Origin: Geobacter sp. AOG1
GTDB lineage: Bacteria > Desulfobacterota > Desulfuromonadia > Geobacterales > Geobacteraceae
DNA length: 64,000 bases
Assembly: GCF_019972315.1 (NCBI RefSeq)
Contig: NZ_BLIZ01000001.1
Span: 3,013,521 to 3,077,520 of the forward strand
Direction of reading: 5' to 3'
Made by a program: the position numbers and the translations under genes. Below the pieces are notes generated by a model. It saw only the letters and a list, made by a program, of their open reading frames with translations, made no database searches and was not told where the DNA came from. Of this stretch, positions 1 through 64,000 are shown piece after piece; position 1 is the first letter of the stretch, and each line of letters begins with the position of its first letter.

Positions 1-2082
1 ATTGCCTCGGCGGACAGTAGCTTCGACAAGAAAGCCGACGTGGCCGGGCTTGCCGACAAGTTTTACGCCATGATGACTAATTTCGAGTTCCTCCCCAACT
101 CTCCCACCCTCATGAACGCAGGGCGGGAACTGGGTCAGCTCTCCGCCTGCTTCGTCCTGCCGGTGGGGGACTCCATGGAGGAGATCTTCGACGCGGTCAA
201 GTTCACCGCCCTGATCCACAAGTCCGGCGGCGGCACCGGCTTCTCCTTCTCCCGGCTGCGGCCGGCCAACGATCAGGTTCGCTCCACCTCGGGCATCTCC
301 AGCGGCCCCATTTCCTTCATGCGTGTCTTCGATGCCGCCACCGAGACCATCAAGCAGGGGGGCACCCGGCGCGGTGCCAACATGGGAATCCTGCGGGTGG
401 ACCACCCGGACATCATGGACTTCATCATGTGCAAGGCGGACCAGCGCCACCTCAACAACTTCAACATCTCCGTCGGCATCACGGAAGCGTTCATGGAGGC
501 GGTGGAGCACGACGCCGATTACACCATCTTCAACCCCCGCAGCAACGAGCCGGCCGGCAGCCTCAACGCCCGCAAGGTCTTCAGCCGCATTGTCAAACAG
601 GCTTGGGAGAACGGCGAGCCGGGGATCATCTTCCTCGACCGGCTCAACAAGGACAATCCCACGCCCCACATCGGCGTCATCGAATCCACCAACCCCTGCG
701 GCGAACAGCCGCTCCTCCCCTACGAATCGTGCAACCTTGGTTCCATCAACCTGGGGAAAATGGTCAAAAACGGCGCAGTTGACTATGACAAGCTGGGGGA
801 GGTCGTCCGGCTCGCCGTGAACTTCCTCGACAACGTCATCGAAGTCAACAACTATCCTCTCCCCCAGATTTCCGAGATGACCCGGGCCAACCGGAAGATC
901 GGTCTCGGCGTCATGGGGTGGGCCGACATGCTCATCCTCCTCGGCATTCCCTATGGCTCCCCCCAGTCCATCGCCCTCGGAGAAAAGTTGATGAAGTTCA
1001 TCAACGACGAAGGGCACGCCGCCTCCCGCGAGCTGGCCAGGAAGCGGGGCGCCTTCCCCAACTTCAAGAGTTCCCTCTTCGACCGGCCGGGGGAAGCGCC
1101 GATCCGGAACGCCACCGTCACCACCATCGCCCCCACGGGGACCATCTCCATCATCGCCAACACGTCTTCCGGCGTCGAGCCGCTCTTTGCGGTCTCCTAC
1201 GTGCGCCAGGTGCTGGACAAGAACATCCTCGTCGAGGTCAATCCGATGTTCGAGCAGGTGGCCAAAGAGCGGGGCTTCTACTCGGAAGAACTCATGCAGC
1301 GGATCGCCGAGCACGGCACCGTCCACGACATCATGGAAATCCCCGAAGACGTGCGCAGGGTATTCGTCACCGCCCACGAAATCACGCCGGAAGAGCACAT
1401 CGAGATGCAGGCGGCCTTCCAGAAGTACACCGACAACGCCGTCTCCAAAACCGTCAACTTTCCCAACACCGCCACCATCGAGGATGTGGAAAAGGTCTAC
1501 CGGCTCGCCTACCAGATGGACTGCAAAGGGGTAACCATCTACCGTGACGGTTCCCGGGACGAACAGGTCCTCTCCACCGGCAAGAAGGAAGAGAAAGCTG
1601 CACCCGTGCACGAGGACAAGTCGGCCATCAAGCGGGACCGTCCCAAAGCCCTCAAAGGGTGGACCTACCAGATGCAGACCGGCTGTGGCCCGCTCTACGT
1701 AACCATCAACGAAGACAGAACCGGCCTCTTCGAACTCTTCACCACCATGGGGAAAGCGGGGGGATGTGCCGCCTCCCAGAGCGAGGCCATCGGCCGGATG
1801 GTCTCCCTGGCCTGGCGGAGCGGCGTTCAGGCGCGCCAAGTAGTCAAGCAGCTCCTCGGTATCTCCTGCCACTGCCCGTCGGGCTTCGGTGACAACCGGG
1901 TCCTCTCCTGCGCCGACGCCGTCGCCAAGGCGATCCAGGCCCATATGGTCGCCGCCGGGTACGACACCACCCTAGAGCAGGCTGCGCCGGAACGGGGCGC
2001 CTGTCCGGAATGCGGTGGGGTGGTTGAGCACGAAGGGGGCTGCGCGGTGTGCCGGGTGTGCGGCTACAGCGAGTGTGCGTAG
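1..2082 (+). CDS. nrdJ: Adenosylcobalamin-dependent (class II) ribonucleotide reductase, 3' part
   Basis: Reduces ribonucleotides to deoxyribonucleotides using a B12-derived radical, so it works with or without oxygen. The reading frame is already open at base 1, so the gene starts outside the window; 693 residues are visible. Family motifs seen in order are NSPTLMNAGRELGQLSACF near the visible N-terminus (redox Cys), STNPCGEQPL (finger-loop and thiyl Cys), FLDNVIEVNNYPLPQ, GLGVMGWADML and APTGTISIIANTSSGVEPLF. The C-terminus ends in a Cys-rich zinc-ribbon-like tail (CPECGG, CAVCRVCGYSEC), typical of long NrdJ proteins, where C-terminal cysteines re-reduce the active site. It is followed within 50 bases by an intrinsic terminator. 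Identification is secure; only the start is missing. Confidence 0.97.
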   Translation: MASADSSFDKKADVAGLADKFYAMMTNFEFLPNSPTLMNAGRELGQLSACFVLPVGDSMEEIFDAVKFTALIHKSGGGTGFSFSRLRPANDQVRSTSGISSGPISFMRVFDAATETIKQGGTRRGANMGILRVDHPDIMDFIMCKADQRHLNNFNISVGITEAFMEAVEHDADYTIFNPRSNEPAGSLNARKVFSRIVKQAWENGEPGIIFLDRLNKDNPTPHIGVIESTNPCGEQPLLPYESCNLGSINLGKMVKNGAVDYDKLGEVVRLAVNFLDNVIEVNNYPLPQISEMTRANRKIGLGVMGWADMLILLGIPYGSPQSIALGEKLMKFINDEGHAASRELARKRGAFPNFKSSLFDRPGEAPIRNATVTTIAPTGTISIIANTSSGVEPLFAVSYVRQVLDKNILVEVNPMFEQVAKERGFYSEELMQRIAEHGTVHDIMEIPEDVRRVFVTAHEITPEEHIEMQAAFQKYTDNAVSKTVNFPNTATIEDVEKVYRLAYQMDCKGVTIYRDGSRDEQVLSTGKKEEKAAPVHEDKSAIKRDRPKALKGWTYQMQTGCGPLYVTINEDRTGLFELFTTMGKAGGCAASQSEAIGRMVSLAWRSGVQARQVVKQLLGISCHCPSGFGDNRVLSCADAVAKAIQAHMVAAGYDTTLEQAAPERGACPECGGVVEHEGGCAVCRVCGYSECA

Positions 2083-2128
2083 TACCTAGAAGATGTAACG
2101 TTACGTAGTCTCGCAAGATTGTATAAAA

Positions 2129-2166
2129 TAAAGCCCTGCAGATTCGTTTCTGCGGGGCTTTATTTG
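2129..2166 (+). terminator. Intrinsic terminator after nrdJ (copy A of a direct repeat)
   Basis: The hairpin arms are AAAGCCCTGCAGA and TCTGCGGGGCTTT with a short loop, followed by TATTTG. The flanking A-run makes it usable in both directions. A near-identical sequence lies at 6615-6655 in the same orientation (see findings). Confidence 0.85.
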
Positions 2167-2263
2167 TGTTTATCGCATAACGTCTCAAGACGCAGAGGCT
2201 TGTCCGTCTGCCGCCGCAGTTCTGCTTACATGTGCGGAGGATATGAGCAGCCTTATACAAGCA

Positions 2264-4195
2264 TTAGCCCATCACTCCTTGTAACACGTCCCGCAACACC
2301 TCGATGGAATATGGCTTCACCAGATACGCGGAGAAGCCGTAGGAGGCGTAATCGGAGATAACGGGATTGTCGGAGTAGCCACTGGAAACGACGGCTTTGA
2401 GGTGAGGGTCGATACCGGGCAGATGCGCCATCATCTCTTCTCCGCCCATCCCCCCTTTGATTGTCAGGTCGAGAATCACCACATCAAAAGGGTTACCAGT
2501 GTCTACGGCATCGCGTATCTTGACAATTGCCGTCTCACCATCCTCCGCCACATCCCCCTCGTGACCAAGCAGTCGCAGCATGCTGGAGATAGCAAGGCGG
2601 ACACTTTCCACATCATCCATCACCAGAATGCGTCCTTTACGGGCAACGTTTGCGGCTGCCGGCAGTGTTTCCTTCCCTCCGGTCCCTTCGTACGCGGGGA
2701 GGTAAAAGGAAAAGGTACTACCGCTTCCTTGTTGAGAGCAAGCCTCAAGCGCCCCGCCATGATTCTTCACTATGGCGAAAGCGGTAGCCAACCCGAGTCC
2801 GCTTCCTTTCCCCTTGGTGGTGAAGTAGGGGTCAAAGACCCTCGGCAGATGCTGAGGCATGATGCCGGAACCGGAGTCGGAAATATCGACTTTAACGAAC
2901 CTCCCCCCTTCCTGGAGGATGGGATGAACTGCTGGAGGCAGGGTCACGTTCGTCAGGTCGATCCGTACGCTCCCCCCTTGGGGCATGGCTTCGCCTGCAT
3001 TCAGGACGATGTTCTGCACCACCTGCGCGATCTGCCCCTCATCGGCGCATACCGGCCATAACCCTTCGACCGACGTGAAACGGCAGTCGGAACGTGCGCC
3101 GCTCAAGGCAAAAGTCGCGGCGGTTTCGATTACCGGTGCCAACGCGAGTTCCTTCCTGATCGGCTGTCCCCCTTTCGCAAACGTCAGGAGTTGCGTAGTG
3201 AGGTTGATGGACAGCTTCAGGGCCTGCTCGGCCTGCTCCAGGAGGTGGATTCCGTTCTCCCCCCGTTCGTAGCTGGCCCTAGCTGCGGAAATGTTGCCGA
3301 AAACGGCTTGAAGCAGGTTGTTGAAGTCATGGGCGATCCCGCCCGCAAGAACTCCCAGGGATTCCATTTTCTGAAGCTTCAGCCGCTCTTCTTCCAACTG
3401 CTTCCGTTGGGTGATGTCGGTAGTGACGATGATCGCCAGATGGGGTTCGTCGGTGGCATCACTTATGATGGAGGCACTGGTCATCCCTGAAAAACGGGAA
3501 CCATCCTTCCTGAGGAGTGCAACCTCCAAATCGACTACGGTTCCGGTGACCATCAGTCCCGCGAAGGCATGACCGGCACGTTCACGGTCCTCGGGTGCGA
3601 CGAAATCGAACACATTCAGGCCAACGACGTCAGCATCCGGTTCGTAACCGTACAGGGCCAGAGCCTGCCGGTTCGCTATCCTAATATTTCCCGAGGTATC
3701 GGTAACAGTAACCGAGTTGGGAGAAATTTCGGTCAGGAGCCGATACCTCTCTTCGCTCTTGCGCAGGGCCTCCTCGCCCATCCTTCGTGCGGTAACGTCA
3801 CGGAACGACCAGACGCGACCGGCAACCTCACCGTCCATGAGCAGCGGCGCGGAATATCGCTCAAAGATGCGGCTGTCCTTGAAGTGCAACTCGTCCATGT
3901 CCTGATCTGCACTGCCGTACAGCAACCGGACCTTGTTCATGAAAGCATCGGGATCGACCAGTTGGGTCAGCACGTAGGCGAGCATTGTCTCGTCGTCAGC
4001 AGTATCGATGACAGCTCGTGGAATCCGCCACAGCTCAGCGAACTTCCGGTTGGTGAGCAACGTTCTCCCCTGGGCGTCCACTGCCAGGATTCCGTCAGCG
4101 GTGGAGTCAAGAATCACCTGGAGATGGGTTTCACCGCAGCGTAGCAGGACAGCCAACTCGTCGAGCAGTTCATTTTGCGACGGCCCGTCGTTCAT
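2264..4195 (-). CDS. Hybrid sensor histidine kinase (PAS-PAS-HisKA-HATPase-REC)
   Basis: A cytoplasmic hybrid kinase of about 643 residues with no transmembrane segment. Two PAS domains lie in the first 260 residues (ILDSTADGILAVDAQG; LLTEISPNSVTVTDTSG). The phospho-acceptor helix is MESLGVLAGGIAHDFNNLLQ. The ATPase domain has DSGSGI and GKGSGLGLA boxes. A C-terminal receiver starts near GRILVMDDVES and carries the acceptor Asp in VVILDLT. The start was placed at 4195 rather than 4231 because an AGGGAGG site precedes that ATG at suitable spacing. The partner regulator is not in the window. The gene sits between the nrdJ terminator and the attC-like cassette array, so it is either part of the inserted segment or its left boundary. 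Confidence 0.9.
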   Translation of the reverse strand: MNDGPSQNELLDELAVLLRCGETHLQVILDSTADGILAVDAQGRTLLTNRKFAELWRIPRAVIDTADDETMLAYVLTQLVDPDAFMNKVRLLYGSADQDMDELHFKDSRIFERYSAPLLMDGEVAGRVWSFRDVTARRMGEEALRKSEERYRLLTEISPNSVTVTDTSGNIRIANRQALALYGYEPDADVVGLNVFDFVAPEDRERAGHAFAGLMVTGTVVDLEVALLRKDGSRFSGMTSASIISDATDEPHLAIIVTTDITQRKQLEEERLKLQKMESLGVLAGGIAHDFNNLLQAVFGNISAARASYERGENGIHLLEQAEQALKLSINLTTQLLTFAKGGQPIRKELALAPVIETAATFALSGARSDCRFTSVEGLWPVCADEGQIAQVVQNIVLNAGEAMPQGGSVRIDLTNVTLPPAVHPILQEGGRFVKVDISDSGSGIMPQHLPRVFDPYFTTKGKGSGLGLATAFAIVKNHGGALEACSQQGSGSTFSFYLPAYEGTGGKETLPAAANVARKGRILVMDDVESVRLAISSMLRLLGHEGDVAEDGETAIVKIRDAVDTGNPFDVVILDLTIKGGMGGEEMMAHLPGIDPHLKAVVSSGYSDNPVISDYASYGFSAYLVKPYSIEVLRDVLQGVMG

Positions 4196-4247
4196 TTTGG
4201 TGACATTCCTCCCTGTCGGCGCGACGTGCACTTAACCTTAACTTTAT

Positions 4248-4309
4248 GCCAAACGGTGCAGCCGCTGACCTTACGATTATATTGATCAGGCCCAGCGACC
4301 CGGTTAGAC
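4248..4309 (-). repeat. attC-like integron recombination site 4 (distal)
   Basis: On the minus strand it begins GTCTAAC (matches RYYYAAC) and ends GTTTGGC (one mismatch to GTTRRRY). CGCTG and CAGCG form the inner pairing. It begins 11 bases after the frame-corrected stop of the preceding cassette gene, the usual attC position. About 62 bp long. Confidence 0.7.
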
Positions 4310-4690
4310 AAGGACCATACTATTTGAAGAAACCTTTTTCGACGCACTTTTCACGAGTTTCCAGGGTGGCGTCGACCAGTTTTTTCTGCTCGGGCAACAT
4401 GGCGCTGTAACCAAGTTCTTCTTTTGAGGTAACCTGGTGTGAATGTACTGCTCGAAGCTCACGGCAGTGGGCAGATTTTCACCGATACAGTTGCAGAACT
4501 TTTCCCGTCCAACGGCCTTCAAACACTGGTCAGCTTTCTGTTTCCCAACGGCTTGTTGTGCTCTAAGCGTCTTCAGTTCCTGAATCTGCTGCTCAAGCAA
4601 CCTGATTTTATCCTCCATGTCGTCTTGCGCGTGGAGCGGCGCGGCCAGCAATAAATATCCGAGTATCAGTAGTGGCAATCGTCGTGTCAT
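4304..4690 (-). CDS. Small secreted coiled-coil protein, probably frameshifted
   Basis: The uninterrupted frame gives 128 residues: a signal peptide (MTRRLPLLILGYLLLAAPLHA), a short coiled coil (DKIRLLEQQIQELKTLRAQQ) and a Cys-containing segment (DQCLKAV, KFCNCIGEN). After about residue 83 the frame becomes unnatural (RLPQKKNLVTAPCCPSRK). The neighbouring frame instead continues plausibly as VTSKEELGYSAMLPEQKKL and ends EKGFFK at a TAG at 4320, just before the attC-like site. A one-base loss around 4425-4442 would explain this, whether a real mutation or a sequencing error. The RBS GGAGGATATACC is good. Family not recognised. It is the second gene of a two-gene cassette with the 4727-5062 gene; there is no attC between them. 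Confidence 0.6.
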   Translation of the reverse strand: MTRRLPLLILGYLLLAAPLHAQDDMEDKIRLLEQQIQELKTLRAQQAVGKQKADQCLKAVGREKFCNCIGENLPTAVSFEQYIHTRLPQKKNLVTAPCCPSRKNWSTPPWKLVKSASKKVSSNSMVLV

Positions 4691-4726
4691 GGTATATCCT
4701 CCAAAGTTGTGATTTGACCCTTTCCT

Positions 4727-5062
4727 CTACGGCATCCCCCGCCTAATCCAGGTTTCGTATTGGAGAAGCACATTTGCCTTGTCCAGATAGATCAAGAAAG
4801 CAGTTCCAAAGCCGCCGCTCAGGGTGGGAATAATGCCAGTCCATAGATTCCTCCAAGAGTTTCGATTTACGGTCATATTCGCTATCCCGAAAGCGAGGGA
4901 AGGAGCGAACACCAAAAGAGCCGCATAGGGGTTCATTCCTGTGTGTCCAGAGTTGTTCCCGCGCAAATGTGCAAGCAAGACAACAATTGTCGCGATGCTG
5001 CCCAAGCCGGCGATGCATGCGAAATCAGCTATGTTGTATTCTCTTTTGTTCATTTCTTCCAT
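4727..5062 (-). CDS. Small uncharacterised membrane protein (integron cassette)
   Basis: About 111 residues with three or four hydrophobic stretches: FACIAGLGSIATIVVLLAHL, then AALLVFAPSLAFGIA, then a C-terminal GFGTAFLIYL. This indicates an integral inner-membrane protein, but no family was recognised. It starts immediately after the attC-like site at 5063-5122, as cassette genes do. ATG codons at 5062 and 5053 are both possible and neither has a strong Shine-Dalgarno site. Confidence 0.55.
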   Translation of the reverse strand: MEEMNKREYNIADFACIAGLGSIATIVVLLAHLRGNNSGHTGMNPYAALLVFAPSLAFGIANMTVNRNSWRNLWTGIIPTLSGGFGTAFLIYLDKANVLLQYETWIRRGMP

Positions 5063-5122
5063 TGCCAACGGGGTGGGCGCTAACTTGACGGTTTTTCGAT
5101 CAGGTCTAGCGCCTTGTTATTC
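5063..5122 (-). repeat. attC-like integron recombination site 3
   Basis: On the minus strand it runs from GAATAAC to GTTGGCA over 60 bp. Inside are a perfect GGCGCTA/TAGCGCC pair and a further partial pairing around an unpaired centre. The TAA inside GAATAAC is the stop codon of the upstream GIY-YIG gene, a typical cassette arrangement. Confidence 0.75.
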
Positions 5123-5617
5123 TTCTTCGTCTAATAAGGCCTCTTCATTTGCTCGGAGAAATGCCTCCAACTCATCTGGTTCTGAATGCAAGATGTCGAA
5201 TTCACGATCATTTTGTAAAAATATACACATTTCAGAAATTTCTTCATCAGTAAGTTCAAACCACTCCCCACGCACATTCTTCTTTTCGTAGTTATTATGA
5301 AAAAAACTCTCCAAGTAAGCAATTTCTCTTCCAAGAAAATCTGCCATGTCTGCTTCAACAGCAAAAATCATTCTTAGTTCAAATGGACATCCAGTTTGAT
5401 GATCTCTTAAACGCTTACCAAGATCATTCGTAATGCCAATTTTGTAATAGCTATGCGGGAAACATCTGATTACATATAAGTATCTCGGCGCTTCGTTACA
5501 TTCCAGCAACATTTTGAATTTATCATCCGCCTTTCGCATGTCTTCTTCTGACATATCGCTATAGTCAAACAACTTTGCGATGTTATCGTGATCTTGTTCA
5601 GTAAAATCAATCGACAT
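5117..5617 (-). CDS. GIY-YIG / T5orf172-type nuclease-domain protein (integron cassette)
   Basis: 166 residues. Residues 46-122 carry the GIY-YIG layout: YLYVI (Tyr48), YYKIG (Tyr58, Gly61), an Arg-rich helix (GKRLRDH, Arg69), the metal-binding Glu in YLESFFH (Glu103) and the GEWFEL ending typical of the T5orf172/MUG113 branch. The N-terminal 40 residues and the acidic tail (ANEEALLDEEE) are outside the domain. These proteins are predicted DNA nucleases of small mobile elements; the actual role here is unknown. The gene is visibly more AT-rich than its neighbours, consistent with recent acquisition. Its stop codon lies inside the downstream attC-like site. Confidence 0.8.
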   Translation of the reverse strand: MSIDFTEQDHDNIAKLFDYSDMSEEDMRKADDKFKMLLECNEAPRYLYVIRCFPHSYYKIGITNDLGKRLRDHQTGCPFELRMIFAVEADMADFLGREIAYLESFFHNNYEKKNVRGEWFELTDEEISEMCIFLQNDREFDILHSEPDELEAFLRANEEALLDEEE

Positions 5618-5644
5618 CAGCTTTAACTCCGTAGTTGATGGTGC

Positions 5645-5709
5645 GTTTAACGGTAGCGGGACGCACCGGCAGAGCGAAGCGTAGACTGTGTGCCGCCGCG
5701 TGGTTGGAA
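5645..5709 (-). repeat. attC-like integron recombination site 2
   Basis: On the minus strand it begins TTCCAAC and ends GTTAAAC (a perfect GTTRRRY). The inner arms GCGGCGGCAC and GTGCGTCCCGC pair imperfectly around a central TACGCTTCGCT loop. About 65 bp, immediately after the stop of the 5717-6364 gene. Confidence 0.75.
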
Positions 5710-5716
5710 GCTGATC

Positions 5717-6364
5717 TTATTCTCTTCTCATTCCAACGCGGAAAGCACCCCAGTGTTTACCTTTCACAAGAATCGGAGCGGCAAAGTCACAGAGCTTTTG
5801 ACCGTTATCGCGCTCGTAGCACTGAACAAGCACCTCTCCCTGATTTTTTGCGGCAGCCATACCGAGTTTGTCATTGAAGAATCTCTTCCCCCTATTATTT
5901 GCGAAATCCGTCTCCGGGTCTCCGGTTAATGGTTTGGAAAATTTGGAATTATGCGTTGGTAGATAGCCATTCCTGTCCACTGCAATCGCAAAATCTGTAC
6001 GGAGGTCAGAGGTGAGGATGCTGTCCTCAAAAGATTGGATAGACTTGTCAAGGAAGGAGTCAAAACGGGTTCTGAACTTAAGTGGCGGTGACGGGGAGAT
6101 TAAAACATAATTCTCATCAAATAAGTCATCGATGGTGATTAGCTTCTCGTCTATAGCTTTGTCCAGAATTTTTTGTAACCCTTTGGCTCCCTTGATTGCT
6201 AATTCCCTGCCTACCTCGTCTATACTCTTGATCTCTACTTTGGCAGTCCGGTCATTCTGGTCTACGCGGCCTTCCCCCTCGGTTGGCTTGCTATAGGCAG
6301 TGGACGTAGCAAGGATCAGTGACATTAGAAGAGCCATGGTAGAAGCGGCAATGTTTTGTTTCAT
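5717..6364 (-). CDS. Secreted single Cache-like sensor domain without signalling module (integron cassette)
   Basis: About 215 residues starting at the ATG at 6364, which has GAGG upstream and is followed by a signal peptide (MKQNIAASTMALLMSLILA, ending near TAYSK). The C-terminal half resembles the ligand-binding part of some methyl-accepting chemotaxis proteins: FAIAVDRNGYLPTHNSKF, LTGDPETDFANNRGKRFF, GEVLVQCYERDNG, APILVKGKHWGAFRVGMRR. In those receptors a HAMP and signalling domain follow; here the protein stops at the end of the sensor domain, so it would act as a free periplasmic ligand-binding protein or partner of another receptor. That role is inferred. It is flanked on both sides by attC-like sites. 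Confidence 0.7.
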   Translation of the reverse strand: MKQNIAASTMALLMSLILATSTAYSKPTEGEGRVDQNDRTAKVEIKSIDEVGRELAIKGAKGLQKILDKAIDEKLITIDDLFDENYVLISPSPPLKFRTRFDSFLDKSIQSFEDSILTSDLRTDFAIAVDRNGYLPTHNSKFSKPLTGDPETDFANNRGKRFFNDKLGMAAAKNQGEVLVQCYERDNGQKLCDFAAPILVKGKHWGAFRVGMRRE

Positions 6365-6381
6365 AATCTTTTTCCTCTTCC

Positions 6382-6441
6382 TTCCAACGGTGTGGAAGAT
6401 CACCTGACGGCTTTTGGGTCAGGTAATCTTCCTTGTTGGGC
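6382..6441 (-). repeat. attC-like integron recombination site 1 (proximal)
   Basis: The clearest of the four sites. On the minus strand GCCCAAC (perfect RYYYAAC) is followed by GGAAGATTACCTGAC, a nine-base loop, GTCAGGTGATCTTCC and the end core GTTGGAA. The arms pair along 15 positions with one G-T wobble. It lies just upstream of the Cache-like gene and would be the 3' end of a preceding cassette whose gene is no longer recognisable. Confidence 0.8.
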
Positions 6442-6614
6442 GTTATCTTGGTCGAGTCCGTATGTAATGGTATATTGTCGAATTGCTCAAGTTCCATCTG
6501 TTTATTCGTGTTACGGCAATATTCAGTAGGTCGCTGAAGAACCATATACAGGTTTTTATTAGGAGAGTCTATTTCAATTCTCATTTCGATCAGAATTTGC
6601 AGTTGTAAAACGAT
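6442..6614. other. Gene-free stretch between attC site 1 and the terminator
   Basis: AT-rich sequence with no reading frame that has both a start with a ribosome site and plausible protein content. If the attC-like site at 6382-6441 belonged to an upstream cassette, this is where its gene remnant should lie, but nothing was recognised. Confidence 0.4.
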
Positions 6615-6655
6615 ACAATAAAGCCCTGCAGATTCTTTGTCTGCAGGGCTTATTT
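6615..6655 (-). terminator. Intrinsic terminator (copy B of the direct repeat)
   Basis: The arms AAGCCCTGCAGA and TCTGCAGGGCTT enclose TTCTTTG and are flanked by A and T runs. Read on the minus strand it lies downstream of the small zinc-ribbon gene. It is almost the same sequence as the nrdJ terminator at 2129-2166. Confidence 0.8.
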
Positions 6656-6725
6656 GTACCACGGACGAGTGTGTAGGAAATAACGGTTGAGTGACAAAAC
6701 TCCGCAACGATGCGGTGCAAAAAGG

Positions 6726-6896
6726 TTACCCCTTCCCTTCGCACTCCCCGCACACGACGGCATTCACCGGCAGTTCGCACCCGCACCCCGCGCAGGCGTT
6801 GTCCCATTCGGGATGCCCGGCAGCGATGGCCCGCTGCTTCCCTTCCAGCCGTCTCACTTCCGCTTCCATCTCGTCGTTATACTGCGATTCGAACAT
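6726..6896 (-). CDS. Small zinc-ribbon-like protein
   Basis: 56 residues from the ATG at 6896, which has GGGGGAG upstream. The N-terminal half is a charged helix (MFESQYNDEMEAEVRRLEGK). The C-terminal half has two Cys pairs, CAGCG and CGEC, spaced as in a zinc ribbon. No specific function recognised. In the absence of the 2129-6655 segment it would be convergent with nrdJ. A TTG at 6914 is an alternative start. Confidence 0.55.
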   Translation of the reverse strand: MFESQYNDEMEAEVRRLEGKQRAIAAGHPEWDNACAGCGCELPVNAVVCGECEGKG

Positions 6897-6989
6897 GCTC
6901 CACTCCCCCAGCAAAGGATTTTCACGCCAGTAGCGGCGTCAGGCCGACAGGCCGACCTGCCCTGCTCACTGCCAGCCCCGTCGGGTTGG

Positions 6990-8408
6990 TCACTTTGGAA
7001 TCCATCCCCCTCCCAACACCTTCACCAGCAAGACACTGGCGGTAAGCCTTCGCCCCAGGAGCCCCAGGGCGGTGCGCTCGTTGGCAAGGGCAGTCGATTG
7101 GGCGACCAGCACGTTGAGATAGGCCACGGTTCCTGCCTGATACTGATTCGTGGTAATGCTGACAACCTGTTCCGCAGCCTGAACCGCCTGATCCTGGACC
7201 CGCGATTCTTCTTCCAGGATGCGCAGTGCGGCCAGATTGTCCTCAACCTCCTGAAATCCGGTCAGCACCGTTTCCCGGTAGGCGGCCACCGTTGCGTCAT
7301 AGGCTGCTCTCACCTGATCGGACTGGGCCTTTCGCAGGCCGCCGTCGAACAAGGTTTCCGCCACTGCCGGACCGACCGACCAGAACCGGCTCGGCCAGGA
7401 AAACCATGAGGCAAGACTCGAAGCCTCGAAACCGGCCGCACCGGAAAGGCGGATTGTCGGGAAATAGGCGGCCTTGGCAATGCCGATCTGGGCATTGGCC
7501 GCTGCCATCTTCCTTTCAGACGAGGCGATATCCGGACGCCGTTCGAGGAGTTCTGCCGGGAGACCTGTCGGGATTTGGGGAAATACGGTCGTCAATGGTG
7601 CTGCCGGCAGTGAAAATGCTGCGGGAGGTTTACCGATCAGCAGGGCTATGGCGTGTTCCAGTTGGGCACGCTGCACATCGAGATCGATCAGCTGCGCCTC
7701 GGTGGTTTTGAGCTGCGTCTCGGCCTGAAGAACATCCGATCTGGCCACCACCCCCGCGACATAGCGATTGTTCGTCAATTCCAGGGACTTCCGGTACGTG
7801 GCGAGCGTGGCGTCGAGAAGCCCTTTCTGGGCGTCCAGTATCCGCAGCTGAAAATAGTCGCTGGCGAGTTCCGCCTGGGTGCTCAGGGTCACTGCGGCCA
7901 GATCGGCGGCGCTGGCCTGGGCATTGGCCTGACTGGCTTCGACACCGCGGCGTATTCTGCCCCAGAGATCGAGCTCCCAGGTCAGATCCAGCGGGAGCTG
8001 AAAATCAGAGACCGTTGCGCCCCCGCTTCTTCCGTTACCAAGATTGGCTGAACTGCGTGAGCGTGTCGCCGAGGCGCCTGCCGAAACGGAGGGGAAGTAG
8101 CCGGCCCTGGCAGCCTGCACCAGCGCGCGCGCCTGACGGAACTGGGCCTCCGCCGCAGCAACGGTGAGATTTGAAATCGCCACCTGTTCTTCCAGGGAGT
8201 TCAACGCGGGATCGTCGTAGAGTTCCCACCACCGTTCGGGAATGTTGCCATCCCGGGGTTGCGCCACCTTCCACCCTTCCAGCTCCTTGTATACTGTCGG
8301 CATTGTTTCGACCGGGGTTGGCCTGACGTAGTCCGGACCAACCGTGCAGGCTCCCAGCAGTGGGCAGAAAACCAGTAGAATCCGTGCAGTAATGCCTGAT
8401 ATTTTCAC
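6990..8408 (-). CDS. RND efflux outer-membrane factor lipoprotein (NodT/OprM type)
   Basis: Outer-membrane channel of a tripartite efflux pump, about 472 residues. The GTG at 8408 is preceded by GGAGGA and overlaps the mdtC stop by four bases (GTGA). The N-terminus carries a lipobox (LLGAC) followed by TVGPDYVRP, the hallmark of the family. The two long periplasmic helical repeats are visible (for example LTNNRYVAGVVARSDVLQAE and TTNQYQAGTVAYLNVLVAQ). Last gene of the baeSR-mdtABC-like operon, completing an inner-membrane to outer-membrane pump. Confidence 0.93.
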   Translation of the reverse strand: MKISGITARILLVFCPLLGACTVGPDYVRPTPVETMPTVYKELEGWKVAQPRDGNIPERWWELYDDPALNSLEEQVAISNLTVAAAEAQFRQARALVQAARAGYFPSVSAGASATRSRSSANLGNGRSGGATVSDFQLPLDLTWELDLWGRIRRGVEASQANAQASAADLAAVTLSTQAELASDYFQLRILDAQKGLLDATLATYRKSLELTNNRYVAGVVARSDVLQAETQLKTTEAQLIDLDVQRAQLEHAIALLIGKPPAAFSLPAAPLTTVFPQIPTGLPAELLERRPDIASSERKMAAANAQIGIAKAAYFPTIRLSGAAGFEASSLASWFSWPSRFWSVGPAVAETLFDGGLRKAQSDQVRAAYDATVAAYRETVLTGFQEVEDNLAALRILEEESRVQDQAVQAAEQVVSITTNQYQAGTVAYLNVLVAQSTALANERTALGLLGRRLTASVLLVKVLGGGWIPK

Positions 8409-11400
8409 GCGTCCTCCCGTTTCATTCCTATCCGTTTTCCCATCCGTCGTCCCTGCCGCTTCCTCTCCAGCCACGCCCGGAACCGGTCAAGATAAAGATA
8501 CACCACCGGTGTGGTATAGAGGGTCAACATCTGGCTGAATATCAGCCCGCCGACAATGGAGATTCCCAGAGGCCGTCTGAGCTCGGAACCTACGCCGGTC
8601 CCCAGGGCCAACGGCAGCGCACCGAAAAGGGCCGCCATGGTCGTCATGATGATGGGACGGAAGCGGAGCAGGCACGCCTCGTAAATGGCCTCCCGAGGCG
8701 GCTTCCCTTCCCGCCGCTGCACGGCCAGGGCAAAATCGACCATCATGATGCCGTTTTTCTTGACGATGCCGATCAGGAGGATCACGCCGATGATGGCGAT
8801 CAGGTTCAGATCGGAGCCGAAGACCATCAGGGCAACAACCGCCCCCACACCGGCCGAGGGGAGCGTCGAGAGGATGGTCAGGGGGTGGATGTAGCTTTCG
8901 TACAGTATCCCGAGAACGATGTACACTGCCACCAGGGCAAACAGGATCAGGAAAGGCTGGGTCTTGAGCGAATCCTGGAACGCCTGGGCGGTACCGGCAA
9001 ATTTTCCCCTGATACTGGCCGGCATCCCCATCTGGCGGGTTGCCTCCTCCACCGCAGTGACAGCTGCACCCAGCGAAACGCCCGGCGCCAGGTTGAAGGA
9101 GGTCGTCACCGCCGGGAACTGGCTCTGGTGATTGACCGCCAGGGAGCTGGCGCCGGCCTTGTAGGAAGTGAAAGCGGACAGCGGCACCATCTGCCCTCCC
9201 GACGACAGCACGAAGATGTCCCGCAGGGTGTCGGGCTGCTGCCAGAAGGCAGGCGCCGCCTCCATGACCACATGGTACTGGTTGAGCGGCGTGTAGATGA
9301 CGGACACCTGGCGCTGGCCAAAGGCGTCGTAAAGCGCTTCATCGATCTGTTGCGGAGTGATTCCCAGCCGCGAGGCGGTCGGTCGGTCAATGACCAGATC
9401 CGCCTCCAGCCCGCGGGTCTGCTGGTCGCTGCTCACATCCGCCAGCATCGGCATGCTGCGCATCTTCTGCAGCATCTTCAGCCCCCAGCTGTTCAGCTCG
9501 GTGACATTTTCCCCCTGCAGCGTGTACTGGTAGAGGGCGTTGCTGATCCGGCCGCCGACCCGCAGGTCCTGGACCGGCTGCAGGAAGGTCGGGGCACCGG
9601 GGATGTGGGCCAATTTCTTGCGCAGTCGCCCGATCACCTGGTTGGCCGTTGCCTTCCGTTGTGCAAAGGGTTTGAGAGAAACGAACATCCTGCCGGAATT
9701 GACTGTGGAACCTCCCCCGCCGCCGGTAAAGCCGATCACGTATTCCACATCCGGGTCCTGCTTGATGATCGCCAGAACCTGGGTCAGCTTGTCCCGCATG
9801 GCCTGGAATGAGATGTCCTGGGCAGCCTGGATACTTCCGGCGATCCTGCCGGTATCCTGTTCGGGAAAGAACCCTTTGGGAATGACGATGAACAGGGAGA
9901 TACTCGCCATGACGGTTGCAAGCAGCACCCCCAGCATGATCCGACGATGTTCCAGCGACCAGGTGAGAGAGGTTTCGTAATGGCCGTGCATCCAGTCAAA
10001 CATCCCTTCGCTGGCCCGGTAGAGTTTGCCATGGGATTTGGCTGTGTCATCCCTGAGGATGGTGGCGCACATCATGGGGGTCGTAGTGAGCGATATGAGC
10101 AGTGAAACCAGGATGGCCGCGGAGAGGGTCACGGCGAACTCCCGGAACAGACGCCCTACCATTCCCCCCATCAGCAGGATCGGGATGAAGACCGCCACCA
10201 GCGAAACGCTCATGGAGAGGACCGTAAAGGCGATCTCCCGGCTGCCGGAAAGGGCTGCCTGATACGGTGACTGCCCCATCTCCCGGTAGCGGGTGACGTT
10301 TTCCAGCACCACGATGGCATCGTCGACCACGAACCCGGTGGCAATGGTCAGGGCCATCAGAGAGAGGTTGTCGAGGGAGTAGCCGAACAGATACATGACG
10401 GCAAAGGTGCCGATGATGGATGATGCGACCGCCACCGCCGGGATCATTGTTGCCCGGACGTTGCGCAGGAACCAGAACACCACCAGGATCACAAAGATTC
10501 CGGACAAGAGCAGCGAAATCTCCACGTCATGCAGGGAGCCGCGAATGGGAGGGGTCCGGTCCAGCACGACGGAAAGCTTGACCCCCCCCGGCAGGGAGGC
10601 TTCCATCTGCGGCAGCAAGTCGCGGATGCTGTCTACGGTGTCAATGATATTAACGCCCGGTTGCCGGAAGACGATCACCATGACCGCCGGTTTGCCATTC
10701 ACAAAGCCGCTGACCCGCAGATCCTCCACCGAGTCCTCGACGCTGGCCACGTCGGCCAGCCGCAGTGCGGATCCGCCATGGTAGCTGATCACCAGGTCAC
10801 GATAATCGGCGGCTTTTTTCATCTGATCATTGGCATGCAGTTCCCACGAGCTGTCGCCGTTGGAAAGCATCCCCTTGGGGCGGTTGACGTTGGTGCCAGC
10901 CAGAACTGCGCGAACCTGGGCCAGGCTGATGCCGTACTTGTTGAGAGCCAGGGGATTCAACTCCGCCCTGACGGCCGGCAACGCACCCCCGCCGACGAAA
11001 ACCTGACCGACCCCCTTCACCTGGGACAGTTTCTGCTGAAGAATCGACGAAGCGGCATCGTACATCCGGGGCTTGCTGACACTGTCCGAGGTAAGCGCCA
11101 GGATCATGATCGGTGCATCCGAAGGATTCACCTTGCGGTAGGAAGGGTTGCTGGGGAGGTTGGCCGGCAGATAGCTGCGGGCGGCGTTGATAGACGCCTG
11201 GACATCCCGGGCCGCACCGTTGATATCCCGGTTGAGGTCGAACTGCAGGGTGATGCCGGTGCTGCCGCGATTGCTGACGGAGGTCATTTCGGTCACCCCC
11301 GCGATCCGGCCGAACTGCCGCTCCAGGGGTGCGGCCACCGATGTGGACATGGTTTCGGGATCGGCGCCTGGCAGGGAGGCCGAAACCGAGATGGTCGGAA

Positions 11401-11524
11401 AGTCCACCTGGGGGAGTGGCGATACGGGCAGGAGCCGGAAGGCTATGATGCCGGACAGCAGGAGCCCCGCGGTCAGGAGCGTGGTGGCGACCGGTCTGCG
11501 TATGAAGATGGCCGAGACGTTCAT
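8405..11524 (-). CDS. mdtC: RND multidrug transporter, MdtC-like subunit
   Basis: Proton-driven inner-membrane RND pump of the HAE1 class, 1039 residues, full family length with 12 predicted membrane segments and two large periplasmic loops. Features seen: the N-terminal [36 protein letters not shown]; the TM4 acidic pair in [17 protein letters not shown]; and the late [15 protein letters not shown] motif. Wording throughout ([27 protein letters not shown]) matches MdtC more closely than MdtB. It overlaps mdtB by four bases (ATGA) and the outer-membrane factor by four. In MdtABC the B and C subunits form a mixed trimer. Confidence 0.93.
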
Positions 11525-14500
11525 GGGGTGATCGGCGCTCCGGAACTACCCTTCCCTCTTCTTCTGCGCGCCATCCGGTCGAAGGCCAGGTAGATGACCG
11601 GCGTGGTATAGAGGGTCAGAATCTGGCTGATCACCAGGCCACCGATAATCGAGATCCCCAGGGGGCGGCGGAGCTCGGAGCCCACACCGGTCCCCATGGC
11701 CAATGGCAGGGCACCCAGAAGCGCCGCCATGGTAGTCATCATGATCGGCCGGAAACGGAGCAGGCAGGCCTGATAGATCGCCTCCTCAGGCGGCTTGCCT
11801 TCGGTGCGCTCCGCGTCCAGGGCGAAATCGACCATCATGATGCCGTTCTTCTTGACGATGCCGATCAGAAGGATAATGCCGATGATGGCGATGACTGTAA
11901 GATCCTGGCGAAACAGCATCAGGGAAAGTACCGCGCCCACGCCGGCAGACGGCAGGGTGGAGAGAATGGTGAGCGGATGGATGTAGCTCTCATAGAGCAC
12001 CCCCAGCACGATATAGACCGTGATCAGGGCCGCCAGGATCAGGATCGGCTCGTTGGTCAGGGAGGCCTTGAAGGCTTGGGCGGTCCCCTGGAAGCTCCCC
12101 ACGATGCTGGCAGGCAACCCCAGCTGGTTCATGGTGGCTTCGATGGCATTCACGGCATGTCCCAGGGAGACGCCCGGCGCCAAGTTGAAGGAGGTAGTCA
12201 CCGCAGGGAATTGCCCCTGGCGGTTGATAACCAGCGGCCCCCGGGTCTCGGTCGCCGAGGCGATGGCCGAGAGCGGCACCTGGCCGCCGCTGTTGGAGCG
12301 GACATAGAGCGCCTGCAAGCCGCCGGGGTCCTGCCGGAACTGGGGTTGGACCGCCAGAATTACCCGGTACTGGTTCAGTTCGGTGAAGATGGTCGAGACC
12401 TGGCGCTGGCCAAAGGCGTCGTAGAGGGCATCGTCGATATTCTGCGGGGTAACGCCGAACCTGGCGGCCGTGGGGCGATCGAAGTTCAGCATCATCTGCA
12501 GCCCCTGATTCTGCTGATCGCTGCTCACATCCCGCAATTCACTCCGCTTTTGCAGCCCTTCCACGACACGAGGAGCCCAGGTCGCAAGTTCATCGGAGTT
12601 GGGTGTTTCCAGGGTAAACTGGTACTGGGTACGACTGACCCGGGCATCCACCGTCAAATCCTGTACCGGCTGCATGAAGAGGGTGATACCCGCCACCTGG
12701 GCCAGTTTGGGCTGCAGGCGACGGATGACCTCCGTGGCGTTGGCATCCCTCATGCTCAACGGCTTCAGGTTGATCTGAATTCTGCCGCTGTTGAGTGTGG
12801 TGTTTGTGCCATCGACCCCGATGAATGAAGAAATGCTCTCCACGGCCGGGTCTTCGAGAATCACTTTGGCAAGCGCCTGCTGTTGCTCGGCCATGGCAGG
12901 AAACGAGATGGTTTGCGATGCCTCCGATATCCCCTGGATGACCCCGGTATCCTGGACCGGGAAGAACCCCTTGGGTATCAGTATGTAGAGCAGGACGGTC
13001 AGCAACAGGGTTCCCGCGGCCACGGTCAGGGTGGCGGTCTGGTGCCGCAGCACCCACTGAAGCGAGCGGCCGTAGGAGGCGATCAGGCGCTCGAAGAATT
13101 GCCCCGATGCGTGGTAGAAGCGTCCCTGGCGTTCATCCGGGACATGCTTCAGGATGCGGGCGCACATCATCGGCGTCAGGGTCAGCGAGACGGCCGCCGA
13201 AATCAGGATCGTCACCCCCAGGGTAACGGCAAACTCGCGGAACAGCCGCCCTACCACATCCCCCATGAAGAGGAGCGGGATCAGGACCGCGATCAGTGAT
13301 ACCGTCAGCGACAGGATGGTGAAGCCGATCTGTTTAGCCCCCTTAAGTGCGGCCTCCAGGGGCGTTTCCCCCTCCTCCACATAGCGGGAGATGTTCTCGA
13401 TCATGACAATGGCATCGTCCACCACGAAGCCGGTGGAGATGGTCAGCGCCATCAGGGTAAGGTTGTTCAGGCTGTAGTTCAGCAGGTACATGACACCGAA
13501 GGTGCCCACGAGCGACAGCGGTACGGCCACGCTCGGTATGGTGGTGGCCGGCAGGTTGCGCAGAAAGAGGAAGATGACCATCACGACCAGAGCCACGGCC
13601 AGAAGCAGTTCGAACTGCACATCCTTGACCGATTCCCTGATGGTGACGGTCCGGTCGGTCAGGGGGGTGACCTTCACCGAGGCGGGGAGTGCCGACTGCA
13701 ACTGGGGCAGAAGCTGCTTGACCCGATTCACCACTTCGATGACGTTGGCTCCCGGCTGGCGCTGGATGTTGACGATCACCGCCGGAGTTGTGTTCATCCA
13801 GGCCGCCTGGTTGACGTTTTCCGTGTCGTCGATGGCGTCCGCCACGTCCTTGAGCTGGACCGGAGCGCCGTTTTTGTAGGCAATTACCAGGGAACGGTAG
13901 TCCTTGCTGGTAAAGAGCTGATCGTTGGCGCCGATGATGAAGGATTGCCGGGGCCCGTCAAAACTCCCCTTGGCCTGGTTCACGTTGGCTGCGGCTAGTG
14001 CTGCGCGCAGGTCTTCAAGGGTCAGACCGTAGGATGCCAGGGCGGTCGGGTTGGCATGAATCCTCACCGCAGGGCGCTGCCCACCACTGATACTGACCAA
14101 CCCCACCCCCGGAAGCTGGGATATTTTCTGGGCAAAACGGGTATCGGCCAGATCCTCCACTTTCGGCAGCGGCAGGGAATCGGATGAGAGCGCCAGGGTC
14201 AGAATCGGTGCGTCGGCCGGGTTGACCTTGCTGTAGACCGGCGGGTTGGGCAGATCTTTGGGGAGAAAGCTGAAACCGGCGTTGATGGCGGCCTGGACCT
14301 GCTGTTCGGCCACATCCAGAGGGAGTTCGAGCGTGAACTGCAGAGTGATCACCGAACTGCCGTGGGAACTGGTGGAGGTCATCTGGGTCAGCCCCGGCAT
14401 CTGGCCGAACTGGCGCTCCAGGGGTGCTGTTATGGAAGAGGCGATGACATCGGAACTGGCGCCGGGATAAAAGGTGCGCACCTGGATGGTGGGATAATCC

Positions 14501-14619
14501 ACCTGCGGCAGAGCGGAAACCGGCAGCTGTTTGTAGGCAACGGCGCCGGCCAGGATGATGGCGATCATCAGCAGGGTGGTGGCAACCGGTCGCAGAATGA
14601 AAAGACGAGAAAAATTCAT
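11521..14619 (-). CDS. mdtB: RND multidrug transporter, MdtB-like subunit
   Basis: HAE1-class RND pump subunit, 1032 residues. Features seen: [20 protein letters not shown] at the N-terminus, [52 protein letters not shown], the TM4 pair in [17 protein letters not shown] and [15 protein letters not shown]. These stretches match MdtB rather than MdtC. ATGA overlaps with mdtA upstream and mdtC downstream indicate translational coupling, as expected for subunits of one heterotrimer. Confidence 0.93.
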
Positions 14620-15821
14620 TTGTTGGGTGTCCTACCCTTCTCCTTCACTTCGACCTTGCTCCCCTCCCGCAGCCGCTCCGCACCGTCTACGACCACCTGC
14701 TCTCCTACCGCCAGACCTTCGACGACGGTAGCTTCCCCTCCCTGGGTAATACCGATCCTGACCGCTCGCATGGCCACCGTTTTGTCCGGCCGCAGTACAA
14801 AGACAAATGCCCCTTGAGGGTTTCGCTGAATGGCAGCCGACGGGATGATGATGGCATCTTTCTTCACATCCAGCAGGAGCCGGGCATTGACGAACTGATT
14901 AGGAAAGAGCTCGCTGTTCCGGTTGGCAAAGACCGCTTTGAGCTTGACCGTCCCCGTTGCCGGGTCGATCTGATTGTCGACGGTGGCAAGTTCTCCGGCA
15001 GCCAGATTCTGCTTCATCTCGCGGTCGAAGGCTTCGACGGTCAGCCGCCCCCCCTTCATCTTTTGCAGAACCTGGGGCAGGCTGTCTTCGGGGAGCGGAA
15101 ATACCACCGCAATCGGCTGCACCTGGGTGATCGTCAGCAAGCCGCCCGTATCGGTAGCATGCACCATGTTCCCCGGGTCCACGAGACGCAGGCCGGCCCT
15201 GCCGCTGATGGGAGCCGTGATGCGGCTATAGGTGAGGTTGAGTCTGGCACTGTCGATTTGTCCCTGGTCAATCTTGACGGCCCCCTCATTCTGCCTGACC
15301 AGCGCCTCCTGGGTATCCAGCTGTTGCCGGGGTATGGAATCCTGTCTCCAGAGGGTGCGGTAACGCTCCAGGTCCAGTCGGGCATTGTTCAACTGTTCCC
15401 GGTCGCGGGCCATCTGTCCCTCGGCCTGGGTCAACTGCACCTGGAACGGTCGCGGATCGATGACCGCCAGCAGGCTTCCCTTGGTGACATTCTGCCCCTC
15501 GCGAAAATGGACCTCCATCAATTGGCCGTCAACACGGCTGCGGACCGTCACGGTGTTCAGGGGGGTCACGGAGCCCAGGCCGGTCAGGTAGAGATTCATG
15601 TCGCCGGTGCGGGCAGCAGCCACGAATACCGGCATTGGCAGTACGGCCCCCTTTTTGCCCGCCGCAGATGCTGACGATGGAAGCTGCCGTTCTTTCCAGA
15701 CAGCAAAGAAACCGCCGGCAATCAGGCAGAGCAGTATGATCCAGAACCACCACTGCTTGAAGAATGGCCGTTTGGCGGGGTGTGGATTTGATTCGATTGT
15801 TTCGCTACCATTTTCTTGCAT
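14616..15821 (-). CDS. mdtA: RND periplasmic adaptor, MdtA-like
   Basis: Membrane-fusion protein linking the RND trimer to the outer-membrane channel, about 401 residues. The start at 15821 is chosen because GAGGGA lies seven bases upstream; the ATG at 15842 has no such site. An N-terminal anchor ([20 protein letters not shown]) is followed by the barrel-sandwich motif ([40 protein letters not shown]), a coiled-coil hairpin and a beta-barrel domain ([14 protein letters not shown]). It lies 36 bases after the response regulator and overlaps mdtB. Confidence 0.93.
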
Positions 15822-15857
15822 GCGTACGTCCCTCGATTTCATTGGCTATCTGTGTTT

Positions 15858-16535
15858 TCACTGCAGTTCGTCATATTTATACCCGACCCCATACACCGAA
15901 TGGATCAGCTCGGTTTCCGGGGATATGCCAGCAATTTTCTTGCGCAGGTTCTTGATGTGGCTATCGATGGTCCGGTCGCTGACAATGCGTTGATCGGGAT
16001 AGATATGATCCATAAGCTGGTCGCGACCATAGATGCGGCCGGGATTGGCCGCGAGAAAGCTGAGCAATTTGAATTCGACAACGGTAAGTTCCAGGTCTCG
16101 GCCGCTCAGCGTCGCCTGAAAGCGCTCTTCGTCCAATCGAAGCAGGATATTCACACCGGACGGTTGTTGGTTGGTGAATCTGCGTAACACCGCCTTGACG
16201 CGGGCCACCACCTCCCGGGGGCTGAACGGTTTGCAGATGTAATCGTCAGCACCGAGTTCGAGGCCGAGGAGCCGGTCGATTTCCTCGATGCGGGCAGTCA
16301 CCATGATAATCGGCACCGTTGAAAACGAGCGGATCTCCTTGCAGATATCCATGCCGCTCTTCCCCGGCAGCATCAGGTCCAGCAGGATCAGGGCCGGCAT
16401 CCTTTCTCGAACCAGCGGCAGGACATCCAGGCCGTTCTCCAGACAACGCGGTTCATACCCGGCCTGGAGCAGGTAATTACTCAGGAGTCGCGCCAGCTTG
16501 GGTTCGTCTTCGACAATCAGAATGGCATCATTCAT
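15858..16535 (-). CDS. OmpR-family response regulator, BaeR-like
   Basis: 225 residues: an N-terminal receiver with the acidic pocket in LIVEDEPK, acceptor Asp in LILLDLMLPGKSG, Thr in IIMVTARIEE and Lys in YICKPFSP; then a winged-helix DNA-binding domain (ELTVVEFKLLSFLAANPGRI, RTIDSHIKNLRKKI, SVYGVGYKYD). The ATGA overlap with the kinase gene shows they are a pair. Together with the downstream mdtABC genes this mirrors the enterobacterial mdtABCD-baeSR unit in a different gene order, so it probably activates this operon under envelope stress. Confidence 0.92.
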   Translation of the reverse strand: MNDAILIVEDEPKLARLLSNYLLQAGYEPRCLENGLDVLPLVRERMPALILLDLMLPGKSGMDICKEIRSFSTVPIIMVTARIEEIDRLLGLELGADDYICKPFSPREVVARVKAVLRRFTNQQPSGVNILLRLDEERFQATLSGRDLELTVVEFKLLSFLAANPGRIYGRDQLMDHIYPDQRIVSDRTIDSHIKNLRKKIAGISPETELIHSVYGVGYKYDELQ

Positions 16536-17971
16536 CGGTGACTTTCCGCCAGTGGCAGGGTTATTCTTATCCAGACACCGCCAAGGGGCGAAGGGAAAGC
16601 TTCTATCGCACCTTCATGGGCTTCGACGATATTGCGGCAGATCGCAAGGCCCAGGCCCGCTCCACCGGTGGCCCTGCAGCGTGATGCTTCCACCCGATAG
16701 AGACGATCGAACAGCTTCCCCCGTTCTTCTTCAGAAACACCCGGTGCACTATCCTTAAAATCGACGATTACCCCTCCGTTTGCCGATTCGAGCGTTACGT
16801 CAAGCGCCCCCCCGGTATCGGTATATTTTTGGGAATTTTCCAGCAGGTTGCCGAAGAGTTGCGCCAAACGCTCTGCATCTGCGTAGACGGGAACCGCCCC
16901 CTGTGGCACGTCCACATGTAAGGAAACCTTGTTCTCGGCAAATTTCGGTCGAACGCGGTTGATCGATTCCGTGAGGATCTCCGACAAGTTTACCTCGGAT
17001 TTTCGGTATGCAAGGGCTCCCACGTCGGAAAGGGCCAATTGGTACAGATCATCGACGAGCCTGTTAATGCGGAAAACCTCAACCTGGAGGGAAGAGATCG
17101 ATTCGTACGACAGATCCTGGACCCCGTCCTGGATAGCCTCTATTTCGCCCCCCAGAATGGCCAGCGGGGTCCGCAATTCATGGGATATGTCGGCCACGAA
17201 CTGGCGACGGGCCTGCTCGTTTTTGTCGAGACTCAGCGCCAATGCGTTGAAGTCCCGGGAAAGGTGACCGAACTCGTCGTCGGACTCGACGGGAACCCGA
17301 ATGTCGTAACGCCCCGACGAAAGATGGCTGGTGGCTGCAGCCAGCTTTCTGAGCGGACGGACCAGACGACGCGCCAGGGGAAGCGCTATCGCGGCCGCAA
17401 CGAGCAGCATGAGCAGGGCAACGAAAGCAAAAACCAGTTTCTGCTCTTTGACGAATCTGAGCTGATGGATATCCGAAAGAAATTTACTGGGGAGAAGCCC
17501 CAGATACCCCACCACCTTCCCGTTGAAGTCAATTGGTTTGAAGGTTTCGATGTCTGAGGGATTGCTCGTGCCGAAGATCTGCTCCCGACGGGCGTTCAGG
17601 ACGACGATACGTCTTTCCAGACGAAAGTAACGTCTCAGGGGGGATGGTTCAGGATGGTTAAGAGAGTCACGCTTCAGTTCATTGGCAACTACAGAAGAGA
17701 GGGGTTGGGTGGAATCCTCGGCGACCGTTTCACTGATTAACCTTGCTATCTCGTCGGGTGTCTTCCGCAGGGATTCCCAGCCATTCCCCGTGCCGTAAGC
17801 CCGTCCGAGTTTCACCGCCAGGCGGTCCATGCGGTTTTGTTCGAGTTGGTTAACGTACTTGAGAAAACCGCGATTCATACTCCACTGCATGAGCAGGAAC
17901 ATGCAGAGGACTATGATTGCATTGGCAGCGAGAATCGCCACAAATACCCTATGGGTTACATTCATTTTCAT
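16532..17971 (-). CDS. Envelope-stress sensor histidine kinase, BaeS-like
   Basis: About 480 residues: TM1 (VFVAILAANAIIVLCMFLLM), a periplasmic sensor region of roughly 140 residues, TM2 (LVFAFVALLMLLVAAAIALP), HAMP (RRLVRPLRKLAAAT), HisKA (FVADISHELRTPLAILGGEI) and HATPase (NLLENSQKYTD, GGAGLGLAICRNIVEAHEG). The start is uncertain: ATGs at 17992, 17971 and 17965 are all possible and none has a strong ribosome site; the middle one is reported because TM1 follows directly. First gene of the efflux operon, transcribed divergently from the lipoprotein at 18229. Confidence 0.9.
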   Translation of the reverse strand: MKMNVTHRVFVAILAANAIIVLCMFLLMQWSMNRGFLKYVNQLEQNRMDRLAVKLGRAYGTGNGWESLRKTPDEIARLISETVAEDSTQPLSSVVANELKRDSLNHPEPSPLRRYFRLERRIVVLNARREQIFGTSNPSDIETFKPIDFNGKVVGYLGLLPSKFLSDIHQLRFVKEQKLVFAFVALLMLLVAAAIALPLARRLVRPLRKLAAATSHLSSGRYDIRVPVESDDEFGHLSRDFNALALSLDKNEQARRQFVADISHELRTPLAILGGEIEAIQDGVQDLSYESISSLQVEVFRINRLVDDLYQLALSDVGALAYRKSEVNLSEILTESINRVRPKFAENKVSLHVDVPQGAVPVYADAERLAQLFGNLLENSQKYTDTGGALDVTLESANGGVIVDFKDSAPGVSEEERGKLFDRLYRVEASRCRATGGAGLGLAICRNIVEAHEGAIEAFPSPLGGVWIRITLPLAESHR

Positions 17972-18079
17972 CGTTTCACAACTCGTACTCATGGAATTGA
18001 CTGCGTGAGTCAGATGAAATCGTAATCAGTTTTCAGAAAAAATAAAAGCGTGATTCCGGATAGTGGGCAAAAATCCACA

Positions 18080-18098
18080 TTCTCTCCATATTCATTCC
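18080..18098 (+). promoter_or_regulatory. Possible BaeR-type operator in the divergent intergenic region
   Basis: The sequence TTCTCTCCATATTCATTCC resembles the enterobacterial BaeR box as I recall it (a TTCTCCATNATTG core). It sits between the baeS-like operon and the envelope-protein genes, where a shared operator would be expected. Inspection only; no scoring was possible. Confidence 0.35.
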
Positions 18099-18228
18099 AC
18101 ATTATTGAGGTACGTTGTTTCCAGAAAGCAGCAATAACAACAATGACGAACTACCCATAGAGAGTATTCCCAGGCGTAAGGACATTGGATGTGTCTTCTC
18201 CGCCTTTACCGACAGGAGGTATGTACCC

Positions 18229-19095
18229 ATGAGATCCATGCAACGAATCAAACCACTTCTCCTGGTGCTGGTGTTGGGCGGTTGCGCAACCCTTCCACCG
18301 GGACCGTCCGTCAACGTCCTGCCGGCACAGGGGAAATCATTTGATACGTTCCGAACCGACGACGCGACCTGCAGGCAGTGGGCACAGCAACAGATAGGGA
18401 TAGCGGCGCAGGAGACCTACGAAACAAATGTTGCTACAGGGGCAGTCGTCGGGACGGCTGTAGGAACAGGGCTCGGCGCAGCTTTAGGTTCAGCTTCCGG
18501 TCACACCGGTGCGGGTGCCCTCATCGGAGCCGCAAGCGGGCTTCTCGTCGGGACGGCTGCGGGCTCGGATTCTGGTAGGGTATACGGCAGGGAAGCACAG
18601 CGCAGATATGACAATGCCTATGTTCAGTGCATGTATTCCTATGGGAATCAGGTGCCAGGATACCGCTCTCGTGGAGTAGCCGCGCCCCCTGCCACACCTC
18701 CCCCGCCAGCTGTGATGGTTCCACCCGACAGCCAGCCAGAGATCTTGTCACCGCAAGACTACCCCTCTCCCGCCGAGGTGGATATGGATGACGCCCCACA
18801 GTTCATCTATTCACCTGCACTCAGGCTGTATGTGGCAGTCGGGGTTCCTTATGACCTGGTCTTTACGGGGAGCGACTATCTGTACTTGTACGGCGGGCGT
18901 TGGTATCGTGGGCCTTATTACAACGGCCCGTGGGTACTCGCCCCGGGGAGATATTTCCCACCAGCTTTACGCAGGTATCGAATTGACTCAATCCGTCATT
19001 TCCGTGACGTGGAGTACGGGCGATATGTGCACGATCGAGAGCATTTTGATGGACGATTCCATCGTCCTGCATTTCGTGGCGGAAGGCAGAGATAG
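18229..19095 (+). CDS. Glycine-zipper outer-membrane lipoprotein
   Basis: About 288 residues from the ATG at 18229, which has a perfect AGGAGGT eight bases upstream. Lipobox LGGC follows a short signal (PLLLVLVLGGCATLPPG). Residues 65-115 form a glycine-zipper stretch (AVVGTAVGTGLGAALGSASG and repeats), likely membrane-inserting. A proline-rich linker (PPATPPPPAVMVPP) leads to a Tyr/Trp/Gly-rich C-terminal domain (YLYLYGGRWYRGPYYNGPWV) seen in small envelope proteins. Placed divergently from the BaeS-like kinase and just ahead of a Spy-like gene, it is probably part of an envelope-stress response. Confidence 0.75.
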   Translation: MRSMQRIKPLLLVLVLGGCATLPPGPSVNVLPAQGKSFDTFRTDDATCRQWAQQQIGIAAQETYETNVATGAVVGTAVGTGLGAALGSASGHTGAGALIGAASGLLVGTAAGSDSGRVYGREAQRRYDNAYVQCMYSYGNQVPGYRSRGVAAPPATPPPPAVMVPPDSQPEILSPQDYPSPAEVDMDDAPQFIYSPALRLYVAVGVPYDLVFTGSDYLYLYGGRWYRGPYYNGPWVLAPGRYFPPALRRYRIDSIRHFRDVEYGRYVHDREHFDGRFHRPAFRGGRQR

Positions 19096-19208
19096 TGCGT
19101 GGAAAGAACAGTGACAAAAGGGAGGTGATACATCGCGTATACCAGAAAAAATGGAGATTGTTTCTTGGGCAGAAAGATACTCATTCAGTATTCAGAAAGG
19201 AAATCGTT

Positions 19209-19676
19209 ATGTCAGTATCAAGAATCGTAGTGATGTGTTGTATCGCGGCGTTAACGGCATTTGCAAGCATCGCGCAAGCAAGAGATGGGGGATGTGACGG
19301 TGACGGGTATTGTGGTAGCCATCAGCGACAACATTTCAAGAAATTTGGGGAAAAACTTGGTCTGACCGACGCACAGAAAGCGCAGGCAAAGGTGATTTTT
19401 CAAGGGAACAAAGCGGTTGTGAAACCGATGGTTGCAAATTTGCGCACTGAGAAGAAAAACCTTCGGGATCTGATGCATGCCGATACCATCGATGAAGCGG
19501 CAATCCGTGCGGAAACTGCCAAAATAGCCGCAATTCAGGCCGACCTCAATGTTGACAGGGCGAAGGTTGGGGCACAGTTTCGCGCTATCCTGACCCCCGC
19601 GCAGTTGGAAACCTTGAAATCCTTACGCCAGAAAAGTCACAAAGATGACGCCACTCCTATTGTTCCTGCTGAATAA
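19209..19676 (+). CDS. Spy/CpxP-like periplasmic protein (LTXXQ motifs)
   Basis: About 155 residues from the ATG at 19209 (AGAAAGGA upstream), with a signal peptide ending near SIAQA. The mature part is helical and charged, with two LTXXQ-type motifs (GLTDAQKAQ and LTPAQLET), the signature of Spy and CpxP. Spy is an ATP-independent periplasmic chaperone controlled by BaeR and CpxR in enterobacteria. The gene is adjacent to and divergent from a BaeSR-like system, so the same wiring is plausible here. A strong hairpin follows at 19693-19718. Confidence 0.82.
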   Translation: MSVSRIVVMCCIAALTAFASIAQARDGGCDGDGYCGSHQRQHFKKFGEKLGLTDAQKAQAKVIFQGNKAVVKPMVANLRTEKKNLRDLMHADTIDEAAIRAETAKIAAIQADLNVDRAKVGAQFRAILTPAQLETLKSLRQKSHKDDATPIVPAE

Positions 19677-19692
19677 CGATGTATGCTCCTGT

Positions 19693-19718
19693 GAGACCTC
19701 CTGGCAACAGGAGGTCTC
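19693..19718 (+). terminator. Hairpin after the Spy-like gene
   Basis: Perfect 11-bp arms GAGACCTCCTG and CAGGAGGTCTC around GCAA. The following T-run is weak (CGGCTCTTTG), so it may be an inefficient terminator or an mRNA-stabilising stem. Confidence 0.55.
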
Positions 19719-19874
19719 CGGCTCTTTGCACCTTTCACGCCGCATCCCAGTTATTGACCTGCCAGAAAACGGCCGTAGACGCGAATGGCATCGAGTTCCA
19801 CGTATATCTGCTCTGCCAGTTTGTGGTAAACTTTACCACTACGAGTGCAACAGCCGAAGTTCATGGAGAGGCAC

Positions 19875-21074
19875 ATGACAAGAATTCTGATCACCCTACC
19901 TGCAGCACTCCTCGCCTTGGGTCTTTTCGCAGGACAGGTCGCAATCGCCGACAGTGACCAGTATGCTCCTCCCGACACAATGGAAGAGGGGAATGCTACT
20001 CTTTTCACTGCGGAGGAACTGGATGATTTGCTCGCTCCTATTGCGCTCTACCCTGATCCGTTGCTCGCCCAGATCCTCCCGGCGGCGACGTTTATCGATG
20101 AGATCGATTTGGCGGCTCGTTATGTGGGACAGTACGGGAAATCCGCCCGGATCGACGACCAGCTGTGGGATGTGAGTGTCAAGGCCGTGGCCCATTATCC
20201 CGACGTGCTCTTCATGATGGACCAGAAGTATGACTGGACCGTGTCTCTGGGGCAGGCTTACGCCAGTCAGCCGCAGGATGTGATGGACGCGATCCAGCGC
20301 CTGCGTGCAGAGGCAGAGGCTGAGGGCAATCTCGTATCCACTGCTGAGCAACAGGTGGTCGACGAAGGAGGGGTCATCAGTATCGTTCCGGCCGAACCCG
20401 CTGTGGTGTATGTCCCCCAGTACGATCCCATGGCGGTTTACGTTGAAGCCCCCCCAGCTGGATACGGGTTCATTTCCTTTGGCATCGGATTCACGATCGG
20501 TGCCTGGCTGAACCGCGATTGCGACTGGCATAGGCATCGTGTCTACTACCACGGTTGGCAAGGAGGCGGCTGGATCAGCCGCTCCCGCCCGCATATCAGT
20601 GTCGGGAACAATGTCTACATCAGCAACAGTTACCGCGAAGTAGCTGTCAACAACAAAGTAATCCGCCACGATACGGTACGCTACCGTGAGGAGCTTCGTC
20701 GAAACGTGCAGCTCCAACGTGCGCGCACTGGCCGCACATTGCCTCCGGCCAGAGTTGTACAGCCCGGTCCGGCCTCAACGGGAAGTCGCCCGCCGGCACG
20801 TCCAGCCACGACGGACGTGTACCGTGGCCGTGACGTCCAGAAGGCACAACCAGCATCGCAAACGGGTTATGGCGGCTACGGCAACCGCAAGGACGCTACT
20901 ACGTACCGCGAACGCGGCCAGACCAGCAGGGGGGCCACACAACAATTCACCCGGCCGGTCCCGGCACAACGCCCGGCGGTTCCCAGCCCCAGGCCAGCCC
21001 CGACCCCGACCCCGACGCAGCAGCAAGCTCCCCGCCAAGCACCGGCTGGGGGGGGGAGACTGCAACAACGTTAG
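19875..21074 (+). CDS. DUF3300 family secreted protein
   Basis: About 399 residues from the ATG at 19875, with a signal peptide (ILITLPAALLALGLFAGQVA). The DUF3300 core spans roughly residues 45-230: ELDDLLAPIALYPDPLLAQI, LAARYVGQYGK, AVAHYPDVLFMMDQKYDWT, LVSTAEQQVV and AVVYVPQYDP. The C-terminal third is disordered, rich in Arg, Gln and Pro. DUF3300 proteins have no known biochemical activity and are commonly encoded beside a DUF2950 protein, as here. Confidence 0.88.
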   Translation: MTRILITLPAALLALGLFAGQVAIADSDQYAPPDTMEEGNATLFTAEELDDLLAPIALYPDPLLAQILPAATFIDEIDLAARYVGQYGKSARIDDQLWDVSVKAVAHYPDVLFMMDQKYDWTVSLGQAYASQPQDVMDAIQRLRAEAEAEGNLVSTAEQQVVDEGGVISIVPAEPAVVYVPQYDPMAVYVEAPPAGYGFISFGIGFTIGAWLNRDCDWHRHRVYYHGWQGGGWISRSRPHISVGNNVYISNSYREVAVNNKVIRHDTVRYREELRRNVQLQRARTGRTLPPARVVQPGPASTGSRPPARPATTDVYRGRDVQKAQPASQTGYGGYGNRKDATTYRERGQTSRGATQQFTRPVPAQRPAVPSPRPAPTPTPTQQQAPRQAPAGGGRLQQR

Positions 21075-21142
21075 GTTGACCCCGCTGGCGTCAACACTTG
21101 TGCCTGCAGATTACTGGTCCTGTTCAAGAAAGGAACACTGGT

Positions 21143-22111
21143 ATGATAAGAGATATTCGGAGAATCATGTTCTGGGGCATGGGAATGTGGTGCCTGGCCG
21201 TACTACTGGGACTGGCGGCATTCCCGACTGGCAGCTTCGCCACCCAGCCTGAGACGGTGCAGCAGGTTTTCGCCTCGCCGGAAGAGGCCCGGCAAGCTTT
21301 GCTCAGTGCTGTTCAGAAAAAAGACCATGGAGCTTTGAGGGAGATTTTTGGTCCGGTTGCCCGTGAGCTCGAACCGGGCGACCCGGTGGAACAGGCCACT
21401 GAATTCGACCACTTTGCCAGCCACTTGGCGGAGGGAGCCGAACTCGTCAAAGAGGGAGAAACAAAAGCAATCCTCGTTATCGGCGCGAAAAAATGGCCTT
21501 TCCCCGTACCAATCGTCAAGAAAGGTACCAGCTGGCTTTTTAACACGGAAGAGGGGCGCGAAGAAATCCTCAACCGCCGCATAGGCCATAACGAACTGCT
21601 TGCCATCAATGTCTGTCGGGCTTATGTGGAGGCACAGCATGAATATTACAGCATGCCGGAACCGGATGGCGACCAACTACCGAAATATGCCCAGCACATG
21701 ATCAGCAAACCAGGCAAAAAGGATGGCCTCTACTGGCCGACCGTAGCCGGTGAGAAAGAGAGCCCACTCGGTCCGCTGGTCGCTAAAGCGAAGGAAGAAG
21801 GGTACATGCAACCGCGCAAAGAGGGGGAGCGTGGCCCACGGCCTTACAATGGCTACTATTTCCGGATTCTCAAGCAGCAGGGACCGAGCGCCCCAGGCGG
21901 GAAATTCAGTTACGTCATCAACGGCAACATGGTAGCCGGCCATGCGCTGGTCGCCTACCCCGCCCGGTGGGGGGTCTCGGGAGTGATGACGTTCATCGTG
22001 AATCAACGGGGCAGGGTGTATGAGAAGAATCTGGGATCGAAAACGGCAGAAATTGCACGCAAAATGACGAGCTATAATCCGGACCAGACCTGGAAGCTGG
22101 TTGAACCATAA
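21143..22111 (+). CDS. DUF2950 family secreted protein
   Basis: About 322 residues from the ATG at 21143 (AAGGAA upstream), with a hydrophobic signal (FWGMGMWCLAVLLGLAAFP). Family-type segments are VFASPEEARQALLSAVQKKD, WPFPVPIVKKGTSWLFNTEE, GREEILNRRIGHNELLAINV, CRAYVEAQHEYYS, GLYWPTVAGEKESPLGPLV, YNGYYFRILKQQG and WGVSGVMTFIVNQRG. Function unknown in the family. It forms a probable operon with the DUF3300 gene 68 bases upstream, suggesting they act together in the envelope. Confidence 0.88.
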   Translation: MIRDIRRIMFWGMGMWCLAVLLGLAAFPTGSFATQPETVQQVFASPEEARQALLSAVQKKDHGALREIFGPVARELEPGDPVEQATEFDHFASHLAEGAELVKEGETKAILVIGAKKWPFPVPIVKKGTSWLFNTEEGREEILNRRIGHNELLAINVCRAYVEAQHEYYSMPEPDGDQLPKYAQHMISKPGKKDGLYWPTVAGEKESPLGPLVAKAKEEGYMQPRKEGERGPRPYNGYYFRILKQQGPSAPGGKFSYVINGNMVAGHALVAYPARWGVSGVMTFIVNQRGRVYEKNLGSKTAEIARKMTSYNPDQTWKLVEP

Positions 22112-22258
22112 TTCACATACCCCAGCAAAAAAGGGGCGGTAAACTGGCCCGGTTGGGGTGACCTTGGCATATCCAGGTCCCTCAGTAATAACAAATTGAC
22201 ATTAGTCTCCATGCTGATTTATAACCATTTTTAACGCTACGCAACATGGAGAGAAAAA

Positions 22259-22480
22259 ATGCCCGGTTCCTATCCCGACCCCCGGTCCTATGCCGATACC
22301 GCCCTGCATGCACTTGAGCAGGCTTACGCGGAGAGCCCCGACTCCCATACCAGTTCGCTGATCATGACGGCAATGGAAGCAATCAGACGCCTGGCGCAGG
22401 AAATCAAGAGTGTCGCCGTTGCCGAAGGAGGGGTGGAACTCGACCCCCATGAACTTAACGATTTCAACTCCGCTATCTGA
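22259..22480 (+). CDS. Small uncharacterised protein
   Basis: 73 residues, helical and soluble, with no recognised motif (central stretch IMTAMEAIRRLAQEIKSVAV). The support is a good ribosome site (GGAGAG six bases before ATG) and a compact frame that ends eight bases before the convergent flavodoxin gene. Confidence 0.6.
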   Translation: MPGSYPDPRSYADTALHALEQAYAESPDSHTSSLIMTAMEAIRRLAQEIKSVAVAEGGVELDPHELNDFNSAI

Positions 22481-22488
22481 CCCCCGAC

Positions 22489-23154
22489 CTACCCTTTCTT
22501 CTGCCAGAACTCCCGTTCGAAGGGCCAGTACTCCTGCATGTACCCTACCACCCCCTGCATCCGGGCTCTGAACGCCTGCCGGAACGCATCCTGTTCGGGG
22601 AATTCCCGCTTTTCACGGACCGCGGCGCAAAGTGCCCCGCCCAGTTCCCGCGCCCTTCCATACAGTTCGTCCTCGTTGGGAAAGGTGCGCACCCCGGCCT
22701 GAGCAGAGCCAACGCTGCCGACCGTCAGCGCTCCCAAGGTCCCTGCAACATGCGCCATGTAGGCGAGCACCTCATCGTCATCGCCACTCCCCGAGGTCTC
22801 CACGAGCGCCGCGTACTTGCCGTCAAGAGCCATGCAATGGATAAGACCGTTACAGCGATCGAAGAACGTCTTCATCTGGGCGGTGACACTGAAGATATAG
22901 TTGGGGCTGGCGAGAATGAACGCATCGCACCCCAGGAGCTGTTCCTTGATCGATTCATAGTCGTCTGGCAGGGGACAGATGCCAGTCCTGTGGCAGGCAT
23001 CGCATGCAACGCACGGTTGCATCCCGGCCTGGGCCAAAGAGACAATCTCCACCTCTCCACCCCCCCCACGAACACCAGCCAGCACTTCTTCCAGCAGCCG
23101 TCCCGTGTTTCCCTGCATGCCGCGCGGGCTGCCAATAAGAGCAAGAATTTTCAT
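22489..23154 (-). CDS. NADPH-dependent FMN reductase / iron-sulfur flavoprotein-like
   Basis: 221 residues with a flavodoxin fold. The FMN phosphate loop is LIGSPRGMQGNTGRLLEEVL. A three-Cys motif, CVACDACHRTGICPLPDD, follows at about residues 48-65, typical of iron-sulfur flavoproteins, and then ASPNYIFSVTAQMKTFFDRC. Such proteins transfer electrons between pyridine nucleotides or ferredoxin and small substrates; the specific substrate is unknown. The C-terminal region (YMQEYWPFEREFWQKKG) is common in this subgroup. Confidence 0.85.
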   Translation of the reverse strand: MKILALIGSPRGMQGNTGRLLEEVLAGVRGGGGEVEIVSLAQAGMQPCVACDACHRTGICPLPDDYESIKEQLLGCDAFILASPNYIFSVTAQMKTFFDRCNGLIHCMALDGKYAALVETSGSGDDDEVLAYMAHVAGTLGALTVGSVGSAQAGVRTFPNEDELYGRARELGGALCAAVREKREFPEQDAFRQAFRARMQGVVGYMQEYWPFEREFWQKKG

Positions 23155-23260
23155 CGGTACTCCCCTTCCCGGATTAAATTGCCACCATTCATGGTCGGCA
23201 CGCTGACATTTTGCCCCAGTTGTCGGCTACCCGCAAGGGATTTCCGCCGCATTTTCCCCC

Positions 23261-23337
23261 TTGCCTCGCCCCACCGTAAAATGGTATATATATCAAGCCT
23301 GTGAACCACAGGGGACGTCTCCTGTGGTTTTTATTTT
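23261..23337 (+). promoter_or_regulatory. Promoter plus leader terminator (possible attenuator) ahead of the 23391 gene
   Basis: TTGCCT (23261) and TATATA (23285) are 18 bases apart. About 15 bases downstream of the -10 box lies a perfect 9-bp hairpin, AACCACAGG (23304-23312) with CCTGTGGTT (23321-23329), followed by TTTATTTT. It is an intrinsic terminator on the plus strand located before, not after, a gene: 54 bases upstream of the GTG start. No recognised ligand-binding domain precedes it. Confidence 0.55.
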
Positions 23338-23390
23338 GTCCGGAACGTGAGCCGTTATCGACGCTACGCCTTCCCTCCAAGGAGTCTTTC

Positions 23391-24500
23391 GTGAAGCACC
23401 AGCTTTCCCCCTCTTTCCTCAGGACATACCTGCTGCTACTTGCCACCCTCGCCCTGACCGGCTGCGGAAACCAAACCACCTCGCAGCCTCCGACTGCAAA
23501 TAAGGCAAGTACCGCAAGCCCCCCCGTAACCGCAAGCACCCCGGCACCTCCTGCAGTTCAGGCCCAAAACACCGCCGCAGCCCGCAAAGCGGCCGCATTT
23601 GCCGCGCAAACCTCTGCCGCGCGTAAGGCCCCCAAGATAAAGTACAATGCCGGAGAAGACCCCGATTTTGCCAACAAATGCGGTTGGCCGGTTAAGTGCC
23701 CGACGCCCCTCCCCGGCTCGATCCTGCCCCAGAAGCGAATCGTGGCCTACTACGGCAATCCCCTTTCCAAGAAAATGGGAGCGTTGGGAGAATTCCCGAA
23801 GGACGACATGCTGCGCCGCCTGAAGGGAGAAGTGGCCCGGTGGGAGAAAGCGGACCCCTCTACCCCGGTACAACCCGCGCTGCACCTGATCGCGGTTGTG
23901 GCACAGGGAGAGCCGGGTAAGGCGGGCAAGTACCGGATGATCATACCTGACGCCATCGTGAACCAGGTGTACGGGTGGGCAAAAGAGGCGAACGCCATCC
24001 TGTTCATCGACATCCAGACCGGGCACGACGACATCCGGACCATCCTCCCCCGCTTTGAATGGCTGCTGAAAAATCCGGACGTGCACCTGGGGATCGACCC
24101 GGAATTCAACCTCATCGCAAGCAAGAAGAAACCGGGGACCAAGATCGGTACCTATGACGCAGCGGACATAAACTATGCCTCCGGTTACCTGAAAGACCTG
24201 GTAAAGAAGTACAACCTCCCCCCCAAGGTGTTCATCGTGCACCGTTTTACCCGCAACGGCGTGACGAATTCCCGGAACATCGTGCTGCGCCCCGAGGTGC
24301 AGATCGTCATGAACATGGACGGCTGGGGCGCCCCCTGGCTGAAGCGGGATTCATACAAGGATTACGTGGTAGCCGAACCGGTGCAGTACACCGGCTTCAA
24401 GCTCTTCTACCACAACGACACGAAGAAGGGGGACCCGCTGCTGACCCCTCAGGACGTGCTCAAACTCCACCCGAAGCCGGTCTATATCCAGTACCAGTAA
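23391..24500 (+). CDS. Lipoprotein with predicted TIM-barrel-like domain, function unknown
   Basis: About 369 residues from the GTG at 23391 (AAGGAG six bases upstream). Signal and lipobox TLALTGC are followed by an Ala/Pro/Thr-rich linker of about 65 residues. The globular part starts near NKCGWPVKCPTPLPGSILPQ. It has alternating strand and helix segments reminiscent of glycosidase-type barrels (RIVAYYGNPLSKKMGALGEF, ALHLIAVVAQG, ANAILFIDIQTGHDDIRTIL, VHLGIDPEFNL, KVFIVHRFT, VQIVMNMDGWG). No catalytic assignment is possible; the acidic residues in these strands are candidates. Behind a leader terminator. Confidence 0.7.
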   Translation: MKHQLSPSFLRTYLLLLATLALTGCGNQTTSQPPTANKASTASPPVTASTPAPPAVQAQNTAAARKAAAFAAQTSAARKAPKIKYNAGEDPDFANKCGWPVKCPTPLPGSILPQKRIVAYYGNPLSKKMGALGEFPKDDMLRRLKGEVARWEKADPSTPVQPALHLIAVVAQGEPGKAGKYRMIIPDAIVNQVYGWAKEANAILFIDIQTGHDDIRTILPRFEWLLKNPDVHLGIDPEFNLIASKKKPGTKIGTYDAADINYASGYLKDLVKKYNLPPKVFIVHRFTRNGVTNSRNIVLRPEVQIVMNMDGWGAPWLKRDSYKDYVVAEPVQYTGFKLFYHNDTKKGDPLLTPQDVLKLHPKPVYIQYQ

Positions 24501-24518
24501 TTCTAGCGAGGAGTTCCC

Positions 24519-25004
24519 ATGGGAAATAACGAAGTTCAGGGGCACTGGCCCGGTTCCTGTTTCGGCTGTTCGAGCAGGAACCTCAAGGGATTGCAGCTCC
24601 GTTTTTTCCACACGGAAGAAGGATGCGTAACCAGCTGCACGATTCCCGATACCTACTGCGGTTTTGACGGCCTGGTTCACGGCGGCATAATCGCCACGCT
24701 GCTGGACGAGGCGGCAGGATGGTCGCTGTTCGCCCGCATCGGACGGCTCGGCGTCACCCGGGAAATGACGACACGCTACCTGAAGCCGGTGCCGACCAAC
24801 ATGGAACTTCGGGTGGAAGGAATAATCGTGAGCCATGACGAACGGAACGCCGACGTCCGTTCCACCATCCATTCCGCCGACGGCACGTTACTGGCGGAAG
24901 GAGACAGTGCCTGGGCATTCCCGCGGCTCGGGCGGATAGCCGCCCTGGCGAACGTGCCGGAGGGGACATTGCAGCAGTTTCTCGACGACTGTTGCCGGAA
25001 ATAG
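24519..25004 (+). CDS. PaaI-type hotdog-fold thioesterase
   Basis: 161 residues. The hotdog motif GLVHGGIIATLLDEAAGWSL carries the catalytic-type Gly-Gly and Asp/Glu positions, followed by TREMTTRYLKPVPTNMELRV. Such enzymes hydrolyse acyl-CoA thioesters in the cytoplasm. Two Cys near the start (CFGCSSRNLKGL) are typical of one PaaI branch. The ribosome site GCGAGGAG is good. It lies 18 bases after the lipoprotein gene and may be co-transcribed. Confidence 0.87.
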   Translation: MGNNEVQGHWPGSCFGCSSRNLKGLQLRFFHTEEGCVTSCTIPDTYCGFDGLVHGGIIATLLDEAAGWSLFARIGRLGVTREMTTRYLKPVPTNMELRVEGIIVSHDERNADVRSTIHSADGTLLAEGDSAWAFPRLGRIAALANVPEGTLQQFLDDCCRK

Positions 25005-25050
25005 GCGCTCCATCCCCTCGTGCAGACACATATCCCCCGCTGCACAACAA

Positions 25051-25076
25051 AAAAGGCCCGCTTGCGCAGGCCTTTT
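25051..25076 (+). terminator. Intrinsic terminator, bidirectional
   Basis: AAAAGGCC and GGCCTTTT arms around a CGCTTGCGCA centre, between the thioesterase and the convergent holin-like gene. Confidence 0.8.
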
Positions 25077-25132
25077 CCATTCCGAACCATGTCAGCATGC
25101 CGACCATACGCCGGTCAGGATTGCACATTTGC

Positions 25133-25486
25133 CTACCTGCTGTTATTCGATCCGATGAACAGGCTCAACAGAAAGCTTACAATACTGAAAACGAATGCGG
25201 CAATGAAGGCCTGCCCGAAGCCGGCGACATGGAATCCCCTGACCAGCATGGACGCCAGATAGAAGAGAAAGGCGTTGATAACGAGGGTGAAGAGACCGAG
25301 GGTGACGACCGTTACCGGGAGGGTAAGAAAGATGAGGATCGGCCGGAGAAAGGCGTTCAGAAGTCCGAGTACGACGGCAGCTGCAAAGACGGTCATCCAG
25401 TTGTCGAGGGAAACCCCCGAGACGAGGTGGGCAACGACAAGGAGTGCCGTGCTGTTTATGATCCATCTCACAATCAATTGTTTCAT
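25133..25486 (-). CDS. Four-helix membrane protein, phage-holin superfamily IV type
   Basis: 117 residues, nearly all hydrophobic, with four predicted membrane helices (IINSTALLVVAHLVSGVSL, MTVFAAAVVLGLLNAFLRPI, VVTLGLFTLVINAFLFYLAS, AFIAAFVFSIVSFLLSLFIG). The pattern, including NAFLRPILIFLTLPVTV, matches the widespread Phage_holin_4_2 family. Despite the name, most chromosomal members are of unknown function with no phage genes nearby, as here. RBS GGGAGGA. Confidence 0.82.
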   Translation of the reverse strand: MKQLIVRWIINSTALLVVAHLVSGVSLDNWMTVFAAAVVLGLLNAFLRPILIFLTLPVTVVTLGLFTLVINAFLFYLASMLVRGFHVAGFGQAFIAAFVFSIVSFLLSLFIGSNNSR

Positions 25487-25660
25487 GCCATCCTCCCGGT
25501 AGATAACGGAGCATTCTGTCCCTGTATTGTTCCCGGACGGGTAACCTTACCACAATCGTCAGCGAATGGCGACTGCCTAAATCATCACAACGATGACTGC
25601 GGTGGACACCCGTTCCTGCCGTGCTACCATTGATGCATCAGAGTCTAAGGGGGAGATTCC

Positions 25661-26113
25661 ATGGACAACCCGAGACACGACATCGTTGTCAGTTGCCTGG
25701 TGCGCGATGCTACCGACCAGATACTTCTCATACGTCACCACAAGCGGGGCTGGGAAATTCCCCAGGGAAAGGTCGAGGAGGGTGAAGGCATTATTGCTGC
25801 CCTCCACCGGGAGGTGCGTGAGGAGACCGGCGTGATGATTGAACCGGGTCCGCTCGCCTGCGTCTGGTCGAAGCTTTCCCCCCCTACCGCTCTTGTCTTC
25901 ACCTTCATCGCCCGGCATACGGGGGGGGCCCTGCAACCAAGCGCTGAAAGTCCGGAGGTTGGTTGGTTCCCCCCTGTCGAAGCACTCGCGCTCGTCACCC
26001 ACCAGGTGACACGTGACCGTCTCCTGGCGCTTCTCGGCTTCGCGGGTACCGTTACCTTCCGCACCTACACAACCAACCCCTACCAGGTGCATACCACCGA
26101 CCGACCGGAGTGA
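25661..26113 (+). CDS. NUDIX hydrolase
   Basis: 150 residues with a complete Nudix box at about residues 38-60: a Gly-Lys start (GKVEEGEG), then REVREETGV. It begins with WEIPQGK as in MutT and dinucleotide-polyphosphate hydrolases. Cleaves nucleoside diphosphates linked to another moiety; the substrate cannot be assigned. Followed with five bases between stop and start by the M23 peptidase gene. Confidence 0.9.
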
Positions 26114-26119
26114 TTCGTC

Positions 26120-26923
26120 ATGTCGCAGACTCACGTAACATTGAACATCGGGCTTACCGTCATCCTTGTTGTCCTGCTCAGCATGCTCCATGCAGGCACC
26201 TGCTTCAGCGCCGGCACGCAACCAGCCGATGCCCAACAACCGGTCATCCTGGACGGAGCATCGTGTGTTGCCTGCATGGAATTCGACCGTCTCACTACCC
26301 AGGTACGCGACGGGCTGATTGGAAAAGAGATTGCCAAAACAGAAGTGCAACGGATCCTTCCACTCATTCGTGATTACTACTATACCCATGGCGGCAAGGA
26401 TTACGGCAGCGCCGACTGGGTCTTCCCCCTGGCCGGCTACACACCACGGGCGATCGCAGGGGGCAGGCGGCATGGTTACGAACCCCGCGGCTACGACTGG
26501 TTCGCCGGCAACCGGCATGCGGCCCACCCCGCCCTCGACATCTTTATCCATGACCGTAACCAGGATGAACGGGACGACCGTACCGGCAACTACGTACCGG
26601 TCCTCTCCATGACCGGCGGTATCGTTGTCGCCATGGCCCCCGACTGGCAACCCGGCAGCAACCTACGCGGCGGCAAATACCTGTGGATATACGATCCGGC
26701 AACCGACTCACTCCTCTACTACGCCCACAACCGGGAATTGGCCGTCAACCTCGGCACAGTCGTGAACCCCGGCGACAAAATTGCCACTGTCGGGAGGACC
26801 GGCTATAATGCCGCCAAAAAACGTTCGCCTACCCATCTGCATCTCTCTTGGCTGAAGATCAAAAATGGCTCTCCCGTGGCGGAATACCCGTACCAAGTTC
26901 TTCTTAAAAGCCACACACACTAA
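26120..26923 (+). CDS. M23-family zinc metallopeptidase, secreted
   Basis: 267 residues with an N-terminal signal (IGLTVILVVLLSMLHAGTCF). The peptidase domain occupies the C-terminal two thirds: the metal ligands are in HPALDIFIHD (His and Asp) and THLHLSW (HxH), with GDKIATVGRTGYN in between, as in LytM-type enzymes. These cut peptide cross-links in murein or carry out regulatory roles. The start follows the Nudix stop closely and uses GGAGTG within the end of that gene. Confidence 0.88.
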   Translation: MSQTHVTLNIGLTVILVVLLSMLHAGTCFSAGTQPADAQQPVILDGASCVACMEFDRLTTQVRDGLIGKEIAKTEVQRILPLIRDYYYTHGGKDYGSADWVFPLAGYTPRAIAGGRRHGYEPRGYDWFAGNRHAAHPALDIFIHDRNQDERDDRTGNYVPVLSMTGGIVVAMAPDWQPGSNLRGGKYLWIYDPATDSLLYYAHNRELAVNLGTVVNPGDKIATVGRTGYNAAKKRSPTHLHLSWLKIKNGSPVAEYPYQVLLKSHTH

Positions 26924-26951
26924 GTTTAAATCACCAGCTACCACCTCAAAA

Positions 26952-26974
26952 GCCTGGCGGTCAAGCCGTTAGGC
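26952..26974 (+). other. Unassigned hairpin in the leader of the ferritin-like regulator
   Basis: GCCTGGCGG and CCGTTAGGC pair along nine positions (two G-T wobbles) around TCAAG, in the 236-base gap before 27160. No T-run follows, so it is not a terminator, and I could not match it to a known riboswitch. Confidence 0.35.
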
Positions 26975-27159
26975 GGTCGACCCCCGCCCAGCAGCCTAAA
27001 GCACGAGCCTTTCATACCCTTTCGTCACTCTATCCGCTACACACGTCCTGCAAAAAATTGCATCCATCCAAAAATTTCTCCGCAATATATACTTGGCAAA
27101 TAGCGTACATGTTGGTATAATCTAATTATTATTTGTTATGCAACATGCAAGGAGCAATC

Positions 27160-28020
27160 ATGAACCAACTTTTGACGTGGCTGGAAGAGCGTGAACTCGA
27201 CATCGCGGCAATCTACCATACAGCCTCCCTTCTTTTTGCCGATGATCACGGCTTTGCCCGTTTCCTGAAGACCCTTGCCGCCCAGGAAAACGACCATGGC
27301 GACTTTTTCCATACCGTTGCGGAGAGCGACACCTGTCCTTCCCTGGAAGAACTCAAGCAACAGTTCAGTTCTGTCACCGGTGATAACATGGAAAGCATTC
27401 TGAGAACAGCCCGACACCGCATTGCCGACCCGCACCTTACCAAGAAAGGGATGATAGAACTCATCGCCGCCCTTGAATTTTCCGAATGGAATTCACTGTT
27501 CCTCTACGTGATGGGCTGGGCCGCAGGCGAGGACCGCGTGTTTCAGCGGATGGTTGCCGAAATCGAACACCATCGGCGGACGATCGAAGATTACTTTGAG
27601 AGACAGCCTGAACATGACGAATATCTGCAGATAATCCGCAACTTGGCTCCCCTCTGGCAAAAACGCATCCTGATACTGGAGGACGACCCGGACATGACCA
27701 GGCTCCTCACCATCATCATGTCGCCCTATGGCAAGCTGGTTGTCACCCATAGCGGCAGGGAAGCCCTGGCGCGGCTGCGCCAGAAGCATTTCGACGCCAT
27801 CGTTTCTGATGTGGAGATGCCGGAAATGAACGGCGTCGAATTTTATCGTCAGGCCATCTCTATCGATCCGGCCATCGGCAGACATTTCCTCTTCCTGACT
27901 GGCACCACGCGGTCTAAAGATCTTTCCTTCATAAAGAACATCGGTGTATCTCAGCTGAAAAAACCGGCCAAGCTCGCCAAGATTCGGGAAGCAGTGGTCG
28001 GCATACTCCAGGCCGCGTGA
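27160..28020 (+). CDS. Ferritin-like domain fused to a response-regulator receiver
   Basis: About 286 residues from the ATG at 27160 (AAGGAG seven bases upstream). Residues 1-150 form a helical bundle with rubrerythrin-like metal ligands: Glu12, ExxH at 43-46 (AQENDHGDFF), Glu106/Glu109, and ExxH at 134-137 (EIEHHRRTIED). Residues 166-286 are a complete receiver: LILEDDPD, phosphorylatable Asp217 in IVSDVEMPEMNG, Thr in FLFLTGTT and Lys in QLKKPAKL. There is no DNA-binding or enzymatic output. A metal- or oxygen-dependent sensor that modulates a phosphorelay is an inference from this fusion. Confidence 0.78.
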   Translation: MNQLLTWLEERELDIAAIYHTASLLFADDHGFARFLKTLAAQENDHGDFFHTVAESDTCPSLEELKQQFSSVTGDNMESILRTARHRIADPHLTKKGMIELIAALEFSEWNSLFLYVMGWAAGEDRVFQRMVAEIEHHRRTIEDYFERQPEHDEYLQIIRNLAPLWQKRILILEDDPDMTRLLTIIMSPYGKLVVTHSGREALARLRQKHFDAIVSDVEMPEMNGVEFYRQAISIDPAIGRHFLFLTGTTRSKDLSFIKNIGVSQLKKPAKLAKIREAVVGILQAA

Positions 28021-28153
28021 CCAGTGAACAAACCGTTTTCTCCCCCGCGTACCTTGACACGCCCCGGCAATGGGATTATCCTTACCCAGCTCCATTACAT
28101 CGCAAATTTCATAATAAACTCTATTGATTTTGTCTCCGACTCTGGTAATTCAG

Positions 28154-28186
28154 AATGGGAGCGTATTGACGCTCCCATTTTTTATT
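28154..28186 (+). terminator. Intrinsic terminator immediately upstream of pepF
   Basis: A perfect 10-bp stem, AATGGGAGCG and CGCTCCCATT with a six-base loop, then a T-run. It may end the transcript of the gene stopping at 28020, or act as a leader terminator of pepF, whose start is only 13 bases after it. Confidence 0.8.
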
Positions 28187-28198
28187 GAAAGGAAACCA

Positions 28199-29974
28199 AT
28201 GACAACCGACATAAGCAGCATGCACTGGGACACCACCCGCCTCTACCCGGGTCCCACGGCGACAGAGCTCGAAGCCGATTTTGCCGCCGGCAGCGCCCGT
28301 GCCGAGGCTTTCCGCACCCAGTACCAAGGTAAAATAGCCGACCTCGACGACGTCGCCCTGCTGGAAGCGCTATCCGCCTACGAGGCACTTGAAGAACTCC
28401 TCACCAAGCCCCAGCTCTATGCTTATCTCCTCTTCGCCGCCGACTCGGGTGACGATACCGTCAAGCGCCTCTCCCAACGAGCGGCCGAATTCGGCAACCG
28501 GATGGGCCGGGAACTCCTCTTCTTCGATCTGGAACTCATCCATCTGCCGGATGACCGGTTTGCGGCCCTGACAGGAGATTCCCGCTTTGCCGGCTACTGC
28601 CATTACCTGGCCAGTCTGCGGAAGTTCCGCCCCCACACCCTGGCGGAACGGGAGGAGAGCCTCCTCAAACAAAAGAGCCTTACGGGGTCCGAAGCCTTCA
28701 GCCGGCTGTTCGACGAGCTCTCCGCATCGTTCACCTTCCAGTTCCAGGTGGATGGGGAAGAACGGGAATACACCGGAGAAGAGCTCCTGGGGCTCCTCCA
28801 CAATCCGTCGCCCGATGTGCGTGAACGGGCCTTCGGCGTATTTCTGGAGCGTCACGCCGAGCACGGGATCGTTTACGCGGCGGTCTTCAACAACGTCGCC
28901 CTCGATCACGGCCAGGACATGGAGCTGCGCAGTTACCGCTACCCCATGGAGCCAACAAACCTGGGGAACGAACTGTCGGCGGAGGTGGTGGAACGTCTCA
29001 TGACGGTCAGCGAGGCCAATTACCCGCTGGCCCAGGACTATTTTAGGCTGAAAGCGCGCCTGCTCGGGCTGCCGCAGCTGAAAAACACCGACATCTATGC
29101 GCCGGTGGGAGAGACCAGCCGCACGTATTCTTTCGACGAAGCAAAGGAACTGGTGCTGGCTGCCTACGGCGAGTTCTCCACCGAGTTCCACGACATCGCC
29201 GCCGCATTCTTCCGGGAACGGCGCATCGACGTCCTCCCCCGCCCCGGTAAGGGAGGTGGCGCCTTCTGCATGGGAATGACCCCCCACCTTTCCCCCTACG
29301 TCCTCCTCAACTTCACCGGCAACCTGCGGGACGTGGCGACCCTGGCCCACGAACTGGGCCATGGTATCCATTTCGTCCTTGCCCAGCAACAGACCATGGT
29401 CAACTACCATGCACCGCTTCCCCTTGCCGAAACCGCGTCGGTGTTCGGGGAGATGCTCCTGACCCGTTACCTGCTGGCCCGGGAGAGCGACCCAACCGTA
29501 AAAATCGCCCTCCTCTGCGCCAAGATCGAGGACATCATCGCCACCACCTTCCGCCAGAACGTCCTGACCCGCTTCGAGGAGAGACTCCACCGGGAGCGTT
29601 CCACGGGACTCCTGACCGCCGGCCACATCGGTGATATCTGGTGGGAAGAGAACGGAAAACTTTACGGCGACGCTGTCACCATGATCGACCCTTACCGCTG
29701 GGGGTGGAGCTATATCTCCCACTTCATTCATGCCCGCTTCTACTGCTACTCCTACACCTTCGCCGAACTGCTCGTCCTCTCCCTCTACCGCAACTACCTC
29801 GAGCAGGGCGCCCCATTCATCCCCTGCTACCGTTCCATTCTCGCCAGCGGCGGTTCCCTATCGCCGGCCGCGACGGTACGACCCGCCGGCATCGACCTGG
29901 CAGCGCCGGATTTCTGGCAGAACGGGTATGACGTGCTGCTGGATTTGATCGAAGAACTGAAGACTTTGATATAA
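28199..29974 (+). CDS. pepF: M3-family oligoendopeptidase F
   Basis: Cytoplasmic zinc peptidase degrading short peptides, about 591 residues, normal family length. The start at 28199 is preceded by GAAAGGAAA. The active site is LAHELGHGIHF (HExxH-type with catalytic Glu), with the third ligand in ETASVFGEMLLT. The C-terminal SYISHFIHARFYCYSYTFAE is typical of the PepF branch, and the N-terminal helical domain (DSGDDTVKRLSQRAAEFGNR) is intact. A bidirectional terminator follows. Confidence 0.95.
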   Translation: MTTDISSMHWDTTRLYPGPTATELEADFAAGSARAEAFRTQYQGKIADLDDVALLEALSAYEALEELLTKPQLYAYLLFAADSGDDTVKRLSQRAAEFGNRMGRELLFFDLELIHLPDDRFAALTGDSRFAGYCHYLASLRKFRPHTLAEREESLLKQKSLTGSEAFSRLFDELSASFTFQFQVDGEEREYTGEELLGLLHNPSPDVRERAFGVFLERHAEHGIVYAAVFNNVALDHGQDMELRSYRYPMEPTNLGNELSAEVVERLMTVSEANYPLAQDYFRLKARLLGLPQLKNTDIYAPVGETSRTYSFDEAKELVLAAYGEFSTEFHDIAAAFFRERRIDVLPRPGKGGGAFCMGMTPHLSPYVLLNFTGNLRDVATLAHELGHGIHFVLAQQQTMVNYHAPLPLAETASVFGEMLLTRYLLARESDPTVKIALLCAKIEDIIATTFRQNVLTRFEERLHRERSTGLLTAGHIGDIWWEENGKLYGDAVTMIDPYRWGWSYISHFIHARFYCYSYTFAELLVLSLYRNYLEQGAPFIPCYRSILASGGSLSPAATVRPAGIDLAAPDFWQNGYDVLLDLIEELKTLI

Positions 29975-29997
29975 CCCGGTGATGTCGTGGCTACGTA

Positions 29998-30027
29998 AAA
30001 AGCCGGTGCAAAATCGCACCGGCTTTT
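29998..30027. terminator. Bidirectional intrinsic terminator between convergent genes
   Basis: Perfect 12-bp arms AAAAGCCGGTGC and GCACCGGCTTTT between pepF and the outer-membrane protein gene. Confidence 0.88.
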
Positions 30028-30053
30028 GATTCGGACGGAGATGACGCGAACGT

Positions 30054-30695
30054 TTAAAATTTGAATTTGACGCCAACGGTCACGTTGTGGCTGGCCAGGT
30101 CCATCTCTCGAAAATCGAAATGGACGTTCTCGGTCGCAAAATACCGGTACCCCACATCCAATGCCATCACCCTGTTAAGATCGATGTTCAGGCCTCCGCC
30201 CGCCTGATAAGCAAAGACGGTCTTGTCCTCTGAATCCCGGTAATAATAGCCGTAGTACTGGTTATACCCGTATCCCCAGTCGCTGTCATGGCCAACGGTC
30301 GCGAAACCGATCCCCCCGCCCAGATAGGGGGTCACGTTTGTAGTGGTTCTGATGTCATAAAAAAGATTCGCCATTCCGCTGAACGCCCACAGGGATCCGT
30401 GAAGGTTGACTCTGTTGCCAAACGTATCGGTCCCTTTGTCAAATTCCGCCTCCCGGTACGCCAATTCTCCCTCCACGCGAAGGCCACTGTCAAAGGCATA
30501 ACCGCCGAATCCGGTAATTACATACCCCGTATTGAACGATTCCTGCTCCTGAGTACCGTCATTGAAGGTAACGTGGCTGTCTTGGGGAATAAATGCTCCC
30601 ACTGAGCCACCCACATACGCCCTTCCTGCTGCAAAAACCATTGAAGAAGATGCCAGCACCAGTACACCAACGAGCACCATCACCAGATTTTTCAT
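30054..30695 (-). CDS. Outer-membrane beta-barrel protein
   Basis: About 213 residues from the ATG at 30695 (GAGGTGA upstream), with a signal peptide ending at VFAA. The rest alternates aromatic and small residues in amphipathic strands (AYVGGSVGAFIP, TGYVITGFGGYAF, LRVEGELAYREAEF, VTPYLGGGIGFATV). It ends in a beta-signal, VTVGVKFKF, with a terminal Phe, as needed for outer-membrane insertion. Eight-strand OmpA/OmpW-like size; ligand unknown. Confidence 0.88.
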   Translation of the reverse strand: MKNLVMVLVGVLVLASSSMVFAAGRAYVGGSVGAFIPQDSHVTFNDGTQEQESFNTGYVITGFGGYAFDSGLRVEGELAYREAEFDKGTDTFGNRVNLHGSLWAFSGMANLFYDIRTTTNVTPYLGGGIGFATVGHDSDWGYGYNQYYGYYYRDSEDKTVFAYQAGGGLNIDLNRVMALDVGYRYFATENVHFDFREMDLASHNVTVGVKFKF

Positions 30696-30805
30696 GGATA
30701 TCACCTCGGTCCTGAATATGTGCAATGTCTATAAGCTGTTTATCATTGTTTGGCCGTTTGTCAAAGACACGCTGCAACGATAACGCCACAACTGCTGGCG
30801 AAACA

Positions 30806-30836
30806 CAAAACCCGCCCTTTTCAGGAGCGGGTTTTG
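30806..30836 (-). terminator. Intrinsic terminator of the carbonic anhydrase gene
   Basis: CAAAACCCGC and GCGGGTTTTG arms around an 11-base loop, 33 bases past the carbonic anhydrase stop. Confidence 0.82.
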
Positions 30837-30868
30837 TCTGCTTGTGCTCTGCCAGCTGAATGCATCGG

Positions 30869-31567
30869 CTATTTCGCATCCATCCTTGTCACTTTGCCGT
30901 CATCCAGGTCATACTTTGCAGTTACGATCTTGACCTTCCCTTCCTTGAGCATGTGTCTGATGACCGGAGATTTTTTCGGAATAGTGGCGGCCACGAGACG
31001 GATGTTGTCGTCGATGGCGGTTTCCACCAGTTCCGCTTTCTCCTTGCCTGCCGCTTCCTTCCGCGCCTGCTTCACGGCCGGCGCAATCTCCTTGATAATG
31101 GCGCCGATATTCCCCTCCGGTTTCCCTTTCGCATCGACGGCGGCAGTTACCGCACCGCAGCGCTCATGGCCGAGCACCACGATCAGAGGCGAGCCGAGAT
31201 GTTCGGCAGCATACTCGATGCTGCCGAGAACTATGGGATCGGGAACGTTGCCGGCAACCCGGATGACGAAGATTTCACCCATGCTCTTGTCGAAGATGAT
31301 TTCGGGGGGGACGCGGGAATCGGAGCAGGAAAGGATTATAGCGTAAGGCTTCTGCCCCTTCGTCAGAGCTTCACGTGCCGACGGGGTGCTCTCGGTGCAG
31401 GCGCCCATCTTGCTTTCAAGATATCTCTTGTTTCCATCGACCAGCTTCTGCCAGGCCTCATCGGCAGAAATGCCGGCCCCACCGCCGGACGCAACCGCGG
31501 CGGCGCTCCAGGCAGCCAGGACAACACCGGCACAAAGCATGACTACAGTTCTTCCCATTCCTTTCAT
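30869..31567 (-). CDS. Periplasmic beta-class carbonic anhydrase
   Basis: Interconverts CO2 and bicarbonate. About 232 residues from the ATG at 31567 (GGAGGG upstream), with an N-terminal signal sequence (VVMLCAGVVLAAWSAAAVAS) that sends it to the periplasm, less usual than the cytoplasmic form. Zinc ligands are visible in SCSDSRVPPEI (Cys and Asp/Arg dyad) and VLGHERCGAV (His and Cys). The gene stands 112 bases downstream of hgcB with its own ribosome site and terminator. Confidence 0.93.
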   Translation of the reverse strand: MKGMGRTVVMLCAGVVLAAWSAAAVASGGGAGISADEAWQKLVDGNKRYLESKMGACTESTPSAREALTKGQKPYAIILSCSDSRVPPEIIFDKSMGEIFVIRVAGNVPDPIVLGSIEYAAEHLGSPLIVVLGHERCGAVTAAVDAKGKPEGNIGAIIKEIAPAVKQARKEAAGKEKAELVETAIDDNIRLVAATIPKKSPVIRHMLKEGKVKIVTAKYDLDDGKVTRMDAK

Positions 31568-31678
31568 ATGCAACCCTCCAAGATAGATAGTTGAGTCGTG
31601 TCTAATTAGCATTTTTCATCTAGCGCGTCAATTTCTATTTCTGCTCATCAGCAGGTTTGACGCAGTCTGCAGGCGACT

Positions 31679-31966
31679 TCAGCAGCAACCGTCTCCTCGA
31701 CGACGCAGGTTAAGGCTGTCGAGCCATTCGTTGATCATCCCCGCCGCGCAACCGACCCCTGCATCCACCCGTATTGCCTTGACCGGACAGTTGAGGGCGC
31801 AGGCGCCACACTCCATGCAGGCATCGAAGGCGCGGATGACCGCCTTTTCCCCTTCGAGAGCGAACACCTGGTGGGGACAAACCACCGTGCACATCCCGCA
31901 GCCGATGCAGGTATCTTTATCCAACTCCAGGGTTGCCACGTTTTTCAGATAACTGAAACCTTTCAT
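31679..31966 (-). CDS. hgcB: Mercury methylation ferredoxin HgcB
   Basis: Ferredoxin that supplies electrons to the corrinoid protein HgcA in Hg(II) methylation. 95 residues, the length I recall for characterised HgcB. Two [4Fe-4S] sites: Cys20/23/26/30 (CIGCGMCTVVCP) and Cys50/53/56/60 with the HgcB hallmark ECGAC. Cys73 and the terminal Cys94-Cys95 pair, thought to handle Hg(II), are present. It starts 16 bases after hgcA with GGAGAG upstream, so the two form one unit. Confidence 0.96.
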   Translation of the reverse strand: MKGFSYLKNVATLELDKDTCIGCGMCTVVCPHQVFALEGEKAVIRAFDACMECGACALNCPVKAIRVDAGVGCAAGMINEWLDSLNLRRRGDGCC

Positions 31967-31982
31967 GGTGTCTCTCCAATCG

Positions 31983-33149
31983 TTACTGGAAGGCCCCGAA
32001 TATCACCGCAACCCATGCCACAGCGCCGACGAGGACGGCCCCGGCCATGAGCGGCAGGGAGATGCGCATCTCCTTCTTCACGCCGGAGCGGGAGGTAAAG
32101 GGGGTACTGCCGGTGAAATTGAGGGAGAAAAAGGCGCTCACCGCCGGCATGGCAAGGAACAGTGGCACCTGTTCCAGCAGGCTTCCCGTACCGGTAAGGA
32201 GCGAAAAGAGCAGGGCCCAGAGGAAACCGACCAGCGCTCCCTTGACCGCGAAGCTTGACGTCGGCAGCCACGGCAGGAGAAGCGGCGTCGCTACAGCCCC
32301 CGCCAGGATGGCCCCCAGCCAGGCCACAAGGGGGAGAAAGGCGGCCGGAGCAGCAAAGCCAAGCCGTATCCCTCCCAGCAGATAGAGTCCGGCAAGGATG
32401 GGAAGGGAGCCCTTGAGGGCGGAAACCAACTCGACGGGAACGAGCACCAGTCGCTCAGCCGCGGTGAAGGTAAGTTCTCCCATGGCCGGGGTAGCCTGCT
32501 GGTCGTTGTCGAGGTACACGGGGAGGTCGTCAATCCGGATGGTGCTGAACCTGGCGGTGAACCCGGTCCGCTGCTGGACCTCCAGTGCCTTGACCCCGGC
32601 CGCGCCGAGGAGTGGGAGAAGGAGAGTGCGGTGCGTCACCACCCGTGCCAGGCCGCTCGCCTCAACCCGGCGCACCACCTCCCCCGTGCCGAAGGTTCCC
32701 TTCCCCGCCGCGCACCAGACGTTGATGCCATGCGTCTCCAGTACGAGGAGCCAGATGTTTCGCCCCTCAAGAGCCTGCCGTACCAGATCATAGCTCATCT
32801 TGTAGTTGGCAGTGACCGTCACCGGGTCGGTCGGGCCGGGGTTACCGATGGCGTAGAGTCCCGGCGGCACCAGGTACGACATCCGGCCGATTCCCCAGCG
32901 TGCCTTCCAGGCGCCTAAACGGTCGCGGAAACGAAGCGTGGAAGAAACGACCGGCACCTGCCCGGCCGGTGTCTCCAGCCAGCGGATGAAGCCGGGAACG
33001 TTCTCGTCGATGGACCCGCTGACCGCGGGTGTCTTGGGGCCTCAGCAGGGGGGCTTGTCGATATCCGGCCCTTCAGGTGAAGCGGTCCCGCATGGATCCA
33101 CCGGCTTTATGGTACGGATGGCCTCTGTTGAAAACGGCTTTCGTGTCAT
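31983..33149 (-). CDS. hgcA: Mercury methylation corrinoid protein HgcA, candidate selenoprotein (in-frame UGA at codon 36)
   Basis: Transfers a methyl group from its corrinoid to Hg(II). The cap-helix motif NVWCAAGK (corrinoid-ligating Cys at residue 146 of the full frame) is diagnostic. A CdhD-like corrinoid domain is followed by about five C-terminal membrane helices. The uninterrupted frame starts at a GTG (32957), but coding sequence continues upstream (ENVPGFIRWLETPAGQVPVV) to an ATG at 33149 with GGAGG eight bases before it and an ATGA overlap with the upstream stop. Only the TGA at 33042-33044 interrupts this 388-residue frame, directly after a Cys (PPC-UGA-GPKTP). A SECIS-like hairpin follows. 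If UGA is not read as Sec, the product would have to start downstream. Confidence 0.93.
33014..33044 (-). promoter_or_regulatory. Candidate UGA-SECIS element inside hgcA
   Basis: On the minus strand the TGA (33044-33042) is followed by 17 bases and then an apical loop GGTCA closed by a perfect 6-bp stem, ACCCGC/GCGGGT. The lower part can extend by two pairs past a two-base bulge. E. coli fdhF has, from memory, 18 bases and a GGUCU loop, so both distance and loop match what SelB recognises. Confidence 0.7.
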
Positions 33150-34009
33150 GCGTCAAGCCTCCCCGCCAGATCGTCGATGAACTGGCGCGCCGCCCTGCCG
33201 GACCGTTGTCCCTTGTAAAGCGCCCACCGGAGCGCTTCCCGCCGTAGGTCGTCCCGGTCGATGGAAAGCCCCAAGAGGTCTGCATGATGCTCAACGACCG
33301 CAAGGTACGTTTCCTGGCTGAACGGATAAAAACTGAGAGTAAGGCCGAACCGGTCGGCCAGGGAGAGCTTATCGGCAACCGCGTCCTCCGGATGGATCTC
33401 TTCCCGCAGGTTGTCCGCCATCGGTTCCGGCATGAGGTGGCGACGGTTGGAGGTGGCATAGATGAGCATATTGCCGGGACGCGCCTCGATGCCGCCATCG
33501 AGAAGGGTCTTCAGCTCCTGGTAGGAAGCGTCCCCCGCAGCGAAAGAGAGATCGTCGCAGAAAATGATGAACCGGTAGGGCACACCACGGATAAGGGAAG
33601 ATATCCGTGGCAGGCTCAGAAGTTCTCCCCGCTCCACCTCGATCAGACGCAGCCCGTGCGCGGCAAAAAGCTGCAGGAGGCCTTTGACGCAGGAGGATTT
33701 ACCGGTCCCCCTCTCCCCCCAAAGAAGAACGTTGTTGGCAGGTTTACCAGCCACGAACTGAGCGGTGTTACGCACCAGCTCCGTTTTGGCCATATCAACC
33801 CCCACCAGATCGTCCAGATCGACCAGGTGGGGATGCCGGACCGGTACGAGTCGGCCGGACTCTCCCCTCCCCTCCCAGCGGAACGCCTGGCAACTGGCAA
33901 AAAGCGCCTCATCCAGCGGCTCGGGCACCCCATACCGGTCCATGAGAACCTCCGCCTTCGCCAGGAACCGCTCCAGCTTACCTATTACCGTTTCCCATTG
34001 CTCTGGCAC
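33146..34009 (-). CDS. DUF815 family AAA+ ATPase
   Basis: About 287 residues starting at the GTG at 34009, two bases after the upstream stop, with AAGGAGGA before it. Walker A is LLWGERGTGKSSCVKGLL, Walker B is FIIFCDDLSF; a sensor-1 type Asn occurs in MLIYATSNRRHLMPEP, and a C-terminal Arg-rich helix (GQRSGRAARQFIDDL) follows. DUF815 ATPases are common in proteobacteria and lack an assigned substrate. Its stop overlaps the hgcA start as ATGA, so translation of hgcA is coupled to it. A role in maturing or inserting HgcA is possible but only inferred from position. Confidence 0.88.
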   Translation of the reverse strand: MPEQWETVIGKLERFLAKAEVLMDRYGVPEPLDEALFASCQAFRWEGRGESGRLVPVRHPHLVDLDDLVGVDMAKTELVRNTAQFVAGKPANNVLLWGERGTGKSSCVKGLLQLFAAHGLRLIEVERGELLSLPRISSLIRGVPYRFIIFCDDLSFAAGDASYQELKTLLDGGIEARPGNMLIYATSNRRHLMPEPMADNLREEIHPEDAVADKLSLADRFGLTLSFYPFSQETYLAVVEHHADLLGLSIDRDDLRREALRWALYKGQRSGRAARQFIDDLAGRLDA

Positions 34010-34011
34010 CG

Positions 34012-34536
34012 TTAATCCTCCTTGAGACTGCAGGCCTTTTCCCACGCGACATATCCGTCCCCTTTAATGGCCCAGAACTCCTCGATCCGGCGTTCGTAGA
34101 AGGCCAGATCGCCGCATTCCTGCTCGACCTGCCGAAGAAAACGAGCGGAAACGAGCTTGTGGTCATGGAGATACCGGTAAAAGGCGAGGATTCCGTCCAG
34201 GTACTGGCCAAGCTGGGCAACATCCGGTTCGATGGTGCTCACGATGTACCAGTTTGCCGCAAACTGGCGCACCAGGCCGGGCCGTTCGTCAAATATGTTG
34301 CGTGCCCGGTTGTCCACAACGAAATCACGGATGTAGTAATCGGCGCCATTCGCCATGCGCGTCGCCTCTTCGGGAGAGAGCCCCCCTTCCAGGAGTGCAT
34401 CGTAAAAACACCGCAGGATATCCTGGCAGAGACGGTCGACGCGAAGGGAGTCATCCAGGGTTTCCTGGTCGAAATCCTTTTTGTTGATCTTCAGTTCTCC
34501 CGTCCGGTTCATCGAAGTATCATAACTGGCTGACAT
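34012..34536 (-). CDS. Uncharacterised protein upstream of the DUF815 ATPase
   Basis: 174 residues, soluble, mostly helical and acidic, with no signal peptide or metal motif. Segments such as RVDRLCQDILRCFYDALLEG, GLSPEEATRMANGADYYIRD and LDGILAFYRYLHDHKLVS suggest a compact helical fold. RBS AGAGG before the ATG at 34536. It is separated by only two bases from the ATPase start, so the two probably act together. Family not recognised. Confidence 0.72.
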   Translation of the reverse strand: MSASYDTSMNRTGELKINKKDFDQETLDDSLRVDRLCQDILRCFYDALLEGGLSPEEATRMANGADYYIRDFVVDNRARNIFDERPGLVRQFAANWYIVSTIEPDVAQLGQYLDGILAFYRYLHDHKLVSARFLRQVEQECGDLAFYERRIEEFWAIKGDGYVAWEKACSLKED

Positions 34537-34595
34537 GATGCGCTACCTCTGTTTGCGAGAAATATCAATGTGGAAAGAATGGGGGGTCCGGTTTA

Positions 34596-35456
34596 TCACC
34601 TTCGTGAGCTGAATCGTGGGTCGATAGCGTCCCGAATCCCCTCTCCCACCAGGTAGTAAGAGAGAACGGTGACCATGATGGCAAGGCCGGGAAACAGGAA
34701 AAGCCACCAGGCAAACTCGAGGAACTCCTTGCCTGACGCCAGGATATTCCCCCAGCTTGGCGTAGGGGGAGGGACGCCAATGCCGAGAAAAGAGAGGGAG
34801 GATTCGGTCAGGATGGCACCGGCGATGCCAAGAGTGGCATAAACCAGCACGGGGCCAACGGCGTTGGGGAGGATATGGCGAAAGATGATGCGCAGGTCGG
34901 AACAGCCGATCACCCGGGCCGCCAGGACATAATCCCGTTCCCTGATGGAAAGGACTTCGGCCCGCACCAGACGGGCTACCCCCATCCATCCCGTAAGGCC
35001 GATGATGAGCATGATATACCAGATGGAGGGCTCCAGGAGGGCAATCACCGCCAGAATCAGGAAAAAGGTCGGGAAGCAGAACATAATGTCGACAAACCGC
35101 ATCAACAGGCTGTCCAACCAGCCGCCGTAATAGCCGGCCACAAGACCGACGACAGTGCCGATTAAGGTGGCGATGCCAATGGCGACGAAACCGACCTTGA
35201 GGGATATCTGGGCGCCGTAGAGCATGCGGGTGAAGACGTCACGCCCTACCTCATCGGTACCGAACCAGTGGGCAAACGACGGGGGAAGCAGTACATGGTA
35301 GGCGTCGAGTGAGTTCGGTTCATAGGGGGTGATGAACGGGGCCAGGATCGACAGGACAAACAGAGCGACCACCACCATACCTCCGGCCATGGCGAACCGG
35401 TTTGCCCGGAACCGCCGCCAGACCACGTCCTGCAGGTAACTGTCACGCCGCGTCAT
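34596..35456 (-). CDS. Peptide ABC transporter permease, DppC/OppC type
   Basis: 286 residues. N-terminal helix [20 protein letters not shown], the conserved [20 protein letters not shown] region, and the EAA loop ahead of [20 protein letters not shown]. The C-terminal stretch [20 protein letters not shown] is characteristic of DppC and OppC. Starts by an ATGA overlap with the DppB-type gene. Partner of the permease and binding protein upstream; no ATP-binding subunit genes are in the cluster. Confidence 0.93.
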
Positions 35457-36442
35457 AATGCACGCTCCCGACCATGCCTGATGCGGGGATCGGCAACAGC
35501 GTAGGCCAGGTCTGCCAGCAGGTTGCCGAGCAGGGTCAACACGGCACCGATGACCAGCACACCCATGACCAACGGGTAGTCACGGGCCATGACACCATCC
35601 ATGAAAAGCTTACCCATGCCGGGAATGGCGAAGATACTCTCGAAAATGACGCTGCCGCCGATGAGGCCCGGCACCGAAAGGCCAAGAATGGTGATGGCCG
35701 GCAGGAGCGCGTTCCGCAGGGCATGCCGGTAGATGACGACCCGCTCCGGCAGTCCTTTGGCCCGGGCGGTCATGATGTAATCCTGCCCGAGCACCTCGAT
35801 CATGCCGGTCCTCATGTAGCGGGACAGACCGGCCAGGCTGCCGAAGGTCGCAACACTGATGGGTATGACGAGATGTTTTGTCAAATCCCCCACTTGCCAC
35901 CAGAGGCCGTGGACCTCGTACCCAAGGGAGTGGAGGCCGGAGATAGGGAGCCAGCCGAGCTTGACGCCGAAAAGATACATGAGGATGAGACTCAACCAGA
36001 AGAGCGGCGTTGCAAAACCGAGAAAAACAAAGACCGTAGTCCAGCGGTCGAGGGGACCGTCACGATGGGTGGCGGCCATGACACCGATGGGGATGGCAAG
36101 GGCGAATTCAAGGATGAGAACAATCAAGTTGAGGGAGATGGTGACCGGCAGACGCTCCCGTATCTTGGTGATGACGGGACGTCCGTCGGGAGCAAACGAC
36201 CTGCCGAAATCGAGCCGCACTAACCGGGAGACCCACTTGCCGTACTGGACGTGGAGCGGCTTGTCCAACTCGTAAAATTTACGCAGCCGCTCCCGGGCCT
36301 CGGCAGACACCTTGGGGTTCATGGCCACCTGCATCTCCACCGGTTCCCCGGGGGCAAGGTGGATAACCCCGAAGGTGATGATGGTTATGCCGACGAGGAG
36401 CGGAATCATCAGCAGCAGACGTTTGGCAAGGTAGGAGAGCAT
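35453..36442 (-). CDS. Peptide ABC transporter permease, DppB/OppB type
   Basis: 329 residues from the ATG at 36442, whose A is the last base of the binding-protein stop (TGATG). Typical DppB start, [20 protein letters not shown] and HLAPGEPVE. The EAA loop is around [20 protein letters not shown], with [20 protein letters not shown] and RDYPLVMG after it. Six membrane helices are expected. The 36475 start would lengthen it by 11 residues without a better ribosome site. Confidence 0.93.
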
Positions 36443-38058
36443 CAGTAGACCTGCTCGTTCTTCGGCACATACCACCTGATAAAATTATGCATGATTCCCG
36501 CCGGTGCCGGCTCTATCCCCCTGAACCGCGCGCTCACTACCGGCAGGGCATCGGGAACATAAAGGAAGGTATAGGGCTGGTCCTCCGCCAGTATCTCCTG
36601 GATGCGGAAGTAACAGCGCCGTCGTTCCTCTTGGTCGAAGGTCCCCCTTCCCCGTTCGATGAGCCGGTCCATTTCCGCATTTTTGTAGCCGACGAAGTTG
36701 AGCTCCTTGGGGCCGGTCTTGCTGGAATGCCAGACGTCGTAAAGGTCTGGATCCTGGCCGATGGTCCACCCAAGAAGGACTGCCTGGAAATCCCCCTTGT
36801 CGATGAAATTCTTGAGGAAGGAAGCCCATTCGATGGTCCTGATCTTGACCTCGATGCCGACCTTCTTCAGCCGCTGTTGGATGATGAGGGCGCACTTCAG
36901 CCGCTGGTCGTTCCCCTGGTTGGTGAGGATGGTGAAGGAAAAAGGTTTGCCGTCCTTCACGAGGATGCCGTCCCCATTCCTCTCGCGCCATCCCGCTTCA
37001 GCCAGGAGAACCCGTGCCCGGGCGGGGTCGTAGGGAAAGTCCTTCACCTTCGGATTGTAGGGCCAGGTTCCCGGCTTGTAGGGGCCGTGGGCCACCTGCC
37101 CCATGCCGAGTTGCACCCCCTGGACGATCTCGTCCTTGTTGATGGCCGACGTGAGGGCCTGCCGGACCCGCCGGTCGCTGAACAGCGGATGGCGGAGGTT
37201 GTACCCCAAATAGGTGTAGGCAGAAGCGGGATAGCGATACTTGTTAAAGCGGGAAAGGAACTCATTCGTGGTAGTCTGCCGCTGGTACTGGACCGGCGTG
37301 AGGCCCATCATATCGAGCCCGCCCGCCTTGAGTTCCATATACATGGTTGCTGTATCGGGGATGATCCGGTAGACATAGCGATCGATGTACGGCCGTCCCT
37401 CGTAATAGTCGTGGTTGGATTCCAGCACGAGCTTCTGGCCGGCAACCCACTCCTTGATGCGGTATGGACCGGTCCCGACCGGTTGGCGGGCCAGTTCGCT
37501 CTTGGTGATATCCTTACCCTCCAGGAGGTGGGCCGGAAGGATCGCCACCCCCCACGATTCCAGGGCCGGAGCAAACGGCTTTGCATAGGTAACCCTGAAC
37601 GTAAAGGGGTCAGGCGCTTCCGCTCGCTTCACCTGTTTGAAATCTTCGGCATAGGCAGTGGGGGTTTTGGGGTCGATGGTGATCCGATAGGTGTAGAGGA
37701 CGTCGCGGGAGGTGAACGGTTGGCCATCGTGCCACTTCACTCCCTTGCGCAGGTGAAAGGTAATGGTCAGCCCGTCGCGGGAAATCTCCCACCTCTCGGC
37801 CAGGTCCCCTTCCAGCTTCAGGTTCTTGTCGTATCTGACCAGGCCGTTGTATATTTCCCCGGCCACATCCCGGGACGCACTGTCGGAGGCCAGCAGGGGG
37901 AGAAGGGTCGAAGGTTCTCCGATGGAACCGACAACGATGGCATCTCCATAGCTGGCTTTGCCGGGTGGTCGAGGGGACGAAGATGCCTGTTTCTCTTCAT
38001 GACAAGCGACCAGGGAAAAGAGAAGCGATACCAGGCAGACCAGCCGGCAGCGATTCAT
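36442..38058 (-). CDS. Peptide-binding lipoprotein of an ABC importer (SBP family 5)
   Basis: 538 residues. Signal and lipobox SLLFSLVAC place it as a lipoprotein facing the periplasm. Family 5 features: [79 protein letters not shown] and a C-terminal [20 protein letters not shown]. Captures oligopeptides or similar solutes for the two permeases that follow. ATGA overlap with the TPR gene. Confidence 0.93.
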
Positions 38059-39770
38059 TTTTCGCCGATCTCCGCCCTGATTTTCCTGATCCGATCCGCC
38101 ACATCCCGACGTTCCGGGTCCAGCTTGAGGGCCTTGCGGTAGAGAGTAAGCGCCTTGCGTATATCATGCCGGGCATAATAGACATCGGCGAGATGCGCAG
38201 TTACGGTGGCATCGTCGTCCACAAGCGTCAACGCCTTCTCCAACTGGTCGATAGCATCATCATACCGCTTGAGCTTGAAGTATACCCACCCCAGACTGTC
38301 GAGGATGAAGCCGTCGTCGGGACGCAGGGTCACCGCTCTGGTCAGGTACTGGAGCGCCTGGTCCAGATTGATCCCGAGTTCGGCATAGGTGTATCCCAGG
38401 TAATTGAGGGCCTGGGCATCATCGGGCACCAGTGTCAAGACCTTCTTCATCCGGGCGATCGACTCTTCCTTCTTCCCCACCTTGTCATAGAGAATCCCGA
38501 GACGAAACTGCAGCCGGGGATCATTCGGAAAGCGGTCTTCCACGTCGATCAGGCGCTTGAGCCCATCCTCTGGCTTGTCGAGGGAATCGTAGTAGCCTGC
38601 TAGATTGAGATAGGTCTCAATCTTGTCCGGGTAAGCCGCTATGAGAGTGTTGAGAACTTCCAGACCACGGGCCGGTTCCCCCCCATCTTTGTAGAGATAG
38701 GCGGTGTGTATCTGGGCATCGATATAGTTGGCGGTATCCCGCGGGATTTTAGCAAATTCGGCGATCGCCTTTTCGTCATCCGCTATCTCCTCGTAGGCAG
38801 ATGCGAGGTAGAAGCGGACCTGATATGCCTCCGGTTCCTTTGCAAGAATGTCATTGAACTCGGCAATGGCTTCATCATATCGTTCCAGCTCCAGATAGAT
38901 CAGACCGATCTTCCGCTGGACGTCCAGTGTGCTTACCCCCGAGTGTTTGATTTTAGAAAGGAGTGCAAGTGCATCCTCCAGGCGCTGCTGCTGGATGTAG
39001 AGCTGTATCAGATGGTGAATGACATTATAATTGAGGGGATTGACCTCCAGAAGCTGTCGGTAGGAGGCAATGGCTTCGCTGTAAAGCCCTTGGGTCTCCT
39101 GGCTGATAGCCATGTCGAGAAGGGCCTGTTCGAAATCCGGTTTTAGCTCGACCGCTTTCCGGTAATAACCGATCGCCTCTTTCGAAAGCTTCATCTGGTC
39201 ATAGGTCTTGCCGAGGTAATAATTACCCAAGGGTGAATCGGGAACTGCCTTGAGAAGTTCCTTGAGGGTCTTTACCGCCTCTTCGTATTCGAACAGTTTC
39301 ACATACACCACCGCCAGTTGAAGGTATACCTCCTCCTTGGCCGGATCGATTTCGATCGCCCGTTTGTAGTGGAGACTCGCCTCCCGGTCCCGCTTCATTC
39401 CGACGAGGATGCTACCGGCCAGAATGTGGGGCTCCGCACTCTGCGGGTCAAGTGTGATCGCTCTCTCGCAGGCATCCAGGGCATCCTGGTAACGGTTCAT
39501 CCTTGAGTACACGGTTGCGATTGCTGTCTGGAGATAAGCCCCCTTCGGGTCGGCTTCCGCGGCAGCAAGCATGAGTGTCAGAGCACCATCCAGATCGCCA
39601 TCCAGGACATGAATACGGGCCAGGGAAAAGATATACATGGCCCGTGAGTCACTGATATTCAGCGTTGTGTGGGGAGAGGAGGCCGAAACATCATCGTTTC
39701 TGATCTGGCCTGCCGCGCAGGCAGACAGTAGTGAGGAAAGAACGAGTGTTGCTAGTAATGCTTTTTTCAT
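38055..39770 (-). CDS. TPR-repeat lipoprotein
   Basis: About 571 residues from the ATG at 39770 (AGGAAGT upstream), with lipobox SSLLSACAAG. From about residue 45 to the C-terminus it is made of consecutive tetratricopeptide repeats, more than a dozen helix pairs (for example DALDACERAITLDPQSAEPH, EAIGYYRKAVELKPDFEQAL, DAIDQLEKALTLVDDDATVT). A protein-interaction scaffold at the membrane. Coupled by ATGA overlap to the peptide-binding lipoprotein, but its partner is unknown. Confidence 0.9.
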   Translation of the reverse strand: MKKALLATLVLSSLLSACAAGQIRNDDVSASSPHTTLNISDSRAMYIFSLARIHVLDGDLDGALTLMLAAAEADPKGAYLQTAIATVYSRMNRYQDALDACERAITLDPQSAEPHILAGSILVGMKRDREASLHYKRAIEIDPAKEEVYLQLAVVYVKLFEYEEAVKTLKELLKAVPDSPLGNYYLGKTYDQMKLSKEAIGYYRKAVELKPDFEQALLDMAISQETQGLYSEAIASYRQLLEVNPLNYNVIHHLIQLYIQQQRLEDALALLSKIKHSGVSTLDVQRKIGLIYLELERYDEAIAEFNDILAKEPEAYQVRFYLASAYEEIADDEKAIAEFAKIPRDTANYIDAQIHTAYLYKDGGEPARGLEVLNTLIAAYPDKIETYLNLAGYYDSLDKPEDGLKRLIDVEDRFPNDPRLQFRLGILYDKVGKKEESIARMKKVLTLVPDDAQALNYLGYTYAELGINLDQALQYLTRAVTLRPDDGFILDSLGWVYFKLKRYDDAIDQLEKALTLVDDDATVTAHLADVYYARHDIRKALTLYRKALKLDPERRDVADRIRKIRAEIGEK

Positions 39771-39858
39771 GTGACTTCCTGATAATGTCAACAGCAGCTG
39801 CTTTTGCTTTTGTAACGGATCGCGAGAACCGTGATTAAATGCCAGCCCCGGGTCTTCT

Positions 39859-40539
39859 TTACGAGGACTGGGAATCCCTCGACCGATCCGGCAGAAGGGT
39901 TTTGAGGACTATAAAGATAGCAGCACAAGCCACCACCAGAAGGATGATACAAAAGGCCGTCAACCTGCGCCGCATGACCACCAGCCCTTTTTGCAATGGT
40001 TCTTCAAAGAGGCCGATATCCAGCGTACCGAGAACTTTCTGTTCGGCGGGGTGGACATGGCAGAGAGCGCTGGAGCAGTCCGGCTCATTGTAGATCGGCG
40101 CCGTTATGGCAAGAACATTCTTCCCCTGTCCGTTCACGTATCGTCTGGCCTGTTCCATGCGCCCCATCATGGTGGCGGCAATCGGCCCGGCATGGCATCC
40201 GATACAACCGGCCGCCTTCTTGTCTACAAAGCGGTTAATCTCCCCGTGCTGAGAAGAAAACGCGATCAACCCTTTTTTATTGAATATCTGCACATGCTCC
40301 ACCCCTTCCTGCTCGCCGATATTGTCGATCATATTACCCAGGGTGACCCTGTCCGACGTGAGCATGGCATAACGGGTGGACTTTATGATAGTGTCTGCCA
40401 ATCTGGTGGCGTAATGTATCGTCTCGTTTATCACATCGGTCTTGATGACCGAGTAGAAAAGAACCGTGCCGACAACAATAATTCCGGCCACGATCAACGC
40501 CATCGTCGCAGTTGTCCTTGCGGCAAAACTTTTAAACAT
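39859..40539 (-). CDS. Periplasmic c-heme sensor protein without output domain
   Basis: 226 residues. TM1 at about 13-32 and TM2 at about 193-213 enclose a periplasmic domain with two heme-attachment motifs: CIGCH (residues 112-116) and the rarer CX4CH (CSSALCH, 155-161). The PAS/Cache-like periplasmic part (GVEHVQIFNKKGLIAFSS, LAITAPIYNEPD) resembles heme-containing sensor kinases and chemoreceptors of Geobacter. After TM2 only about 12 residues remain, so HAMP, kinase or methyl-acceptor modules are absent. It could be a truncated receptor or an independent redox or ligand sensor. Confidence 0.8.
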   Translation of the reverse strand: MFKSFAARTTATMALIVAGIIVVGTVLFYSVIKTDVINETIHYATRLADTIIKSTRYAMLTSDRVTLGNMIDNIGEQEGVEHVQIFNKKGLIAFSSQHGEINRFVDKKAAGCIGCHAGPIAATMMGRMEQARRYVNGQGKNVLAITAPIYNEPDCSSALCHVHPAEQKVLGTLDIGLFEEPLQKGLVVMRRRLTAFCIILLVVACAAIFIVLKTLLPDRSRDSQSS

Positions 40540-40702
40540 AATAAATTCCTTTTAAGACAATGAATTATTACGTTTTACTGTGTCGCAATTTCCCCCTGGC
40601 AGTTGACTGCAAGGCGCAGGGCAAGAACAATCATGGCGGGATGCATAGACAGGTTAACGAACCTTTCACCACTGAAACCGACTTGTTAGCCAATACTTTA
40701 AA

Positions 40703-40731
40703 AAACTAGCATACTTCGCTACAACCGTCAA
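40703..40731 (-). promoter_or_regulatory. Probable sigma-70 promoter of the c-heme sensor to hgcB operon
   Basis: On the minus strand TTGACG (-35) and TAGTTT (-10) are separated by 17 bases, 164 bases upstream of the first gene of the run. The -10 is a modest match. Confidence 0.45.
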
Positions 40732-40820
40732 ACAAATCAGGTGCAATTTAGTTGCTTCTTGCGTACGCAGTCTCTTGTGATACATTTTAATGTAAAATCA
40801 TAGTGTTAAGGAATGTCCAC

Positions 40821-42383
40821 ATGGAACCATGGGTTGTCAGTGCACTACTGAAGACCTCGGCGTATCCTGAACCGACAAGTACAGTTGAGGTACTCCAGAC
40901 CCATGTTTCATTTCTATTCATAACCGACACCCTTGTCTACAAGGTGAAGAAGCCGGTCGACTTCGGCTTTCTGGACTTCACCACCCTGGACCGCCGCCGT
41001 TTCTACTGCGATGAAGAGGTTCGTCTCAACCGCCGCCTCTGCCCCGACATCTACCTGGGAGTGGTGGAAGTTCGCGAAACTAGGGACGGAGCGGCTTTCT
41101 GCGGTGACGGGAAAATTATCGACTACGCGGTGAAGATGAAGCGGCTGCCCGCGGAGCGGATGCTGGACCGGCTTTTGAGAGAAGGCAAGGTCGGCGCCGA
41201 AGATATGCGCAAGATCGCCCTCGCCATTGCCGCATTTCATCAGAACGCCGAGAGAGGGGGGGAGATCGACACCTTTGGCAGCACCGAGGCGATACGGCGC
41301 AACTGGGAGGAAAACTTCCAGCAGACAGCCGAATTCATCACTATTTCACTGGCTAAACAGGACCTGCTGGTGATAAGAGAATGGGTTAACCGGTTTCTCA
41401 CCGACAAGGGGGAACTTTTTGCCGACAGGATCGCAGGGGGGTTCATCAAGGACTGTGACGGCGATATTCATCCGGAAAACATCTGCCTGACCGAGAAGGT
41501 CTGCATCTTCGATTGCATCGAGTTCAACAGCCGCTTCCGGTATGGAGATACCGCGGCGGACATCGCCTTCCTCCTGATGGAACTGGACTTTCACAACAGG
41601 AAGTTCCTCGCCGATATCTTTCTGGAAGCATACGCCGGTGCAACCGGAGACCGGGGAGCCGCGCAGGTTCTGGACTTCTACAAGGTATACCGCGCCTTCG
41701 TCAGAGGGAAGGTAGAGAGCTTCAGGCTTCTCGATCAACAGATAACGGCAGAAGCAAAACAGGAGGCGAGGGGAAAGGCCATCCGCTATTTCCGTCTTGC
41801 CAGGGGGTATATCCTCCGCCAGACGCTACAGCCAACCCTGTTCATCACCTGTGGACTGATGGGAAGTGGCAAAACTGCCCTGGCACGTGAGCTCGCCTTT
41901 GAACTGGGGGTAGAGACGGCCAGTTCGGACACCGTCCGCAAAGAAATCGCCGCCATCCCCCCGCAAGTACACAGGAAAGATGACTACGGCGCGGGGATTT
42001 ACGGCCAGTCATTCAACGAAGCTACCTATTCGGCATTACTGAACAGAGGTGAAAAAGCCCTCAAGAAGGGGCGGAGCGTTGTGATCGACGCAACCTTCCG
42101 CAGAAAGAGCGACCGCTCGTCGTTCCGTGCACTGGCAGAACAGTTCAAGGTCCCCTTCGTCATAATCAGGACCGAATGTCCCGAAACGATTATCCGGCAA
42201 CGGCTCGAGGCACGGGCTGTGAACGGGGAAGAAATTTCGGACGGAAGGTGGGAATTGTTCCATCGGCAACGGGACGAATTCGAAACACCGGATGAAGAAG
42301 AAGGAATGCTCATTGTCGCTGACTGTTCCCGTCCCATCGTGGATGCCGTAGATGAGGTTCTCAAAGGTATGAGGTTACTCTGA
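40821..42383 (+). CDS. APH-like kinase / P-loop ATPase fusion protein
   Basis: About 520 residues from the ATG at 40821 (AAGGAATG upstream). The N-terminal half has aminoglycoside-phosphotransferase-like features: LVYKVKKPVDFGFLDF, and a catalytic-loop-like stretch with CDGDIHPENICL followed by CIFDCIEFNSRFRYGDTAAD. The C-terminal 175 residues form a P-loop kinase with Walker A CGLMGSGKTALARELA and a zeta-toxin or gluconate-kinase-like layout. This fusion is widespread and of unknown substrate. The stop abuts the next ATG directly, so it is co-transcribed with the partner-switch genes. Confidence 0.85.
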   Translation: MEPWVVSALLKTSAYPEPTSTVEVLQTHVSFLFITDTLVYKVKKPVDFGFLDFTTLDRRRFYCDEEVRLNRRLCPDIYLGVVEVRETRDGAAFCGDGKIIDYAVKMKRLPAERMLDRLLREGKVGAEDMRKIALAIAAFHQNAERGGEIDTFGSTEAIRRNWEENFQQTAEFITISLAKQDLLVIREWVNRFLTDKGELFADRIAGGFIKDCDGDIHPENICLTEKVCIFDCIEFNSRFRYGDTAADIAFLLMELDFHNRKFLADIFLEAYAGATGDRGAAQVLDFYKVYRAFVRGKVESFRLLDQQITAEAKQEARGKAIRYFRLARGYILRQTLQPTLFITCGLMGSGKTALARELAFELGVETASSDTVRKEIAAIPPQVHRKDDYGAGIYGQSFNEATYSALLNRGEKALKKGRSVVIDATFRRKSDRSSFRALAEQFKVPFVIIRTECPETIIRQRLEARAVNGEEISDGRWELFHRQRDEFETPDEEEGMLIVADCSRPIVDAVDEVLKGMRLL

Positions 42384-42641
42384 ATGTGGCCAAAACTAAA
42401 ACTATTGATACTGAAACGTCTGCGGCTACGGGAATCATGGGTGATCTTCTTCATCCTGGGAATAATCATGATGAATCACCCCTTTATCACCATCTTCAAC
42501 AAACCGTATCAGGCGTATCATATCCCCCTGCTCTTCATTTACCTCCAGATCGGCTGGCTGGTTTCCATATTCGTCATCTACCTCTACACCAAAGCCATTG
42601 ACCTGCCTGAAGACGAGGACGACAGAGGGGAGCACCATTGA
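42384..42641 (+). CDS. Small two-helix membrane protein
   Basis: 85 residues with two predicted membrane helices (SWVIFFILGIIMMNHPFITI and LLFIYLQIGWLVSIFVIYLY), a basic N-terminus and an acidic C-terminus. Its size and place directly before a sodium:solute-symporter-like gene resemble small accessory subunits that accompany such transporters. It has no gap from the kinase upstream and overlaps the next start (TTGA). Confidence 0.72.
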   Translation: MWPKLKLLILKRLRLRESWVIFFILGIIMMNHPFITIFNKPYQAYHIPLLFIYLQIGWLVSIFVIYLYTKAIDLPEDEDDRGEHH

Positions 42642-45600
42642 TCCTCAGCATTGAACTCGTCGTGGGAGCGGCACTCCTTTACGTGCTGTTGCTCGTCACG
42701 ATTGCCTACTATGCAGACCGGCGGAAAACCCAGGGGAAGAGTATCATCTCTAACCCCTATATCTACGTCCTTTCCATTGCCGTCTATCTTACCACCTGGA
42801 CCTATTACGGCAGCGTTGGGCGGGCAGCCACCACCGGCCTCGATTTCAGCCTCATCTATCTGGGCCCGACACTCACCGCCTTTTCCTGGTGGTTTCTGCT
42901 GCGTAAAATCGTCAGGATCAGCAAAGAAAACAACATAACGTCAATCGCGGACTTCATCAGCTCCCGCTACGGAAAGTCACAGTGGCTGGGCGCTCTAATC
43001 ACCTTCATCGCCATTGTCGGTATCATGCCCTATATCGCCCTTCAGCTCAAGGCGGTATCCTCCACCTTCGACATAATCTGCGGCTATCCCTACATGCAGC
43101 TCCCCTTCCTGCACGGCAACTACCCGTTTTCCATCCACACAAGCTTTTTTGCCGCCCTCTTTTTCAGTATCTTCGGAGTCATTTTCGGCGCCAGACGCCT
43201 GGTTTCGTCGGAACGGCACGAAGGTCTCGTGGCCGCCATCGCAGCCGAGTCCATCCTGAAACTTGTGGCATTCATCAGCGTCGGAATCTACGTCACCTAC
43301 GGACTTTTTGACGGTTTTGGCGACATCTTTTCGCGGATGGCGGTAAAAGGGGAGACACTCGGACACTTGGTCACCTTCGGGGATGCGGGGGAGACCTCCT
43401 ATTCCAACTGGTTCTCCATGATCTGCCTCTCCATGGGGGCCATCATCCTTTTACCGCGGCAGTTCCACATCATGGTCATCGAAAACTCCAGCGAAGAGCA
43501 TATCAAGAAGGCCATGTGGATGTTTCCCGCCTACATGTTCCTCATCAACATGTTCGTGATACCCATAGCACTGGGGGGGATTCTCTATTCCGGCGATATC
43601 CTTGGCGCCGACTATTTCGTTCTTACGTTGCCATTGAAAAGCGGCCATTCATGGCTGGCGCTCATGGCATTCCTCGGTGGATTTTCGGCAGCTGCAGGCA
43701 TGGTCATGGTCGAATCGGTGGCCATCTCCACCATGTTCCTCAATCATCTGCTGATGCCGATCGTGGTCAGGTTCAAGCCGAGAAGCTGGTTTCCCATGAT
43801 GCTCATCAACCTCAAGCGCCTGGGAATTTTCCTCGTGGTCTTCCTCGGCTATACCTACCAGCAGATCGTAGGCGAGACCTACATGCTGGTCAACATCGGC
43901 TTGATCTCCTTTGCCGCCGTCATACAGTTCGCACCGGCGCTTATCGGTGGACTCTACTGGCGGAGGGGAAACAAGTCGGGAGCCATAACCGGCATCTTTC
44001 TTGGATTTGTTGTCTGGTTTTACACGCTGCTGCTCCCTTCCCTGGTGAAGTCCGGCTGGTGGCAGAGTAGCATTCTGGAGAAGGGGCCGTTCGGCATCGG
44101 GATCCTCAAACCGACCGAGCTGTTCGGCCTGAGCGGTTTCGACATCTGGACAAATGCCCTGTTCTGGAGCCTGCTGCTGAACATAGGCGGCTACCTGGCC
44201 TGCTCCATCATCCTGCCGCAGAATGATCGGGAAAAGGAGCAGGTCCGCAAATTCGTTGATGTCTTCACCCTTCACCGTCAGGACGCCCCCTGGGAAGCCA
44301 AGCGTTTTTCCAAACCGGTCACCATCATCCAGTTTGTCAACCTGATGACCAAATTTATCGGTGAACATCAGGCCCACGCATCCATCAGCGAATATCTGGG
44401 AGACCGGGAAATAGACGAAAAGGGAGGGGTGTCGGAATTCGAACTTCCCAATCTCAAACGATTCGTGGAAAAGACCCTCGCCGGTTCAGTGGGAGCCGCC
44501 GCCGCGGGTGCCATCGTGGAGAGCTACCTGTCGGACATAGGTTCCAGGATGGAATCGGTCTACGACATCTACAGCAAGGTCCGGGCAGACCTCAACGAGA
44601 GCAGTGAAAACCTCTTTGTCCGCTTGCGAGCCTCGGAAATCATGAACCGGACCCTCGACCTGCAGATAATCATGGATGACCTGCTGGACCTGGTGCGAAA
44701 AGAGTTCAAGTTCGACCTGGTCATCATACGTCTCCTTGGGGACCATAACCTGCTGGTGGTCAAGAGTTACCGGGGAGAACACATATCCACCATCATCGAC
44801 CGGAGCACATCCCCCGACATAAACACCTATCTCGGTGACGCCCTTCTGGGGAACCGGCCAAGCTTTCTCAACGATACCGAAAACAATGCCAAACCGGAAT
44901 CACGGGAACTGCTGGCTCGTGATGGAATCAAATCCTTCGCCCATATCCCCATAGCACGGGAAGGTGAAGCGCCTCTCGGGGTGCTTTCCGTTTTCTCCCG
45001 TTCCATTATCGGACAGTTTACCCCCCCTTTCCTCAAGCTGCTCACTAGCCTCGCAGGGCAACTGGCCCAGGCGATCAGGATCGATGCGGAGATCCGGGCA
45101 AAGGACAAGGAACGCCTGGAAAAAGAACTGGCACAACTGGAAAACGCCCGGGTACTTCGCGATATGGAGATTGCCAAGCAGATCCAGCTATCGCTCCTCC
45201 CCGACAATCCCCCTGAAATTACAGGGATGCAGTTCGCCTGCCGCTGTATCCCCGCCGCCCATGTGGGAGGAGACTATTACGATTTCTTTCCTAAAGACAA
45301 GTCTATCGACATCGTCATCGCCGACGTTTCCGGCCATAGCGTGGGGGCAGCTCTCATTATGGCGGAGACCCGCACGGTCCTCCGTGCCGAGGTGCGGTCG
45401 AAGAACAGCCCGAGCGAAATCCTCACGGCTCTGAACGACCTGCTCCATGACGATCTGAGTCGTGCCGAACTCTTCATTACCATGTTTTATGTGACATTCG
45501 AAACCACTACTCGTCGCCTTATCTACGCCAATGCGGGACATAACCAGCCGCTTCTCTTTCGCCGGGGTATGCCCTCCTGCCTGGAACTGGATGCGGAAGG

Positions 45601-45877
45601 GCTCATCCTCGGCATACATCGGGTAGTCGAATTCGAGGAAAAGGAAGTCCAGCTTTCACCGGGCGACATCCTTCTCATGTATACCGATGGGATTACCGAG
45701 GCCCAGAACGAGGCAGGAGAACTGTACGGTATGGGGAGGCTGTGCGATCTTCTCGATAAAATGCATGGGGAGTCTGCAGAAAAGATACTCGAGGGGGTCT
45801 TGCGGGATGTGGCACGATACGCCAAAAGCACCACGCTGCAGGATGACATATCGATCGTCGTCGTCAAGATACTCTGA
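42638..45877 (+). CDS. Sodium/solute-symporter-like sensor fused to GAF and SpoIIE/PP2C phosphatase
   Basis: 1079 residues from a TTG start with GAGGGGAG upstream. Residues 1-540 form an SSS/SLC5-like module with about 13 helices (YYGSVGRAATTGLDFSLIYL, ITSIADFISSRYGKSQWLG). Residues about 660-830 are a GAF domain (LLDLVRKEFKFDLVIIRLLG). A coiled linker with EMEI-type signature (RDMEIAKQIQLSLLPDNPPE) leads to the C-terminal SpoIIE phosphatase: HVGGDYYDFF, VIADVSGHSVGAALIMAETR, LLMYTDGITEAQN and DDISIVVVKI. The metal-binding Asp residues are all present. A membrane sensor that dephosphorylates the adjacent STAS antagonist is the natural reading. Confidence 0.93.
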   Translation: MILSIELVVGAALLYVLLLVTIAYYADRRKTQGKSIISNPYIYVLSIAVYLTTWTYYGSVGRAATTGLDFSLIYLGPTLTAFSWWFLLRKIVRISKENNITSIADFISSRYGKSQWLGALITFIAIVGIMPYIALQLKAVSSTFDIICGYPYMQLPFLHGNYPFSIHTSFFAALFFSIFGVIFGARRLVSSERHEGLVAAIAAESILKLVAFISVGIYVTYGLFDGFGDIFSRMAVKGETLGHLVTFGDAGETSYSNWFSMICLSMGAIILLPRQFHIMVIENSSEEHIKKAMWMFPAYMFLINMFVIPIALGGILYSGDILGADYFVLTLPLKSGHSWLALMAFLGGFSAAAGMVMVESVAISTMFLNHLLMPIVVRFKPRSWFPMMLINLKRLGIFLVVFLGYTYQQIVGETYMLVNIGLISFAAVIQFAPALIGGLYWRRGNKSGAITGIFLGFVVWFYTLLLPSLVKSGWWQSSILEKGPFGIGILKPTELFGLSGFDIWTNALFWSLLLNIGGYLACSIILPQNDREKEQVRKFVDVFTLHRQDAPWEAKRFSKPVTIIQFVNLMTKFIGEHQAHASISEYLGDREIDEKGGVSEFELPNLKRFVEKTLAGSVGAAAAGAIVESYLSDIGSRMESVYDIYSKVRADLNESSENLFVRLRASEIMNRTLDLQIIMDDLLDLVRKEFKFDLVIIRLLGDHNLLVVKSYRGEHISTIIDRSTSPDINTYLGDALLGNRPSFLNDTENNAKPESRELLARDGIKSFAHIPIAREGEAPLGVLSVFSRSIIGQFTPPFLKLLTSLAGQLAQAIRIDAEIRAKDKERLEKELAQLENARVLRDMEIAKQIQLSLLPDNPPEITGMQFACRCIPAAHVGGDYYDFFPKDKSIDIVIADVSGHSVGAALIMAETRTVLRAEVRSKNSPSEILTALNDLLHDDLSRAELFITMFYVTFETTTRRLIYANAGHNQPLLFRRGMPSCLELDAEGLILGIHRVVEFEEKEVQLSPGDILLMYTDGITEAQNEAGELYGMGRLCDLLDKMHGESAEKILEGVLRDVARYAKSTTLQDDISIVVVKIL

Positions 45878-46005
45878 TTTCTGGTCCACCTGTTGAACCG
45901 TGCAAATAAAGGTCGAGAAAATCAACATTCTGGGTTAGAATTAGTTGTCAATGAGAGATTTCAATTCGGCCTATAGAAGAGATGGGCTCAGACGGAGAGT
46001 ACTTC

Positions 46006-46341
46006 ATGAACCTTAACATCGAAACCAGAAACGAAGTCATCATTATCTACGTCAAGGAAGAACGGCTGGATGCCCACAACTCGGGGGACCTGAAGAGTGA
46101 AATGCAAAGGCTTTTTGAAGAGGGGAAGAAAAACATCCTCGTCGACCTGCACGATGTCCGCTTCATCGACAGTTCCGGCCTGGGTGCCCTCGTTTCCGGC
46201 TTCAAGAACGCCATTTCGCACCAAGGAAACCTCAAACTCGCCACGTTGCAGACCCAGGTTAAATCGATGTTCGAACTGACCAGGCTGCACCGGGTATTCG
46301 AAATATTTCCTTCCACCGCCGAAGCGCTGGAAAATTTCTAA
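46006..46341 (+). CDS. STAS-domain anti-anti-sigma factor
   Basis: About 111 residues from the ATG at 46006 (GGAGAG upstream). A single STAS domain with the phosphorylatable Ser56 in VRFIDSSGLGALVSGF and the preceding KNILVDLHD strand. In partner switching the unphosphorylated form binds and neutralises an anti-sigma kinase. Encoded 128 bases after the phosphatase and 14 bases before the kinase. Confidence 0.94.
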   Translation: MNLNIETRNEVIIIYVKEERLDAHNSGDLKSEMQRLFEEGKKNILVDLHDVRFIDSSGLGALVSGFKNAISHQGNLKLATLQTQVKSMFELTRLHRVFEIFPSTAEALENF

Positions 46342-46355
46342 CAAGCGAGGTCGCA

Positions 46356-46781
46356 ATGGAGAAGCGGGCGATCGAGGTAGACATCAAGGTGCCGAACCAG
46401 ACCCGGTACCTGAGCCTTATCGGCAGGATAGGTGAAGACATCGCCAAGGAACTGGACAAGTTCGGCGGCGACAGGGAAACCCTCGCCTACCACATCAACC
46501 TCGTCCTTACCGAGGCCATGGTAAACGCGATCAAGTATGCTAATGCCGAAGACCCGGACAAGATGGTGCACATCATGATCACCATTGCCGACAGCGAGCT
46601 GACCATAAGGGTCTACGACGATGGTCAAGGCTTCGACATCAACTCCATTCCCCCCCCCGACTTCGAAAAACTGGAAGATCGGGGGCGCGGCGTCTTCATC
46701 ATCAAGTCGATCATGGATTCTGTCCGGTACAGGAAGATCGACGGAGGGAATGTCCTGGAGATGTCAAAACGGCTGCACTAA
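46356..46781 (+). CDS. Anti-sigma regulatory factor, serine kinase (RsbW/SpoIIAB-like HATPase)
   Basis: 141 residues: an HATPase_c fold with the N-box LTEAMVNAIKYANAED, G1 box VYDDGQGFD and G2 box DRGRGVFIIKSIMD. Kinases of this type phosphorylate the STAS partner and hold a sigma factor or other target. No sigma factor gene is adjacent, so the target is elsewhere. Third gene of the partner-switch unit. Confidence 0.93.
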   Translation: MEKRAIEVDIKVPNQTRYLSLIGRIGEDIAKELDKFGGDRETLAYHINLVLTEAMVNAIKYANAEDPDKMVHIMITIADSELTIRVYDDGQGFDINSIPPPDFEKLEDRGRGVFIIKSIMDSVRYRKIDGGNVLEMSKRLH

Positions 46782-46808
46782 TTCATTCCGGCCCACTCCT
46801 GAGTGCAG

Positions 46809-47588
46809 TCATCCCCGCCGGACCGTCCACCAGACCATCCCCCCCCCGACGAGCAGCATGGGAAGGCTGAGCAGCTGTCCCATGGACAGGCTCCCGACGA
46901 TAAAGCCCAGCTGATAATCCGGCTCCCGGAAAAATTCCACGGTAAAACGAAACAGTCCGTACAATCCGAGAAACGACCAGAAAACGGTCCCTGCCGGTGG
47001 TTTGAGACGACCGATCCCCCAGAGACAGAGATACATCACCGGCCCCTCCAGAAATGCCTCGTACAATTGGGACGGATGGCGAGGCATACCGCCGGCGCGA
47101 GGATCGGGAAAGATAATGCCCCACGGGACGGTGGTCACGCGACCGTACAGTTCACCGTTGATAAAGTTGCCAATGCGACCGAGCCCCAGTCCGATCGGCG
47201 CCGTCATGAAGCCGATATCAAGCATTTGCAGGAAATTGAGTTTCTTCTTCCGCACAAACAAAGCTCCACCCAGAATGGCTCCGAGCAAGCCGCCATGGAA
47301 GGACATCCCCCCTTCCCAGACGGCAAACACCTTCAAGGGATGCGCAAGATAGTCAGATAAGTTGTAAAACAGCACGTATCCCGTTCTTCCGCCAAGAATG
47401 ATCCCCAGAGCCACCATGAATACCAGATCAGAAACATCATCTTTCGTGAGTGGCACTCCCCTGTGCTTCGCTCCGGCCCGTATGATGAAATAGGCCGACA
47501 GAAAACCGATGATATACATGAGCCCGTACCAGCGAAACGCCAGCGGCCCGAGATGAAAAAATACCGGATCGATGTGTGGAAACTGCAT
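46809..47588 (-). CDS. lgt: Prolipoprotein diacylglyceryl transferase
   Basis: First enzyme of bacterial lipoprotein maturation; moves diacylglyceryl from phosphatidylglycerol to the lipobox Cys. About 259 residues from the ATG at 47588 (GGGGAG upstream). Signatures: RWYGLMYIIGFLSAYFIIR, GGRTGYVLFYNL, FHGGLLGAILGG and GRIGNFINGELYGRVTTVPW (the Lgt motif), then HPSQLYEAFLEG. Seven membrane helices are expected. Convergent with the anti-sigma kinase gene. Confidence 0.97.
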   Translation of the reverse strand: MQFPHIDPVFFHLGPLAFRWYGLMYIIGFLSAYFIIRAGAKHRGVPLTKDDVSDLVFMVALGIILGGRTGYVLFYNLSDYLAHPLKVFAVWEGGMSFHGGLLGAILGGALFVRKKKLNFLQMLDIGFMTAPIGLGLGRIGNFINGELYGRVTTVPWGIIFPDPRAGGMPRHPSQLYEAFLEGPVMYLCLWGIGRLKPPAGTVFWSFLGLYGLFRFTVEFFREPDYQLGFIVGSLSMGQLLSLPMLLVGGGMVWWTVRRG

Positions 47589-47705
47589 GGTTCTCCCCGT
47601 ACGATAAAAGTGCACCTAACCTAACAGTAAAACCAAAGGGTGTCAATGACCGGCACGAGCGCCTGCAAGTGCTCAGACTTTGTAACTTTTTAACCAAACA
47701 AAGGG

Positions 47706-47734
47706 TTGACAAATAGTGACGCCGGGACTATACC
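47706..47734 (+). promoter_or_regulatory. Sigma-70 promoter of the Mg2+-transport operon
   Basis: Consensus TTGACA at 47706 and TATACC at 47729 with a 17-base spacer, directly ahead of the M-box leader. Confidence 0.8.
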
Positions 47735-47744
47735 AAGTGAAACA

Positions 47745-47910
47745 CGTTCCTCGTTAGGAAGAGGCGTTTGCACAAACAAAGGCTACTGCACGGAAACGTC
47801 GAAAGACGCCAACGGGTAGACCAGGTATTGTCGGCTTAAGGCTTTACCTAAGGTAGCTGGTGAAAACCTACGTTGTGCACTGCCGAAACTCAACCAGGGG
47901 GAAACCGGCC
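47745..47910 (+). ncRNA. M-box (ykoK leader) Mg2+ riboswitch
   Basis: Recognised by the conserved blocks TCGTTAGGAAGAGGCG, GGCTACTGCACGGAAACGTC, GAAAGACGCCAACGGGTAGA, AAGGTAGCTGGTG and the closing GCACTGCCGAAACTCAACC. This riboswitch binds Mg2+ and lowers expression of Mg2+ transport genes when the ion is plentiful. A perfect terminator hairpin follows before the first gene, so control is by transcription termination. Confidence 0.92.
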
Positions 47911-47924
47911 TTCTATTGCGTACG

Positions 47925-47957
47925 GCCCTTCCTCCTGGAAGGGCTTTTTTTATTTTT
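47925..47957 (+). terminator. Riboswitch expression-platform terminator
   Basis: GCCCTTCC and GGAAGGGC arms around TCCT, then a 13-base T-rich tract. It lies between the M-box aptamer and the start codon at 47972. Confidence 0.9.
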
Positions 47958-47971
47958 CAGGAGTGCTATTC

Positions 47972-49237
47972 ATGAATGAGGTCGTAAGCGAACTCTATCT
48001 GAGCGCGGTTCTCGACAATACCGTCATTAATGAGCAGGGTCAGCAGATCGGCAAACTGTGGGACCTCGTCATGACAGCAGGTGAGATTTTCCCCGAGGTA
48101 TCCCACCTCCTCGTCAAATCACCCACGTCGACCCTGGCCATTCCCTGGAAAGACATCTCGCTCTTCAATCGCTTCGTAATTTCCATAAAAGGAGAATCAG
48201 CGCCCTTTTCCTACGGACCACGGGAGGGAGAAATTCTGGTCAGGCGCGACATTCTCGACAAGCAGATCGTCGACATCAACGGAGCCAAGGTTGTTCGTGT
48301 CAATGACCTGAAACTGGGAAATCAGAAAAATTTCCTTTGCATCTTCGCCGTTGACATCGGTTTCAGGGGATTGCTCCGTCGCCTTGGGTATGAAATGCTG
48401 GGAGAAAAAATCGCTCGCGGCCTCAAGAAAGAACTGTCCCACCAGGAAATCAGCTGGGAATTTGTCCAGCCCCTTGAGTTGAATCTATCCCGCCTGACCC
48501 TCACCATGGCACGCGAGCAGATGGCGGATATGCATCCGGCCGATATCGCCGGCATCATTTCCCAGATTTCCCCGAAACAGATTCAGACCGTACTGACCTC
48601 CCTCGACACGGAAACTGCCGGCGAAGCGATTCACGAATTGAACCCCGAACTCCGGTCCCGGGTCATCACCCAACTGGACAGCGAACAGGCTTCGGACATT
48701 CTGGAAGAAATGGACCCGGACGAGGCAGCGGACGTGCTCGGCGACCTCCCCGAAGAAAAGGCGCAGGAACTTCTGGGGCTCATGGATGAAGAGGAAGCCG
48801 AGGATATCCAGGAACTGATGGAGCATGAGGACGACACCGCCGGGGGCCTCATGAACAGCGAGTTCCTTACCATCGCACCCGATTTCACGGTCAGCGATGC
48901 GCTGAGTCAAACCAAGCTCTTGGCCGCCGATGTCGAAACCGTCTATTATGCCTACGTTGTGGACAGCGATGAATACCTGCTTGGCGTGGTGAGTCTCAAG
49001 GAATTGCTCATTACACCACCGGAAACCCCGATAACCGAGATCATGACCAGTAACCTGAAAACGGTGAAAGTCGATGCAGAGCCGGAAGATATCCTCGAAC
49101 TCATCGCCAAGTACAACCTGATCGCCATACCGGTCCTGGACGAGAAAGAAAAGATCGCGGGGATTGTCACCGTGGACGACATCCTGGAACTGTTTCTCCC
49201 CTATGCCCTGCGCCGCCGGCGATATCGCCACCACTGA
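47972..49237 (+). CDS. MgtE N-domain / CBS-pair protein lacking a transporter domain
   Basis: About 421 residues from the ATG at 47972 (CAGGAG upstream). Order: a PRC-barrel-like N-terminal region (VLDNTVINEQGQQIGKLWDL; a second similar unit near residue 90), the MgtE N superhelical domain (MHPADIAGIISQISPKQIQT, LEEMDPDEAADVLGDLPEEK), and two CBS motifs (AGGLMNSEFLTIAPDFTVSD; ITEIMTSNLKTVKVDAEPED). It ends in an Arg-rich tail. MgtE proteins continue into five membrane helices here, but this one stops. In MgtE these domains sense cytoplasmic Mg2+ and gate the channel, so this protein probably regulates the NRAMP transporter that follows 27 bases later. Confidence 0.9.
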   Translation: MNEVVSELYLSAVLDNTVINEQGQQIGKLWDLVMTAGEIFPEVSHLLVKSPTSTLAIPWKDISLFNRFVISIKGESAPFSYGPREGEILVRRDILDKQIVDINGAKVVRVNDLKLGNQKNFLCIFAVDIGFRGLLRRLGYEMLGEKIARGLKKELSHQEISWEFVQPLELNLSRLTLTMAREQMADMHPADIAGIISQISPKQIQTVLTSLDTETAGEAIHELNPELRSRVITQLDSEQASDILEEMDPDEAADVLGDLPEEKAQELLGLMDEEEAEDIQELMEHEDDTAGGLMNSEFLTIAPDFTVSDALSQTKLLAADVETVYYAYVVDSDEYLLGVVSLKELLITPPETPITEIMTSNLKTVKVDAEPEDILELIAKYNLIAIPVLDEKEKIAGIVTVDDILELFLPYALRRRRYRHH

Positions 49238-49264
49238 TCGCAAATCTAATCCTGGATACCTGAC

Positions 49265-50563
49265 ATGTTTACCGGAATCAGCTTGTTTCGCCTGTTCAAA
49301 CCGCTCCGCAAGGTCAACCCGAGAAATATCCTGCTCTTCCTTGCCATCCTCGGCCCGGGCATCATCACCGCCAACGTGGATAACGACGCCGGCGGGATAA
49401 CCACCTATTCCCTGGCCGGAGCCCAATTCGGCTACACCCTCCTCTGGGTGATGGTGCCGACTACCATTGCCCTCGTGGTAATCCAGGAGATGTGCGCCCG
49501 GATGGGCGCGGTGACCGGCAAAGGGTTGTCGGACCTCATACGGGAATCTTTCGGGGTCAAGGTAACATTTTACGTGATGATTGCCCTGCTCCTCACCAAT
49601 ATGGGAAACTCGGTCTCCGAATTCGCCGGTATAGCGGCCAGCCTGGAAATTTTCGGCATCAGCAAGTACCTGTCGGTGCCGGTCAGCGCCGTTTTGGTCT
49701 GGTTGCTGGTGGTCAAAGGCTCCTACAAGTTCGTGGAGAAAGTATTCCTTGTCGCCTGCATGGTCTACATCGCCTACCCCATCGCCGCCTTCATGGCCGG
49801 CCCAAAGTGGGACACCATTCTTACCGCGACGTTCGTACCGACATTCAAGTCAGACAGTGCCTACCTGATGACCATGATCGGTCTTGTGGGGACCACCATC
49901 GCCCCCTGGATGCAGTTTTACCAGCAATCTGCCGTAGTCGAGAAGGGGATCACCATCGACCAGTACGGTTTTTCAAGGCTGGACGTCATTATCGGCTGCA
50001 TCATGGCCATCGTAGTGGCCTTCTTCATCGTGGTCGCCTGCGCCTCAACGATTCATGTCCAGGGACTGAAGATCGAAACCGCTGCCGATGCAGCAGTCGC
50101 CCTGAAACCGCTGGTGGGCAGACATGCTTCCACGCTCTTCGCCTTCGGACTTTTTAACGCCTCATTGTTCGCCGCCTGCATTCTGCCCCTTTCAACCGCT
50201 TACTACATTTGCGAGGGGTTGGGGTGGGAATCGGGTATAGACAAGAACTTTCGCCAGGCACCCCAGTTTTTCTGGCTCTTCACCATTATCATCATCCTCA
50301 GTGCAATCACCATTCTCATCCCCAACGCCCCCCTGATCATGATCATGTTCATTTCTCAGGTAGTGAACGGCGCAGTGCTCCCCTTCGTACTGATCTTCAT
50401 GCTGAAGCTCGTCAACGACCGCAGCATCATGGGCAGCCATACCAATGGCCCCGTATTCAACGGCATCTCCTGGATAACCGTCGTTATAATGATCGTACTG
50501 ACCGCATTGATGACCGTCGATATCATATTCCCGGGAAGCGTCGGAAAAGTTCTCGGTTTGTAA
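49265..50563 (+). CDS. NRAMP-family transporter, probably NRAMP-related Mg2+ transporter
   Basis: 432 residues, 11 predicted helices. The NRAMP fold is clear (LAILGPGIITANVD, SLAGAQFGYTLLWVMVPTTI, EMCARMGAVTGKGLSDLIRE). The metal-site motifs are altered: TM1 DPGN is Asp41-Ala-Gly-Gly44, and TM6 MPH is Ala213-Pro-Trp215. Loss of the thioether Met removes the selectivity for Mn2+ and Fe2+ over Mg2+; NRAMP-related Mg2+ transporters are described as lacking it. Control by an M-box and pairing with an MgtE_N/CBS protein support Mg2+ as substrate. Confidence 0.9.
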   Translation: MFTGISLFRLFKPLRKVNPRNILLFLAILGPGIITANVDNDAGGITTYSLAGAQFGYTLLWVMVPTTIALVVIQEMCARMGAVTGKGLSDLIRESFGVKVTFYVMIALLLTNMGNSVSEFAGIAASLEIFGISKYLSVPVSAVLVWLLVVKGSYKFVEKVFLVACMVYIAYPIAAFMAGPKWDTILTATFVPTFKSDSAYLMTMIGLVGTTIAPWMQFYQQSAVVEKGITIDQYGFSRLDVIIGCIMAIVVAFFIVVACASTIHVQGLKIETAADAAVALKPLVGRHASTLFAFGLFNASLFAACILPLSTAYYICEGLGWESGIDKNFRQAPQFFWLFTIIIILSAITILIPNAPLIMIMFISQVVNGAVLPFVLIFMLKLVNDRSIMGSHTNGPVFNGISWITVVIMIVLTALMTVDIIFPGSVGKVLGL

Positions 50564-51142
50564 TGACGAGACCGATTCAAGCATGATGAACTAATCGACT
50601 GACCGAGGTCATGAACGACGTCAATTTATAACTGATAAAATGCCAAAAAAATTTGCCAACGACATTGACACTCTCTAATACGATGCTAGACTTCACACTA
50701 CAACGATCTTTGAAAATTGCTCTGGAGTACAGGTTAGAGTTTGTTGGGGTACCTGACTATTTATGAACAAAATAGCGCCGGGTTCTGACGCAGTGTGCAA
50801 GCCTTCTCACCTGAAGGAAGCCTGAAGCGTTATCCCGGACAATGTTGCAACAAAGGTCAGTAACTCTCGCGACCATACGGTAATCTGGAGCAATTCCCTA
50901 TAATTGGTGTCGTCGGACATCTCGCGCACCGTGTACACCGGATTTTTCGGGTGAGTAAAACCCTCGAAAAAGATACGTATCAACCGACGCGGTACTATCC
51001 TTGACAGGATATTGATACGCATCAACCACAACGGATACGCACAAAGCGACCCCGGTGGCACCAATTAGCTACAAAAAAGCCCGGAACGAAATGCGTTCCG
51101 GGCTTTTGCTTTTTGCTGAACGGGAAAACTCCGATTGAAGTC
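50564..51142. other. Gene-poor intergenic stretch with two palindromes
   Basis: No convincing gene. A minus-strand frame at 50807-51064 lacks a ribosome site and a recognisable protein. Two palindromes 40 bases apart, GATACGTATC (50972-50981) and TTGATACGCATCAA (51012-51025), share GATACGYATCAACC and look like regulator-binding sites. The terminator at 51075-51107 closes the stretch. Confidence 0.4.
51075..51107 (-). terminator. Intrinsic terminator of the DUF4124 gene
   Basis: Perfect 14-bp arms AAAAGCCCGGAACG and CGTTCCGGGCTTTT with T-rich sequence on both sides. Confidence 0.88.
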
Positions 51143-51670
51143 CTACTCCCTCGCGCCAGCCGGCACTCCAGCTTTGTTGGCTGCTTCGTCGAGCGCACTG
51201 AGCTTTGTTTTAAGGTCTTGTACCCTGAGTTCCACATTCTTTAAGGATGACTGGATCGACAGATATTCGGTTCGGGACATCTTGCTGGTGTCGTTCAATC
51301 TTCCCCGCAATTGTTCTGCCTGGTCTTCAGCTGCCCTTAGGTCTGCCTTGAGCCGGCCGAAATCCTTACGCCAAGCCTTCTCATCCTTGCCGCCGTAGAG
51401 AATTGCCTTTTTATCTCCGTCAGCAGTCGCCTCTTTCGCGCTCTCCGCGCCCTTTGCGCTCGTTTTCCCCTTCGACTCGTCGATTTCCGTCACTTCAGGG
51501 CCGGTGGGGACATCGGCGTCGAGAATGATAACCTTTTTTCGGTACTCGGGAGGGACGTTCCCCAAGTCTTCGGTAAAACTGATCGTCCCCTTCTTGTCCA
51601 CCCACTTGTACGTAACGGCATAGGCAGGTAGGGCAGCAAAAATAACGAGCAATGCGAGCAGTCGTTTCAT
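51143..51670 (-). CDS. DUF4124-domain secreted protein with C-terminal coiled coil
   Basis: About 175 residues from the ATG at 51670 (CCGGAGGGG upstream), with a signal peptide ending PAYA. The DUF4124 segment is VTYKWVDKKGTISFTEDLGN, a small beta unit found at the N-terminus of many proteobacterial envelope proteins. A charged linker (KGKTSAKGAESAKEATADG) and a helical coiled coil (LKADLRAAEDQAEQLRGRL) follow. Function unknown. Confidence 0.83.
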   Translation of the reverse strand: MKRLLALLVIFAALPAYAVTYKWVDKKGTISFTEDLGNVPPEYRKKVIILDADVPTGPEVTEIDESKGKTSAKGAESAKEATADGDKKAILYGGKDEKAWRKDFGRLKADLRAAEDQAEQLRGRLNDTSKMSRTEYLSIQSSLKNVELRVQDLKTKLSALDEAANKAGVPAGARE

Positions 51671-51724
51671 GTAATTTCCCCTCCGGATATTCATGGAATA
51701 GTGGTGAAGTATCGTTTGAAAGCG

Positions 51725-52069
51725 CTACCCCGGCGGCCAGGCGAGATTACGACCGGCAAGCAGGTGAAAATGGATATGAAAAACAGACTGACCGGCTGCG
51801 GCATTATTGTTATTGACGATACGGAACCCCTGTTCGGCGATGCCCCGCTCCCGGGCTATCCGCGCAGCCACCTGGAAAACGTGCCCAACCAGGGCATTGT
51901 CATCCACATCGAGATCCAGGGCGTTGACAACATGCTTGTGCGGAATAATGAGGAGATGATGGGGTGCCACCGGTGCGATATCCTCGATGACCACCACCTG
52001 CTCGTCCTCGAACACCTTCCGTGCAGGTACTTCCCCCCGCGATATCTTGCAAAACAGGCAATTATCCAT
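51725..52069 (-). CDS. HIT-family nucleotide-binding protein (HINT type)
   Basis: 114 residues. N-terminal NCLFCKISRGEVPARKVFED and the histidine triad HIHFHLLAG at the C-terminus identify the HINT branch, which hydrolyses AMP-linked phosphoramidates. The ATG at 52069 has AAGGGAA upstream. Confidence 0.94.
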   Translation of the reverse strand: MDNCLFCKISRGEVPARKVFEDEQVVVIEDIAPVAPHHLLIIPHKHVVNALDLDVDDNALVGHVFQVAARIARERGIAEQGFRIVNNNNAAAGQSVFHIHFHLLAGRNLAWPPG

Positions 52070-52153
52070 CAAATTCCCTTTCTTCCGTCAAACGGTTGAA
52101 GTTTATGCCATTTCCCCCTCTCATTCAAGCAAAGAGTTCAGAATCCCGGCATA

Positions 52154-52915
52154 TTAAGCAGTTGCAAGAGACGTGCTGACTTTTCGAAGATAAATGAGAA
52201 ACTCACGATTCCCCTTCGGACCCAGGATCGGTGATTCCGTCACGCCACACACTTCCAGAGACAGGCTTTCCGCAAGAGCCTGCACACCATGGATGACCTC
52301 CCGATGCTTGGCTGGATCGCGTACTACCCCCCCCTTTCCCACCTCGCCGCGACCGACCTCGAATTGCGGTTTGATGAGCGCAACAAGCTCCCCTTCCTCC
52401 TTGAGCAGACTAAGGGTGGAAGGAAGCACTTTGTCGAGGGAGATGAAAGAGGCATCGATTACGGCGAAGTCGGGTAATTCAGCCAGCTTGTCCTTCGTCA
52501 GGTAGCGGATATTGGTTTTCTCAATGTTCACCACCCGATGATCCTGACGCAACTTCCACGCAAGTTGTCCGTATCCCACATCCACTGCGTAGACCTTTGT
52601 GGCTCCCCGCTGTAAAAGACAGTCGGTAAAACCGCCCGTGGAGGCGCCGACGTCGAGGACGACCATGCCGGCAACGTCAATGCAGAACTCATCGAGCGCC
52701 TTCTGCAGTTTCAAGCCCCCCCTGCTGACGTACGGCAGAATGTCTCCCTTGAGGCGAATATCCGCATCCATCGCCACCAGTTGTCCCGCTTTGTCCGCCA
52801 CATGGTCATTCACCACCACCTGTCCTGCCATGATGAAGCCGCGGGCACGCTCCCGTGACGACGCCAGTCCCCGGTCAAGCAACAGTTTATCGAGACGCTC
52901 TTTTACTCTGGTCAT
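52154..52915 (-). CDS. tlyA: TlyA-family rRNA 2'-O-methyltransferase
   Basis: About 253 residues. An N-terminal S4 RNA-binding domain (RLDKLLLDRGLASSRERARG, FIMAGQVVVNDHVADKAGQL) is followed by an FtsJ-like SAM-binding domain: VVLDVGASTGGFTDCLLQRG, VYAVDVGYGQLAWKLRQD, FAVIDASFISLDKVLPS and ALIKPQFEVGRGEVGKGGVV. TlyA methylates ribosomal RNA ribose (position C1920 of 23S and, in some forms, C1409 of 16S). The older label hemolysin A is misleading. Confidence 0.93.
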   Translation of the reverse strand: MTRVKERLDKLLLDRGLASSRERARGFIMAGQVVVNDHVADKAGQLVAMDADIRLKGDILPYVSRGGLKLQKALDEFCIDVAGMVVLDVGASTGGFTDCLLQRGATKVYAVDVGYGQLAWKLRQDHRVVNIEKTNIRYLTKDKLAELPDFAVIDASFISLDKVLPSTLSLLKEEGELVALIKPQFEVGRGEVGKGGVVRDPAKHREVIHGVQALAESLSLEVCGVTESPILGPKGNREFLIYLRKVSTSLATA

Positions 52916-53102
52916 AAACGGCAATACCCTTTGAAATACCGACTCCTGCACGAAGCTGGGGCACGCGCGACTGCAATGCTTGAGCCGCTTCTGTCAAGCA
53001 TCTTACCCCTAACCTACCCATGAATCAAGGAGCAATTTGCCATGAAACCCACACCGGCATTTAAAGTTGACACCTTTCGGGTTGTCAGTGTATTGAATCA
53101 TC

Positions 53103-55088
53103 ATGGTCAGCAATGGTTCCAACAAAGAGGGAATACGCGACGGTTCTGCCCGGGCGACCGGGGGATTGCCCATTCTCGGGACTGTCCTGCGCTGCGGCTT
53201 CGGGTGCATCGTCATTGCACTGCTCCTTGTAAAGTCCGTCCATGCCTCTGTCCCGAGCGATTCCCAGCTTTTCATGGATAGCTTCAACTTGTTTCGGAAC
53301 AAGAATTATCCATCATCTCTCGCAAACCTGAACAGTCTCCTCGCCATCTACCCTGACACCCCCTTGCGCGACATGGCACTTCTCCTTCAGGCACAAGCCA
53401 ATGCCAAGATGGGAAACCAACTGGATGCCGCGCAGGCATTGGTCAAATTCCTCAAAGAATATCCGGATAGTCCCCTCAAGGTAAGCGCGAATTCGGAATT
53501 GGCGAACCTGGCAATCCGCCTACAGCGCGGAGAAAAACTGGCCAACAGATTGTCAGCCCCGCAGGCAACTGCAGGAAATTCAAATTTTGAAAGCCAGGTT
53601 GTCACGAAGGAAGAACTGGAATCTATTGGCAGCAAGGAGACCGAAGAAGAGCGCTTGGCAAGACTGAAGGTTGATGAGGAGAGGATTGCCCGAGAGAAAG
53701 TCGAACGGGATCGGTTGGCAGCAGCGAAGGCAGAAGAGGAAAGACTTGCCAAGGAAAAGACAAAGCAGGACAAGCTTGCAAGGCAACGGGCGGAAGAAGA
53801 GAGAATCGCATCAGAAAATGCAGAGCGTGAACGACTGGCACGGGTGAAGGCTGAACAGGAGAGGATTGCCCGAGAGAAAGCCGAACGGGAAAGGTTGGCG
53901 GTAGCGAAGGCAGAAGAGGAAAGACTTGCCAAGGAAAAGGCGGAGCAGGACAAGCTTGCAAGGCAACGGGCGGAAGAAGAGAGAATCGCATCAGAAAATG
54001 CAGAGCGTGAACGACTGGCACGGGTGAAGGCTGAACAGGAGCGTATTACAGCCCAAAATGCCGAACTGGAACGACTGCGCAGGGAACACATCGAGAAAGA
54101 GCAGATAGAGGCTCAAAAGCGGGAAGACGAGCGTGTCGTCGAACGGAATGCAGCCATTGAAATGGGAAGGCGTGCCAGCACTGTCATCAAAAGGGCCGAG
54201 ACACAGCATACTACTGTTGCTGCCGTGACAACCGGCCCATCATTGACAATCCCTTCTGAAGCTCATGTCGTTGTTTCACCTGAGTCTACTCCCCAGTCTT
54301 CTTCGCTAGTAGTAGCCGCTGACGCCCAAGCCGTCCCCACACAAACATCCATACCGGCACCTTCACCACCTGAGTTTTCACTGGAATGCTTTCCCCCGGG
54401 GGAAAACAGTGAAGTCGCGCGGATGGTATCAATCCCCTTCACCATAACCAATCTTGGTGTAGAACCGGACCGGTACCGCATCACCACCGACCTGCCGACC
54501 GACTTCAACGTCACCTTCGCGGCAGTCGGCAGACCGGGACGTCTACTGCGCGAAACCGAAACCGTTGCCCCCTCCGCCACGTTCCGAGGGATAATAAAGC
54601 TGCGCCTGCCGGGTAAGAGCATTGACGGACAGACCTTCACGCTCAGTCTGACCGCTGTGTCCACACGGGATGCAAACATTGCCGTCTCGAAAAAACTGCA
54701 TCTCGTCGCGGCCGCACCGCTACTCAGTACAGTGATCAAACCCCTCAAAAAGCGGGCTGCACCGGGAGAAACTGTTGCGTACCGGCTTATCCTGATGAAC
54801 GTTGGGAGCATGGCGGCGCGTGAAGTCGCCATGAAACTCATGTGCCCCCCCGCCCTGGAACCTGCTTCAATCGAGGATTCCGGTTTCAGGCGGGAAACAG
54901 ACGGTTCCCTCGTCACGGAAGGGATAGAACTGCCAACCGGGAGAATACGGGAGTTCGCCCTGACGTTTCGTGTCAGCACCATGGCGGCACATGACACCAC
55001 CCTCTCCTGCCGGCTGGATACAGAAGACCGGCAGCTTGGCAACACGCTTAGCGTGACGTCAGGCAACGTCCTGGTAAGCACCCACTGA
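53103..55088 (+). CDS. Envelope protein with TPR-like N-terminus and repetitive charged helix
   Basis: 661 residues. A hydrophobic segment (CIVIALLLVKSVHASVP) near residue 40 is a probable signal or anchor. Residues 50-150 resemble YbgF/TolA-associated TPR units (NYPSSLANLNSLLAIYPDTP, DAAQALVKFLKEYPDSPLKV). Residues 178-355 are a continuous highly charged helix (EEERLA, AEQERI motifs) built on an exact 180-bp DNA period. Two beta-rich domains make up the C-terminal 230 residues (VARMVSIPFTITNLGVEPDR, TVAYRLILMNVGSMAAREVA), like NEW3/CARDB-type repeats. No specific function recognised. The start has a weak ribosome site. Confidence 0.75.
   Translation: MVSNGSNKEGIRDGSARATGGLPILGTVLRCGFGCIVIALLLVKSVHASVPSDSQLFMDSFNLFRNKNYPSSLANLNSLLAIYPDTPLRDMALLLQAQANAKMGNQLDAAQALVKFLKEYPDSPLKVSANSELANLAIRLQRGEKLANRLSAPQATAGNSNFESQVVTKEELESIGSKETEEERLARLKVDEERIAREKVERDRLAAAKAEEERLAKEKTKQDKLARQRAEEERIASENAERERLARVKAEQERIAREKAERERLAVAKAEEERLAKEKAEQDKLARQRAEEERIASENAERERLARVKAEQERITAQNAELERLRREHIEKEQIEAQKREDERVVERNAAIEMGRRASTVIKRAETQHTTVAAVTTGPSLTIPSEAHVVVSPESTPQSSSLVVAADAQAVPTQTSIPAPSPPEFSLECFPPGENSEVARMVSIPFTITNLGVEPDRYRITTDLPTDFNVTFAAVGRPGRLLRETETVAPSATFRGIIKLRLPGKSIDGQTFTLSLTAVSTRDANIAVSKKLHLVAAAPLLSTVIKPLKKRAAPGETVAYRLILMNVGSMAAREVAMKLMCPPALEPASIEDSGFRRETDGSLVTEGIELPTGRIREFALTFRVSTMAAHDTTLSCRLDTEDRQLGNTLSVTSGNVLVSTH
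53681..54040 (+). repeat. Two tandem 180-bp repeats within the coiled-coil gene
   Basis: GAGGATTGCCCGAGAGAAAG recurs at 53681 and 53861, and the whole 180-base unit (60 codons) is nearly identical between copies. The exact multiple of three keeps the frame, so the helix length can change by recombination. Confidence 0.85.
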
Positions 55089-55122
55089 GGAAAAGTTATG
55101 GTTGGAGATGAAAGGAACTGAG

Positions 55123-56001
55123 ATGGCTGGCTTACAGAAGGTATTGATCATTGGGTGCGGCGATATCGGCCGTCGTTTAGCAGGGCTCGTGCAGGCACAG
55201 AATGGACGGGTAATCGCGCTAGTCCGGTCCGACGCACGACGTGACACTCTTCAGGAGATCGGCATCCAGACGCTGCAGGGGAATCTGGATGAACCGTCTT
55301 CTCTGGCGGACCTCCCCACGAACGACGCCGTGATCTTCTATTTCGCGCCCCCTCCCGGCGGAGGGTTCACCGACCCACGGGTCCGCGCTTTCTGCGCTGC
55401 TGTACCGGCCGGCGCCGAGCCGGCAAAGATCGTCTACATGAGTACCAGCGGCGTGTACGGAGATTGCGGCGACCGGCAGGTAACCGAAGAGACTCCCCCC
55501 AATCCGCAGACGGCACGGGCCAAACGGCGGCTGGACGCCGAAACCACTTTTCTTGAATGGGGTAGAGAACGCAACGTCCCTGTCGTTATCCTGCGCGTGA
55601 CCGGTATTTACGGACCGGGTCGTTTCCCCGTCACCCAGCTTGCCAGCGGCCAACCGGTCCTCCGGGAAGCCCCGCTCACTAATCGCATCCACGCCGACGA
55701 CCTGGCTCGAGTCTGCCTTGCGGCTGCGGAAAAAGGTGAGGCGGGGGAGATATTCAATGTCAGCGACGGCCATCCCGGCACCATGACTGAATATTTCAAC
55801 GCCGTTGCCGACGCACTCGGTTATCCGCGTCCCCGCCAGGTAACCATGGAAGAGGCGCGCGAGGTCATGTCCCCCCTTATGCTCTCCTATGTCAGCGAAT
55901 CGCGACGCATGGACAATTCGAAAATGCTCACACGCCTTGGCATCAAACTTCTCTACCCCACATTGGCGGACGGGATGAGGAAGAGCAGTAAAACTGATTA
56001 G
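55123..56001 (+). CDS. SDR-type NAD(P)-dependent epimerase/dehydratase (YeeZ-like)
   Basis: About 292 residues starting at the ATG at 55123 (AAAGGA six bases upstream). Rossmann motif VLIIGCGDIGRRLAGLV at the N-terminus, substrate-region MSTSGVYGDCGDRQVTEETP, and LRVTGIYGPGRFPV. The classical YxxxK is not obvious, as in several atypical extended SDRs of the YeeZ type. Substrate unknown. Confidence 0.85.
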   Translation: MAGLQKVLIIGCGDIGRRLAGLVQAQNGRVIALVRSDARRDTLQEIGIQTLQGNLDEPSSLADLPTNDAVIFYFAPPPGGGFTDPRVRAFCAAVPAGAEPAKIVYMSTSGVYGDCGDRQVTEETPPNPQTARAKRRLDAETTFLEWGRERNVPVVILRVTGIYGPGRFPVTQLASGQPVLREAPLTNRIHADDLARVCLAAAEKGEAGEIFNVSDGHPGTMTEYFNAVADALGYPRPRQVTMEEAREVMSPLMLSYVSESRRMDNSKMLTRLGIKLLYPTLADGMRKSSKTD

Positions 56002-56420
56002 GCAAAAAAATCATTATCGATGAGTGCCTTAAGACCTGCCGGGGTGAAGGGATATGAGTTCACCTTTTCTTGCCCCGCCCCATCCTGCCATTTCCAAAGA
56101 ATGATTTCTTCACCGTTTTGCGTGGTCCGAGTCACCTGATCGGGATTGAGGTCCGTAAAAAGCCGCCACATCGCTTCCAGGTCAAGCAGTTCAAACCCGT
56201 CAACCGACTGACCATTTGCTACTTTGGCGAGAAAGGGGTCGATCAGCTCGAAATCGACCAGATCGTCCGCAGTACGCCACCACTTGACGAAACTGTCCCT
56301 CTCTTTTCTCAGCGCCTGAACCTGTGCAGCCGCTTCCCGTCCTGTCATTGAATTGCCCCCCTCATATTTATAGCTACTGATGGCATCCGAATTCGTCGAT
56401 AACGTTCCAAGTATAGCCAT
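55998..56420 (-). CDS. Uncharacterised small protein
   Basis: About 140 residues from the ATG at 56420 (AGAGGAG six bases upstream); an internal ATG at 56348 also has GAGGGGGG before it, giving 116 residues. Soluble, Trp-rich centre (FVKWWRTADDLVDFELIDPF, DLEAMWRLFTDLNPDQ, ILWKWQDGAG). No family recognised. Its end overlaps the convergent epimerase gene by four bases. Confidence 0.65.
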   Translation of the reverse strand: MAILGTLSTNSDAISSYKYEGGNSMTGREAAAQVQALRKERDSFVKWWRTADDLVDFELIDPFLAKVANGQSVDGFELLDLEAMWRLFTDLNPDQVTRTTQNGEEIILWKWQDGAGQEKVNSYPFTPAGLKALIDNDFFA

Positions 56421-56518
56421 GGAATGCTCCTCTGCAAGCGCTTGGATTGGGATTGACCTTGTCACTGTTCCGGTGTAGTAATGTCGTGAGAACAGAAGCT
56501 GCCCAGAGGAGGAATCAC

Positions 56519-56908
56519 ATGTCCCACCCCAACCCCGAAGTAACCTTCAAGTACGTTGTCGCCCCTGACTACAACCCTGTTTACATTAATGGTGCCCATG
56601 GCGGTGTCTCGCCGCGCGGAGAAATCATGGTGAATTTCTACATTGAACGACTCCCCCTGCCCGATTCAATCACCCACGAGATCAACCTTAACGGCACCAT
56701 CGGCAATGAAACTGCAAGCAACCCTCCCGATCTGAAAACAACGCTCGTACGTCACGTCGACACCGGCATCGTCCTTACCGTCGAAAACGCCCGGATATTC
56801 CATGCCTGGCTCGGTGAACGAATCAGGGAAGCGGAAGCAATCGAGCGCGCCAAACCAGCCAGTCCTTCTCCCACACCTCCGGCAATGGGCGACGGAATGA
56901 CTCACTGA
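56519..56908 (+). CDS. Uncharacterised small protein
   Basis: About 129 residues from the ATG at 56519, preceded by GAGGAGGAA. A beta-rich body (VTFKYVVAPDYNPVYINGAH, GEIMVNFYIERLPLPDSITH) ends in a helix and a Pro/Ser-rich tail. It looks like the widespread small proteins that contain a conserved NGAxGGxxxxGEIxxxFY pattern, but I cannot name a function. Divergent from the 56420 gene. Confidence 0.72.
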   Translation: MSHPNPEVTFKYVVAPDYNPVYINGAHGGVSPRGEIMVNFYIERLPLPDSITHEINLNGTIGNETASNPPDLKTTLVRHVDTGIVLTVENARIFHAWLGERIREAEAIERAKPASPSPTPPAMGDGMTH

Positions 56909-56998
56909 CACGGTCCCCGAATGGCTAAGAACTCTGGGAGGTGCAAACCAAGTGCCTTGACAGACAAATAGATTTTACCCCCTGATGAGGAGCTTTCT

Positions 56999-58051
56999 AT
57001 GGAACATCTCAACCAACCGACCCGATTTCAATTTGCCAGTGACAATTACGCAGGAATCTGCCCCGAAGCATGGCAATCGCTGGACAAAGCCAACCGCGGC
57101 TACGCCAGCTCTTACGGCGATGACCCCTGGACCGCCAGGGCATGCGAAAAACTCCGGGAACTCTTCGAAACAGATTGTGAGGTGTTTTTCGTCTTTAACG
57201 GCACTGCGGCCAACTCCCTCGCATTGGCAGCCCTTTGCAAGTCCTACCACAGTATTATTTGTCATGAATTGTCCCACGTGGAAACAGACGAATGCGGTGC
57301 ATCGGAGTTCTTTTCCAACGGCACCAAGGTGCTGCTCGTGCCAGGACAAGACGGCAAGGTCGACCTGTCGGCAGTGGAACACACCATAAAACGCCGCACC
57401 GACATTCATTATCCTAAACCGCGCGCCCTCAGCATTACCCAGTCCACAGAACTGGGGACCCTCTACTCGGTGGCCGAACTTCAGGCAATTGGAGATTTTG
57501 CCCGGCAGTACGGCCTGCGCCTCCACATGGACGGCTCACGTTTTGCCAACGCTGTTGCCTCTTTGGGCGTTGCCCCCAAAGAACTGACCTGGCAGGCGGG
57601 AGTGGACGTCCTTTGCTTCGGCGGCACCAAGAATGGCATGGCTGTTGGCGAAGCGGTGGTGTTCTTCAACCACGAATTGGCCAATGAATTTGACTACCGC
57701 TGCAAACAGGCCGGCCAGCTTGCCTCCAAGATGCGGTTTCTCGCTGCCCCCTGGATCGGGATGCTGGAAAATGGGGCATGGCTCCATAATGCAGCCCACG
57801 CCAATAACTGTGCCCTCCAGCTTGCCGAGGGCCTGCAGGGGATACCGGGCGTAACCCTCGCCCATCCGTGCCAGGCAAACGCAGTCTTCCTTCAGTTGCC
57901 GCCTGCCGTGGCCGATGGTCTGCGCGCAAAGGGATGGCACTTCTACTCCTTCATCGGTACCGGCGGTGCCCGTCTCATGTGTTCATGGGAAACCCGCCCC
58001 GAGGATGTGGAGGCGTTCATCAGCGACACCAGGGAACTGGTACAGAAATGA
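56999..58051 (+). CDS. Low-specificity L-threonine aldolase (PLP-dependent)
   Basis: 350 residues. Cleaves threonine or allo-threonine to glycine and acetaldehyde. PLP-enzyme layout: FASDNYAGICPEAWQSL, VFFVFNGTAANSLALAALCK, LRLHMDGSRFANAVASLG and the Schiff-base Lys in VLCFGGTKNGM. GAG GAGCTTTCT upstream of ATG provides a ribosome site. Beta-eliminating lyase family; related activities are possible. Confidence 0.92.
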   Translation: MEHLNQPTRFQFASDNYAGICPEAWQSLDKANRGYASSYGDDPWTARACEKLRELFETDCEVFFVFNGTAANSLALAALCKSYHSIICHELSHVETDECGASEFFSNGTKVLLVPGQDGKVDLSAVEHTIKRRTDIHYPKPRALSITQSTELGTLYSVAELQAIGDFARQYGLRLHMDGSRFANAVASLGVAPKELTWQAGVDVLCFGGTKNGMAVGEAVVFFNHELANEFDYRCKQAGQLASKMRFLAAPWIGMLENGAWLHNAAHANNCALQLAEGLQGIPGVTLAHPCQANAVFLQLPPAVADGLRAKGWHFYSFIGTGGARLMCSWETRPEDVEAFISDTRELVQK

Positions 58052-58294
58052 ACAAAGAAAGAAATTGGTATGTAAATTGTAGGTAAAATTTTAACGCTGG
58101 GCTGTACATCCCTGGAATTTTTTGTTATTCTGTCATGACCTGAGCCGCAATGCCTGTTTAACGGGTTTTCCGACTCATGTTCCGACCGGATTGTGACAGA
58201 CAGCCATTTGACAGCTAACAGCGTGGAAACGCATTTTTATGGCGATCCTCGCCAGCCATATACTCTCGAAATATCAATATCGGAGGTACCAGTC

Positions 58295-58441
58295 ATGCAT
58301 GAAGACAAAAATGTTACGGGAACGCTTTTCGTTTCGTTTATCGCGGGAGCCGCTCTTGGCGCCGGGATCGCCCTCCTGCTCGCACCGGAAAAAAAGAAGG
58401 AGCTCGAGTTCGGCACCGATGAAGAGCCGCTTTTTGTCTGA
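58295..58441 (+). CDS. YtxH-like small membrane protein
   Basis: 48 residues from the ATG at 58295, which has GGAGGTACCAGTC before it. A glycine-rich membrane helix (TLFVSFIAGAALGAGIALLL) followed by APEKKKE, the signature of YtxH-like stress proteins. Upstream ATG or GTG codons in the same frame lack ribosome sites. Confidence 0.75.
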   Translation: MHEDKNVTGTLFVSFIAGAALGAGIALLLAPEKKKELEFGTDEEPLFV

Positions 58442-58486
58442 TTCCTTCCCCGGCAGTTCCCCCGTATACCCGAGGATCTGCGGTTC

Positions 58487-59836
58487 ATGAGTGCCTCCCT
58501 GCTCTATCTCCTGATCACGCTGGTTCTTATTGCCATCGGCCTGTTGCTGGTGCTCATAGCCCGGACATCCCGGAATCCTGCGGATGGGCTCGAATCTCGC
58601 TTCGATGCTCTGGAACGTAATCAGGAGCGCATCGAGCGGATGTTCCGCGATGAGCTGGCACAGAACCGCACTGAATCATCTACCAGCAGTAAACAATCCC
58701 GCGAAGAACAAAACAATGCCTTCGGAGCGTTCAGCGAAGCAGTTTTGCGCCGCATGGCAGAAGGTGCTGAGAACCAGAAGCGCCAACTTGACATCTTTTC
58801 CGGGCAACTCAAAACTCTCACCGACCACAACATCCAGAAACTGGACAAAATCAACGAAACGGTCGAGAAAAAACTCGCAAGCCTCCAGGAAGACAACAAC
58901 CGGAAGCTGGAGCAGATGCGCGCTACAGTGGACGAAAAGCTCCACGACACCCTGGAGAAGCGTCTCGGCGAATCGTTCAAGATCGTGAGCGAGCGGCTGG
59001 AACAAGTACACAAGGGGCTCGGCGAAATGCAGAGCCTTGCTACCGGCGTGGGTGACCTCAAAAAGGTCCTCACCAACGTCAAGACCCGTGGCACCTTCGG
59101 TGAGATCCAACTCGGGAGCCTGCTGGAACAGATTCTCACTCGTGAACAGTACGAGGTCAATGTTGCGACCAAACAGGGGAGCAGCGGCCGGGTAGAATTC
59201 GCCATCCGGTTGCCGGGGCGAAGCGACGAGCATGATCGCGCAGTCTGGCTCCCCATCGATGCGAAGTTCCCCCAGGAAGACTATCTGCGGCTGGTCGAAG
59301 CCCAGGAACAGGGGAATCCGGTTCTTGTTGAAGAAGCTTCCCGGCAGCTGGAGCGGGCTATCAAGGAGATGGCCCGGAATATCCGCGATAAATACCTTGA
59401 CCCGCCCCACACCACCGATTTCGGCATCATGTTCCTTCCCACTGAGGGGCTTTATGCCGAGGTGCTTCGCCGCACCGGTCTGTTCGAACAGCTGCAACGG
59501 GAGTTCAAGGTGGTGGTTACCGGCCCGACCACGCTGGCTGCGCTCCTCAACAGCCTGCAGATGGGTTTTCGCACCCTTGTCATCGAAAAACGCTCCAGTG
59601 AGGTATGGACCCTGCTCGGCGCGATCAAAACAGAATTCGCCACCTTTGGCGTGGTGCTCGACAAGACCCGAAAAAAGCTCCAGGAAGCGAGCAACACCAT
59701 CGATTCGGCTGCCACCCGCTCCCGCGTCATCGAGCGGAAACTCAAGAGTGTCCAGGAACTACCGACCGCCGAGGCAGTGCGCCTGCTTGATCTCGGAGAA
59801 GAACCCGCGGAACCTGATACATCCGAACAGAGCTGA
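58487..59836 (+). CDS. rmuC: DNA recombination protein RmuC
   Basis: 449 residues. N-terminal membrane helix (LLYLLITLVLIAIGLLLVLI), a long coiled coil to about residue 190, and the RmuC nuclease-like domain: LKKVLTNVKTRGTFGEIQLG, LLEQILTREQYEVN, LPIDAKFPQEDYLRLVEA, HTTDFGIMFLPTEGLYAEVL and GPTTLAALLNSLQMGFRTL. RmuC limits recombination at inverted repeats and is implicated in defence against foreign DNA. Confidence 0.95.
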   Translation: MSASLLYLLITLVLIAIGLLLVLIARTSRNPADGLESRFDALERNQERIERMFRDELAQNRTESSTSSKQSREEQNNAFGAFSEAVLRRMAEGAENQKRQLDIFSGQLKTLTDHNIQKLDKINETVEKKLASLQEDNNRKLEQMRATVDEKLHDTLEKRLGESFKIVSERLEQVHKGLGEMQSLATGVGDLKKVLTNVKTRGTFGEIQLGSLLEQILTREQYEVNVATKQGSSGRVEFAIRLPGRSDEHDRAVWLPIDAKFPQEDYLRLVEAQEQGNPVLVEEASRQLERAIKEMARNIRDKYLDPPHTTDFGIMFLPTEGLYAEVLRRTGLFEQLQREFKVVVTGPTTLAALLNSLQMGFRTLVIEKRSSEVWTLLGAIKTEFATFGVVLDKTRKKLQEASNTIDSAATRSRVIERKLKSVQELPTAEAVRLLDLGEEPAEPDTSEQS

Positions 59837-59866
59837 CTCCCTTCACCCACTATCCAGGAATCTTCC

Positions 59867-61015
59867 ATGCCCCTGAAACTCGGTGAAATGCTGGTGAATG
59901 AGAACATCATCACCCCAGAGGATCTGGACGAAACCCTCAAATGTCAGGTCATTTTCGGTGGTCGCCTCGGCACCAACCTCATCGAAATGGGATTTATCAA
60001 CGAGGAACAACTCGCTCACTTTCTCGCCAGAAAACTCGGCGTCCCCTGCACGACACCCCAGCAGCTCAATAATGTCTCTGCCGATGTCCTTAACCTCCTC
60101 CCTGCTGAACTCGTGAAGAAATATATGGCTATCCCCATCGCCCTCGACAAGAAACGCCTCACCCTTGCCATGGCCGACCCTACCAATCTGCCCGCCATCG
60201 ACGAAATTTCTTTCATGACCGGCTATATCGTATCGCCTCTTGTCGCCCCCGAGTTGCGGCTTGTCTTCTGCATGGAAAATTATTACGGCATAAAGCGCGA
60301 CATCCGCTACTTTCCCACTAACCGTGCCGTCGGCGGGAGGCGCCGACGTGAAGGTGTGTACGATGAACCTATAGCGATGAACCAACCGGCCGCGAAACCG
60401 GAACATGTCGACCCCTTCACCATCGACCGGGAGCTCATCGAATTCCCCCCGTTCGAAGGTTTCGACACGGAAGCACCTGACGACGCCGTACCTCCCGGAC
60501 AGATACCAACTGTACCGTCAGTACCTCGCCAGACCATGGAATCCATTGCCGAACGACTCGCCGAGGCGCATAACAGGGATGAAATCGCAGAAGCCCTCGT
60601 TACGTACCTGGGGCAGGAATTCCAGAGGGTAGCTCTGTTCCTCATCCGCGGAGAGATGGCCATCGGCTGGCAGGCAGTTCACGACAACAGACTTATCCAA
60701 GATTTCGACCGAACCGAGATACCCCTCGACAGCACCTCGCTCCTCAAGATGGTGGTCGATGAAAAACGATACTACCGAGGCATGGTCCCCCTCACCTCGA
60801 ACAATTCAAACATGCTTGCGGCAATGGGGGGCGACCTGCCGGATATCGTCCAGATCATTCCTCTTATTATGCTCGGGCGGGTGGTGACCATCCTCTATGT
60901 AGACGGACGACGCAACGATCAAGAAGCACGTCTCTTCGACCTGCAGAAACTCATCGGCAAAGTCGCCATGGCATTTGAGATCCTGATTCTGAAGAACAAG
61001 ATTCTCATGAGCTGA
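59867..61015 (+). CDS. MshEN (GspE N-terminal) domain protein without ATPase
   Basis: 382 residues. Residues 1-150 match the T2SSE_N/MshEN domain (LGEMLVNENIITPEDLDETL, IEMGFINEEQLAHFLARKLG, ELVKKYMAIPIALDKKRLTL, AMADPTNLPAIDEISFMTGY), which binds c-di-GMP in some secretion ATPases. No Walker motifs follow. A disordered linker (210-245) leads to a GAF-like C-terminal domain (IAEALVTYLGQEFQRVALFL, MLGRVVTILYVDGRR). A nucleotide-responsive regulator is a reasonable guess. Confidence 0.78.
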   Translation: MPLKLGEMLVNENIITPEDLDETLKCQVIFGGRLGTNLIEMGFINEEQLAHFLARKLGVPCTTPQQLNNVSADVLNLLPAELVKKYMAIPIALDKKRLTLAMADPTNLPAIDEISFMTGYIVSPLVAPELRLVFCMENYYGIKRDIRYFPTNRAVGGRRRREGVYDEPIAMNQPAAKPEHVDPFTIDRELIEFPPFEGFDTEAPDDAVPPGQIPTVPSVPRQTMESIAERLAEAHNRDEIAEALVTYLGQEFQRVALFLIRGEMAIGWQAVHDNRLIQDFDRTEIPLDSTSLLKMVVDEKRYYRGMVPLTSNNSNMLAAMGGDLPDIVQIIPLIMLGRVVTILYVDGRRNDQEARLFDLQKLIGKVAMAFEILILKNKILMS

Positions 61016-61100
61016 AATATGCAAGGTGTCATACACCTTGTGGCCATTTACTGTGAAACGGCGAAGATGGGACCAGTTGGGGAACCGCGGAAAAAATTCC

Positions 61101-61129
61101 TTGCAATCATCAGGAAAGATTGCTATAAA
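61101..61129 (+). promoter_or_regulatory. Sigma-70 promoter of the tRNA-Leu gene
   Basis: TTGCAA at 61101 and TATAAA at 61124 with a 17-base spacer; the -10 box ends 14 bases before the tRNA. Confidence 0.8.
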
Positions 61130-61143
61130 GACAATTCGTCAAT

Positions 61144-61230
61144 GCCGAAGTGGTGGAATTGGTAGACACGCAAGATTCAGGTTCTTGTGCTCGCAAGGGT
61201 GTGCTGGTTCGAGTCCAGTCTTCGGCACCA
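61144..61230 (+). tRNA. tRNA-Leu (anticodon CAG)
   Basis: Acceptor arms GCCGAAG and CTTCGGC followed by an encoded ACCA. The D-arm is GGTGGAATTGGTAGACAC; the anticodon arm is CAAGA-TTCAGGT-TCTTG, giving CAG. A long class II variable arm and the T-arm CTGGTTCGAGTCCAG follow. 87 bases including CCA. Confidence 0.96.
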
Positions 61231-61238
61231 AAAGATCA

Positions 61239-61271
61239 AGGGGTTACGGTAGATACCGTAACCCCTTTTCT
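61239..61271 (+). terminator. Intrinsic terminator of tRNA-Leu
   Basis: Perfect 12-bp arms AGGGGTTACGGT and ACCGTAACCCCT around AGAT, then TTTTC. Confidence 0.9.
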
Positions 61272-61682
61272 TTTCCCGTCCCTATCTGTCGTATCCTGCC
61301 GGGTTTAGAGTTGGTCCGTTTATGTAATTACTGACTGTTGTTGATATCCTGCATCCGGCGTCATATAATTGACAGCTAATTACACATTAAATACGATTTG
61401 TTACCTATTTTGCCGCAGGCTGGATAAGAGTGGATAACTATCGTCGCGCATTATGAAAATCCACGCTCCACAAGGGATTGATTCCACAAAATCTGTGGAT
61501 AACACTGTGGAATATATTGGCTGACGTGACGAAACTCGCAGAAAATATTTGCATATTAGCAAAAATGAATAAAAATATCGCGCGGCGAAACTGCACATAT
61601 TTTTAGCATTTTCGACATCTCTTTTCAACCTACCTATCACTTCCGGCCTGGTACTGAGTTGCATCATCTTTCCGAACGCCGT
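61272..61682. other. AT-rich non-coding stretch with DnaA-box-like sequences
   Basis: No supported gene. TGTGGATAA, a perfect DnaA box, is at 61494-61502; near matches are AGTGGATAA at 61429-61437 and GCTGGATAA at 61419-61427, with further TCCAC/GTGGA elements between them. An A/T-rich tract (61545-61615) follows on the side of the ribbon-helix-helix gene. Confidence 0.45.
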
Positions 61683-62132
61683 TTACAGGTACTTATCAAC
61701 CATCTCCTCAATCAGTTCACCAATTGTCGTCCGACGCTGTGCCGCGGCTATCTTCAATTTCAAATGAAGATCCTCCCGAATGTTCGCTGTCAACCGGACA
61801 TCACCCGCCGGAACCAGACCAGATAAGGGCTTTGCCTTGGCCGCCGGTTTGCCTTTCATCTTCCGGGAAACCTTGAGGGCGGTTGTGCGCGTGTGATGCA
61901 AAGACGCACCATACTCGTCCGCCGGTGGCGTGACGATATGTTCAGTCGTTTTTTGGACTGAACTGGTCGGTTCCGGCTCTACCTGCACTGAATATGTTTG
62001 CACGTCGATGCCAGCCTCAACCGGCACATTACGCAGAGCAGGCTTTCGCTTACCTGATGCCGACGTGGCATCATTCTTCTCATTATCGGTGCCAAAAAGC
62101 CCTAGCTGATCCTTTACATCATCGCTTAACAT
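61683..62132 (-). CDS. Ribbon-helix-helix domain protein
   Basis: 149 residues. About 105 N-terminal residues are disordered and basic. The last 40 (VRLTANIREDLHLKLKIAAA, QRRTTIGELIEEMVDKYL) form a typical ribbon-helix-helix DNA-binding fold, as in ParG-type partition proteins and antitoxins. No partner toxin or ParA is adjacent. ATG at 62132 with GGGGGA upstream. Confidence 0.75.
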   Translation of the reverse strand: MLSDDVKDQLGLFGTDNEKNDATSASGKRKPALRNVPVEAGIDVQTYSVQVEPEPTSSVQKTTEHIVTPPADEYGASLHHTRTTALKVSRKMKGKPAAKAKPLSGLVPAGDVRLTANIREDLHLKLKIAAAQRRTTIGELIEEMVDKYL

Positions 62133-62232
62133 ATATAACCAATCCCCCTGAATCTATGAAGTTCACACAACAAACAATCTTATACCAGTACCTACTTACC
62201 CACACAAGTACATATATCAAAAGAGCATACAA

Positions 62233-62268
62233 AAAAAGGAGCTGCGATTTCAACCGCACCTCCTTTTT
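62233..62268 (-). terminator. Intrinsic terminator of rluB
   Basis: AAAAAGGAG and CTCCTTTTT outer arms with an inner GCG/CGC pairing, directly after the rluB stop. Confidence 0.8.
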
Positions 62269-62269
62269 C

Positions 62270-63031
62270 TCAGCGTCTCCCCGGTCTTTGCGATGGGACA
62301 CCACCAGGGCGAACTCTTCCGGGATGTGCCAACCTCTCGACTTCTGCTGGAGAGAGATGGCGGTGCTCACCCGGCTGCAGATCGCCCAGTTCAAGAAAAC
62401 CGTAGCGGATCCGCTTGAGACGTACCACCGCCAGGCTGACCGCCTCGCACATGCGCCGCACCTGGCGGTTACGCCCCTCATGGATGGTTACGGAGAGCCA
62501 ACTGTTGTTGTCGCTCTCACTCGCCAGAAACACTTTGGCCGGTGCGGTTCTGCCGTCTTCGAGCTCCACGCCTGCGGCCAGACGCTTGATCTGATCGGGA
62601 GTTGCCTTCCCCCGTACGCGCACCAGATATTCCTTCTCAACTTCGTGCCGGGGGTGGGCCAAACGGTTTGCCCACTCGCCGTCGTTGGTCAACAGCAACA
62701 GCCCTTCGGTGTTGTAGTCGAGTCGCCCTACAGGATACACCCTCGACGTTACATCCTTCAGCAGGTCGGTGACGATTGGACGCCCCTCGGGATCCTTGAG
62801 GGTCGTCAGGTACCCGACCGGCTTATAGAGGAGGAGGTATATCTTTGCGTCAACAGGGCGGACCGGTTTACCGTCCACGGTAATCTGATCGGTTAACGGA
62901 TCGGCCTTGGTCCCGAGTTCCGTCACAACCTGACCGTTGACCGTGACTCGGCCTGCGACGATGAGTGTTTCCGCCTCGCGACGGGACGCGATACCTGCCT
63001 GGGAAAGCAATTTTTGCAAACGTTCAGCCAT
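62270..63031 (-). CDS. rluB: 23S rRNA pseudouridine synthase (RluB/RsuA family)
   Basis: About 253 residues. An S4 domain (RLQKLLSQAGIASRREAETL, IVAGRVTVNGQVV) is followed by the catalytic domain with Asp in VYPVGRLDYNTEGLLLLTND, and by KPVGYLTTLKDPEGRP and IHEGRNRQVRRMCEAVSL. RluB modifies U2605 of 23S rRNA; distinction from close paralogues is by overall similarity only. Start at 63031. Confidence 0.9.
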   Translation of the reverse strand: MAERLQKLLSQAGIASRREAETLIVAGRVTVNGQVVTELGTKADPLTDQITVDGKPVRPVDAKIYLLLYKPVGYLTTLKDPEGRPIVTDLLKDVTSRVYPVGRLDYNTEGLLLLTNDGEWANRLAHPRHEVEKEYLVRVRGKATPDQIKRLAAGVELEDGRTAPAKVFLASESDNNSWLSVTIHEGRNRQVRRMCEAVSLAVVRLKRIRYGFLELGDLQPGEHRHLSPAEVERLAHPGRVRPGGVPSQRPGRR

Positions 63032-63054
63032 TGACAATTCCAATCCTAAAAAAA

Positions 63055-63078
63055 CAAGGGCGGTGATGACCGCCCTGT
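63055..63078 (-). terminator. Intrinsic terminator of accA
   Basis: AGGGCGGT and ACCGCCCT arms around GATG; on the minus strand a run of seven T follows. Confidence 0.85.
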
Positions 63079-63107
63079 CCTGTTTCCTACCGCCAGGGAA
63101 CTAACCC

Positions 63108-64000
63108 CTATTCCACAAACCGGGACATCTTGCGGAACTTCTGATACCTGGCTTCAATCAACTCTTCCGCCGGCAGTTTCCGCAACTCTTTCAGGTTGCG
63201 CGAGATGGCTTTGTGGAGGTTGACTGCCATCGCCTTGTGGTCGCGGTGGGCGCCCCCTGTCGGCTCAGGAACGATCTCGTCGATGACTTCCAGCGCCTTG
63301 ATGTCTTGAGCGGTCGGCTTGAGAGCCTCGGCAGCCTGTTCTCCCTTGGTGCCGTCGGACCAGAGGATTGCGGCACACCCTTCAGGCGAGATGACCGCAT
63401 AAACGGAGTACTGGAGCATGAGGATTCGGTCTCCGACCGCAATGGCCAAGGCCCCGCCCGACCCCCCTTCGCCGGTTATGACAACAATGATCGGAACGGT
63501 GAGTCGAGACATCTCGCGCAGATTCCTGGCGATGGCCTCGGCCTGGCCCCGCTCCTCAGCGCCGATGCCGGGAAACGCTCCGGGAGTGTCGACAAAGGTG
63601 ATGATGGGAAGCCGGAACCGCTCTGCCATCTCCATGAGCCGAAGCGCCTTGCGGTATCCTTCCGGGTTCGGCATTCCGAAATTGCGATAGACCTTCTCTT
63701 TGGTATCGCGCCCCTTCTGATGCCCAATCACCATTACCGGCTCATTGTCAAGCCTTGCCAGCCCTCCGACAATGGCGTGGTCGTCTCCGAAATTCCGGTC
63801 ACCGTGAAGTTCGACGAATTCCGTGAATATAAGGTTTATGTAGTCCATGGTAAAGGGACGATTGATGTGACGCGCAATCTGTGCAGTCTGCCATCGGGTC
63901 AGGTTGGCAAATATGTCGCGCCGCATCTCCTCGGCTTTCTTTTCCAGCTTGGCAACTTCATTCTTCAGATCGACGTTGTCACCGGACAATGCCAGCAGTT
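63108..64000 (-). CDS. accA: Acetyl-CoA carboxylase carboxyltransferase subunit alpha, 3' part
   Basis: Carboxyltransferase alpha subunit for malonyl-CoA formation in fatty-acid synthesis. The frame is open to the window edge ([11 protein letters not shown] precedes the first codon usable as a start), so the 5' end lies outside; the internal TTG at 63989 is not the true start. Motifs: [77 protein letters not shown] and [20 protein letters not shown]. Confidence 0.97.

What the first reader, a model, noticed from the sequence alone, without database searches (positions are those of the whole stretch)
31983..33149. HgcA encoded with an in-frame UGA and SECIS-like hairpin: candidate selenoprotein mercury methylase
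From the ATG at 33149 (GGAGG site; ATGA overlap with the upstream stop) the frame runs into the known HgcA body with a single interruption, TGA at codon 36 (33042-33044). It follows a Cys codon, giving PPC-U-GPKTP. Codons on both sides read as plausible HgcA N-terminal sequence, so loss of function or re-initiation at the distant GTG (32957, no good ribosome site) is less likely. Seventeen bases after the TGA is a 6-bp stem with loop GGTCA, almost the spacing and loop of E. coli fdhF. A Cys-Sec pair would be a very strong Hg(II) ligand upstream of the corrinoid domain. Whether this is already known for some HgcA proteins I cannot tell.
Basis: partly seen in the sequence, partly recalled or inferred. 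Interest (0 to 1): 0.92.

Follow-up and report, generated by a model that had tools for sequence, protein, structure and literature searches.

The report
HgcA mercury methylase containing selenocysteine
A bacterium related to Geobacter encodes its mercury-methylating protein HgcA with a selenocysteine next to a cysteine in a flexible tail; this form of HgcA is already in the literature, and the comparison here suggests it is the usual form in this bacterial order.

Summary
HgcA (31983-33149, minus strand) has one in-frame UGA, codon 36 (33044-33042), giving PPC-U-GP. The own genome has tRNA-Sec, selA, selB and a selD with its own in-frame TGA. The codon is TGA in 30 of 30 fetched family loci and, among genomes read in the order's other families, TGA in 43 and Cys in 10 of 53. 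The hairpin covaries, exceeds synonymous-codon expectation and is complete in 79 of 99 distinct TGA sequences against 0 of 34 Cys-form ones. Codons before the UGA are under purifying selection. UGA is very probably read as selenocysteine.

This is known: a 2026 review lists HgcA (NF040863, motif CU) as a selenoprotein. The comparison adds repeated Sec/Cys swaps and CC-rich tails in Cys forms. A Hg(II)-capturing role is inferred, not shown. Against: in 4 of 86 TGA genomes, two of them 99% complete, neither selB nor tRNA-Sec was found.

The parts
31983..33149 (-). hgcA, read through one UGA: 388 residues (N-terminal tail, corrinoid-binding domain, transmembrane domain)
   Evidence: NF040863, 434 bits; Pfam CdhD
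33042..33044 (-). UGA codon 36, probably read as selenocysteine, next to Cys35
   Evidence: TGA in 86 of 113 class genomes examined, preceded by a Cys codon in 86 of 86 (the genomes were not a random sample)
33014..33030 (-). SECIS-type hairpin: 6-bp stem, loop GGUCA, loop 17 nt after the UGA
   Evidence: fits the bacterial SECIS constraints quoted
33158..33162 (-). GGAGG, likely ribosome-binding site of hgcA, 8 nt before ATG
   Evidence: sequence
32955..32957 (-). GTG codon 65, start of the ORF listed without read-through; not the likely start
31679..31966 (-). hgcB ferredoxin, Cys form (GVGC), ends in CC before a TGA stop

Best explanation
The gene encodes a selenoprotein form of HgcA. Translation starts at ATG 33149; at codon 36 SelB with Sec-tRNA, guided by the hairpin just downstream, inserts selenocysteine, giving a Cys-Sec pair in a flexible tail ahead of the corrinoid-binding domain. 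Well supported by comparison: the UGA is decoded and the position is Sec/Cys interchangeable. Inferred: the Cys-Sec pair binds Hg(II) (or the methylmercury product) and passes it between the cell's thiols, the HgcB cysteines and the corrinoid site, doing with one pair what most Cys forms do with several CC pairs. The confidence given is for Sec decoding; for the Hg-ligand role I would put about 0.5.
For: Sec machinery in the same single-contig genome (selD itself has an in-frame TGA). TGA in 30 of 30 fetched family loci; in the order's other families 43 TGA and 10 Cys of 53. Hairpin: all six pairs in 79 of 99 distinct TGA sequences and in 0 of 34 Cys-form ones; for the 96 TGA sequences that continue with GP, synonymous resampling gives 7.5% complete on average (highest of 1000 runs 16.7%) against 82% observed, and offset 11 alone stands out. 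Covariation score 0.297 against 0.182 in shuffles, 0 of 500. dN/dS about 0.19 before and 0.14-0.16 after the UGA. Supported branches force at least 7 Sec/Cys changes. In the model the pair lies in a stretch with pLDDT under 50, probably disordered. CC/CU pairs: exactly one in 95 of 99 Sec forms; two or more in 27 of 34 Cys forms.
Against: No protein or mass-spectrometry evidence. In 4 of 86 TGA genomes (G031, G199, G216, G227) neither selB nor tRNA-Sec was found, and G216 and G227 are listed as 99% complete; selA was not found in G199, G216 and G227 either (not tried for G031). The association of TGA with the machinery is not significant (Fisher p = 0.083). Six of 99 distinct TGA rows have fewer than five pairs at this place. 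The number of pairs with a double change (3) is not above shuffles (263 of 500). Sign tests for hairpin and CC pairs along supported branches have a median p of 0.0625 (range 0.0625-0.25). The Hg-binding role rests on analogy.
Confidence: 0.93

Rival explanations
1. UGA is a true stop and functional HgcA starts downstream, at GTG 32957 or nearby; the upstream 35 codons are a leader peptide.
For: The ORF listed without read-through begins there, and the NCBIfam profile starts matching at residue 65, so a shorter HgcA would still match the known family. Some distant HgcA have no residue aligned at the motif (16 of 57 named loci; of these L049 is cut by its contig end, and L083 and L087 have CC pairs elsewhere).
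Against: Purifying selection on codons 1-35 and 37-64, Cys in place of UGA in 26 of 113 class genomes examined, fixed covarying hairpin.
Confidence: 0.04
2. Pseudogene or sequencing error.
For: A single in-frame stop in one genome would look the same.
Against: The same UGA in 86 of 113 class genomes examined; the rest of the gene is under purifying selection, dN/dS about 0.07 for codons 65-200.
Confidence: 0.005
3. UGA is read through as another residue (by a near-cognate Trp or Cys tRNA) without the Sec machinery.
For: G216 and G227, each listed as 99% complete, have the UGA, but no selA, selB or tRNA-Sec was found.
Against: 82 of 86 TGA genomes have selB and/or tRNA-Sec; the residue in other genomes is Cys, the usual partner of Sec; the hairpin has SECIS features. 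selB and tRNA-Sec lie side by side in at least one relative (G193), so one missing contig could remove both.
Confidence: 0.02
4. Sec is there, but the Cys-Sec pair is a redox switch or electron relay and not a Hg(II) ligand.
For: Many bacterial selenoproteins are redox enzymes, and HgcAB needs reduction of its corrinoid (established knowledge, recalled).
Against: Most Cys forms carry several CC pairs, which looks like metal binding; the motif is predicted disordered, without a thioredoxin-like fold around it.
Confidence: 0.3

Closest known systems
HgcA selenoprotein, NF040863 with motif CU (table of PMC13188914, which cites Zhang & Gladyshev 2008 and Haft & Gwadz 2023)
   Same: Same family, same CU motif (passage seen).
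   Different: Haft & Gwadz 2023 is not held and I saw nothing of it; in the main text of the 2008 paper my four terms had no hit. I cannot say which species or counts were reported. No difference in kind was found.
HgcA of Pseudodesulfovibrio mercurii ND132 (studied enzyme)
   Same: Corrinoid-binding and transmembrane domains, partner HgcB (passages). The conserved Cys93 of ND132 corresponds to the Cys of NVWCAAGK (recalled), Cys146 here.
   Different: That Cys lies 53 residues further from the start here, so the ND132 protein has a shorter N-end; I did not fetch the ND132 sequence.
HgcB selenoprotein, NF040864 with motif GVGU (table of PMC13188914)
   Same: Partner protein, neighbouring gene.
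   Different: HgcB here has GVGC, so it is the Cys form.

Membership tests
bacterial selenoprotein gene | in-frame UGA inside a conserved reading frame | tested here: met
bacterial selenoprotein gene | Cys-containing homologues at the same column | tested here: met
   26 of 113 class genomes examined
bacterial selenoprotein gene | SECIS: loop 3-9 nt, upper stem 4-16 bp, a G in the first two loop positions, loop 16-37 nt after the UGA, energy at most -7.5 kcal/mol | tested here: met
   loop 5 nt GGUCA, stem 6 bp, 17 nt, -10.7 kcal/mol for the 17-nt hairpin; constraints as quoted. bSECISearch itself was not run
bacterial selenoprotein gene | selA, selB, selC, selD in the genome | tested here: met
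bacterial selenoprotein gene | Sec found in the protein | not testable with these tools
   needs mass spectrometry or 75Se labelling
HgcA mercury methylation protein | family profile over its cut-off and the NVWCAAGK motif (motif recalled) | tested here: met
   434 bits against 275; motif
HgcA mercury methylation protein | hgcB next to it | tested here: met
   NF040864, 129.3 bits
HgcA mercury methylation protein | Hg methylation activity | not testable with these tools
   no assay
HgcB selenoprotein | GVGU motif | tested here: not met
   GVGC

The most novel reading that the evidence does not exclude
The tail of HgcA is a mercury-capturing arm in which one Cys-Sec pair stands in for arrays of two to five vicinal Cys pairs, so that methylmercury production by Geobacter relatives depends on selenium supply and on the Sec machinery, unlike that of Cys-form methylators.
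Probability: 0.35. Interest if true: 0.7.

Novelty: already known. Interest (0 to 1): 0.42.

Why it matters
HgcAB makes methylmercury, a neurotoxin that builds up in food webs. If a large group of methylators needs selenocysteine in HgcA, selenium availability could affect methylation directly and not only through HgSe formation or general effects on the cells. Gene calls that stop at the UGA would miss the tail, and the NCBIfam profile itself starts matching after it; cloning the short form may lose a functional part (inference).

Tried and rejected
Single-sequence folding gave no signal above shuffles; comparison replaced it. Rfam found no family at the site (one match, E 4.1, elsewhere in the scanned kilobase). 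The first extraction of the upstream frame read minus-strand loci in the wrong orientation; one search corrected it. Two regular-expression surveys of the codon missed many loci and were replaced by a profile-based survey. A first HgcB tail search had a faulty pattern and found nothing; one search replaced it. A Sec-containing HgcB in this operon was rejected: GVGC, and the terminal TGA is TAA or TAG in several relatives with no conserved read-through.

Literature. Searches. The papers found that link HgcA with selenoproteins in their text are PMC13188914 and PMC11588087 (passages). Others cite the 2023 paper; of these I looked at passages of PMC12013277 only. Passages of four papers of 2005-2008 on selenoproteins showed no HgcA-like entry for my terms; the list for Geobacter sulfurreducens was cut off. 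Passages of PMC10896945 had selenium effects on methylation but no selenoprotein. Passages of PMC7573106 say that reads with stop codons were removed from an HgcA amplicon survey.

Rows left out and bias. Of 162 class genomes with an HgcA match, 113 were examined and 49 not fetched. The fetched set was not random: the best 30 of each search, then rows picked with and without an inside TGA. Of the 49, the listing shows one inside TGA in 7 family genomes and 2 of the order's other families, no TGA in 26 genomes of other orders and in G226 (whose match starts after the motif), and gives no row for 13. So 13 TGA of 30 in other orders overstates the share there. The 34 Cys-form rows include L091 and L095, which have a UGA four residues further on and were classed by alignment. 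The presence lists for tRNA-Sec and selB were copied by hand; their lengths (220, 236) agree with the tallies. Fifty-nine of 133 tree rows were under half filled, and the tree was a quick one. The structure model starts at residue 22 and has Cys for Sec.

Full report
Observation. The hgcA gene runs from ATG 33149 to TAA 31983 on the minus strand with one interruption, TGA at 33044-33042, codon 36. Read through, it gives a 388-residue protein whose residues 65-382 match the HgcA family NF040863 at 434 bits, and hgcB follows. The start has GGAGG 8 nt upstream and overlaps the stop of a DUF815 ATPase gene. The hairpin is there; its stem begins 11 nt and its loop 17 nt after the UGA.

Machinery. 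The window lies in a single-contig genome of 3,677,207 bases. It has tRNA-Sec (74.7 bits, gathering score 47), selB (376.5 bits over two stretches, cut-off 242), selA (613.8 bits) and selD with one in-frame TGA (369.8 bits), an independent sign that this genome decodes UGA as Sec.

Conservation. In the window's family 30 of 30 fetched loci, the own one included, have CU-GP. In the class, 162 of 277 genomes matched the HgcA alignment; I examined 113: TGA 86, Cys 26, no aligned residue 1. By kinship: family 30 TGA of 30; other families of the order 43 TGA and 10 Cys of 53; other orders 13 TGA, 16 Cys and 1 without of 30. The set was not random. Of the 49 not fetched, the listing shows one inside TGA in 7 family genomes and 2 of the order's other families, none in 27 (26 of them from other orders), and no row for 13; the place of an inside TGA was not checked there. 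So the Sec form is the usual one in the order, but outside the order Cys forms are commoner than 13 of 30 suggests. Of 59 loci from named genomes, 57 aligned to the profile: TGA 30, Cys 11, no aligned residue 16. TGA loci include Geotalea toluenoxydans, Oryzomonas japonica and Geomonas sp. Red32. The two sets overlap in part. In the class set the codon before TGA is Cys in 86 of 86; in the named locus L061 it is not.

Hairpin. Among distinct 48-nt sequences all six pairs form in 79 of 99 TGA sequences, five in 14, fewer in 6; of 34 Cys-form sequences none has six and 2 have five. For the 96 TGA sequences that continue with GP, resampling synonymous codons from the same pool gives 7.5% complete hairpins on average (highest of 1000 runs 16.7%) against 82.3% observed; no other offset from 5 to 17 nt averages above 3.5 pairs, against 5.75 at 11. 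On 95 ungapped sequences 95.8% of cells pair (shuffled 89.5), 35 cells change on both sides (shuffled 9.2), covariation is 0.297 (shuffled 0.182, 0 of 500; slid versions 0.08-0.18). The number of pairs with a double change (3) is not above shuffles (263 of 500). Relatedness inflates these figures, but the Cys forms act as a natural control.

Selection and history. Against the two nearest relatives (L046, L043), dN/dS is about 0.19 for codons 1-35, 0.14-0.16 for 37-64, 0.07 for 65-200 and 0.20-0.23 for the rest (few sites in the short stretches). On a quick tree of 133 HgcA bodies, 59 of them under half filled, Sec/Cys changes 14 times on the best tree and supported branches force 7. In 7 independent pairs the hairpin goes with Sec in 4.4 on average and never against; two or more CC pairs go with Cys in 4.6 and never against; median p is 0.0625 for both (range to 0.25), which does not reach 0.05.

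The tail. A model from 20 sequences (mean pLDDT 85, Cys in place of Sec, starting at residue 22) leaves its residues 1-18 below 50, with the pair at 14-15, and is confident from about residue 30. Sec forms have exactly one CC/CU pair in 95 of 99, two in 3 and none in 1; Cys forms have two or more CC pairs in 27 of 34, up to five, often as CCPP. A published model of HgcAB proposes that the paired cysteines at the end of HgcB transfer Hg(II), methylmercury or both (PMC7305189, passages). I infer a like role for the HgcA tail; it was not testable here.

Against. In 4 of 86 TGA genomes neither selB nor tRNA-Sec was found: G031 (84% complete), G199 (78%), G216 and G227 (both 99%). A second look in G199, G216 and G227 found no selA and no tRNA-Sec; G227 has a selD without inside TGA, G216 and G199 none at E 1e-50. 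Missing contigs are the likely cause, since selB and tRNA-Sec are neighbours in G193 for one, but this is not shown. Four Cys genomes (G179, G224, G240, G248) lack both too, and 22 of 26 Cys genomes have at least one, so the machinery does not by itself predict TGA (Fisher p = 0.083).

Literature. The review PMC13188914 lists 'Mercury methylation corrinoid protein HgcA ... NF040863, CU', citing its references 61 (Zhang & Gladyshev 2008) and 63 (Haft & Gwadz 2023), and HgcB 'GVGU', citing 63 (passages). [quoted passage not shown] That paper is not held and I saw nothing of it; in the main text of the 2008 paper my four terms had no hit. The finding is therefore known in kind. In the passages I saw I did not meet the order-wide dominance, the hairpin loss in Cys forms or the CC-pair contrast, but the unseen paper may contain them.

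Noticed in passing
L091 and L095, HgcA N-tails: HgcA with an in-frame UGA in GAG-U-GPS, without a Cys directly before it: a possible second kind of Sec tail.
   Followed up: no
L061, HgcA N-tail: UGA at the usual place, but preceded by Leu where the other TGA rows have Cys.
   Followed up: no
L135, L147, L148, L150, L151, L154 and other Cys-form loci: HgcA tails with three to five CC pairs, often CCPP; may be a mercury-binding array.
   Followed up: partly
G216 (L170) and G227 (L161): UGA-containing HgcA in genomes listed as 99% complete in which no selA, selB or tRNA-Sec was found.
   Followed up: partly
L013 (G000:C1:1793170-1794093): selD of the window's genome has one in-frame TGA, so it is probably a selenoprotein too.
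   Followed up: no
window 33146-34045, minus strand: DUF815 AAA-type ATPase whose stop overlaps the hgcA start (ATGA); probably co-transcribed.
   Followed up: no
window 30869-31612, minus strand: Carbonic anhydrase (Pfam Pro_CA) downstream of hgcB.
   Followed up: no
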